A stretch of 35,153 nt of DNA from an archaeon (GTDB lineage Archaea; Asgardarchaeota; Hermodarchaeia; Hermodarchaeales; Hermodarchaeaceae), in contig JABXGX010000202.1 of the NCBI GenBank assembly GCA_016550405.1, positions 1-35,153 on the forward strand, given 5' to 3'. Under the pieces are notes generated by a model. That model saw nothing but the letters and a program-made list of their open reading frames with translations, was not told the DNA's origin and did not search any database. Of the stretch, positions 1 to 35,153 are shown one piece after another. Position numbers and translations under genes: made by a program. Each line of letters opens with the position of its first letter. Position 1 is the stretch's first letter.

Positions 1-731
1 CTAATGATGTTATTAAATGTGAATGGGATTCAATCAACAGCCTACTCGGCGGTGGGTTAAGACGAGGTAGCACATGTCTTCTTGAGGAACTTCAAGGTGA
101 ATCTCGCGGTGTTTCTGGTCTCCTTGGGGTCTCATTCCTTCGAAATGGCATCAAAAAAGACGAGGGTGCAATCATTCTCCTCTCAGAACATACTGTAGGT
201 GAATACGATCATCTCCCACCCGTTGAAGCACTCACAAAAGTTGCGAAGTCAGATCAACTTCTACTTATGGATGGCTTATCCTCACTTGCCTATGGTGAAC
301 CCACTTCACCACCCAAAGAAGGAGTAATCAGATGTTCCAATGTCCGATACACTGCTAAATTTTATGAGGAATTCCGAACAACCGTAAAACGATTTGACCA
401 AGCCCGAGTATACATTGATTCGCTAAGTGTATTACTCCATTCAATGGAATCTGACCGTGCAGCCTGGCAATTTTGGTTAGCTCTTGTGCCTTTAATTCAG
501 CACCGAAAACTAACAGTCATTGCCTCGTTTTACCCGGAAATGCACAGCTCACAGTTTGTAGAAAGTATCGAACGACTAAGTGACACCATCATACGCTTCA
601 CAGCATTACCAGCAACTATTAACGAGACCCCAACTCGCCAGATACAAGTCGTAAAAAATCGTGGATTCACGTTTAGTCAAAAAATTCATTCCTATGAACG
701 TAAAGGATTCGAATACTATATCACAAAGTGA
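1..731 (+). CDS. KaiC/RadA-like ATPase-fold protein, 5' end outside window
   Basis: The frame is open from the first base (first whole codon at 3), so the gene starts upstream; the ATG at 267 is internal. The visible part resembles the C-terminal two thirds of a KaiC/RAD55-type RecA-fold domain: a GGGLRRGS stretch where the family has GGGIPRGS, then a Walker-B-like strand (RVYIDSLSVLL). Where the P-loop GxxxxGKT should follow there is QGESRGVSG, without the lysine, so ATP hydrolysis is doubtful. In archaea such proteins are usually regulatory or signalling proteins of unknown partner. The stop at 731 overlaps a possible GTG start of the next gene (728), so the two are probably co-transcribed. 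Family placement is fairly safe; function is unknown. Confidence 0.75.
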   Translation, partial: NDVIKCEWDSINSLLGGGLRRGSTCLLEELQGESRGVSGLLGVSFLRNGIKKDEGAIILLSEHTVGEYDHLPPVEALTKVAKSDQLLLMDGLSSLAYGEPTSPPKEGVIRCSNVRYTAKFYEEFRTTVKRFDQARVYIDSLSVLLHSMESDRAAWQFWLALVPLIQHRKLTVIASFYPEMHSSQFVESIERLSDTIIRFTALPATINETPTRQIQVVKNRGFTFSQKIHSYERKGFEYYITK

Positions 732-772
732 CTCTAGTCTTCTCTCGATTCACACTACAAGTGATACATTCC

Positions 773-1576
773 ATGGCTACAAAACCCTCGGTCTTTGACC
801 TCCACATTCATACCGAATATAGTCCCGATTCTTCAACACCTATGGCAGATTATATTCATCAAGCAGAACAATCTTCGATTCACGTTGGGTTTCTAGACCA
901 CTTTGAACTCGCATTTAGCAATCATCCGGGTTACCTTAACATCGAAAAACTTCCGGAGCTCCTTGACGAATTTGATACCACCCAAAGTGAATATCCATAT
1001 TGTTCATTAGGATTGGAAGTGGATTACTACTCAGACCGAGCTGATAAAGTGGCTGAATTCTGCGATAGCTATCGCAAGGAGTTTGATTATCTAATAGGCA
1101 CTATTCACACGATTGAGGATCTTGCTGTAACAATCAAAGAAGAACTAGATATTCTAGTCACTCGGATTGGGCTACCCATTATTCTTGAGCGATATTTCGA
1201 TGAAGTTGAAGGGGCCATTCTGTCAAAACTATTTGATGGAATTGCTCATATTGATGGGGTTATGCGATTTGTGCCGTTTTATCCTCATGACCAACAACTC
1301 ATTGAATTCTGGCAACAACGGACTCTTGAACTCGGTAAATTATGCCAACGGCAGGAGGTTCTAATCGAAATTAACCTTCGAGGACAACAGCAGCCGTGGG
1401 GACGTTTTCATCCTTCCCAACCCATAATCACAGAATTGATTCGATCGGGGGCACGATTTTACGTAGGTTCTGATAGCCACTCACTTCCTGATTTTAAGCA
1501 GAATGCTCTAAAGGTGCATGAGTTACATGCGTATCTAATAAATTCAGGTGCATTAGGGCTTCCTATATTTCGTTGA
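773..1576 (+). CDS. PHP-domain metallophosphoesterase (histidinol-phosphatase-like)
   Basis: A 267-residue PHP-fold protein. Visible metal-site elements are HIH at residues 11-13, DH at 42-43, a GLEVDYY strand giving the bridging Glu, an IGTIH histidine, and GSDSHS near the C-terminus. The order and length fit the HisJ/HisK-like group, which hydrolyses phosphomonoesters such as L-histidinol phosphate with a multi-metal centre. No other histidine gene is nearby, so the substrate is open. A GTG at 728 would overlap the preceding gene by four bases and add 15 residues. The ATG at 773 is preferred because it follows a GTGAT ribosome-binding-like stretch at 761-765 and the PHP domain begins almost at once. 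Probably in an operon with the KaiC-like gene. Confidence 0.8.
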   Translation: MATKPSVFDLHIHTEYSPDSSTPMADYIHQAEQSSIHVGFLDHFELAFSNHPGYLNIEKLPELLDEFDTTQSEYPYCSLGLEVDYYSDRADKVAEFCDSYRKEFDYLIGTIHTIEDLAVTIKEELDILVTRIGLPIILERYFDEVEGAILSKLFDGIAHIDGVMRFVPFYPHDQQLIEFWQQRTLELGKLCQRQEVLIEINLRGQQQPWGRFHPSQPIITELIRSGARFYVGSDSHSLPDFKQNALKVHELHAYLINSGALGLPIFR

Positions 1577-1581
1577 ATATC

Positions 1582-2172
1582 TTAGGGGAAGAAGAATCCG
1601 AGGAGAATAATCGCTATAGCCGTTCCTAGACCCGCAGCGAGCGTCTGTAATCCATAGAGCCACTGGTTTTGTTCCGATACGCGACCTAGGAAAATGCCTA
1701 GAAGGAATAGTAGCACAAATCCGGTGGCTACTGAAATTATGACAGCAGGCAACCAAAACGTCGGGCTATAGACTACAACAAAGAACGGAGCAAGAAGCAA
1801 AAGTCCTGCAAGAAAGGGGGCAAACCCGTCAACAACTGACGAGATAATTACCGCAAAGCGTGAAGCCCGTTTATAGAGGGTTTGATCAAGTCTTCGAAGC
1901 ATTGCCTGTTCCATCTCTCGTAATTCGCGTTCACGTTCGGCCTTTTCAGCAAGATAGGTTCCTGCCAACCCGGAAAACATCATGGCTAGACAAGCTCCAA
2001 TTCCAGCACTGACAATTGCCCCTGCGTCAAAATGTAATGCGAAATGAGATGCTAGTATAATACCGAGCATCGTGAGTGTGCCATCAAAGGCGTTCATCGC
2101 GAAATAGCGTCGAGCAATCGGTCCAACATTCGAAATACGAGCTAACTGCTCCATATCTTCCATTTTGGTCAT
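1582..2172 (-). CDS. VIT1/CCC1-family integral membrane protein
   Basis: A 196-residue membrane protein. The N-terminal ARRYFAMNAFDGTLTMLGI stretch matches the VIT1/CCC1 pattern in which a first helix carries an N/A-x-DG motif. A charged cytosolic segment follows, rich in Glu and Arg (about residues 75-100), then three further hydrophobic helices to the end. In this family such proteins move Fe2+ or Mn2+ across membranes, and the acidic loop binds metal. Here the charged segment is short and the metal-binding glutamates are not clear, so transport is an inference. It is convergent with the PHP gene (5 bases apart) and divergent from the radical SAM gene. The start is the ATG at 2172, with a second Met close behind. 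Confidence 0.65.
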   Translation of the reverse strand: MTKMEDMEQLARISNVGPIARRYFAMNAFDGTLTMLGIILASHFALHFDAGAIVSAGIGACLAMMFSGLAGTYLAEKAERERELREMEQAMLRRLDQTLYKRASRFAVIISSVVDGFAPFLAGLLLLAPFFVVVYSPTFWLPAVIISVATGFVLLFLLGIFLGRVSEQNQWLYGLQTLAAGLGTAIAIILLGFFFP

Positions 2173-2260
2173 GCAATCAACGACTTCCGTCCTATCATGA
2201 TTCGTGTAATTCCCCGAAAAGCCTTCCGACTTTTCAGAAAAACCAATTAAAACGTCACTG

Positions 2261-2268
2261 TTATATGC
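2261..2268 (+). promoter_or_regulatory. Possible TATA box before the radical SAM gene
   Basis: TTATATGC lies about 80 bases before the ATG at 2343, in the 170-base divergent gap. It is the best TATA-like octamer on this strand here. No small precursor-peptide gene longer than about 11 codons is visible in the gap. Confidence 0.3.
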
Positions 2269-2342
2269 TGTGGCTTTTTGTTCGATAGACTTTTCTTGAT
2301 GGTCTGATGAAGAACACTCAAGCTATATCAGGAGCAGTTTAG

Positions 2343-3671
2343 ATGGAAACAGAAAGAAGCAAAATCCTGTTCGGGAAAGGAGAATTAGAAGGCCACCGAT
2401 TCCACCTCCGCAAAGATCCTAATGGTGGCACTATTGTTGTTGATGCCTCTCGCCTTCTCTTTCTTAATGAAAGTGGTTATGATTATGCCATTGCAGCAGT
2501 TGCAGGGAAATCAGATGATGAGGTCATTGAATTAATCCAAAGTAAGTATCGTGGATCCAATCCTGACACTATTCGTGCACACTACAATGAACTGAAAGAT
2601 AAAATACTCTCTTTCGTTGCCCAACCTGATGTGTCACCAATCGAAACCTTTGATTTTGGTGAAGTAGAGCCCTTCACACATGAACCTCCCGCCCCCTATC
2701 GGGTAGATTTAGCTCTTACATATCGATGCAATAATAGCTGTTCTCACTGCTATGTTCCTCCCGAGCGACGCGGATGGGATGCCACTCATGAACTAGAGAC
2801 TTCCAAATGGAAAAGAATCCTTGATTTGCTACTCAATCAGGCAATTCCTCACATCACTTTTACCGGTGGAGAACCCACCCTTCGCGATGATTTGGTGGAA
2901 CTTGTTCAATACGCTGAAGACATCGGAATCATTGCTGGGCTCGTTACGAATGGGCGGCGTCTCACAAAATCTCTAGTAGACGATTTAGTCAAAGCTGGAC
3001 TGGACTATGTCCAAATTACTTTCGAGTCCCATCTTCCTGAAATCCATGACCAAATGGTTGGAGTCAATGGTGCTTGGAAGGAGACCCTCGCTGGACTCAA
3101 ACGGTTCATCGCAACCGACATCTATACCCTCACAAATACAACCCTAACACAACTTAATCGCCCAACAATTACCGAAACCGTAGCCTTTCTCGCAAAGCTG
3201 GGACAACAACAGTTTGCCATGAACGGACTCATCTATTCAGGAAGCGGCAAAGAAGTAGCAGATGAACAGGCTATTCCTGAAGAGGATCTTGATGAAATAA
3301 TTACCGACATTCTTGCTGAGGCAACAGAAAATGACATTCGTATGATTTGGTACAGCCCCACAATGTACTGCCATTTTGATCCCACTGAATACGGTCTCGG
3401 TCCGCGTCGATGCAGCGCTGCATATTCCAGTCTAGCAATTGAACCTGATGGTGCTGTTCTCCCCTGCCAAAGCTACTTCAAACCACTGGGAAATATTCTC
3501 ACCGATTCATGGAATGCCATATGGAACCACCCAACCGCGAAAGCCCTTCGCGGACATAAAAAGCTGGCAGACGAATGTTTATCCTGTGAACTACTCAAGG
3601 CTTGTGGAGGCGGTTGCCCGCTGTTCACTGAATACAAGGAAGTATGTTGCCACCATAACGTTGGTGGTTAA
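2343..3671 (+). CDS. Radical SAM/SPASM protein with PqqD-like N-terminal domain
   Basis: A 442-residue enzyme. Residues about 30-95 look like a PqqD-type RRE domain: LFLNESGYDY, then a GKSDDEVIELI helix. The radical SAM core begins at 120 with CNNSCSHC (C129, C133, C136), which binds the SAM-cleaving 4Fe-4S cluster, and a GGEPT motif follows. The C-terminus is a SPASM-type module with PCQSY and C412, C415, C421, C425 and C435 for auxiliary clusters. Relatives include PqqE, AhbD (heme synthesis) and RiPP-modifying enzymes. A fused PqqD-like domain points to a peptide substrate, but AhbD-like roles cannot be excluded. A methyltransferase follows 40 bases downstream in the same direction. The start is the ATG at 2343, with GGAG a few bases upstream. 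Confidence 0.85.
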   Translation: METERSKILFGKGELEGHRFHLRKDPNGGTIVVDASRLLFLNESGYDYAIAAVAGKSDDEVIELIQSKYRGSNPDTIRAHYNELKDKILSFVAQPDVSPIETFDFGEVEPFTHEPPAPYRVDLALTYRCNNSCSHCYVPPERRGWDATHELETSKWKRILDLLLNQAIPHITFTGGEPTLRDDLVELVQYAEDIGIIAGLVTNGRRLTKSLVDDLVKAGLDYVQITFESHLPEIHDQMVGVNGAWKETLAGLKRFIATDIYTLTNTTLTQLNRPTITETVAFLAKLGQQQFAMNGLIYSGSGKEVADEQAIPEEDLDEIITDILAEATENDIRMIWYSPTMYCHFDPTEYGLGPRRCSAAYSSLAIEPDGAVLPCQSYFKPLGNILTDSWNAIWNHPTAKALRGHKKLADECLSCELLKACGGGCPLFTEYKEVCCHHNVGG

Positions 3672-3711
3672 AACCATCTAACCAAATCTCCTGGTTGGGA
3701 GGCACATACTG

Positions 3712-4428
3712 GTGCAACCCTACACTCCTGAATTCCTTTGCGACCAAGCTAACCGAACTGCACCAACACGTCAGTTCTTTTACCAGCAAATTAGGTGGAC
3801 AAACGCTCCGATTTGTTTGGATGTTGGTTGTGGCGCGGGACATATCACTCCTGAGATGGCAAACTCAATCTCGCATAGCACGGTAATTGGCTTTGATATT
3901 GACCAGGAGTTAATTCACATAGCAATATCAAGTTCAAATGATAACCAAAACATACATTATCTCCTCGCAGACGCAACGACTCTGCCATTTAAAACCACAA
4001 TAGTGAATTTTGCCATTAGCCATTTTACACTGATGTGGATTCCTGAAAGACTCAAAGCTTTAGAGGAACTTCAAGAAGTGCTTTCCTCTCAAGGCACTCT
4101 AGCCTGTATTGAACCTGATTATGCAGGAAGAATTGAGATATATGAACCAGGTGCAGGTAGTACTCCAAAACCCCCCTATCCTATCGTGACAACGCTAACC
4201 AGACTCGGCGCAGACCCATTTACTGGCGGTCGTCTTCCGGGAGAATTACTACAATTAATGTTTAAGGCAATCCGATTCGGAATACTTTCTTGGAATTTTG
4301 ATCCCCAAGCAATCAGAGCCGAGATTCAATCTGAAGCTGTTATGCTTCAAGAAAAGGGTGTTGAGTGGGTGTTACCCGAGATTATCTATACACCAATTTT
4401 TTGGATACTAGCACTAAAACCTCTTTAG
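3712..4428 (+). CDS. Class I SAM-dependent methyltransferase
   Basis: A 238-residue protein with a Rossmann-type methyltransferase core. Motif I is LDVGCGAGHIT (about 36-46), an acidic motif II reads IGFDID, motif III-like is LLADATTLPF, and the post-III strand is FAISHFTLMWI. This pattern is of the UbiE/Methyltransf_11 kind acting on small molecules or lipids; the acceptor cannot be told. The GTG start at 3712 is supported by a strong GGGAGG at 3698-3703. It lies 40 bases after the radical SAM gene in the same direction, so the two may form a small biosynthetic operon. Confidence 0.8.
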   Translation: MQPYTPEFLCDQANRTAPTRQFFYQQIRWTNAPICLDVGCGAGHITPEMANSISHSTVIGFDIDQELIHIAISSSNDNQNIHYLLADATTLPFKTTIVNFAISHFTLMWIPERLKALEELQEVLSSQGTLACIEPDYAGRIEIYEPGAGSTPKPPYPIVTTLTRLGADPFTGGRLPGELLQLMFKAIRFGILSWNFDPQAIRAEIQSEAVMLQEKGVEWVLPEIIYTPIFWILALKPL

Positions 4429-4506
4429 AAAGACAGGAGATCTCGACTGGAGAAAAAAAGAGGAGAAGGGAAGGGAAGTCATGAACTGATCCTCCCTTCA
4501 TAAATC

Positions 4507-4926
4507 CTAGGGACCAAATATCAACACTAGTATAGCGATGAGAACAATGCCAATTATGAGCAGGATGATACCGATGATGATCATGAATATGAAATACAGT
4601 ATTCCAACAGCCAGAGCCCCAAGGAATCCCGTATCAAAGAAATGCATGATCAACCAGATGTAGACGATTAGTACGATGATTAATGGTACTATTGTTCCCA
4701 GTATAAAACCGAGCCATCCTGGGGGAAGCAATGGAATTACGAAGAAGGTCATTGTTAAATTAAGTAAGACTTGAATAATAGCACCGACTAGTGAGATCCA
4801 CAGAGCATCAGTGAATTTTGCGTTATAACCAGAGACGACTTTTCCTGCTAACCAGAGGATAATCGATCCAAATATCCAAATAATGAGGAATGATATACCA
4901 GCGAAGATTAATTCAGGGATAAGCAT
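4507..4926 (-). CDS. Small multi-pass membrane protein, paralogue of its neighbour
   Basis: A 139-residue, almost wholly hydrophobic protein with about four transmembrane segments (near 5-25, 42-65, 72-95 and 103-138) and almost no soluble domain. I recognise no family motif. It resembles the product of the next gene upstream (5037-5429): both have a first helix, then a short basic/polar stretch leading into a second helix with an FxxAL/xxLV pattern, and an (F/I)D(T/V)G turn before the last helix. The TCACC at 4936-4940 reads GGTGA on the coding strand, a good ribosome binding site for the ATG at 4926. It is convergent with the methyltransferase gene. Function unknown. Confidence 0.6.
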   Translation of the reverse strand: MLIPELIFAGISFLIIWIFGSIILWLAGKVVSGYNAKFTDALWISLVGAIIQVLLNLTMTFFVIPLLPPGWLGFILGTIVPLIIVLIVYIWLIMHFFDTGFLGALAVGILYFIFMIIIGIILLIIGIVLIAILVLIFGP

Positions 4927-5036
4927 GGTTCATAGTCACCTTTTTAGTGGTTGTTATCAGTAGCTTATTTCTGCCATTTATAGTTTCGTTGTTAATGCAA
5001 AATGCTATCTGAATAGTCGCTGTTGCCTAGGTGTTG

Positions 5037-5429
5037 CTATCCCGGGAAGGGAACAAATAAAATGTAAAAAATTACGTTTTCAGATACTTGGATAGCAAGT
5101 AAAATAGCTAAACAAAGCATGACAAGAGCAATACTACTGAAAATACCAACGTCAATGTATTTGATTAATAGTAGTATAAGGCCGATTACGGCAATGATGA
5201 GCGCGATAAAATCGCTGCTAACAGGATTCACAAAGAAGAGAATTAATCCACAGATTTGATAAATGACTAAGGTTACAAGGGCGCCTATAAACGCTTCTTG
5301 CATCGACACCAAACGATTTGTCACGATTCGGGAAGCAAAGAAAAGAGCGATAAATAGCGAGACTACACCAATAATAAAACTTAGTAGCTGGATTCCAACT
5401 AATAGCAGAAAAACCAGTTCAAGTTGCAT
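5037..5429 (-). CDS. Small multi-pass membrane protein, paralogue of its neighbour
   Basis: A 130-residue hydrophobic protein with about four membrane helices, arranged like the product of 4507-4926 and probably a diverged tandem duplicate. The IDVG turn before the last helix matches FDTG in the neighbour. A longer reading from a GTG at 5441 is possible. The ATG at 5429 is preferred because that same GTGAC sequence then serves as its ribosome binding site at normal spacing. The gene is divergent from the nurA operon and tandem with its paralogue, about 110 bases apart. No function can be assigned. Confidence 0.55.
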   Translation of the reverse strand: MQLELVFLLLVGIQLLSFIIGVVSLFIALFFASRIVTNRLVSMQEAFIGALVTLVIYQICGLILFFVNPVSSDFIALIIAVIGLILLLIKYIDVGIFSSIALVMLCLAILLAIQVSENVIFYILFVPFPG

Positions 5430-5563
5430 GAATTGTGTCACGTCTTTAGGTCGATTGCTAGCCGATGGTGTGATGTCACCAATAAAGCTTTGGTTGATTA
5501 CAGGCTTCTCCGAGCGCTACTAAAGCAAATTTCTTTTTGTTAACTTATCGCCTTGCGTGGGTT

Positions 5564-5573
5564 AGGTTTAAAG
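5564..5573 (+). promoter_or_regulatory. Likely TATA box of the nurA-herA-mre11-rad50 operon
   Basis: AGGTTTAAAG lies about 50 bases upstream of the nurA ATG. It predicts a transcript start near 5597, just before a strong ribosome binding site. Confidence 0.45.
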
Positions 5574-5604
5574 GCGTCAATCCGGCATCTGTGAACCAGA
5601 CAGT

Positions 5605-5611
5605 GGGGTGA
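5605..5611 (+). promoter_or_regulatory. Ribosome binding site for nurA
   Basis: GGGGTGA is close to a full match to the archaeal anti-SD sequence, six bases before the ATG at 5618, and fixes that start. Confidence 0.6.
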
Positions 5612-5617
5612 CGGTCT

Positions 5618-6955
5618 ATGCCACAGTTTCTCGATCTATTCCTTACCGAGTTGCAGGAAAAACGCGATGCCTTTCGACGTCGACTTACCGGGGAAGATTC
5701 CACAGAACTTGGTGGGCTTTTGAAAGCTGCCTTTCAGAAAGAATGGCGTGATCTGCCTTCCGAAATAAAATCCGATTTACGAGTTATTGCTGTGGATAGC
5801 GGGCGATCAACTCGCGAATATGCCTCTGGTTCCTTTATGTACATATGCCGAGCAAGCGCCATCACCTCTTGGGGTCCAACTTACCGGCAACTGTCTTCAA
5901 ACGCCCACATGATTGCATCTCCCCGTGAACAGCTCATCGACCTTGCGAGTATTCGTTCCGAACACATCGAACATCAGGTAGCACTTCAGGCGGTGCAAGA
6001 CACCTCGGATGTCGATTTAATACTACTTGATGGCTCCTTATACGGGCGAATTACCCATGTGCCCATAGCATTCAATTATCCTGGTGAAAGGGATCTGTAT
6101 CTCCGGTATATGCAGACTTTTATGCAACTCCTTGAAGAATGCCGGAAACGAAAAATCCTGATTCTCGGCATTAGCAAAGATTCAGTTGCGCGCCACCTCA
6201 CTCGAATGCTACTCCAATCTCTTAAGACTGATATATTAGAGGATCTCAGTTCAGCTCTCTCGTCATCAGATATTGATCAACTAATCCAACTCTTGGATAC
6301 AGAAAAGAAACAATCATTATCCGCTAGACGCATCCTCAAAGCCCTTCATCTTAGTGGCGATCAATATGACCTGATATGGGATTTACTTTATGAGCTTCGA
6401 CGACCACGACCAGACTTTTTCCTGATTTATGCATGGGCTGAAACTGCCGGTTACACAACGCCCATAGAACCCTACCCCGATGTTCCTCTTTTCAAATACG
6501 AATCTAAAGACCCTGCAGCCTATGTTCGCAGGCGGTTTGTTGATGCCTATAACGATTATGACCGTGAGGACGCTTTTGAGGAATGGGCTATCCCTGTAAT
6601 GAAGGATTTCTTTCAAATTCCAACTTTTGTGACATTTTGTGCAAAATTAGCATATAACGATACTCCAATGAGAATTGATATGCCTGCGTTTAGTGCAGGC
6701 CTCCCAACCCGGCTTTCTCAGATTTCATCCTCACGCCTACTCGACCCACCTCCAACTCGTGTCAAGGAAGTCCTAGGAACCTTACGTGGTGAATATGGTG
6801 GGTTAGAGTTGTATAATGTCTATTTAGTAAAAGCCGATCAGGAAGCCCGCTTACCCATGAGTGATGTGAGAAAATTGTATGAACCATTAATAGAAAAAGA
6901 ATTGAAAATACCATTAACCCTCAAACGCCGAGAAAGGAGGGTCCGTCGTGCCTGA
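5618..6955 (+). CDS. nurA: NurA 5'-3' nuclease
   Basis: A 445-residue NurA-domain protein. The hallmark first active-site strand is VIAVDSGRSTREYASGS with D60. A second acidic strand, LILLDGSLYG (D138), follows after a helical segment, as in the RNase-H-like NurA fold that binds Mn2+. The protein degrades 5' strands and single-stranded ends, and in archaea it docks as a dimer on the HerA hexamer for end resection. It is the first gene of a tight run: herA starts inside its last codons (8-base overlap), then the Mre11-like and Rad50-like genes. It is longer than the roughly 330-400 residues usual for NurA; the extra length is mostly helical sequence in the middle. Confidence 0.92.
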   Translation: MPQFLDLFLTELQEKRDAFRRRLTGEDSTELGGLLKAAFQKEWRDLPSEIKSDLRVIAVDSGRSTREYASGSFMYICRASAITSWGPTYRQLSSNAHMIASPREQLIDLASIRSEHIEHQVALQAVQDTSDVDLILLDGSLYGRITHVPIAFNYPGERDLYLRYMQTFMQLLEECRKRKILILGISKDSVARHLTRMLLQSLKTDILEDLSSALSSSDIDQLIQLLDTEKKQSLSARRILKALHLSGDQYDLIWDLLYELRRPRPDFFLIYAWAETAGYTTPIEPYPDVPLFKYESKDPAAYVRRRFVDAYNDYDREDAFEEWAIPVMKDFFQIPTFVTFCAKLAYNDTPMRIDMPAFSAGLPTRLSQISSSRLLDPPPTRVKEVLGTLRGEYGGLELYNVYLVKADQEARLPMSDVRKLYEPLIEKELKIPLTLKRRERRVRRA

Positions 6956-8579
6956 ATCACATGAAGATGAACCAGTCGGATTTATTGTTGAAGAAGCTAG
7001 AGCTACCGAGTTCTACTTTGCTAGTGAGAGAAAACGGTACCCCCAGAAATACGAATACCTCACGGTTGAATCCGAAGAACTCGTTGAAGGTAAACTAGAA
7101 AAAGTGCAGGTTCTTGCTCAGGTGGAACGAATCACCTCCCAAAGCCTTGCCCTTCGTCGGGATCTCGATTATGATGCTATCACCCGAATTAAGGAAGCCC
7201 ATATTGATGATGTCAAAACTTGGGGCGTTGCCCGCGTCCTTGGGTACCTCATCCCAACCAAAAAAGGGCATCCACCTCGGATACTTCTTCCTCGACGGGC
7301 AGTTACCCCAGGAAACCCAATTTACATAGCACCGGATTATCTTCTTGCCCAATTTTACGCTTATCCCCCCGAAGCTAGCCTCCATATTGGTAACCTCATT
7401 TCTCGACCGCAAATCCCTGTGAATATCCGCATCAATGGATTCCGACGTCATGTTGCCATACTTGCCCAGACGGGTGCAGGAAAAAGTTACCTTACGGGAG
7501 TTCTTATCGAAGAACTCTTGCAACGTGGCGCGACTGTTATCGTTATTGATCCCCATGCTGACTACGTGTTTCTTAGCCAAACTGAAACGGGCGCAAAACA
7601 TGATTTTTCAGACCATGTCACTGTTTTTCAAAATCCTGAAAGCACAGGTCGATATAGCAAAAAAGACATTGGCCAAGTGGAAGAATACACAGTTCGGCTT
7701 GCGGATTTAGATTTCGATGAACTTTGTGACATCTGTGGAATTGGCGAGAGCTTCACGGTCATCCGTGCAGGGCTCGAAGCAGCGTTAAACCGGCTAAAAG
7801 AACGAAATGTTGTCTATCTAATGGAAGATATTATCACCGAGTTAAACGCTGTCGCTCAAGATGAGGAAGCGAACAAGGACACACGGGCTGGCGCTCGAAA
7901 TGCAATCAAATACATACAACGTCTTCGAAGACTTCGTGTATTTTCACGAAGTGGTGTTCCCGTAGCTAATATCATTAAACCTTATCACGCGTCTGTCGTG
8001 GACCTCTCAGGGCTAGGGAACCGCAGCACTGATTATATTGTCAGCCGTCTTCTGCGCGATGTTTTCGAAGCTGTCGTCACTGATGAATTCCCATATCCCG
8101 TATTCATTGTTGTTGAAGAAGCCCACAACTTCGTCCCCCCTGAAACCCTTACTTACTCTGCCCGCATCATCAGGCGAATTGCACAAGAAGGCCGAAAATT
8201 CGGAGTCTTCTTACTCCTCATCAGCCAACGACCAGGTCGAATCCATCCCGATAGCCTAAGTCAATGTAATAGCCAGATTGTGCTGAAAATCACCAATCCC
8301 CGTGATCAAAATGCCATTGCCCAATCCTCCGAGCGTCTCAGTGAAGATTTAATTTCCGACCTTCCTGGTCTCAATGTTGGAGAAGCCGTAGTTGTTGGTG
8401 ATATCACTAGAACACCCGTTATGGTGAAGGTCCGACCCCGAATAACAAAGGAAGGAGGAGCAGATATTGACGTGGTAGAACGACTCAAAAAAGCCCGAAA
8501 AGCCACGGGCATTGACAAACAATTAACCAAGCAACGTAAAGAAGAAACTAAACTCAAAGGAGCCTTCTCTGAGGTCTGA
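6948..8579 (+). CDS. herA: HerA hexameric DNA translocase
   Basis: A 543-residue HerA/FtsK-superfamily ATPase. An N-terminal HAS-barrel-like region (about 10-125) precedes the RecA core. Walker A is AQTGAGKSY (K179) and Walker B is IVVEEAH (E390, E391). A sensor-type LISQRPGR and an arginine-rich segment, KITNPRDQNAI, follow. HerA pumps duplex DNA through the ring and activates NurA, giving long 3' tails for recombination together with Mre11-Rad50. The GTG at 6948 overlaps nurA by 8 bases, with GGAGGG just upstream inside nurA, so the two are translationally coupled. Confidence 0.93.
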   Translation: MPESHEDEPVGFIVEEARATEFYFASERKRYPQKYEYLTVESEELVEGKLEKVQVLAQVERITSQSLALRRDLDYDAITRIKEAHIDDVKTWGVARVLGYLIPTKKGHPPRILLPRRAVTPGNPIYIAPDYLLAQFYAYPPEASLHIGNLISRPQIPVNIRINGFRRHVAILAQTGAGKSYLTGVLIEELLQRGATVIVIDPHADYVFLSQTETGAKHDFSDHVTVFQNPESTGRYSKKDIGQVEEYTVRLADLDFDELCDICGIGESFTVIRAGLEAALNRLKERNVVYLMEDIITELNAVAQDEEANKDTRAGARNAIKYIQRLRRLRVFSRSGVPVANIIKPYHASVVDLSGLGNRSTDYIVSRLLRDVFEAVVTDEFPYPVFIVVEEAHNFVPPETLTYSARIIRRIAQEGRKFGVFLLLISQRPGRIHPDSLSQCNSQIVLKITNPRDQNAIAQSSERLSEDLISDLPGLNVGEAVVVGDITRTPVMVKVRPRITKEGGADIDVVERLKKARKATGIDKQLTKQRKEETKLKGAFSEV

Positions 8580-8585
8580 TCTTCG

Positions 8586-9749
8586 GTGCCTATTACAATT
8601 CTCCACACATCGGATACTCACCTGGACATCCCTGCCATCAAATTCCAGGCTCGACGGTATGAACGAAAGCGAGACTTTCTCGAATCATTCGACGCTGTTA
8701 TTACTCATGCTCTCGAAAAGAAACCAGACCTTTTTCTTCATTCTGGAGACCTTTTTGATGGATTAAACCCACGCAATCCAGTCCGCGCTCACGTTATGGA
8801 AGCCTTCCGGAAGCTCTATGAAAAGCAAATTCCCGTTTACATAATTAGCGGTAATCATGACGTCCCTCGAGCGCGCCGACATGGCGTTGCCCCCTTACTC
8901 GAATACGCTAAAGCAGATTTCGTTCACTTCTTTCAAGACTGGGAGACAATCCAAACCAACACAATTAGTATTGATAATCTTGAAGTGGAAGTGTCTGGAT
9001 TATCATTTAATCCCCAGCTTCTCCCAACTGAAGATCCCCTCCACCAGTTATCCATCCCTGGGAAAGGCGATGTGAACCTCCTCCTTGCACATTACAATGT
9101 GGAAGGGTTGCGTGGCACCTTCCCACACGAGCCAGATATTCTCCTCAAATCAGTTCCAAAGAAACTCACTTATCTGGCAGCTGGGCACAACCACGAATTC
9201 CAACAGCAAAAAGTAGGAGGCACAACAATATGTACTCCCGGCAGCACAGAGCATGTCACCTTTTCAGAAGAAACTCAGAACAAGGGTTTTGTTTGGCTTG
9301 AACTTGATACCGATGGCGTGCAGGAACTCAAACAAATTCCTATATCCACTCGACCCATGAAAACTATCAATTTTACAATTCCGAAGGATGCTAATATCAA
9401 CCAGCTCCTTATTAAAGAAATAACCCGTCTCCGGAATCCCCAACTGATACTTCGCTTTCGACTGAAAGGAGTTATGACCATCAAATCCGCTGAGTTGTAT
9501 CGGCGAGCCGAAGTTGTTCGTCATGGATTCGCCAAATGCTTCTCAACTGAAATCATTGATGATCTCGAATACATAAGCCCTGATCCAGATTATCTTGTGC
9601 CCGAAGCAGACCTTAAACCACCAAAAACCGAATATCGAGAGTATGTTCTCGAACGAATCAAACGGGAAACTGATCCCGAGCAGAAGAAGCTTCTCCAAAA
9701 CGCTCTAGAACGTGGCATCACGCTTCTAGAAGAATCCGGAGGGTGGTAA
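8586..9749 (+). CDS. mre11: Mre11/SbcD/YhaO-family nuclease
   Basis: A 387-residue calcineurin-type phosphoesterase. The metal-site motifs appear in order: SDTHLD (D10, H12), HSGDLFD (D55), SGNHD (N90, H91), LLLAHYN and AAGHNHE. In the Mre11 family these bind two Mn2+ ions for 3'-5' exonuclease and endonuclease activity at DNA ends. A C-terminal capping and Rad50-binding region follows (about 270-387). It begins with GTG six bases after herA and ends one base before the Rad50-like gene, so the pair is strictly coupled. Because the partner is YhaN-like (see next gene), this protein could equally be called YhaO-like. Confidence 0.9.
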   Translation: MPITILHTSDTHLDIPAIKFQARRYERKRDFLESFDAVITHALEKKPDLFLHSGDLFDGLNPRNPVRAHVMEAFRKLYEKQIPVYIISGNHDVPRARRHGVAPLLEYAKADFVHFFQDWETIQTNTISIDNLEVEVSGLSFNPQLLPTEDPLHQLSIPGKGDVNLLLAHYNVEGLRGTFPHEPDILLKSVPKKLTYLAAGHNHEFQQQKVGGTTICTPGSTEHVTFSEETQNKGFVWLELDTDGVQELKQIPISTRPMKTINFTIPKDANINQLLIKEITRLRNPQLILRFRLKGVMTIKSAELYRRAEVVRHGFAKCFSTEIIDDLEYISPDPDYLVPEADLKPPKTEYREYVLERIKRETDPEQKKLLQNALERGITLLEESGGW

Positions 9750-9750
9750 G

Positions 9751-12117
9751 ATGGTCATTCTTCGTCAGCTTATCACCAAAGATTTCAAACATCTCGATGT
9801 AGACATTAAATTTCCGTTAGGTATTTTGGCTGTGAGTGGAGCAAACGAATCCGGCAAATCAAGCATTTTCGAAGCAATCCTTTTCGCCCTTTTTGGACGG
9901 ACCCACAAAGCGCCTATGGGACAAAAAGATCGAATCATCAACTACGATGCTGATCAATGTCTTGTTCAATTGCTTTTTGAACTTGAAGGCGCACAGTATC
10001 GAATCACACGAAAAATCCACCGAAAACGCCCTTCCCAAGCTAATCTGCATAAAATCGGTTCTTCTGGTCAAAGCACACTTCTGGCTACTGGTGTTAAGGA
10101 AGTCGATAATGAAATTTCTACACTGCTCAATGGGATTGCACTGAGCGACCTCCTCGCCAGTAACGTTGTCTTACAAAAGGACTTAGATCGGTTAGCTCAA
10201 ATGCCCAAGATGGAACGTCGCCATGTCATTAATGCTATGATGGGGCGCGAATGTTTCTCTCGAGCCGATGACAAACTCGCATTAGAACTTCGACCGATGA
10301 AAAAGACATTGGAACCCGAAAGAAAAGCCTTAGAGCAACTTCAACGGCGCAAGGACGACTACCTCCAACAGACCGAGGAAAAGAAGACAAAACAGGTTGA
10401 GCTCACTCAGCTTGATGAACAACTAAAGCAAATGAGTCAAGTTCTTGCGCAATCCGAGAAAAGCTTCAGTGCTGTGAAAGCGTACAAGGAAGTTCAGGAT
10501 AGTCAGGACGAGTTGCAGCGCGAAATCAAATTACGAACTGAGTCCAAGCAACAATTAAAAAAACAATTGGCAAATATCCCCAAACTCCAATCCCGACAAA
10601 AACAGCTCAAAAAACAGCAAAAGCAGCTAGACCACATAGCGGATGATACCAAGGCCATGACAACCCTTAAAGATCATTCGCGAAAGCTTCAAACGCTTCT
10701 CGAGGAACAACAAATGGTCGCTGAAATCATTAGTGGTTTAGAAAGCCAACTGGACCAAGCGACTTCAATCGATGATGTCGTATTTGAATATGACGGGGTG
10801 AAAACACATCGGCAGGAGGCCGAAGCGACTCAAAAACAGATTTTCTCACCAGTGCTCTACATCCCATCAATTGGTCTTATTGCTGCAGGCATCGGAATAA
10901 GCTTCTTTAATCTCCTTGTTGGAACGGTGTTAACCCTCATCTCCATTCCCTTCTTACTCTATTTAGGGCGTGCCTATCTTAAGTACAGGAAATCAGGACC
11001 CAAATTAGAACAACTGCGATTAAAGGAGAAGCAGCTAAGCGAGCGAATCGCTGAGTTCCGCGCAAAGGAAACATTTCAGAACCAATTACAGGAGCAACGG
11101 GCTCATAAAGAAGATTTGACTAAACAGGTCTCTGAAGCTAGTCATCAGGTTCATTCACAACTAGGCAATCTCTCCTCCTCGGTTCTTGAGGGAATTGAAG
11201 TCCCTCGTAAGCCGAATGCAACAGATCTTCAGGAAGCTGTTAGGGCTGTTGAGCAGAGCTTCTTAAAACTTGAAGCAGGCGCAACTTCCCTTACAGACCA
11301 ATTAACTTCGATAGAGGAACAACTAGCAGGATTATCTGAAGCTGAAGCCGATTTAGCCCAGACTGAATCAATTATCTCAAATCTAAATGAGGCGCTATCA
11401 ACTCTTGACTTCCCTTCATTGCCAGAAGAGCTGGAAGTTTACTCAGATTCGCTATATGAAGAACTCGACCAAAAGGTCCGACAATTGCGGGAAGAAAAAA
11501 TACGTTTACAGACCACTCGCAAAAATACGGTTGACCGAATCGACGAATTAACAATTCTGCTAAAGGCTAATGAAGGTGTCGCTGATGAATTCTCAGAAAA
11601 GGAAGCTCAGGTAGCACAATTGGATGAAAATATCAAAACAGGCCAGCTCATTATTGACCTTATCCGAGATGTTGCTGAAAGGGGCCGAGAACAAGTTCGA
11701 CCTCGCGTTGTCAATGTCATGGAACGCCTTTTAGCCGCGATCACTGATGGCAAGTATCGATTTCCAAAGTTAAGTGAAGACTATAGCCTCAAAGTATATT
11801 CTTCAACAGCCGGAGAGTATGTAGAAGCTAATCTTTACAGTGGCGGAACAGAGGATCAATTTCTACTCGCCCTGCGTTTAGGCTTTGCTATTGCTCTTCT
11901 CCCGCAAGGTCGTGGGACAGCTCCCCAGTTTCTTCTTTTGGATGAACCTTTCGGTGGCTCAGATATCCAACGTCGTGATAATATCATTCGTCTTCTTCAA
12001 GATGAATTATCTCGAACCTTTCAGCAAATCATCGTCGTGAGCCATCAAACCGCTGTTCTATCTGCATCTGAGTACCAATACCGTATGGCAAATGGCCGGA
12101 TTCTTCATTCTGGTTAA
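9751..12117 (+). CDS. Rad50/YhaN-like SMC-type ATPase with a transmembrane hairpin
   Basis: A 788-residue SMC-like ATPase. Walker A is GANESGKSS (K36); the ABC signature is YSGGTEDQ (697-699, SGG); Walker B is LLLDEP (D731, E732). Between the lobes lie two long coiled-coil arms (about 175-360 and 412-640). No CxxC zinc hook is present anywhere. Instead the apex carries two hydrophobic helices (about 368-386 and 388-406) with a short turn between them, flanked by a basic RAYLKYRKSG segment. This layout and the NES-type Walker A recall bacterial YhaN, which also has a membrane hairpin in its coiled coil. The gene sits directly after the Mre11-like gene, so it is the likely Rad50 partner, but membrane-anchored. 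It ends in a TTAA shared with the convergent GNAT gene. Confidence 0.88.
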   Translation: MVILRQLITKDFKHLDVDIKFPLGILAVSGANESGKSSIFEAILFALFGRTHKAPMGQKDRIINYDADQCLVQLLFELEGAQYRITRKIHRKRPSQANLHKIGSSGQSTLLATGVKEVDNEISTLLNGIALSDLLASNVVLQKDLDRLAQMPKMERRHVINAMMGRECFSRADDKLALELRPMKKTLEPERKALEQLQRRKDDYLQQTEEKKTKQVELTQLDEQLKQMSQVLAQSEKSFSAVKAYKEVQDSQDELQREIKLRTESKQQLKKQLANIPKLQSRQKQLKKQQKQLDHIADDTKAMTTLKDHSRKLQTLLEEQQMVAEIISGLESQLDQATSIDDVVFEYDGVKTHRQEAEATQKQIFSPVLYIPSIGLIAAGIGISFFNLLVGTVLTLISIPFLLYLGRAYLKYRKSGPKLEQLRLKEKQLSERIAEFRAKETFQNQLQEQRAHKEDLTKQVSEASHQVHSQLGNLSSSVLEGIEVPRKPNATDLQEAVRAVEQSFLKLEAGATSLTDQLTSIEEQLAGLSEAEADLAQTESIISNLNEALSTLDFPSLPEELEVYSDSLYEELDQKVRQLREEKIRLQTTRKNTVDRIDELTILLKANEGVADEFSEKEAQVAQLDENIKTGQLIIDLIRDVAERGREQVRPRVVNVMERLLAAITDGKYRFPKLSEDYSLKVYSSTAGEYVEANLYSGGTEDQFLLALRLGFAIALLPQGRGTAPQFLLLDEPFGGSDIQRRDNIIRLLQDELSRTFQQIIVVSHQTAVLSASEYQYRMANGRILHSG

Positions 12118-13100
12118 CTCAGTGAACGGGTTAGGAATGGGTGCTCTTGTTTCAGTTGATAGCCTCTTTCGGTAAAGAAATCATATTGGGCTTGGTGCGA
12201 GAACGCAGATATCTGGGTTACTCCATTTTTCCAGCTTAGATACTCTGTAATTGTGAGTACCGAAGTTAGGAATTTAATATCTTGGGCATTTTTTTCATCT
12301 AGCCATACACGTAAAAAAGGATAATCAACGGTGAGGGCTTCCTTCTCGTCTTGCCGTAATAACCATAATTGGGGGCGTGGCACATCGATTCCAAGCATAC
12401 TGTATAAGTAATCTGTACGCCGCAGGTAACTCCAGATGTATTCTGAGGTGTAGTTTATTCCGATACGAGGAACAAAACCCATTGGTGTATGTTCACGTTG
12501 CTTCCATTGCAACGCAATCTGTTGAATACCAAATGAGGGGGGCCTTCGAAACGGTTTGAGGGTTTTCGAAAATTGTGCTTCTTGATCAATGATCTGAAAA
12601 TCATTCGCCTCAAAAAACTGGGTTGCCTCCGAGTTTTCAGCTGTGGTGAAGAGCTGATTACACCCCTTGCTTTGGGTAATTTTGGCTGCATGATTAATCA
12701 GTTGGGAACCAATACCTTGATGTCGAAATCCAGGATGTACCACCATCCAGGTTATGAAGGCTTGGTGCGGCTTTCTTGTTTGGGTTTCAAAAAGAAGTTC
12801 GAGTTCACCTACAAGCATGTCTGGCGTTCGGGCAATGAGAATTATTCCACCAGCTTCTTCCATGACGTCTAAATGGAGTGCTAAGGTCTGTCGATCGAGC
12901 CATGGCCCTCCTTGTTGCCAGCGTTCCATACGTGATAGGTGCTGCCATTCCTTTGGGTTGGTAGTTTCACTGGTTTCTGAATCCTTTCGGTTCAGTGCAA
13001 CCAAATCTGGGACATCCGCTTTTGGATTGATTTGCTCGATGGAAATATTGGTCACAATTTCTGTTATCACAACAGGTGGAAATAAAATCTTCTCTATCAC
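12114..13100 (-). CDS. GNAT-family N-acetyltransferase with C-terminal extension
   Basis: A 328-residue protein. The N-terminal half holds a GNAT fold: a VVHPGFRHQGIGSQLI stretch is the acetyl-CoA pyrophosphate loop (R126-Q-G-I-G131), followed by the typical TAENSEATQFFEANDF helix-strand. About 150 residues then continue with a second alpha/beta part (LWLLRQDEKEAL, FLRVWLDEK) that may be a second, degenerate GNAT-like lobe. The acceptor (protein, amine or antibiotic) is unknown. It starts with GTG at 13100 and is divergent from the 13188 gene, 87 bases apart. It is convergent with the Rad50-like gene, sharing stop-codon bases, and so is not part of that operon. Confidence 0.75.
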   Translation of the reverse strand: MIEKILFPPVVITEIVTNISIEQINPKADVPDLVALNRKDSETSETTNPKEWQHLSRMERWQQGGPWLDRQTLALHLDVMEEAGGIILIARTPDMLVGELELLFETQTRKPHQAFITWMVVHPGFRHQGIGSQLINHAAKITQSKGCNQLFTTAENSEATQFFEANDFQIIDQEAQFSKTLKPFRRPPSFGIQQIALQWKQREHTPMGFVPRIGINYTSEYIWSYLRRTDYLYSMLGIDVPRPQLWLLRQDEKEALTVDYPFLRVWLDEKNAQDIKFLTSVLTITEYLSWKNGVTQISAFSHQAQYDFFTERGYQLKQEHPFLTRSLS

Positions 13101-13187
13101 AGATACGAACCTGAAAAATCGAACCCAAAAGTAGATAATAACTCGGTTGTATGCTATTCACGAGTTCAACCGCAGGAGATTCAAACC

Positions 13188-14534
13188 ATGAAATCATCGG
13201 AACAAATCGTGAATCGGTGGAAGAAAGCTTTCCCCTTAGCTGGTTTCAAACCTGCACTAGAGAAACCCTCTGATGAGGATCATCGGCTCGCCAAACAATT
13301 CTGTCCCACGCTTTATGCTGATCCTGCTCTCATTCAAGAAGAGCAAACGGATTTGGCAAAGAACCTGGGACTTGTGGAGGATGGTGGTAGGCTTGCCTCT
13401 CTAAGGAAACGGATTCGTGGTGATGATTTCGCAGGCATTGTAGACACTCTTTTCCTCTTTTGTCTTGGCGAATTCCCAGAAAATCTCAATGGTGCCAAAC
13501 TTGCGGTATTAGGCGTGGATTTACCGGAAAGTGATATCCCCTGGGATAAAGAGATGCATGGGGTACTCGACAAAATTCGAGAAAGACTTCGCTCAGAATA
13601 TTCTTTGCAATTCCTTGAGTATGTGCGTAATCTTTATTCAACTATCTTTCCTTCTGAAAATACCCCCACGTGTGTAATCAAATATCGAGTAAGCCGGGAT
13701 CCTGCAGACAAAAACGTGTTCTGTATTCAGTATTTTGCCTACTGGCCTATCCAATTGCTTCCTCGCCACCTTTATGATTACGAGCCAGTTTTTGTGATTG
13801 TACGGAAAAATGGCAAAACCTTCGAACCACTCATTGTGACATTTAACGCCGATTACGGGGCACGACCTCTTCTCAAAGGCAAACGCCCTGGGCACATCAT
13901 TCGCTCCTTCATTAACTGGGATAGTGATGATTTACAAATAACACCAGACGAGTTCAATCCAATGGCTGACTATATGACCAAAGCTTTTGGTGGAAGTTAT
14001 CACTATCAAGAGGTTCCAAGTGATCGACGCGTCAGTCATATCGACAATCTTCAAAGCGCTAATAGTCCCATTACCTTACATGTTCCCAAGAAATGGCATT
14101 CCTATGATCTTTCCACAGCAGAAATACGTCATGATAACTGGGCGTTGCCTATTACCTTACATCCCCTAAAAACCCAAGATTTACTCCATATCGAATGGAA
14201 TGTACAAAACCCATTTCAAGCTCCTTTCCTTTTCCCAAATGTAGGCAAGAAAAATGCCTTGATGCATTTTCCTCTTTATGCTGCAACTCTTTGGCAAAAC
14301 GAAACTTACCGACGATGGAGTGATTTTGCGATGGTTGAATTCCACATCAAGCATGGACGCCCTTCTCAGACCGTTTCGAACATGTATGCATACCAGGTTG
14401 GTCTCTTCATCGATTTATTCGCAGAAATCTCTGGTGAAGGCTTAGGACTAAGTATGTGGCCGCTAATTGAAGCCAGGGAGCGCGAAATCGAGGAGACTCT
14501 CTCATTTCTTCAACGAATCCGTAAACCTAAATAA
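13188..14534 (+). CDS. Unrecognised 448-residue soluble protein
   Basis: I do not recognise this family with confidence. It has no signal peptide or membrane helix. The N-terminal third (1-150) is helical and charged. A middle beta-rich section contains QYFAYWPIQLLPRHLYDYEPV and then VTFNADYGARPLL. This loosely recalls the aromatic-H/D-DYE strand pattern of Vps62/NPP1-like domains, but the match is too weak to name it. Aromatic residues are abundant throughout. The start ATG has AGGAGA nine bases before it. The gene is followed 62 bases on by the membrane zinc-ribbon gene in the same direction, a probable two-gene operon. Confidence 0.7.
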   Translation: MKSSEQIVNRWKKAFPLAGFKPALEKPSDEDHRLAKQFCPTLYADPALIQEEQTDLAKNLGLVEDGGRLASLRKRIRGDDFAGIVDTLFLFCLGEFPENLNGAKLAVLGVDLPESDIPWDKEMHGVLDKIRERLRSEYSLQFLEYVRNLYSTIFPSENTPTCVIKYRVSRDPADKNVFCIQYFAYWPIQLLPRHLYDYEPVFVIVRKNGKTFEPLIVTFNADYGARPLLKGKRPGHIIRSFINWDSDDLQITPDEFNPMADYMTKAFGGSYHYQEVPSDRRVSHIDNLQSANSPITLHVPKKWHSYDLSTAEIRHDNWALPITLHPLKTQDLLHIEWNVQNPFQAPFLFPNVGKKNALMHFPLYAATLWQNETYRRWSDFAMVEFHIKHGRPSQTVSNMYAYQVGLFIDLFAEISGEGLGLSMWPLIEAREREIEETLSFLQRIRKPK

Positions 14535-14596
14535 GAAACTGATAATTGAAGCTATCAAAGGAGAACCACTGATTCAGAAACTCGGAAGCGTTGGTT

Positions 14597-15046
14597 ATGA
14601 AAGTTCGTGCTACCGGTACACCCGGTCCAGAATTAACTGCTGGAGGAACGGGTCAGCGTTTTTGGTGGGCTCTTCTCATAACCTTATTTGTAGTTTTTTT
14701 CTTATGGGGCTTCACTCAACTCCCACCATTTAATCTCATTCTTTGGGGTTTAGGACTTATCTTTTTAGTAATCTTCCTTTTGCTTATTTACCGCAGAACC
14801 CGGGCTCCAACAAAACTTGAATTCGCAGAAGTACGTCGCTTGATTGCTTGTGATAAATGTGGAGTTGAAACTGAAGGTCCCTTAGAAGCAGGGGATCACA
14901 TCTTTCGTGAAGTAGGTCCTTGTCCCAGATGTGAGGGACATCTCTATATCAAGGCTATTTACAGTATTGATACGAAGGAACCCCTAAAACGACAAAAACC
15001 CAAACCAGGTGAATCCGAAGCGAGTGAAACGGATTCAAAAGGATGA
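14597..15046 (+). CDS. Two-helix membrane protein with C-terminal zinc ribbon
   Basis: A 149-residue protein. Two transmembrane helices (about 23-40 and 46-65) are joined by a short proline-bearing turn. A cytosolic zinc ribbon follows, with CDKC (C85, C88) and CPRC (C109, C112) about 20 residues apart. A charged, likely disordered tail rich in Lys, Glu and Ser ends it. Such membrane-tethered ribbons usually mediate protein contacts; no enzyme domain is present. An in-frame TTG lies two codons upstream (14591). It probably shares a transcript with the unknown gene before it and converges on the amidohydrolase gene with only two bases between them. Confidence 0.65.
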   Translation: MKVRATGTPGPELTAGGTGQRFWWALLITLFVVFFLWGFTQLPPFNLILWGLGLIFLVIFLLLIYRRTRAPTKLEFAEVRRLIACDKCGVETEGPLEAGDHIFREVGPCPRCEGHLYIKAIYSIDTKEPLKRQKPKPGESEASETDSKG

Positions 15047-15048
15047 CT

Positions 15049-15972
15049 CTATTTTTCGCCCATAATCGTTAAAATATTCTTTGCGAAGATTTTCTCTAAA
15101 TCATCATCCTGTAGCTTTAGCTTTTGGAAGATACGGAGCTGTTTTTCGAGGATGTCATACCGAAACCCTCGCGGAAACATCGAGCTATCGGTACCAAAGA
15201 CAATTCGTTCTGGTCCACCTGCTTTAAGTGCTCGCTGCATAACTTCTTTCAAATCTGAAGGGTACGGTATGTACCGCATCCAGACATTGGATCCAGATGT
15301 ATCGACATAGATGTTGTCCTGTTGGTAAAAGAGGAGTAGTGTTTCTCGAAACATACCTGCACCTAGATGTGCAATGCCAAATCGTACATTTGGAAAATCG
15401 CGAGCCGCAGGCTGCAAATCTAATGGATTAGCATACCGGAGATTCACACCTGCTCCAATCGAAATACCAAAATGATGGAGGACCGGAACATTCAGGTCAT
15501 CTGCAATCTGGTAAATTTTGTAAGCTGCTTCGTCGTAGGCGTGGAAATTGTGGAGAACAGGATAAAGTTTGTAACCGTGAAAGCCAAGGTCACGAATGAC
15601 AGATCGGGCCTGTTCTTCTGCATCAGGTAAGAGCGGGTTAATGTTGGCGTATCCATAGAACCGATTCGGAAACCGCTTTAGTGCTTCAGAAAATTCGTTC
15701 CAAGATTCAGGACCAACCATCATTCCAATTCGGGAGATTCCATATTTGTCTAGTTCCTTCACCCATCGTTGTGCAAAATCTTCGTTCTGACCAGGGATCT
15801 CAACTTTAGTCATATCCGTTCGCGTTCGGATACGATGTTGGATGGCATCGGAGCTGACCTGCCAAGATTGAAAGGTTGCATACGAGAGAAAATGGGAATG
15901 ACTATCGATTACTTCTAAGCCAAGTTGTTCATGAAGGAGTTTCTCTTTTTTTGGCAAAGACTGACCTCGCAT
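15049..15972 (-). CDS. TIM-barrel amidohydrolase-related protein (COG2159-like)
   Basis: A 307-residue amidohydrolase_2-type barrel. The first strand gives the HxH metal motif in DSHSHF (H25, H27). Later strands give VLHHFG, IAHLGAG and FGTDSSMFPRG with the catalytic Asp. This group includes ACMSD-like decarboxylases and 2-pyrone or lactone hydrolases that use one divalent metal; the exact substrate is not deducible. The ATG at 15972 has no clear ribosome binding site, while GAGGTC inside codons 2-4 sits well before a TTG at about 15957, so the true start may be slightly later. It is divergent from the alpha/beta hydrolase gene. Confidence 0.8.
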   Translation of the reverse strand: MRGQSLPKKEKLLHEQLGLEVIDSHSHFLSYATFQSWQVSSDAIQHRIRTRTDMTKVEIPGQNEDFAQRWVKELDKYGISRIGMMVGPESWNEFSEALKRFPNRFYGYANINPLLPDAEEQARSVIRDLGFHGYKLYPVLHNFHAYDEAAYKIYQIADDLNVPVLHHFGISIGAGVNLRYANPLDLQPAARDFPNVRFGIAHLGAGMFRETLLLFYQQDNIYVDTSGSNVWMRYIPYPSDLKEVMQRALKAGGPERIVFGTDSSMFPRGFRYDILEKQLRIFQKLKLQDDDLEKIFAKNILTIMGEK

Positions 15973-16048
15973 AAGCGTTCAGTTAATTGGGGGTTTTTTA
16001 ATCTGATGCAGTTCCATAACTCGATTTAATTTAGTGCCATTGACATGA

Positions 16049-16825
16049 ATGTGTGCGATGGACGCAGGTTTAAAAGGACGGGATAACTTCGAATCCTTAG
16101 AACCTGGTATTTTTGGAGAAGTGGCTGAAGTGTCTGGATCCCCTTATATCCATGAATCTATGAAAGGTCGTGAACAAGCCATCATGATTCAAGCCCCTCA
16201 ACTCTCTTTAGAAGGCATCCTAGTTCTCGCTGAACAGCCCAATCAACCTGGACTCGTCCTTTGTCATTCGCATCCGTTGTTTGGCGGTTCAATGGACGAT
16301 AGTCGTCTGAAAGCTATTCAAGAAGCAGCGGCGGCAAAAGGATTCAATACGCTTCGGTTTAATTATCGTGGGGTCGGGAAAAGTGAGGGGCAGTTTGGAC
16401 AAGGAATCGGCGAAATCCAAGATACTATCGCCGCCGTAAAGTTTCTCCAAAACCATGACCATACTGATAATGCTCGTATTGCTTTGCTAGGATACAGTTT
16501 TGGTGGAAGTATAAGTCTAGCTGCGGCAATGGACATCTCACCTGCCGCACTCGTAATAATTAGCGCACCACTCAAATTACCTAATTTGGATTCTGAACTC
16601 ATAAAGGATGCAATTCGGTATGTTCCCTGCCCCACCTATGTGATTCATGGACAGGATGATGATTCTGTTAATCCCGTTGAAGCTGAAACGATTTATGCCT
16701 TATTGCAAATCGAAGAAAAATACCTTCGTTTAATTAAAGGTGCTAATCATTTCTGGACCCGGCGCCTCAGCACCATTATTCCCATGATTATGGCATTTCT
16801 ATCAGATAAACTGGCAAAATCGTAA
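16049..16825 (+). CDS. Alpha/beta-hydrolase fold protein
   Basis: A 258-residue hydrolase resembling the COG2945-type short serine hydrolases. The oxyanion region is CHSHPLFGGS, the nucleophile elbow is GYSFGG (S150), the acid lies in HGQDDDSV and the base in GANHFW, so the triad is complete. RFNYRGVGKSEG is a signature of this subgroup. The natural substrate is unknown; esters of small molecules or lipids are likely. An alternative start is the ATG at 16058. The gene is single and precedes the nucleotide-sugar dehydrogenase in the same direction. Confidence 0.8.
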   Translation: MCAMDAGLKGRDNFESLEPGIFGEVAEVSGSPYIHESMKGREQAIMIQAPQLSLEGILVLAEQPNQPGLVLCHSHPLFGGSMDDSRLKAIQEAAAAKGFNTLRFNYRGVGKSEGQFGQGIGEIQDTIAAVKFLQNHDHTDNARIALLGYSFGGSISLAAAMDISPAALVIISAPLKLPNLDSELIKDAIRYVPCPTYVIHGQDDDSVNPVEAETIYALLQIEEKYLRLIKGANHFWTRRLSTIIPMIMAFLSDKLAKS

Positions 16826-16874
16826 GGTCGACTTTGAAATTTCCTTCAACTGGGGATTCGTTCTTAACAATAAT

Positions 16875-16883
16875 GCTTAAGTG
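16875..16883 (+). promoter_or_regulatory. Possible TATA box before the nucleotide-sugar dehydrogenase gene
   Basis: GCTTAAGTG lies about 40 bases before the ATG at 16919 and would place the transcript start near 16903. The in-frame GTG at 16883 overlaps this element and is therefore unlikely to be the start. Confidence 0.3.
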
Positions 16884-16918
16884 TGCCTTTGAGGTGCTTA
16901 GTGCGCGAGGTTGCCCGA

Positions 16919-18277
16919 ATGGTGAAAGTGTACGGAAAACCTGCCGCTGAAGTAACTACTGCAATTCGTAAAGGCGAGGTCACAATTGATCTTGTTGGAA
17001 TTGGGAACATGGGGCTCCCAGTCGCGGTTGCCTTTGCAAAAGAAGGGGCTAATGTTGTTGGTGTCCGAACAAATCAAGCCGCGGTGGATCAAATTAACCG
17101 AGGAGATTCTCCCCTTATTGGCGAACCAAAGATACCAGAACTTCTGAAAGAGATGGTTAAAAAGGGTAAGCTCCGGGCTACTACTGATGGCACAGCCGCT
17201 GCAAAGGAATCTGATGTCATCATATTGCTAGTCCCGCTTTTAGTAGATGAAACAGGCCAGGAAGATTATAGCATAATCCAAGAGGCCGCCACTATAGCTG
17301 GGAAGGGCTTGAAAAAAGGTGACTTGGTGATTACATCCACGACAATGCCCCCTGGTGCCACAGAGACCATTATACTCCCAGTGTTGGAAGCTGCAAGTGG
17401 TTTAAAGGCAGGAAAAGACTTTGGTCTCGCCCATAGTCCTGAACGGCTAATGGTGGGTCGCGTTGTCCGAAATCTTTACAAATTTCCCAAAGTTGTTGGG
17501 GGCATCGATGCGGCAAGCACTGAAGCTGCCGTAGGGGTATATGGAATCTTTGGTGATGTAATACAAACCTCGTCATTGATAGCAGCTGAGCTGGTAAAAG
17601 TCGCTGAGGGAACTTTCCGTGATATCAACATCGGATATGCAAACTTTTTAGCACAACTTTGTGAACCACTAGGGGTCGATGCCTGGGAAGTCATCGCCGC
17701 GGCAAATGAGGGGACACGGGAACATTGCATGATTCATCGTCCGAGCGCTGGTGTTGGTGGTCACTGTATACCTGTCTATCCTTGGTTTCTCATTAATAAG
17801 GCAAAGGAACTAGGAATTAACCCTGCGCTACTCCGCCAAGCCCGATACCTCAATGATAGCATGCCCTTTCATACTATCGAATTGGTTGTTCGTTGTTTAA
17901 ATGCCCAACAGAAATCCATCAAAGGCTCGAAAGTAAGTCTTCTGGGCATTTCCTTCAGGGCTGATGTAAAGGAAACACGATTTGCAGCCAGCTTAAAGAT
18001 TCTTGAACAGCTGCGTAGCTACCAACCGGAAGCCATCCTTGCATATGATCCATTCTTCTCAAAGAAGGAATTAACGAGCCTGGGATTCACTCCCACCACA
18101 TTTGAAGAAGCATTGAAAGCTGACTGTGTTGTACTTCTAGCCCCTCATACGGAATTTCGACAGGCGAATGATAAATTGACTGCCATCAAAGAGCGGTTAA
18201 TTGATACAACCAACTTGTTACCACATACTCCTTGGAAAGTGGGGCGGATTCCTCCCATTTCAACATTTTATCGGTGA
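16919..18277 (+). CDS. UDP-sugar dehydrogenase (UDP-ManNAc/UDP-glucose family)
   Basis: A 452-residue enzyme with the three-domain layout of UDP-N-acetyl-D-mannosamine dehydrogenase (WecC group). It oxidises a sugar C6 alcohol to a carboxylate with two NAD(P)+. The Rossmann motif is VGIGNMGLP (about 26-34), the substrate region is AHSPERLMVG, the central helix is ELVKVAEGTFRDINI, and the catalytic Cys is in GGHCIP (C283). The usual acidic residue ending strand 2 (GxD) is replaced by GVRTN (R50), which would favour NADP+. The start at ATG 16919 follows GAGG at 16907-16910; GTG codons at 16883 and 16901 are alternatives. An Lrp-type regulator follows six bases after its stop. Confidence 0.87.
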   Translation: MVKVYGKPAAEVTTAIRKGEVTIDLVGIGNMGLPVAVAFAKEGANVVGVRTNQAAVDQINRGDSPLIGEPKIPELLKEMVKKGKLRATTDGTAAAKESDVIILLVPLLVDETGQEDYSIIQEAATIAGKGLKKGDLVITSTTMPPGATETIILPVLEAASGLKAGKDFGLAHSPERLMVGRVVRNLYKFPKVVGGIDAASTEAAVGVYGIFGDVIQTSSLIAAELVKVAEGTFRDINIGYANFLAQLCEPLGVDAWEVIAAANEGTREHCMIHRPSAGVGGHCIPVYPWFLINKAKELGINPALLRQARYLNDSMPFHTIELVVRCLNAQQKSIKGSKVSLLGISFRADVKETRFAASLKILEQLRSYQPEAILAYDPFFSKKELTSLGFTPTTFEEALKADCVVLLAPHTEFRQANDKLTAIKERLIDTTNLLPHTPWKVGRIPPISTFYR

Positions 18278-18283
18278 TTAACC

Positions 18284-19189
18284 TTGGACTCTGTTGATAA
18301 GGGTCTCCTCAATGATCTTCATGACAATTGTCGGATAACCTATCGCGAGCTCGCCCTAAAATATAACATCTCTTCAAGTGCGATTAAAAAACGAGTGAAA
18401 AAACTTGAAGAGACTGGAATTATTACCAGATATGGCCTTCGCCTATCGTTAGCTATGGCTGGAGTTAGGTTGCTTTATGGGATGTTAGCCACTGATGGGT
18501 CCCAAGATGAAGCAGAGTTTGTAAACACATTAGGCGGAAATAGCAAAATCATTGCTGCTGCCTCCTACACAGGAGGGCATTATGTCCTCATCGCCGAGTT
18601 TCGTGACTCACAGGATCTTTGGGATATTGGCGCTTTTCTGCGAAGCTTCGACTGCGTTCATAACATTGAAACCCATCAATTGTTAAGCTCACCCGGAAAA
18701 ACAATGGAGTTCTCCAAGCTTCACCTTCGTATCCTAAATACCCTGCAAAAAGATCCACGAATGTCAATCGTAGAAATTGCAGAACAGTCTGGGCTAACTG
18801 CACGACGCGTTCGCAAACTAGTCAATGAAATAATCAAAGGACGAGCTGTACTTTTTAGTACGTTTGCGGAGCTTGGAGCCGCAGGGAGTATTCCTTTTCT
18901 AATGCAGATGACCTGGGATGAACGTGCAACTGATCATAAAACAATAGTGTCTTGGCTCACAGAAACCTTTGGCTCGTCACTTTGGGAAACCTATATTTCC
19001 GTTGAAGCGCCCGTCATCATCTCACTCCTTACAGCTGAAAATCTCAATGAACTAGACAGAATTTCCCGAACCACTCGACGACATGAACACATCCCTCGGG
19101 TTACTGTACAGATAGCAAAACATCATAACTATTACCCAGGACTCCGAAGTGCTACACTGGAGAAACTCCTCAGCAACGCTGAGTTATGA
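18284..19189 (+). CDS. Lrp/AsnC-like regulator with two HTH domains
   Basis: A 301-residue DNA-binding protein. The first AsnC-type winged HTH is at 1-50 (helix-turn-helix YRELALKYNISSSAIKKRV). A RAM-like alpha/beta section follows, then a second HTH (about 146-182, MSIVEIAEQSGLTARRVRKL), then another alpha/beta part. The doubled layout amounts to two Lrp units in one chain, each perhaps sensing a small ligand. The start is TTG at 18284, with GGTGATT spanning the stop of the dehydrogenase gene, so translation is coupled and the regulator may control that gene. No operator could be picked out. Confidence 0.8.
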   Translation: MDSVDKGLLNDLHDNCRITYRELALKYNISSSAIKKRVKKLEETGIITRYGLRLSLAMAGVRLLYGMLATDGSQDEAEFVNTLGGNSKIIAAASYTGGHYVLIAEFRDSQDLWDIGAFLRSFDCVHNIETHQLLSSPGKTMEFSKLHLRILNTLQKDPRMSIVEIAEQSGLTARRVRKLVNEIIKGRAVLFSTFAELGAAGSIPFLMQMTWDERATDHKTIVSWLTETFGSSLWETYISVEAPVIISLLTAENLNELDRISRTTRRHEHIPRVTVQIAKHHNYYPGLRSATLEKLLSNAEL

Positions 19190-19200
19190 TCAAATCCGGA

Positions 19201-20040
19201 CTATAGTATACGTTTATGATCGACTCTCCGGTACACTTGTTTCTTGTATCGATACTCATCAACTGCCAATAGGTCCATTACTTTAAGCGGTTCTTTCTTT
19301 ACTAGATTCCGACAAGCGCGATAAGCTATCCAATAAGAATTCTTGTTTCCACTTTGAACTAACTCCTCTACAAGACTATACACCATATCTGGCAGACGGC
19401 GCGCTAAGTCACTTAGATTGTTTCCCACAGAAGTTCGTGGGTATGGCTTAGCTTCGGTGAAAAGGAGCCGAAGAATGGATACTGAATAATCTGGATTAGA
19501 ATATAGCCACTGGTTTTCCTGTACTGGACGGAGCGTTTCTGCAACAAAACGACGTAAATTCGCATCCTTTGACTTTACAGAACCTAGCAAGTATCTTCGA
19601 GCTGGCATGGGATATTTTCTGGTCACTTTCCGAAAAAACATCTGAGCAAATTCGCGCATCTCCCAATCAGGAGATGCTGCAGCCGTGGTAAAATAAGGAA
19701 GAACCTCAGTGAAGTTGGTTAAACCATAATGAGAAAGAATACCAAGGGCTACACCCTTACTTCGAATTTCATCACACAGACCTAATAGTTGGACAGAAAT
19801 TAAAAAGACTGGAGCGTCTTGCTTATTGAGTTGGCTGAACAAATATTCACTCAAGACTTTAATGGTATAAACCCGACCATAAGAAGTTCGTCGATTTTGT
19901 GGTATTTGCTCATAAAGGTAATCAAGTATTTGAGGAAATGACGTGGCAGCAGCTCGCAGATCGTTTTGTGCTATAGGCCGGAAAAAGTGCTGGACTAGCC
20001 ATGTGTTAGCGTGAACGTCAATGAGATCTATAAGAGCCAC
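19201..20040 (-). CDS. AlkC/AlkD-like HEAT-repeat DNA glycosylase homologue
   Basis: A 279-residue all-helical protein built of HEAT-like repeats. Diagnostic stretches are SPDWEMREFAQMFFRK, DANLRRFVAETLRPV and TSVGNNLSDLARRLPD, all typical of AlkC/AlkD alkylpurine glycosylases, which remove 3-methyladenine and similar lesions without base flipping. An aromatic residue follows (ENQWLY). Whether the catalytic acidic residue is retained cannot be decided without an alignment. It starts with GTG at 20040. A TATA-like element 25 bases upstream suggests a leaderless transcript. It is convergent with the Lrp-like gene and divergent from the TFB gene. Confidence 0.7.
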   Translation of the reverse strand: MALIDLIDVHANTWLVQHFFRPIAQNDLRAAATSFPQILDYLYEQIPQNRRTSYGRVYTIKVLSEYLFSQLNKQDAPVFLISVQLLGLCDEIRSKGVALGILSHYGLTNFTEVLPYFTTAAASPDWEMREFAQMFFRKVTRKYPMPARRYLLGSVKSKDANLRRFVAETLRPVQENQWLYSNPDYSVSILRLLFTEAKPYPRTSVGNNLSDLARRLPDMVYSLVEELVQSGNKNSYWIAYRACRNLVKKEPLKVMDLLAVDEYRYKKQVYRRVDHKRIL

Positions 20041-20060
20041 AGCCCCTCAGAAAATCTTGT

Positions 20061-20070
20061 CTTTATAAGC
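20061..20070 (-). promoter_or_regulatory. Likely TATA box for the AlkC-like gene (leaderless)
   Basis: On the minus strand this reads GCTTATAAAG, centred 25 bases before the GTG at 20040. Transcription would therefore start at or next to the start codon. Confidence 0.45.
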
Positions 20071-20104
20071 AATAGTTGATGTTTTTTGTGCTATTATTGC
20101 GGAG

Positions 20105-20113
20105 TTATAAAAA
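20105..20113 (+). promoter_or_regulatory. Likely TATA box for the TFB gene
   Basis: TTATAAAAA predicts a transcript start near 20133, followed by GTGAGG and a TTG start at 20152. It argues against the longer reading from 20086, which would begin upstream of the promoter. Confidence 0.5.
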
Positions 20114-20151
20114 GACACTTTACCCTCTTGCCTTGTGAGGTTAAAGGCTTA

Positions 20152-21078
20152 TTGACTGTGGAATATTCAAAAAATACAGCCGTCACAACAAAACATTCTG
20201 AATTGGCCCGATGTCAAGATTGTGGGTCACAAGATATTGTGCATGATCCCCAACGGGGTGAACTCATCTGCACCAACTGTGGAATGGTCCTCTCTGAGGC
20301 AATGATTGACCATCGTGCTGGTGTACGGGCGTTCACACCCGAAGAGAAAGCAGAACGGAGCACAAATGGGTTACCCCTCTCTCAAATGCTCCCTGATTAT
20401 GGTTTATCAACTAAAGTGTCAACCCGTTTGAATGGAAACGGCATTTCTCCTGAACGCGCTGGACGCCTTGAACGAATAATGCGATGGAACTCTCGTTCAA
20501 CATGGCGACGACGAAACTTCACCATCGCCTTTACTGAAATTCGTCGAATGGCAGAAAAATTAAGTGTCCCTGGACATATACGCGAAACCGCAGCGATTTT
20601 TTATCGAAAAGCCTACAAAAATGATCTTCTCCGTGGCCATAGTATCAAAGCAATGGTTGCTGCCTGTGTCTTTGCTGCGGCAAAAACATGTGGCTTCCCG
20701 TTAACGTTAGATAGTATTTTGAAAACTTCGGCAGAAGAAGAACGAGTCATCAAACGATGTTATGTGCTATTAGTGAAGACGCTGAACTTAAAGCCCAAAC
20801 AGCAGAATCTCACCTCAATTGTTCCTCGCTTCGCCAATGCATTAGGTCTCTCCGCACCAGTTGAACAACGTGCCATCGAAATCCTTGGTATTACATCGCA
20901 AAAACTTCAGCTTTCTGGAAAAGACCCCAAAGGCTATGTCGCTGCAGCCATCTATCTCGCTGCGAAACAACTTGGTGAAACCCGGTCACAACAAGCAGTC
21001 GCTTCTGTATTAGGCATCACAGAAGTCACACTTCGATCACGACAACGAGAAATCGCAAAGTTTGTCCAATTCACCTAG
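20152..21078 (+). CDS. tfb: Transcription initiation factor TFB
   Basis: A 308-residue TFIIB homologue. The N-terminal zinc ribbon uses CQDC (C21, C24) and CTNC-type C40 and C43. The B-reader/linker region follows (HRAGVRAFTPEEK), then two cyclin-fold repeats (about 115-205 and 210-308). The helix-turn-helix SQQAVASVLGITEVTLRSR at the end reads the BRE. TFB joins TBP on TATA promoters and recruits RNA polymerase. The start is set at TTG 20152, with GTGAGG upstream and a TATA box at 20105; an in-frame TTG at 20086 would add 22 residues with no similarity to TFB. The linker is ordinary, so this is likely a general factor. Confidence 0.92.
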   Translation: MTVEYSKNTAVTTKHSELARCQDCGSQDIVHDPQRGELICTNCGMVLSEAMIDHRAGVRAFTPEEKAERSTNGLPLSQMLPDYGLSTKVSTRLNGNGISPERAGRLERIMRWNSRSTWRRRNFTIAFTEIRRMAEKLSVPGHIRETAAIFYRKAYKNDLLRGHSIKAMVAACVFAAAKTCGFPLTLDSILKTSAEEERVIKRCYVLLVKTLNLKPKQQNLTSIVPRFANALGLSAPVEQRAIEILGITSQKLQLSGKDPKGYVAAAIYLAAKQLGETRSQQAVASVLGITEVTLRSRQREIAKFVQFT

Positions 21079-21206
21079 AATCTTTCCGAACACAACTCTC
21101 CCCATAAGCTAGCATTGCCAGCAAGTCTTAAAACATTTTGAGTCTTAGCACTTTCATAACCCATCTACTGGTGGGTCATGATTGTAATCTGACTCTGGTG
21201 TTCGGT

Positions 21207-22574
21207 GTGTCAAACACAACACTTAATGCACTCTTTCAACCCAAATCGATCGCTGTAGTTGGTGCTACTGATAAACCATATCGAATTGGTTACCAAGTAA
21301 TCCGTAGTCTCCAATTAGGTAACTTCAAGGGACCCATATACCCTATCAATCCTCGCCTTGAAGCCGTCCTTGACCTGAAAGCCTACCCAACATTAGAGGC
21401 TGTTCCCAATCCAATTGACTTGGCAATTATTGTTTTGCGCAAAGACCGGGTATTAGATGCAGTTGATGCATGTGCGCGGAAAAAAGTCCATTCCCTTATT
21501 GTAATGAGCTCGGGATTCAGCGAGTTAGGGGACGTAACTACAGAGCTTGAACTCAGGAAACGGGTTAGACAATATGGGATGCGGCTGTTAGGACCAAACT
21601 GTGCTGGGTATGCTGCGACCACCGAGCAGATTTTTGCTAGCTTTGAAAACCGACTACAAAGTGGCAATCTAGCATTCATTTCTCAAAGTGGAGCCATGTG
21701 TGCTGTTGTTTTAGCAATGGCTCGTGCCGTGAGTCTTGGATTTAGTATTTTTGTCAGTTATGGAAACGCAGCCGATATTGGTCCTGAAGAAATCCTCAAC
21801 TACCTTGAATCACATACACCGACAAAAATAATCGGTTGCTATCTTGAAGGCATCCAAAACGCCCGCCACTTTTTATCTGTAGCCCAGAAGATTACACCAA
21901 AAAAACCTATAGTTGTCTTAAAACCCGGAGAAACATATGCAGCGAGTCAAGCCATTCAATCACATACTGGTGCAATGGCAGGAGATCAGGCAATTTATAC
22001 AGGCGCGTTTCGGCAAGCTGGAATAATCCAGGTCTCTACTCTAGAAGAATTCACAGATGCGTGCTTAATATTGTCACGAGCTCCGCTTCCTATGGGAAAC
22101 CGTGTAGGAATTATCACAAATAGTGGTGGTCCTGGAGTTCTTGCAGTAGATGCGTGCACTCGTTTTGGTCTAGAGGTTTTTCCATTCCCTCAACAGCTAG
22201 TCCAAGAGTTCGAGGCATTTTTGCCTCCCTTTTGTCCCATGGTAAATCCTGTTGATTTGGGACCAGAGGGTTCGCCTAAGACCTATCAAAGGGTAACAGC
22301 AATGCTTCTGAATCACTCAGAAGCAAACTCAATCCTTGTGTTATGTGTTCCAACGGCATTTTCAGATATCAAAGCCATATCTAAGGCTGTAGCAAAAGCT
22401 CATGAAGAAAATCCACAAAAACCCCTTATAACCTGCTGGTTAGCTGGCGATATTGTCGAAGCTGGTATTCCCATTTTATTCCAGTCAGGTATACCAAATT
22501 ACCCTACGCCCCAACGAGCCGCAAATGCCCTTTCGATACTCAAGCAACGTGTAGAGTGGCTTCAAGCACGATGA
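21207..22574 (+). CDS. ADP-forming acyl-CoA synthetase, alpha subunit
   Basis: A 455-residue protein with the CoA-binding domain (LFQPKSIAVVGATD), the LLGPNCAGY loop, and the two ligase domains of NDP-forming acetyl-CoA synthetases. The phosphohistidine segment is SHTGAMAGD (H253). The enzyme makes ATP from acyl-CoA, ADP and phosphate at the end of peptide or sugar fermentation. The ATP-grasp beta subunit is not fused and not in this window, so it must be encoded elsewhere. Starts further up (TTG at 21138) would add 23 residues before the domain; the GTG at 21207 follows a GGTG at 21197-21200 and is preferred. The gene is flanked by tfb and ABCE1, with no metabolic neighbours. Confidence 0.87.
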   Translation: MSNTTLNALFQPKSIAVVGATDKPYRIGYQVIRSLQLGNFKGPIYPINPRLEAVLDLKAYPTLEAVPNPIDLAIIVLRKDRVLDAVDACARKKVHSLIVMSSGFSELGDVTTELELRKRVRQYGMRLLGPNCAGYAATTEQIFASFENRLQSGNLAFISQSGAMCAVVLAMARAVSLGFSIFVSYGNAADIGPEEILNYLESHTPTKIIGCYLEGIQNARHFLSVAQKITPKKPIVVLKPGETYAASQAIQSHTGAMAGDQAIYTGAFRQAGIIQVSTLEEFTDACLILSRAPLPMGNRVGIITNSGGPGVLAVDACTRFGLEVFPFPQQLVQEFEAFLPPFCPMVNPVDLGPEGSPKTYQRVTAMLLNHSEANSILVLCVPTAFSDIKAISKAVAKAHEENPQKPLITCWLAGDIVEAGIPILFQSGIPNYPTPQRAANALSILKQRVEWLQAR

Positions 22575-22650
22575 GTTGAATCTTACCTATTAGTATGCCC
22601 ATAACACTAAAAACTGAAATTGTGTTCGGAGAAGACGGAGTGTATCTTCA

Positions 22651-24456
22651 ATGCGTGTCGCGGTCTTAGATCCACGTGCTTGCAACCCATCTAAGTGCTC
22701 AAAAGAATGCCAGCGATTCTGTCCACCTCAGCGAATGGGCGATGAGGTTGTGGTTTTCGAAAACAAAAAAGATGCCCAACCACGCATTGTTGAAATTTTA
22801 TGCACAGGCTGTGGTATTTGCACACGAAAGTGCCCGTTCGGAGCCATACGAATTATCAATCTTGCTGACGAATTGGAAACAGACACCTCCCATCGATACG
22901 GTCCAAACAGTTTCAAATTATTCCGCTTACCGATTCCTGCTCCTGGTTCGGTAACTGGACTTGTGGGTGCAAATGGGACCGGGAAATCCACTGCATTGCA
23001 AATCCTTGCCCTGCGGTTGCAGCCAAATCTTGGGAATTTCGAAGATCCCCCCGATTGGTCCGAAATTATCCGCCACTATCGCGGGTCCGGTCTTCAGCCT
23101 TATTTTGAAAAGGCATCACAAGGTGACCTAACCGTTGCGTATAAACCTCAAATCGTTACCTTCATTCCTGACGCTTACAAAGGAACAGCTCAATCACTTC
23201 TTGAATCCACAGATGAACGCGGAGTTCTCTCCTCCCTCACCGATCAGCTCGAACTTGAAGGTGTGCTTCACCGAGATGTGTCAGTCCTTAGCGGTGGTGA
23301 GCTCCAACGTGTAGCCATTGCTGCTGTCATGGCACGTGACGCAGATGTATACCTCATTGACGAACCAACCTCCTATCTCGATGTCTACCAACGTGTCCGA
23401 ATAGCCCGCGCTATTCGATCATTGGCATTAGACGGGAAAATGGTCATAAGCGTAGTCCATGATCTCGCGGTGGCTGATTATATTTCAGACTATGTCTGTA
23501 TCTTCTATGGTGAACCAGGAGTTTACGGGATTGTCTCTAATCCTCATGGGGTCCGAGAAGGCATCAATATCTACCTTAATGGTTATTTACCTGACAGCAA
23601 CGTTCGATTCCGGAATGAAGAAATCAGATTTGACGCCCGACCCCCCTCTGAAGAATTCTGGGTTAATGTGGAATTACTCCTCGAATATAAAGCGATGATG
23701 AAGCAATTTGAAGACTTCCAGCTCCAAGTCATGCCTGGTCAGGTTCATCAGGGTGAAGTAATCGGAGTACTTGGACCCAACGGGATTGGAAAGACGACCT
23801 TTGTTCGTTTACTCGCCCATGATTTGGAGCCTGATGAGGGCTCAATTCCCGAAACCGATCTCAAAGTTAGCTACAAACCGCAATATCTTAGTTCCGACAG
23901 TGAGAGCACCGTTCTTGAAACTCTACAAGAGGTTGGAGGAGCTTCAGTGCTTACAAGTCTTTTCCGATCCGATGTGATACGGCCCTTATCATTGGATAAG
24001 CTTGAAGATCGCCAAGTCGCTGAACTTAGTGGTGGTGAACTCCAACGTGTGGCTATTGCTGCTTGTCTGGCTCGACCCGCTGACCTCTTCCTCCTTGACG
24101 AACCTTCCGCATTTCTTGATATTGAACAACGTTTGGCGGCAGCCAAAGTTATTCGCTCTATTGTGCACGATAAGGGAAAAGCTGCCTTTGTTGTGGAGCA
24201 TGATATGGTCACTATTTCTGCGTTTGCTGACACAATTTCTGTTTTTACAGGTAAGCCTGGCAAAAGCGGATTATGTCAAGCGCCTGTTGATCTCCGATTG
24301 GGCATGAACACGTTTCTAAAGGATATGGGAGTTACTTTTCGTCGCGATCATGCAACAGGTCGACCTAGGGTGAACAAAGAAGATAGTCGACTAGACCGGG
24401 AACAAAAACAGCGTGGAGAATACTACTACATCAGCACTGAAGATGAGGGAATGTAG
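22651..24456 (+). CDS. abce1: ABCE1/Rli1 ribosome-recycling ATPase
   Basis: A 601-residue ABCE1. Two N-terminal 4Fe-4S clusters are set by C11, C16, C20, C24 and C51, C54, C57, C61. Two ABC ATPase domains follow: Walker A GANGTGKST and GPNGIGKTT, signatures LSGGELQRV in both halves, Walker B LIDEPTSYLD and LLDEPSAFLD. The protein splits post-termination ribosomes into subunits and works with aRF1/Pelota. The length and all key motifs are as in other archaea. It stands alone between the acyl-CoA synthetase and the convergent DUF89 gene. Confidence 0.96.
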   Translation: MRVAVLDPRACNPSKCSKECQRFCPPQRMGDEVVVFENKKDAQPRIVEILCTGCGICTRKCPFGAIRIINLADELETDTSHRYGPNSFKLFRLPIPAPGSVTGLVGANGTGKSTALQILALRLQPNLGNFEDPPDWSEIIRHYRGSGLQPYFEKASQGDLTVAYKPQIVTFIPDAYKGTAQSLLESTDERGVLSSLTDQLELEGVLHRDVSVLSGGELQRVAIAAVMARDADVYLIDEPTSYLDVYQRVRIARAIRSLALDGKMVISVVHDLAVADYISDYVCIFYGEPGVYGIVSNPHGVREGINIYLNGYLPDSNVRFRNEEIRFDARPPSEEFWVNVELLLEYKAMMKQFEDFQLQVMPGQVHQGEVIGVLGPNGIGKTTFVRLLAHDLEPDEGSIPETDLKVSYKPQYLSSDSESTVLETLQEVGGASVLTSLFRSDVIRPLSLDKLEDRQVAELSGGELQRVAIAACLARPADLFLLDEPSAFLDIEQRLAAAKVIRSIVHDKGKAAFVVEHDMVTISAFADTISVFTGKPGKSGLCQAPVDLRLGMNTFLKDMGVTFRRDHATGRPRVNKEDSRLDREQKQRGEYYYISTEDEGM

Positions 24457-24465
24457 AACTAAATC

Positions 24466-25389
24466 CTATTTTCGGAGAGGTCCTAAGGGTCCTTTGTGGT
24501 TAATAAGAACATTCACGACGTTGCGGTCCTTGGGTATCTTCAATGAACGTGCAATGGGTAGGCATTTGGTTCGCAGGAGATGCGCTGATGGTGTGGGCAA
24601 TGTAAATTCGGGGAGCGTCTCATGGTGCCCCATTCCCTTTGCGATTACCAAATCAACTACGTTAAAAAGGTTAAGGAACTCGTCTGAGCACCATTGAGGT
24701 AAGACCCCAACCGCTCCACCACCTGTTGTGATAAGAGTGGCTGAGTCGGCTAGGCCAGCAAGCTTGGCATCTTCTAGCATAGCATCATTCAAAACCGGAT
24801 TCCTTTTCACAGCTACTGTAACCGTTGAGCCTAATTCTGTCAGAGCCTCAACAAGTAACCGATCAAATACGACTTCTCCCGCGTTATCAGTCAGATAGAG
24901 TGTGTGTGTAGCCTTCTGTGCTAACTTGTACAATTGGGGAATATTGTCGATTACTAACTCATTTTCTGCCTGGGCGATAAGTTTAGCTAAATTGTCCCAA
25001 GGAATTTCATGCCCCGCTACACCGTATTCAATAACATTGCCAAGTGATGCTGCGATGCACGCTCTACGGAAACATTGCTTAGAATCTTTAGGTTTTTTTA
25101 CAAACTCCTCAAGTGAGGAAATTAGACCTAAGGCCGCCTCATTTGATTTTTGTTTTAGTCGGGCATAAGGGTCTGGACATCCTGTTATACACTGAATTGC
25201 CTGATCCCGTCGGGTGCCAACATATGCTGGAATCTTCTCCAAGCGACCCCCTTGAAGCAGAGACGAGTTTAGTATTCCTATGACCTCGGTCATTGCGGCT
25301 AATTGTAATTCTAAGTTTAGTGTCGCTAGTTGAACTTCTTGAAAAGCTCGAGAAATTAAGCAGCTGACGCACTGGGATTCCATCTGCAA
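24466..25389 (-). CDS. DUF89/ARMT1-family metal-dependent phosphatase
   Basis: A 307-residue member of the archaeal DUF89 subgroup. An N-terminal CxxC (C7, C10) is typical of this subgroup. The metal site is the LTDNAGEVVFD motif (D168, N169, E172, D176), and substrate/metal contacts continue in VKRNPVLNDAM (K195, N201, D202) with a late KGMGHHETL loop. Family members act as damage-control phosphatases on sugar phosphates and related metabolites. The gene lies downstream of tRNA-Arg(CCG) on the same strand with a 92-base gap, and converges with the ABCE1 gene, leaving 9 bases. Confidence 0.85.
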   Translation of the reverse strand: MQMESQCVSCLISRAFQEVQLATLNLELQLAAMTEVIGILNSSLLQGGRLEKIPAYVGTRRDQAIQCITGCPDPYARLKQKSNEAALGLISSLEEFVKKPKDSKQCFRRACIAASLGNVIEYGVAGHEIPWDNLAKLIAQAENELVIDNIPQLYKLAQKATHTLYLTDNAGEVVFDRLLVEALTELGSTVTVAVKRNPVLNDAMLEDAKLAGLADSATLITTGGGAVGVLPQWCSDEFLNLFNVVDLVIAKGMGHHETLPEFTLPTPSAHLLRTKCLPIARSLKIPKDRNVVNVLINHKGPLGPLRK

Positions 25390-25481
25390 GGTTACTAACC
25401 TCTTGTCACTTGCGGCTCCTAGCGTGAGTGACCTTTAAGCGTTTTAGATATGCAAGAGCACGAAGTGATTTTAAATTAAGG

Positions 25482-25559
25482 TGGCGGGCCCTCCGCGATT
25501 TGAACGCGGGACCTACAGGTCCGGAACCTGTCGCCCTATCCATACTAGGCCAAGGGCCC
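25482..25559 (-). tRNA. tRNA-Arg, anticodon CCG
   Basis: Read on the minus strand it folds as a full cloverleaf. The acceptor GGGCCCT pairs with AGGGCCC, the D stem is GCCT/GGGC, the anticodon stem ACAGG/CCTGT encloses loop TTCCGGA, and the T stem CCGCG/CGCGG encloses TTCAAAT. The anticodon CCG reads Arg CGG. The discriminator is G, and CCA is encoded at 25482-25484. No intron. The molecule is 75 nt plus CCA. Confidence 0.95.
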
Positions 25560-25590
25560 GGGTGCTAACATTTCGAAAAAGGTAGCAGTC

Positions 25591-25600
25591 CTATATAAAG
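25591..25600. promoter_or_regulatory. Probable shared TATA box: tRNA-Arg(CCG) and M24-like gene
   Basis: CTATATAAAG reads TATA-like on both strands. On the minus strand it is centred about 37 bases before the tRNA 5' end; on the plus strand it predicts a start near 25620, before the ATG at 25686. It also rules against the GTG at 25611 as the protein start. Confidence 0.45.
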
Positions 25601-25685
25601 AAGATGAGTAGTGCACGAATGGAAACTGTTAGTAAGGGATAGAAATTTAATCCTACTATACAGGATGTACTGCGGTGTTCTTTAT

Positions 25686-26789
25686 ATGCGGCTGGACCGA
25701 GCCCAACGAATTATGACTCGTGAAGAATTAAAAGGTATGCTCCTTTTTGATCCTTTCAATATTCGGTATATTACTGGTTACAAACCGACAGGAATATTGG
25801 GGAATTCAGTTGCAATTCTTGTTCGCGATGCCAATCCTTTGCTCATTGTTCCAGAAGCAGAATGTGAATTCGCACAGGCCGAATCTTGGTTTCGTGATGT
25901 CCAATCCTATCAGCCTCAGATGACTAATGCCACTAACACCGCTATTATTGAAGCTCTCCAAACTGCCCTTGAGAATTATAATCTGCGCTCTGTTGACATT
26001 GGGATTGAATTAAATCATATATCTGCACGACGATTTGAGGATATCAAACGCCTTCTACCCGATGCTGGTTTAAGAAATATCTCAACCGCGCTGTCCGAAC
26101 TGCGAATGATTAAAGATGAAGTTGAAATTGAAAAAATCAAAACTGCGTTTCAAATCGCGGAAAATGGGCTAAGGGCCGCGATTGAGTTCATTCGTCCAGG
26201 AATATCAGAAATCGAAGTGGCTGGTGAAGTAGAACGAACCCTCAGAAAAGCTGGAGCCACACAAACTGGATATCCTACGGTCATTGCATCAGGACCTCGA
26301 GCTGGCTGTCCATTTGTTCCTGCTAGTCGTCGCGAAATTGGTTCCAAGGAATTCGTTGTAATTTCTGTCTCTGCAGTGAATGATGACTACTGTTCTAACT
26401 TGACACGCTCGGTACTAACTGGAAAGCCCACTAAGAAGCAACAGGCGCTTTTCGAGTGTGCTAAAGACTCGGTGACTACAGCCAAAAACACACTCTCTCC
26501 AGAAACCCTTGTGCGCGATATCGCTTTATGCATCCGTCGGGTCACAGATGATCGAGGATTTTTGAAAAACTTGGATTCACAATTAGGAAGTGGAATTGGA
26601 CTCCAACCTCTCGAAGCACCATATATTTCTCCTACTGAGGAAACGCCCATTCTTCCCGGCATGGTTTTTTCCATTGAAACAGGACTCACTGTTCCTGGTA
26701 TTGGGAGTGTTCGCCTTGGGGACACCATTGTTTGCCAAAAGGCCGAAGAATACGAGACTCTAAATCAGATATCACTTGAGACAGTGTAA
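25686..26789 (+). CDS. M24-family (pita-bread) protein without metal ligands
   Basis: A 367-residue protein with a creatinase-like N-terminal domain (LLFDPFNIRYITGY) and a C-terminal pita-bread domain. The five metal ligands of M24 peptidases (D, D, H, E, E) align with S227, N238, S302, E331 and G345, so only one remains; the surrounding signatures (YCSNLTRS, GSGIGL, GMVFSIETG, VRLGDTIV) are clear. It is therefore probably not a metallopeptidase. It may work like creatinase, which uses no metal, or be a binding protein. The ATG at 25686 is chosen because a GGTG sits about 8 bases upstream and the TATA box at 25591 places transcription after the GTG at 25611. Confidence 0.82.
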   Translation: MRLDRAQRIMTREELKGMLLFDPFNIRYITGYKPTGILGNSVAILVRDANPLLIVPEAECEFAQAESWFRDVQSYQPQMTNATNTAIIEALQTALENYNLRSVDIGIELNHISARRFEDIKRLLPDAGLRNISTALSELRMIKDEVEIEKIKTAFQIAENGLRAAIEFIRPGISEIEVAGEVERTLRKAGATQTGYPTVIASGPRAGCPFVPASRREIGSKEFVVISVSAVNDDYCSNLTRSVLTGKPTKKQQALFECAKDSVTTAKNTLSPETLVRDIALCIRRVTDDRGFLKNLDSQLGSGIGLQPLEAPYISPTEETPILPGMVFSIETGLTVPGIGSVRLGDTIVCQKAEEYETLNQISLETV

Positions 26790-26925
26790 TTTTTGAAGAA
26801 GCTAATTTTCACTTAAAATCATTACTCAACTGTAATCCATCGAGAAAGTGTTATAACGACTTCTCTCATTTATTCATCTAGACTCCTAGGCGTAAGCAAC
26901 TCTATCCTCTATAAGGTCGAAGTCA

Positions 26926-27429
26926 ATGTCATATGAAAAAGAAGTACGTGACCATCGGAAAAGCGTCGAGAAGCTTCTCCTGGATTGTGAAAAGACTCTA
27001 GAACACCCGCCGAACGTGATTGCCCAAAATAATTTGATATTACTGAAAGCTGTTCTTGAGAAAGCTTTGATGGTCGCAGATGAAGCTCTCCGAGCTGCCA
27101 ACCTGCAACCCAATGAAGTGGAATCCATTTTAGACCGGTTTGCTCAGAATTCAGATCAATATGGTACAAATCCCGCCTTAGATGAGGTAGACGCAATGAG
27201 ACGAGAAATTGAGCGGTTCTCACGGGCAGTTGATATTCTAGCCGCAATGCGTAAACGACGCGAGCTCTCTCACCGCCTCGTCGGACACGATCCTCGTCTA
27301 ATGGGTCCTTGGGCACGTTGGATACGAACTCTTGAGGGTTATAAGATTAATCAGGATTTGAGTCTGAAACACCGAGAAAGTCTCTTGGAAGATATTGATG
27401 AATGGCGAAACATCCTGGCAGGAACTTAA
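26926..27429 (+). CDS. Small helical protein of unknown function
   Basis: A 167-residue, highly charged, helix-rich protein with no signal or membrane segment. Heptad-like spacing of Leu, Ile and Ala over about 1-60 and 85-110 suggests a coiled coil or helical bundle. A distinct GHDPRLMGPWARWIRTLEGY stretch near 125 may be a conserved core. I recognise no family. The ATG at 26926 has AAGGTC about 8-13 bases upstream. It lies between the M24-like gene (136-base gap, no clear feature) and tRNA-Arg(GCG), in the same direction as both. Confidence 0.6.
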   Translation: MSYEKEVRDHRKSVEKLLLDCEKTLEHPPNVIAQNNLILLKAVLEKALMVADEALRAANLQPNEVESILDRFAQNSDQYGTNPALDEVDAMRREIERFSRAVDILAAMRKRRELSHRLVGHDPRLMGPWARWIRTLEGYKINQDLSLKHRESLLEDIDEWRNILAGT

Positions 27430-27466
27430 TAGGTTGCTTCTATTTAACCCCGATTTTTGGGAGAAG

Positions 27467-27476
27467 CCTTTAAAAG
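27467..27476 (+). promoter_or_regulatory. Probable TATA box of tRNA-Arg(GCG)
   Basis: CCTTTAAAAG is centred about 40 bases before the tRNA 5' end, nearly the same spacing as at the other tRNA-Arg gene in this window. Confidence 0.5.
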
Positions 27477-27511
27477 TCTCATTTCTACCCTACAACAGTT
27501 ACATGCATTTT

Positions 27512-27588
27512 GGGCCCGTGGCCTAGTTGGATATGGCGCCAGATTGCGGATCTGGAGGTCCGGGGTTCAAATCCCCGCGGGCCCGCCA
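27512..27588 (+). tRNA. tRNA-Arg, anticodon GCG
   Basis: The cloverleaf has acceptor GGGCCCG/CGGGCCC, D stem GCCT/TGGC with one mismatch, anticodon stem CCAGA/TCTGG around loop TTGCGGA, and T stem CGGGG/CCCCG around TTCAAAT. The anticodon GCG reads Arg CGC (and CGU). The discriminator is G and CCA is encoded at 27586-27588. No intron. Confidence 0.95.
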
Positions 27589-27590
27589 CG

Positions 27591-27601
27591 ATTTGTTTTT
27601 T
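27591..27601 (+). terminator. T-rich terminator after tRNA-Arg(GCG)
   Basis: ATTTGTTTTTT starts three bases after the encoded CCA. Archaeal polymerase terminates at such U-runs. It abuts the stop codon of the convergent M24 peptidase gene. Confidence 0.5.
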
Positions 27602-28785
27602 CAACTGATGCAAATGAGTTCCGATTGAGGTGTTGATAAGAACTTACATCCCTTTTTTGTGACCACAATATCTTCTTCGAGACTGACTTGTCCATAATTT
27701 TGCGTGGTTACGTACAATTCTAGCGTAAAGACGTTTCCGGATTCAACAACGCCTTTAGGACTTGCCCCATATCGCTCCCATAATGGTCCAAGGAGGGTGC
27801 CTCCATCATGAGCCTCCTGCCCCAGCTGATGTCCTAGTGCATGTTGATATTCATCAAACCCCCGCTCTTGAACGAAGCTTCGAGCAACGGCATCAACCTC
27901 ATACCCTTTGACTCCGGGTTTAATGAAATTTGATGCTGCTTGGATGGCACCACGAACCGCTTCAAACGCTGTCTGAATTTCTTCTGGGATTTGGGATGGT
28001 GGACCAAAGAAAAACATTCGTTGTAGATCCGAACAATACCCCTGATATCGCACACCGAAATCAAAGTGTAGGAGGTGTCCCGCTTTTGTGACATTTTCAG
28101 TAGGTCCTGCATGACCAAACTGCTTATTTGGTCCCGCATCGACCGCTGGATTGTGATCCGCCCCCCAAGCAAAAGATACGGCATGGTCTTTCATTCGCTG
28201 ATGGAAGAATTTCGAAATTACTTGCTCAGTTTGTCCAACCTGGAGAAAGTGTTTGGTTTCATTAAAGATTAGTTCTGTGATTGTCACAGCTTGCTGAATG
28301 CGTCGTATTTCCTCAGGTGTCTTTTGTCCTCGTAATCGAAGAAGCAACGGCTCTGCGCTCACAAAGTTTTGAGGATAGGGAGTACCCTGTAAATATTCAA
28401 CCAGGAGGTTATACATTCCATAGGTCAAACCATCGGCTGCCACGTCATCTCGGCTAAAGTTCAGACCAATTTTCTTTGGGGAAAGGGCGTTGAGTTCAAT
28501 CCGAAGTGGTTCTCGAATGTCTTGAGTGTAAGGTATGATTTTATCAAAGACTCCTAACGGTCTTAGACCGTCTGCATCGAAGTTACCCACAATGGCAATA
28601 CGTTGTCCTGTTTGAGTAAAAATGAGTGCAGACTGCCAGACAAGATCAATTCCCAACACCAAGGAAAGAGCAGGATCGGCCATCTGCTTCGTCTCTCGAA
28701 CCCATATCATCCAGGTATCAAAATCAAGTTTTTTGAGGAGGTCGAGAGCTTGTTGGCTTTTTTCCTGAACAAGAGAAGGTGTCAT
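27601..28785 (-). CDS. M24-family Xaa-Pro-type metallopeptidase
   Basis: A 394-residue Xaa-Pro dipeptidase/aminopeptidase-like enzyme. It has an N-terminal creatinase-type domain and a pita-bread catalytic domain. All five metal ligands are present: D242 (HFDFG), D253 (CSDLQR), H319 (ALGHQLG), E356 (FTLEL) and E371 (LEEDIVV). It should cleave N-terminal residues before proline with two Mn2+ or Co2+. The start is placed at the third in-frame Met (28785) because AAGGAG at 28795-28800 is then at normal spacing; the Met at 28794 abuts it. It is divergent from the threonyl-tRNA synthetase gene. Confidence 0.87.
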   Translation of the reverse strand: MTPSLVQEKSQQALDLLKKLDFDTWMIWVRETKQMADPALSLVLGIDLVWQSALIFTQTGQRIAIVGNFDADGLRPLGVFDKIIPYTQDIREPLRIELNALSPKKIGLNFSRDDVAADGLTYGMYNLLVEYLQGTPYPQNFVSAEPLLLRLRGQKTPEEIRRIQQAVTITELIFNETKHFLQVGQTEQVISKFFHQRMKDHAVSFAWGADHNPAVDAGPNKQFGHAGPTENVTKAGHLLHFDFGVRYQGYCSDLQRMFFFGPPSQIPEEIQTAFEAVRGAIQAASNFIKPGVKGYEVDAVARSFVQERGFDEYQHALGHQLGQEAHDGGTLLGPLWERYGASPKGVVESGNVFTLELYVTTQNYGQVSLEEDIVVTKKGCKFLSTPQSELICIS

Positions 28786-28876
28786 TGTCATCATCTCCTT
28801 TTTCGTTCTCGGTGTTTAGAGAAACTTTTATCCCTATTGAAACGAGATTTGGCGAGTATACAGCATAGTGTATAGG

Positions 28877-30298
28877 ATGGCGTTAGTTTTGGCTAAGTAC
28901 TTAATTATTGACTCAAAAGGTGTCGAAAAACCTCTCGACCTAGATGATTTAGATAGCCATGAGGCTATTAAAGGGGAACTTCGCACCTTCATTGAGACAG
29001 AGGAACTTGGTCGAGCTGCCAAAGGAGAACCACCCCATATTCGAATCATGCGAAAACTGGAACTCATTGATTATGAACCCACTTCTGACGTGGGGCATTT
29101 TAAATTCTATCCCAAAGGGGCAGTCTTGAAGGAGTTGTTGGAAGACTATGTCCACATGATTGCGGTAGACATGATTGGGGCTATGCGAATCGAAACCCCG
29201 CTGATGTATCGGATAAGCCAGAAAGATATTGCAGAGCAAGCAGAGAAATTCTTAGAGAAAGACTACCGCATCAAATTAAGTAAAGATAAGGAGCTCTTGC
29301 TGCGCTTTGCTGGCGATTTTGGTTTATTTTCGACAATGAAAAACGTGCAAATGTCCTATCGACAGCTACCGGTTCGGATTTTCGAACTCTCTCCCTCATT
29401 CCGGTTAGAAAAACGGGGTGAATGTGTAGGACTCCGAAGATTACGCGCATTCACTATGCCTGATATTCATTGTTTCTGCGCGGACTATGAACAGGGAAAA
29501 CAAGAATTCGCTATGATTACTAAACATTATGATAGCCTAATTCGGGGTCTTGGCATCGAGTACTTGCTAGTTTTCCGGCTAGTCGAAGAATACTATGAGC
29601 AGACCAAAGACTTACTCATTAACCTTGCCAAGGACCTAAAACGCGCCATTCTTGTCGAGTTATTACCGGAAATGGCACATTACTGGAACGTGAAGAATGA
29701 ATTCCAATTTGTGGATGCAGCAGAGGGGTCGGGGCAACTAAGTACGGTTCAACTTGATGTCACTGATGCAGAACGATATGGAATAACCTACGTTAATGAG
29801 AACGGGGAAGAGGTGGGTTGCATTATTGTCCACACTAGCATTGGGAGCCTTGAAAGACTTGTGTACGGGTTACTTGAAAGTGCAGCAAAACAGCAACAAC
29901 AAGGACAACTTCCAATGTTACCTCTCTGGCTCTCTCCTGTTCAGGTCGTTATAGCCCCCATTGCGGACCGCCACAAAGCGTATGCCAGTAAAATTGTTGA
30001 TCAACTTCGAGCTCGAAATGTGCGAGCGGTTCTTGATGATCGCGGAAAAACTATTGGCTGGAAAGTTAGGAATGCTGGACAGCAATGGATTCCCTTTCTT
30101 GGTGTAATCGGTGATAACGAGATGAAAGTTAAAGTTCTGCCAGTAACGATACGTGAAAAATCAACAACGAAAAAACCCTATAAAGAATCGATGACTGTCG
30201 AAGCCCTTGCTCAACTCGTTAATGACGCCTCCAAAGAGAAACCATTCCGGCATTTGTCGTTACCAAAACAGATGTCAATGTGGCCAATCTTCATCTAA
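28877..30298 (+). CDS. thrS: Archaeal-type threonyl-tRNA synthetase, catalytic form without editing domain
   Basis: A 473-residue class II synthetase. YEPTSDVGHFKFYPKG and AMRIETPLMY are archaeal ThrRS core signatures. Motif 2 is FRLEKRGECVGLRRLRAFTMPDIH, motif 3 is HTSIGSLERLVYGLLE, and an HGTP anticodon-binding domain ends it (about 350-473). Full-length archaeal ThrRS (over 600 residues) carries an N-terminal editing domain that is absent here, as in the separate ThrRS-cat of some Crenarchaeota. The zinc-ligand Cys of RFAACFGQF is replaced (RFAGDFGLF, D147); the two zinc His seem kept. A GTG at 28868 is an alternative start. Confidence 0.85.
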   Translation: MALVLAKYLIIDSKGVEKPLDLDDLDSHEAIKGELRTFIETEELGRAAKGEPPHIRIMRKLELIDYEPTSDVGHFKFYPKGAVLKELLEDYVHMIAVDMIGAMRIETPLMYRISQKDIAEQAEKFLEKDYRIKLSKDKELLLRFAGDFGLFSTMKNVQMSYRQLPVRIFELSPSFRLEKRGECVGLRRLRAFTMPDIHCFCADYEQGKQEFAMITKHYDSLIRGLGIEYLLVFRLVEEYYEQTKDLLINLAKDLKRAILVELLPEMAHYWNVKNEFQFVDAAEGSGQLSTVQLDVTDAERYGITYVNENGEEVGCIIVHTSIGSLERLVYGLLESAAKQQQQGQLPMLPLWLSPVQVVIAPIADRHKAYASKIVDQLRARNVRAVLDDRGKTIGWKVRNAGQQWIPFLGVIGDNEMKVKVLPVTIREKSTTKKPYKESMTVEALAQLVNDASKEKPFRHLSLPKQMSMWPIFI

Positions 30299-30310
30299 GG
30301 CAAAATTTAG

Positions 30311-31690
30311 CTACCTATCTGAAGATGTTGGCTCTCGTCGGAGCTTCGCAATGAAAAAACCTTCAGTATCGTCGCGATGAGGGAATAGACGTTGACATGC
30401 TGTCATTCCCTCAAATCCCGCTGTCCCAAGCAATGGCTGTGAGGGCACTAAATTAAAGTGTGGATTGGCATCAAGAAAATCTCGGATAAGGTGTTCATTT
30501 TCGTCTAGCGTCAAAGAACAAGTCGAATATACCAGAACTCCCCCTGGTTCAACGAACTTGCTTCCCGCCTCTAGTAGGTGAGATTGAACCCGGCTGAGGC
30601 GACGAATTTTGTTAGGACTCATAGCCCATTTGACTTCGGGGCGTGTTTGAATCACGCCAGTATTGCTACAGGGAGGATCGACTAATACATACTTAATCAA
30701 AAAATCGGTCCGAAAGGGAAGCTTTAGGCTATTGGTAAAAATCACATGGGTATTCTGTACACCCAGCCGCTTAAGGTTTCGAGTCATTTCTTCAATACGT
30801 AACAACATATTGTCCAAGGCGAGTATGTTTCCCCGATTATCCATGAGCTGGGCAAGGTGTGAGGTCTTACTACCGGGTGCTGCACATAAGTCAAGAACAA
30901 TCTCCGCGGGATTTGGATTGACAATATGAGATACTAATGCACTGGCTAAGCTTTGAAGGTAGACGGCGTGTTGAAGATATACATCCGTTTGGGTAACCGG
31001 AAGATTCCCTCGCTGAATTTTCATCATTTCTGGGAGCTTTTCGATGGGAAAACACAGAAACTCAGCTTGTTCAAGTCCTTTTACGGTCTGATTACGAGGT
31101 TGAATTAGTGTATTAACACGAACATAAACTGAAGGGTTTTGTAGGCTTGTTGAAAAGAACTTTTTTGCTTCATCTGGTCCAAGAATTCGAGTAACATATT
31201 CGAATAACCACTGGGGCATCGAGTATTCCAGCTCTTGTGCCCCCAAGTCATGAAATGAGGCCATGATTTCGTTAAAATCGATTTTTTGTAAATTTCGTAA
31301 GACAGCGTTGACGAAACCAGCTAATCGTTTGTTTTTTCGACGTTTAATAATAGATACTGCTTCATTAGTCGCAAGAGCTGGAGCCGTATCTGTGAAGAAA
31401 ATTAGATATGTAGCCACTCGTAAAACGTTTCGAGTAAAAGGATCGATATCAATAATCTGACCTTTCTCCAGAACTTGGTCGAGCAAGTAATCAATTGTGT
31501 TCAAGCGTCGAACCGTTTCGAAGACTAGGCTATGAATTGCAGTGCGAATTCGCCAGTCGGTAATATGCCACTCCTGAGTAAGTCGCCTTAACGCCCCCCG
31601 CAAAGATTGAGATTCTTCGTCCCAAAGAGAGAGGACTTCTGCTGCTACCTCTTCACGGCTAATTTCTTTGCGTTTACTCTGAGGGGACAC
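30311..31690 (-). CDS. NusB-fused RNA cytosine-C5 methyltransferase (RsmB/NOP2/Sun family)
   Basis: A 459-residue protein. An N-terminal NusB-like helical RNA-binding domain (about 10-140) precedes a Rossmann methyltransferase with AAPGSK (270-275), DPPCSNTG (C341) and YSTCSL (C391, the catalytic nucleophile position of the two-Cys mechanism). It should make m5C in rRNA or tRNA. An in-frame ATG at 31765 is rejected: a TATA box lies at 31728-31735 on this strand, and GAGGAG at 31701-31706 precedes GTG 31690 at proper spacing. It is convergent with the ThrRS gene and divergent from the NIF3-like gene. Confidence 0.9.
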   Translation of the reverse strand: MSPQSKRKEISREEVAAEVLSLWDEESQSLRGALRRLTQEWHITDWRIRTAIHSLVFETVRRLNTIDYLLDQVLEKGQIIDIDPFTRNVLRVATYLIFFTDTAPALATNEAVSIIKRRKNKRLAGFVNAVLRNLQKIDFNEIMASFHDLGAQELEYSMPQWLFEYVTRILGPDEAKKFFSTSLQNPSVYVRVNTLIQPRNQTVKGLEQAEFLCFPIEKLPEMMKIQRGNLPVTQTDVYLQHAVYLQSLASALVSHIVNPNPAEIVLDLCAAPGSKTSHLAQLMDNRGNILALDNMLLRIEEMTRNLKRLGVQNTHVIFTNSLKLPFRTDFLIKYVLVDPPCSNTGVIQTRPEVKWAMSPNKIRRLSRVQSHLLEAGSKFVEPGGVLVYSTCSLTLDENEHLIRDFLDANPHFNLVPSQPLLGTAGFEGMTACQRLFPHRDDTEGFFIAKLRREPTSSDR

Positions 31691-31727
31691 GTTCCTGATT
31701 CTCCTCGCGTTGCCTAGCGAAGGTGGA

Positions 31728-31735
31728 TTATAAAA
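31728..31735 (-). promoter_or_regulatory. Likely TATA box for the RNA methyltransferase gene
   Basis: On the minus strand this reads TTTTATAA, about 40 bases before the GTG at 31690. It lies downstream of the alternative ATG at 31765, which it therefore excludes. Confidence 0.45.
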
Positions 31736-31825
31736 CCTTCCAAAATATAATATCGCCAACCCCACAAAACACTAAAAATCTAGATAGCCTCTCATGGGTA
31801 CAATTACCACCTTAGTTGAGTTTTC

Positions 31826-32641
31826 ATGACAACTCTATTGGATATTATTTCACATCTTCGAAAACTAGCACCTGCAATGTATGTACCGCAAGATGATATC
31901 GATGGTATAATTCTCGGCGTTAATGATGAATCAAAGCAACACCGAGTACGAGTAACTGCCGTTGATGTCTGTGTAGATATTACACTTCCTGTTATTGTTA
32001 AAGCCAGTGAGCATAAGGCTAGCCTCCTCATTGCACACCGCTCTCCATTTCCGCAGTCTACCCACACCTTAACGGGTGTGCCCCAATTATTACTGCAGCA
32101 TCTCCTGAAACACAACATGACGGTCTATATTACCCATTATAATTGGGCGATGGTGGATGGGGGAATGAACGATGTGCTCGCACATACCCTTGGCTTCGAT
32201 GTTACCGATGTGTTTAAGGTTCCTCTTTTAGGTGGAATCCATCCACTTGGACGCACATGTGAAGTTCCAAAAGAAATGAATCTCAAAATGTTCATTCAAT
32301 ATGTCTCAACGCGGTTGAACGTTCCATCAATCAATTATGTAGGAAATCTTGATGATGAAGTGAATCGCCTCGTAATCGTGTCTGGTGAAGGGATTAATCC
32401 TCAATGGCTACATCTGGCGAGGCAACGCGGATATGATACCTATCTTACCGGACACCTTACTCACGAACTCGCAATTCAGGCAAGTCAATTGAAAATGAAA
32501 CTTGTTGCCCTCCCACAGAGCTTCACCGAAACACCAGGAATGAGTCGATTGACACAAATTCTTGATGTGGAACTTCCCAAAGTTACATTTAATTTCATTG
32601 ACCCTACATTACCATACTCTACACTACTTACCCGCCCCTAA
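31826..32641 (+). CDS. NIF3-like protein lacking most metal ligands
   Basis: A 271-residue protein with the NIF3/DUF34 layout: the DGIILGVNDE opening, an LLIAHRSPF strand, ITHYNWAMVDGGMNDVLA, TYLTGHLTHELA and the late ALPQSFTETPG. NIF3 proteins bind two metals through HH, D, H and E. Here these read H71-R72, A108, Q231 and E235, so three of the five are gone. Metal catalysis is unlikely; it may be structural or regulatory. It ends 35 bases before the first actin-like gene in the same direction and may be co-transcribed with it. The best TATA candidate is AAATATAATAT near 31743-31753. Confidence 0.75.
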   Translation: MTTLLDIISHLRKLAPAMYVPQDDIDGIILGVNDESKQHRVRVTAVDVCVDITLPVIVKASEHKASLLIAHRSPFPQSTHTLTGVPQLLLQHLLKHNMTVYITHYNWAMVDGGMNDVLAHTLGFDVTDVFKVPLLGGIHPLGRTCEVPKEMNLKMFIQYVSTRLNVPSINYVGNLDDEVNRLVIVSGEGINPQWLHLARQRGYDTYLTGHLTHELAIQASQLKMKLVALPQSFTETPGMSRLTQILDVELPKVTFNFIDPTLPYSTLLTRP

Positions 32642-32676
32642 TCATTTCCTTATTTTTAAGGAACTGAGGAAATTCC

Positions 32677-33690
32677 ATGCAGAATCCACTTATCATCGAT
32701 TTAGGCACTGGCTATCTCAAGTATGGCTATCCCACTGATGCTCTTCCCAAGATAGTTCCTGCCTATCTGAAGGATCCGGAAAGGAATAAGGGTGACATTA
32801 GTCTTACCACGCTCGACCCGACACGCATTGGAAAATTCTATCCTCTCGAAAATGGAAATCTCCCAGATAGTGAGATTCTAAAACCTCTTATTCTCGATAT
32901 CTTTAATCGAGTAGCAATTGGAGGATTTCCGCGGGTTGCCACTGAAGTCCAACTCCTCATTTTTTCTACTGTTGAGCAAAATCGCATCTATTGTGTATGT
33001 GATGAACTTCGAGAAAAACTTGGGTGCCGAAAACTCCTTGCGGCTTATCAACAAGTCCTCACCCTTCTATTCCTTGGAAAACATACAGGAACAGTCGTTG
33101 ATATAGGACACACAATTTCGATGATAACTCCCATCTATAAGGGCTTTCTTCTCCGGGAACATGTAGTTGACACTGTCACAGGAAGTCTCTATGTTACCGC
33201 AGCACTACGACGCCTCTTTGAGGATATGGCAAAGACTTCGTCCAAGTACTCAGACTATGCCAAAATCGCAACCGATGCTAAAGCCATCGAGTATATTAAG
33301 CGGAATTTTTGTCAAGTCCGTCCTAATCCTAAGGAAAAGAAAACACCACGAGAATGGCACTATCACCGTAAGGACCTTAATGTCTCACTAGGAACCGTTC
33401 CTTGGAGAGCGCCAGAAGTCCTTTTCGACCCGTCTCTCATCGGTATCGGCGATATGGGGCTTATAGATGCGGTGGTTAACTGTATTGACCAAACTGATAT
33501 GACCATCCGGCGTGAACTATCAAACGATATTGTGCTCACAGGAGGTGGATCCTTATTCTTTGGACTCCGCGAACGCTTCGAATACGAACTTAAGCGTCGA
33601 CTTCCTCATCTTCCCATAAATGTGTACGCACTAGAAGATGCATTGACAAATGCCTGGTCAGGTGCTGCGGCCCTCCACCGACCGCCGTAA
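32677..33690 (+). CDS. Actin-fold protein 1
   Basis: A 337-residue actin superfamily ATPase. Phosphate-1 is DLGTGYLKYG (D8, K15), phosphate-2 is VVDIGHTIS (D142), the catalytic-Gln strand is AYQQVLTL (Q125, matching actin Q137), the actin-like PIYKGFLL follows, and the adenosine motif is LTGGGSLFFGL (about 287-297). Actin H161 corresponds to M149. Compared with actin (375 residues) the stretch for subdomain 2, including the D-loop, is about 10 residues shorter. It resembles archaeal actin-related proteins more than MreB or ParM. GAGGA at 32666-32670 supports the ATG start. It heads a run with a second actin-like gene and a coiled-coil gene. Confidence 0.85.
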   Translation: MQNPLIIDLGTGYLKYGYPTDALPKIVPAYLKDPERNKGDISLTTLDPTRIGKFYPLENGNLPDSEILKPLILDIFNRVAIGGFPRVATEVQLLIFSTVEQNRIYCVCDELREKLGCRKLLAAYQQVLTLLFLGKHTGTVVDIGHTISMITPIYKGFLLREHVVDTVTGSLYVTAALRRLFEDMAKTSSKYSDYAKIATDAKAIEYIKRNFCQVRPNPKEKKTPREWHYHRKDLNVSLGTVPWRAPEVLFDPSLIGIGDMGLIDAVVNCIDQTDMTIRRELSNDIVLTGGGSLFFGLRERFEYELKRRLPHLPINVYALEDALTNAWSGAAALHRPP

Positions 33691-33806
33691 ATTCCCCTTT
33701 TATTAGTTTCAAGTTTCTAAGCAATAACCAATTATTCCGAGAAATCCCTGAACCTTATGGGTTTCGAATAGAAACTATTTTCAAACATGTGTCCTAGATT
33801 TGGTTT

Positions 33807-34832
33807 GTGAATAATACCCAAGCCAACCTGATCATTGACCTGGGTAGTGGCTACATGAAATGTGGGTTTCCTGAACAACCAGAACCCATAGTCATAGCTG
33901 CTGCTTTCCAAAATCCCAAACGAGGCGGTAGTCCATCGATTTTTCTTGAATTGGATCCAGGTCGTGGCGCGTGGGTATTTCCTTTAGAGGATGGCATGCT
34001 TCCCACGGATACCGCCTTTATCACAAAATTGTGCAACCTTGCGTTAGAACACTTTCCTACAATGAGCAAGCAACGCGAAAAACTCCAGCTAACATTACTT
34101 CTGTTTCCCCAATCACCACCAGGTCGAGTAAGTGAATTGTGCCAAGACATCCAGCAGGATCTTGGGTGCCACCAGGTTGATGCCACAATTCAACAGATAT
34201 CAACGTGGAGCTATTGGGGACGGAAAAGTGGGCTAATTGTTGATATCGGTTACACTAGCACCTTTGTCTCTCCGATTTATCGCGGTTTTCTCCTAGAAGA
34301 ACAAATTCTCCCCCTGGTCACTGGTAGTTTCTTCATATCCGCCGAAATTCGAAAACTCCTACTTCACAAAAGCGAAACTTCTCCTGCAGAACTTGCCCCC
34401 CATTATAGTCAACTAGCAATAAACGGAAAGGCAATTCGGGCGATTAAACACACTCACTGTCAAGTTTTTCCCATGCCTGTTAACGATGTCTTTGAAGATA
34501 ACATTGATTTTTCATTTGAAGGACTCCAACTTCCACTAGGACCGCTACCCTGGCAAGCGCCAGAAGTATTATTCCAACCAACACTTCTTGGAGTCGGAGA
34601 CAAAGGCTTAACAGAGGCTATTGTAGATGTATTAATGCACGTAGATACTACTGTGCGCGCAGAATTAGCAGCAAATATCATCCTCGCGGGTGGTGGTTCA
34701 ATGATCCCTGGTCTCTCAACCCGAATTGAAACGGATCTCAAAGCACAAATCCCCCACCTCACAGTCAAGGTTTTTGACCTTGAATATCCCCTTTACAGTA
34801 GTTGGCTCGGTACCGCAAAAACACGAAAATAG
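33807..34832 (+). CDS. Actin-fold protein 2, tandem paralogue
   Basis: A 341-residue actin superfamily protein clearly related to the gene before it. Phosphate-1 is DLGSGYMKCGF (D11, K18), the Gln strand is TIQQIS (Q129), phosphate-2 is IVDIGYTS (D146), then SPIYRGFLLEEQ, and the adenosine motif is LAGGGSMIPGL (about 293-303). LPWQAPEVLFQP in subdomain 3 mirrors VPWRAPEVLFDP in the first copy. The subdomain-2 region is shortened in the same way. The actin H161 position is Phe, so hydrolysis may be slower or differ. It starts with GTG at 33807, without a strong ribosome binding site, after a 116-base gap that holds no clear promoter. The coiled-coil gene follows after 13 bases. Confidence 0.85.
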   Translation: MNNTQANLIIDLGSGYMKCGFPEQPEPIVIAAAFQNPKRGGSPSIFLELDPGRGAWVFPLEDGMLPTDTAFITKLCNLALEHFPTMSKQREKLQLTLLLFPQSPPGRVSELCQDIQQDLGCHQVDATIQQISTWSYWGRKSGLIVDIGYTSTFVSPIYRGFLLEEQILPLVTGSFFISAEIRKLLLHKSETSPAELAPHYSQLAINGKAIRAIKHTHCQVFPMPVNDVFEDNIDFSFEGLQLPLGPLPWQAPEVLFQPTLLGVGDKGLTEAIVDVLMHVDTTVRAELAANIILAGGGSMIPGLSTRIETDLKAQIPHLTVKVFDLEYPLYSSWLGTAKTRK

Positions 34833-34845
34833 GATAGGAGAACTC

Positions 34846-35153
34846 ATGTCAGATTCAGCGATGGTTAAAGATGCCATAGCAAATATTGAAAAAGGCCTTG
34901 AAAGCCTCGAAGAACAACTCAAAGCCACACAATCAGCAATGGAACAACTCGGTCAGGACCTTTCTGTACAGATGGAACAGACCGCCAAGCAGGCGAATGC
35001 CGCTGCACAAGAAATCCATCGAGATGTGTCCACATTTCGTGAACAACGTCAACTCGTAGAAACCCAACTCATTGCTGAAGTTGACCGAGCCAAAGAACTC
35101 AGTAATCTGAAACATATCGAAGAAGCGGTTCGTGTCATCATTGAAATCGTAGA
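34846..35153 (+). CDS. Coiled-coil protein, 3' end outside window
   Basis: The frame opens at ATG 34846 behind a strong AGGAG (34836-34840) and stays open to the window edge, giving 102 codons. The visible part is a continuous amphipathic helix rich in Glu, Gln, Ala and Lys, with heptad spacing from about residue 10 onward and no proline. A long coiled coil is likely. Its position 13 bases after the second actin-like gene suggests a partner or regulator of the filaments, comparable in context (not in sequence, as far as I can tell) to the arcadins next to crenactin. Function unknown. Confidence 0.65.
   Translation, partial: MSDSAMVKDAIANIEKGLESLEEQLKATQSAMEQLGQDLSVQMEQTAKQANAAAQEIHRDVSTFREQRQLVETQLIAEVDRAKELSNLKHIEEAVRVIIEIV

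Follow-up and report, generated by a model that had tools for sequence, protein, structure and literature searches.

A Rad50-like ATPase in which a hydrophobic helical hairpin takes the place of the zinc hook is encoded, together with NurA, HerA and an Mre11-like nuclease, in a single operon of a Hermodarchaeales genome (contig JABXGX010000202.1; the window is the entire 35,153-nt stretch of this contig that was analysed). The hairpin is predicted, from the sequence and from structural models, to sit in the membrane, and the data are probably best explained by an end-processing machine of Mre11, Rad50, HerA and NurA that is anchored in the membrane; if so, these archaea may process broken DNA ends there. 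Sequence comparison supports the conservation of the hairpin-type Rad50 well beyond the genome studied here.

The zinc hook counts as a hallmark of Rad50, and the usual picture of break repair sets it in the interior of the cell. Among the titles and abstract openings listed by searches of an open-licence library, none describes a membrane hairpin in archaeal Rad50, which is no proof of absence because that library includes few subscription papers; the word “transmembrane” is missing from the main text of three relevant articles (PMC9389158, PMC10586767, PMC9764264), and no such hairpin is mentioned in the Rad50 passages of a fourth (PMC9905601). If the proposal is correct, the joining module of Rad50 would be swappable for a membrane anchor in nature and end resection would occur at the membrane in some archaea, relatives of eukaryotes included. 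A hook-free hairpin class would also offer a direct test of the purpose of the hook, and the existence of homologues named Thermofilum and Caldarchaeum, along with near-complete chromosomes, makes the proposal testable beyond the uncultured Asgard archaea.

The Rad50-like protein and its apex

The protein matches the NCBIfam Rad50 model PRK03918 with E = 1.3e-35 and 122.7 bits, short of the curated cut-off of 700, and the hook-bearing archaeal Rad50 tested likewise fall below the curated cut-offs of the NCBIfam Rad50 models. Its best sequence match in the PDB is a Rad50 structure (5f3w), and the best fold matches are two Rad50 chains of 7zr1 (TM-score 0.35-0.41), followed by Smc5/6. The split ABC ATPase head typical of Rad50 is present (Table 1), with the Q-loop residue Q142 and H765 in addition to the Walker A, signature and Walker B motifs, and the key ATPase residues are invariant in an alignment of 46 sequences. 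The intact ATPase motifs and the two coiled-coil arms that a sequence-only reading of this DNA had reported were thus both recovered, the arms as long helices in the AlphaFold2 model. A second hallmark of Rad50, the adjacent Mre11 gene, is also found, and the third, a CxxC motif at the apex, is missing from all 46 aligned sequences and from the entire 788-residue protein, so an overlooked zinc hook, which that reading had named as a possible error of its own, can be dismissed. Given an apex without CxxC, the protein is called here Rad50-like and assigned to a hook-less sister class.

Table 1. Features of the nurA-herA-mre11-rad50 operon and of the encoded Rad50-like protein (positions in the window)
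Feature	Position	Strand	Evidence
NurA nuclease, 445 aa, first gene of the operon	5618..6955	+	Pfam NurA PF09376, E 1.7e-17
HerA helicase/translocase, 543 aa	6948..8579	+	Pfam DUF87/HerA, E 2.8e-40
Mre11-like nuclease, 387 aa	8586..9749	+	Pfam Metallophos, E 1.1e-16; NCBIfam Mre11_Sulfo, E 7e-28
Rad50-like ATPase, 788 aa, hairpin apex	9751..12117	+	Pfam AAA_23, E 5.5e-18
Walker A GANESGKS, aa 30-37	9838..9861	+	G30, N32, E33, G35, K36, S37 invariant (46 rows)
N-terminal coiled-coil arm, aa 167-363	10249..10839	+	AlphaFold2 helices
Hydrophobic helix 1, aa 367-386	10849..10908	+	hydropathy, AlphaFold2, uncharged run
Turn at N387 and hydrophobic helix 2, aa 387-406	10909..10968	+	hydropathy, AlphaFold2; N387 in 38/45 rows
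C-terminal coiled-coil arm, aa 408-664	10972..11742	+	AlphaFold2 helices
ABC signature SGGTEDQ, aa 697-703	11839..11859	+	invariant in the alignment
Walker B LLLDE, aa 728-732	11932..11946	+	L728, L730, D731, E732 invariant

The apical segment, nucleotides 10852-10968 (+), corresponds exactly to codons 368-406 of the rad50 ORF (9751-12117). The two most hydrophobic 19-residue segments of the protein, 388-406 and 368-386 (Kyte-Doolittle means of 2.15 and 1.99, respectively), both lie here; the third-ranked segment, aa 122-140, has a mean of 1.37 and belongs to the head. The longest run free of D, E, K and R spans 44 residues (363-406), compared with 18 for the second longest, and an uncharged run of that length arose in 1 of 20,000 shuffles of the protein. 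AlphaFold2 places helices at residues 367-384 and from 388 onward, separated by a turn of three residues (mean pLDDT 79.8, pTM 0.44; moderate block means of 58-78 over aa 361-410), and builds the same hairpin in a distant homologue named Caldarchaeum (P0126), with helices at 365-383 and from 387 onward (mean pLDDT 82.3, pTM 0.48; apex block means 56-76, with 50 just before the hairpin). The sequence-only reading, which had placed two hydrophobic helices with a tight turn at about residues 368-406, is borne out by the hydropathy profile and the model, and the option it had held against itself, a soluble globular insertion, is excluded as far as sequence and model can tell. The hydrophobicity of helix 1 is just moderate: summed on the Hessa scale, the two segments come to +2.0 and +0.3, so that membrane insertion would depend on the hairpin behaving as a single unit.

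Conservation of the apical hairpin

The 46-sequence alignment consists of the query and 45 of 92 search matches, with identities to the query of 27-71%; the two relatives found on genome contigs are both named Candidatus Hermodarchaeota (67 and 72% identity). An uncharged apical run of at least 43 residues is present in 45 of the 46 sequences, the exception (P0042) having D at the turn. With the most distant sequence set aside, the mean entropy of the hairpin columns is 1.08 bits, compared with 1.62 and 1.75 for the arms and 0.75 and 0.45 for the heads, and the hairpin is more conserved than every one of the 349 arm windows of 42 residues; the fixed or nearly fixed residues are S366, P367, Y370, P372, G380, N387, G391, P400 and F401. 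The 15-residue flanks of the hairpin are basic (mean K+R 4.4 and 2.9 vs D+E 1.4 and 1.3), and the turn contains no K or R and is uncharged in nearly all sequences, which fits a hairpin whose two ends face the cell interior.

Two further searches extended this pattern. In the first, with P0048 as the query, the best 120 of 224 proteins included 119 new homologues, all of which possess a hydrophobic 42-residue segment with a mean of at least 1.4; 114 of them have an uncharged run of at least 35 residues, and a single one has CxxC between residues 250 and 550. In the other, the best 120 of 323 proteins added 66, of which 64 reached the same hydropathy threshold of 1.4 at the protein center. The source names among the best-listed matches include Bathyarchaeia, Caldarchaeum, Calditenuaceae, Nitrososphaeria, Thermofilum and Njordarchaeia. 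Altogether, the 277 homologues collected comprise 244 with a central hairpin (threshold 1.2), 32 with a hook, none with both and one with neither; these homologues were gathered with hairpin-type queries, and the ratio of hairpins to hooks is accordingly no census. The hairpin and hook apex types do not mix. Such conservation leads us to reject a frame-shift, fusion or mis-assembly that placed a hydrophobic insert into an ordinary Rad50, an artefact whose probability we consider negligible.

A soluble dimerization knob, in which two or more hairpins bundle in place of the zinc hook, is another alternative. The basic role of the Rad50 hook is dimerization, and an SMC hinge can substitute for it in yeast (PMC6969161); the strong conservation of the apex, including G and P residues, would also fit specific packing. 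However, 43 uncharged residues with a three-residue turn leave a two-chain bundle no polar face for water, and the hydrophobicity described above is retained, in the 119 and again in the 64 central segments, despite large sequence change, as in a bilayer segment. Combined with the basic flanks, these features make the knob quite improbable in our judgment and favor insertion of the hairpin into the membrane.

The nurA-herA-mre11-rad50 operon

The four genes overlap or lie a few bases apart on the same strand (nurA and herA share 8 bases), and the ORFs flanking them on both sides are on the opposite strand; nurA, herA, mre11 and rad50 are thus found together as in an HerA-NurA end-resection operon. 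The HerA ORF matches the NCBIfam HerA model NF040819 with 235.7 bits, compared with 113.7 for anti-phage HerA and 100 for the DNA-import ATPase CedD, and the latter identity was rejected as the weaker match. The Mre11-like protein contains the phosphoesterase metal-site motifs (D10xH12, GDLFD, GNHD, H169 and GHNH).

The homologous loci comprise 18 from Asgard genomes and 20 from a second phylum (see below). A hairpin and no CxxC was found in all 16 Asgard loci with the apex on the contig and in all 20 second-phylum loci (best 42-residue mean 1.33-2.43), so that every one of the 36 loci that include the apex encodes it in an open frame, a further point against an artefact. An Mre11 gene adjoins in 16/18 Asgard and 20/20 second-phylum loci (36/38 in all, the other two starting at a contig end), HerA in 13/18 and 14/20, and NurA in 13/18 and 13/20, respectively. 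The Asgard misses are at contig ends, which also explain the missing HerA and NurA in L138, L147 and L115 and the missing NurA in L152; three loci (L141, L142 and L155) lack HerA and NurA despite at least 5.8 kb of upstream DNA read. Gene order, family matches and these conserved loci together support the operon proposed in the sequence-only reading. Operon linkage alone does not prove that the products form a complex.

Several variants were observed among these and related loci. Motif III of Mre11, GNHD in the operon studied here, is GHHD in 8 of 22 hairpin-linked Mre11 sequences (L050, L021, L051, L139, L140, L141, L143 and L144). In one second-phylum genome (G416), a hook-type Mre11-Rad50 pair (L167, 2-6066) lies behind HerA and an incomplete NurA that score 714 and 169 bits, respectively, with the hairpin-operon profiles; judging from this arrangement, the HerA-NurA module may have been swapped between the hook and hairpin classes. 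A second nurA-herA-mre11-rad50 operon is present in two second-phylum genomes (L163, 2988-8750; L165, 3062-8838), where Rad50, 758-759 aa in length, has neither CxxC nor hairpin and represents a third kind of apex. A 905-aa protein that adjoins Mre11 in an Asgard genome (L181, G103) also has neither.

Phyletic distribution of the hairpin and hook types

Hairpin-type Rad50 was identified in 17 of 227 Asgard genomes, with G005 counted though its apex is off the contig and G162 left uncounted as it provides only a C-terminal piece. The Mre11 profile of the operon detects 16 of the 227 at E ≤1e-142, with the next score only at 8e-43, a gap sharpened by the 10 of these 16 genomes that supplied rows to the profile; the 17th genome (G166) was found via Rad50 only. 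The close relative G067 is an exception in that it encodes a hook-type Mre11-Rad50 (locus L069) and the hairpin type was not found in it; an RpoB tree that covers 21 of the 27 genomes queried places it next to the hairpin-type G066. Contamination as the source of the G067 hook was considered, and base composition gives no sign of it (0.43 vs 0.456). A search of relatives (15 of 392) found no hairpin type beyond the Asgard genomes already known.

The second, hook-bearing Rad50 that the sequence-only reading had suggested seeking in related genomes turned up in about half of them. In eight of the 17 (G005, G006, G007, G025, G103, G165, G166 and G206) the hairpin type coexists with an Mre11-linked CxxC Rad50, the hook motif of G025 being CEVC, in a frame that runs off the contig; CxxC-bearing Asgard Rad50 belong to separate clusters with their own Mre11 and mostly with HerA. 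The other nine (G001, G002, G003, G066, G068-G071 and G084) yielded no further Rad50 among the at most 30 candidates scored per genome, genome completeness not being given. Other heads in the hairpin-only genomes match SMC best and lack CxxC (L175-L178, L180), and a piece from G002 (L179) contains no CxxC either; the heads read leave out two G084 frames of 1217 and 1156 aa. Weak hook-profile matches in G068-G071 coincide with no Rad50-like or Mre11-like ORF.

Outside the Asgard archaea, hairpin-type Rad50 was detected at E ≤1e-60 in 24 of 398 genomes, an even sample of a larger set, from a second phylum, which is taken to be Thermoproteota because it was reached through a genome with Cren7. 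The loci described above represent one from each of 20 of these genomes (the fragmented G431, G620, G692 and G776 were excluded). The copies of G561 and G573 match proteins named Thermofilum and Thermofilaceae, respectively, at 99-100% identity, and that of G500 is 100% identical to a Calditenuaceae protein.

Five second-phylum hairpin genomes with long contigs (G456, G495, G537, G549 and G561) yielded no further Mre11-linked Rad50. Each of them encodes a single additional clear Rad50-like protein of full length, 791-824 aa, with CxxC; no Mre11-like ORF was found near these proteins within 7.5-9 kb per locus, and the three of the five that were scanned match arcadin-4 best. Weak broken matches, one each in G537 and G561, yielded no CxxC Rad50. 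A hook pair accompanies the hairpin type in G416 and G567, and G404 and G500 have a second pair with a Rad50 that lacks both hook and hairpin. Stand-alone CxxC proteins of ~800 aa were observed at second-phylum loci L157-L162, L168 and L171-L173, the three scanned being L157, L158 and L160, which match arcadin-4 best.

Phylogeny and age of the hairpin class

In a tree of 47 sequences built from the heads only, with the apex omitted, 22 archaeal hairpin proteins form one clade (support 100/98), and the addition of five far hairpin proteins gives a clade of 27 (100/98). The hook sequences do not form one group, four of them (P0053, P0055, P0059 and P0063) being nearer to the hairpin clade (98/92). 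The tree is rooted with a single SMC sequence, a cut reading frame of 801 aa on a very long branch, and given this poor outgroup and unsure root, it does not decide whether hook or hairpin is the older apex. In an earlier 53-sequence tree made with a quick method, the hook sequences fell on one side of a branch with SH-aLRT of 99, 24 archaeal hairpin sequences were grouped with 85, and the far hairpin sequences P0084, P0085 and P0092 stood apart; to obtain the 47-row set, the long-branch sequences L057, L058, L070, P0083, P0084, P0085 and P0092 were dropped and the SMC row was added. In the Mre11 tree (39 sequences), 22 hairpin-linked Mre11 lie on one side of a branch (93/89). Neither the head tree nor the Mre11 tree includes sequences from Sulfolobus or Pyrococcus.

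Apex type thus goes hand in hand with both head and Mre11. This pattern favors an old split over repeated hook loss, and the hairpin pairs appear to be a second, old class of Mre11-Rad50 in archaea. A broader scenario, which appears possible and is offered tentatively, holds that there are two ancient archaeal classes, one zinc-joined and the other bilayer-joined, and that some lineages would have the bilayer class only, with all their Mre11-Rad50 break processing membrane-bound; the lineages meant are most of the Hermodarchaeota-like genomes seen and several second-phylum genomes, including one that matches Thermofilum.

Comparison with known systems

The archaeal Mre11-Rad50 and HerA-NurA of Sulfolobus and Pyrococcus share with the present operon the gene content, the ATPase head, the Mre11 motifs and the arms, whereas the hydrophobic hairpin replaces their zinc hook, and the above trees (without the Sulfolobus and Pyrococcus proteins) separate both heads and Mre11 from those of archaeal pairs with a hook. 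The nearest parallel is bacterial SbcE (YhaN), an SbcC-like ATPase with a membrane hairpin, the gene of which adjoins that of the SbcD-like nuclease YhaO; the apical hydrophobic hairpin is the common feature, YhaN being likened here by its general description only. To our knowledge, SbcE and YhaO have no HerA-NurA partners. Both yhaN and yhaO are listed as lexA/SOS genes in Bacillus pumilus (PMC3896406), and SbcE is also touched on in PMC4205851.

Among archaea-specific SMC-related proteins, ASRP, ClsN and Sph resemble the present protein in having an SMC-like head and arms, and the vast majority of them have a zinc hook (PMC9389158). The protein studied here has no CxxC and scores 51.5 bits with the 593-position ASRP model (cut-off 300), compared with its 122.7 bits for Rad50. 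Arcadin-4 (Rkd4) is Rad50-like and archaeal and co-occurs with the hairpin type in second-phylum genomes, but the three copies scanned retain CxxC, have no hairpin and show no Mre11-like ORF in the DNA read around them. Finally, the Lamassu component LmuB is a Rad50-like ATPase that in some cases lacks the hook (PMC10586767) and sits in a defense operon with an effector, whereas the partners in the present operon are repair enzymes. PADLOC gives matches to HerA (178.9 bits), LmuB (90.7) and mad3 (77.1), and with no defense partner among the adjoining genes scanned, a defense system was rejected.

A proposed membrane-anchored end-processing machine

Ordinary archaeal Rad50 dimerizes through the zinc hook. 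In the proposed machine, the hairpin would enter the bilayer from the cytoplasm, to which both flanks would remain exposed, and two protomers would pair via their hairpins within the bilayer, so that the membrane hairpin takes over the joining work of the hook. The heads, held on the arms up to roughly 25-30 nm away (an estimate from the ~198 residues of the shorter arm), would bind DNA ends together with Mre11 in an ATP-dependent manner, as in ordinary Mre11-Rad50, and HerA-NurA would then resect the end for homologous recombination near the membrane. In Sulfolobus, Rad50, Mre11 and HerA co-precipitate, and NurA is not in the co-precipitate (PMC2288612). Where it is the sole Mre11-linked Rad50, the hairpin type would carry general break repair.

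Alternatively, the same membrane machine could be specialized for incoming or outgoing DNA, as in uptake or conjugation-like exchange, or for foreign DNA, with general repair conducted elsewhere. The Ted DNA-transfer loci of some Thermoproteales contain rad50 and herA-like genes, and NurA-HerA has been proposed to make the transferred strand (PMC9905601); the eight Asgard genomes that keep an Mre11-linked CxxC Rad50 beside the hairpin one would also suit such a division of labor. However, no other Mre11-linked Rad50 was found in the remaining nine or in the five second-phylum genomes with long contigs, the HerA ORF fits HerA better than CedD or anti-phage HerA, no defense partner adjoins, the window carries genes for TFB, an ABCE1-like protein, a tRNA synthetase and an rRNA methyltransferase, and no transfer or mobile family was detected among the 28 ORFs scanned in it. 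We therefore regard such specialization as rather unlikely. The sequence-only reading had suggested that the machine perhaps deals with incoming DNA or with chromosome ends at the membrane; with the hairpin type as the only Mre11-linked Rad50 in several genomes and with housekeeping neighbors, that part of it finds no support. A special role with incoming DNA would be suggested by analogy only, and general break repair is at least as likely.

Genomic surroundings of the operon

A plasmid origin of the window was rejected: 137 plasmid records matched, none over 80% of the query, and the flanking genes are housekeeping ones. Downstream of the operon, a 448-aa ORF (13188-14534, +) has no Pfam match at E 0.01. 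Farther along the window, two tRNA-Arg genes with the anticodons ccg and gcg (25482-25559, -, and 27512-27588, +, respectively) flank an M24 peptidase-like gene.
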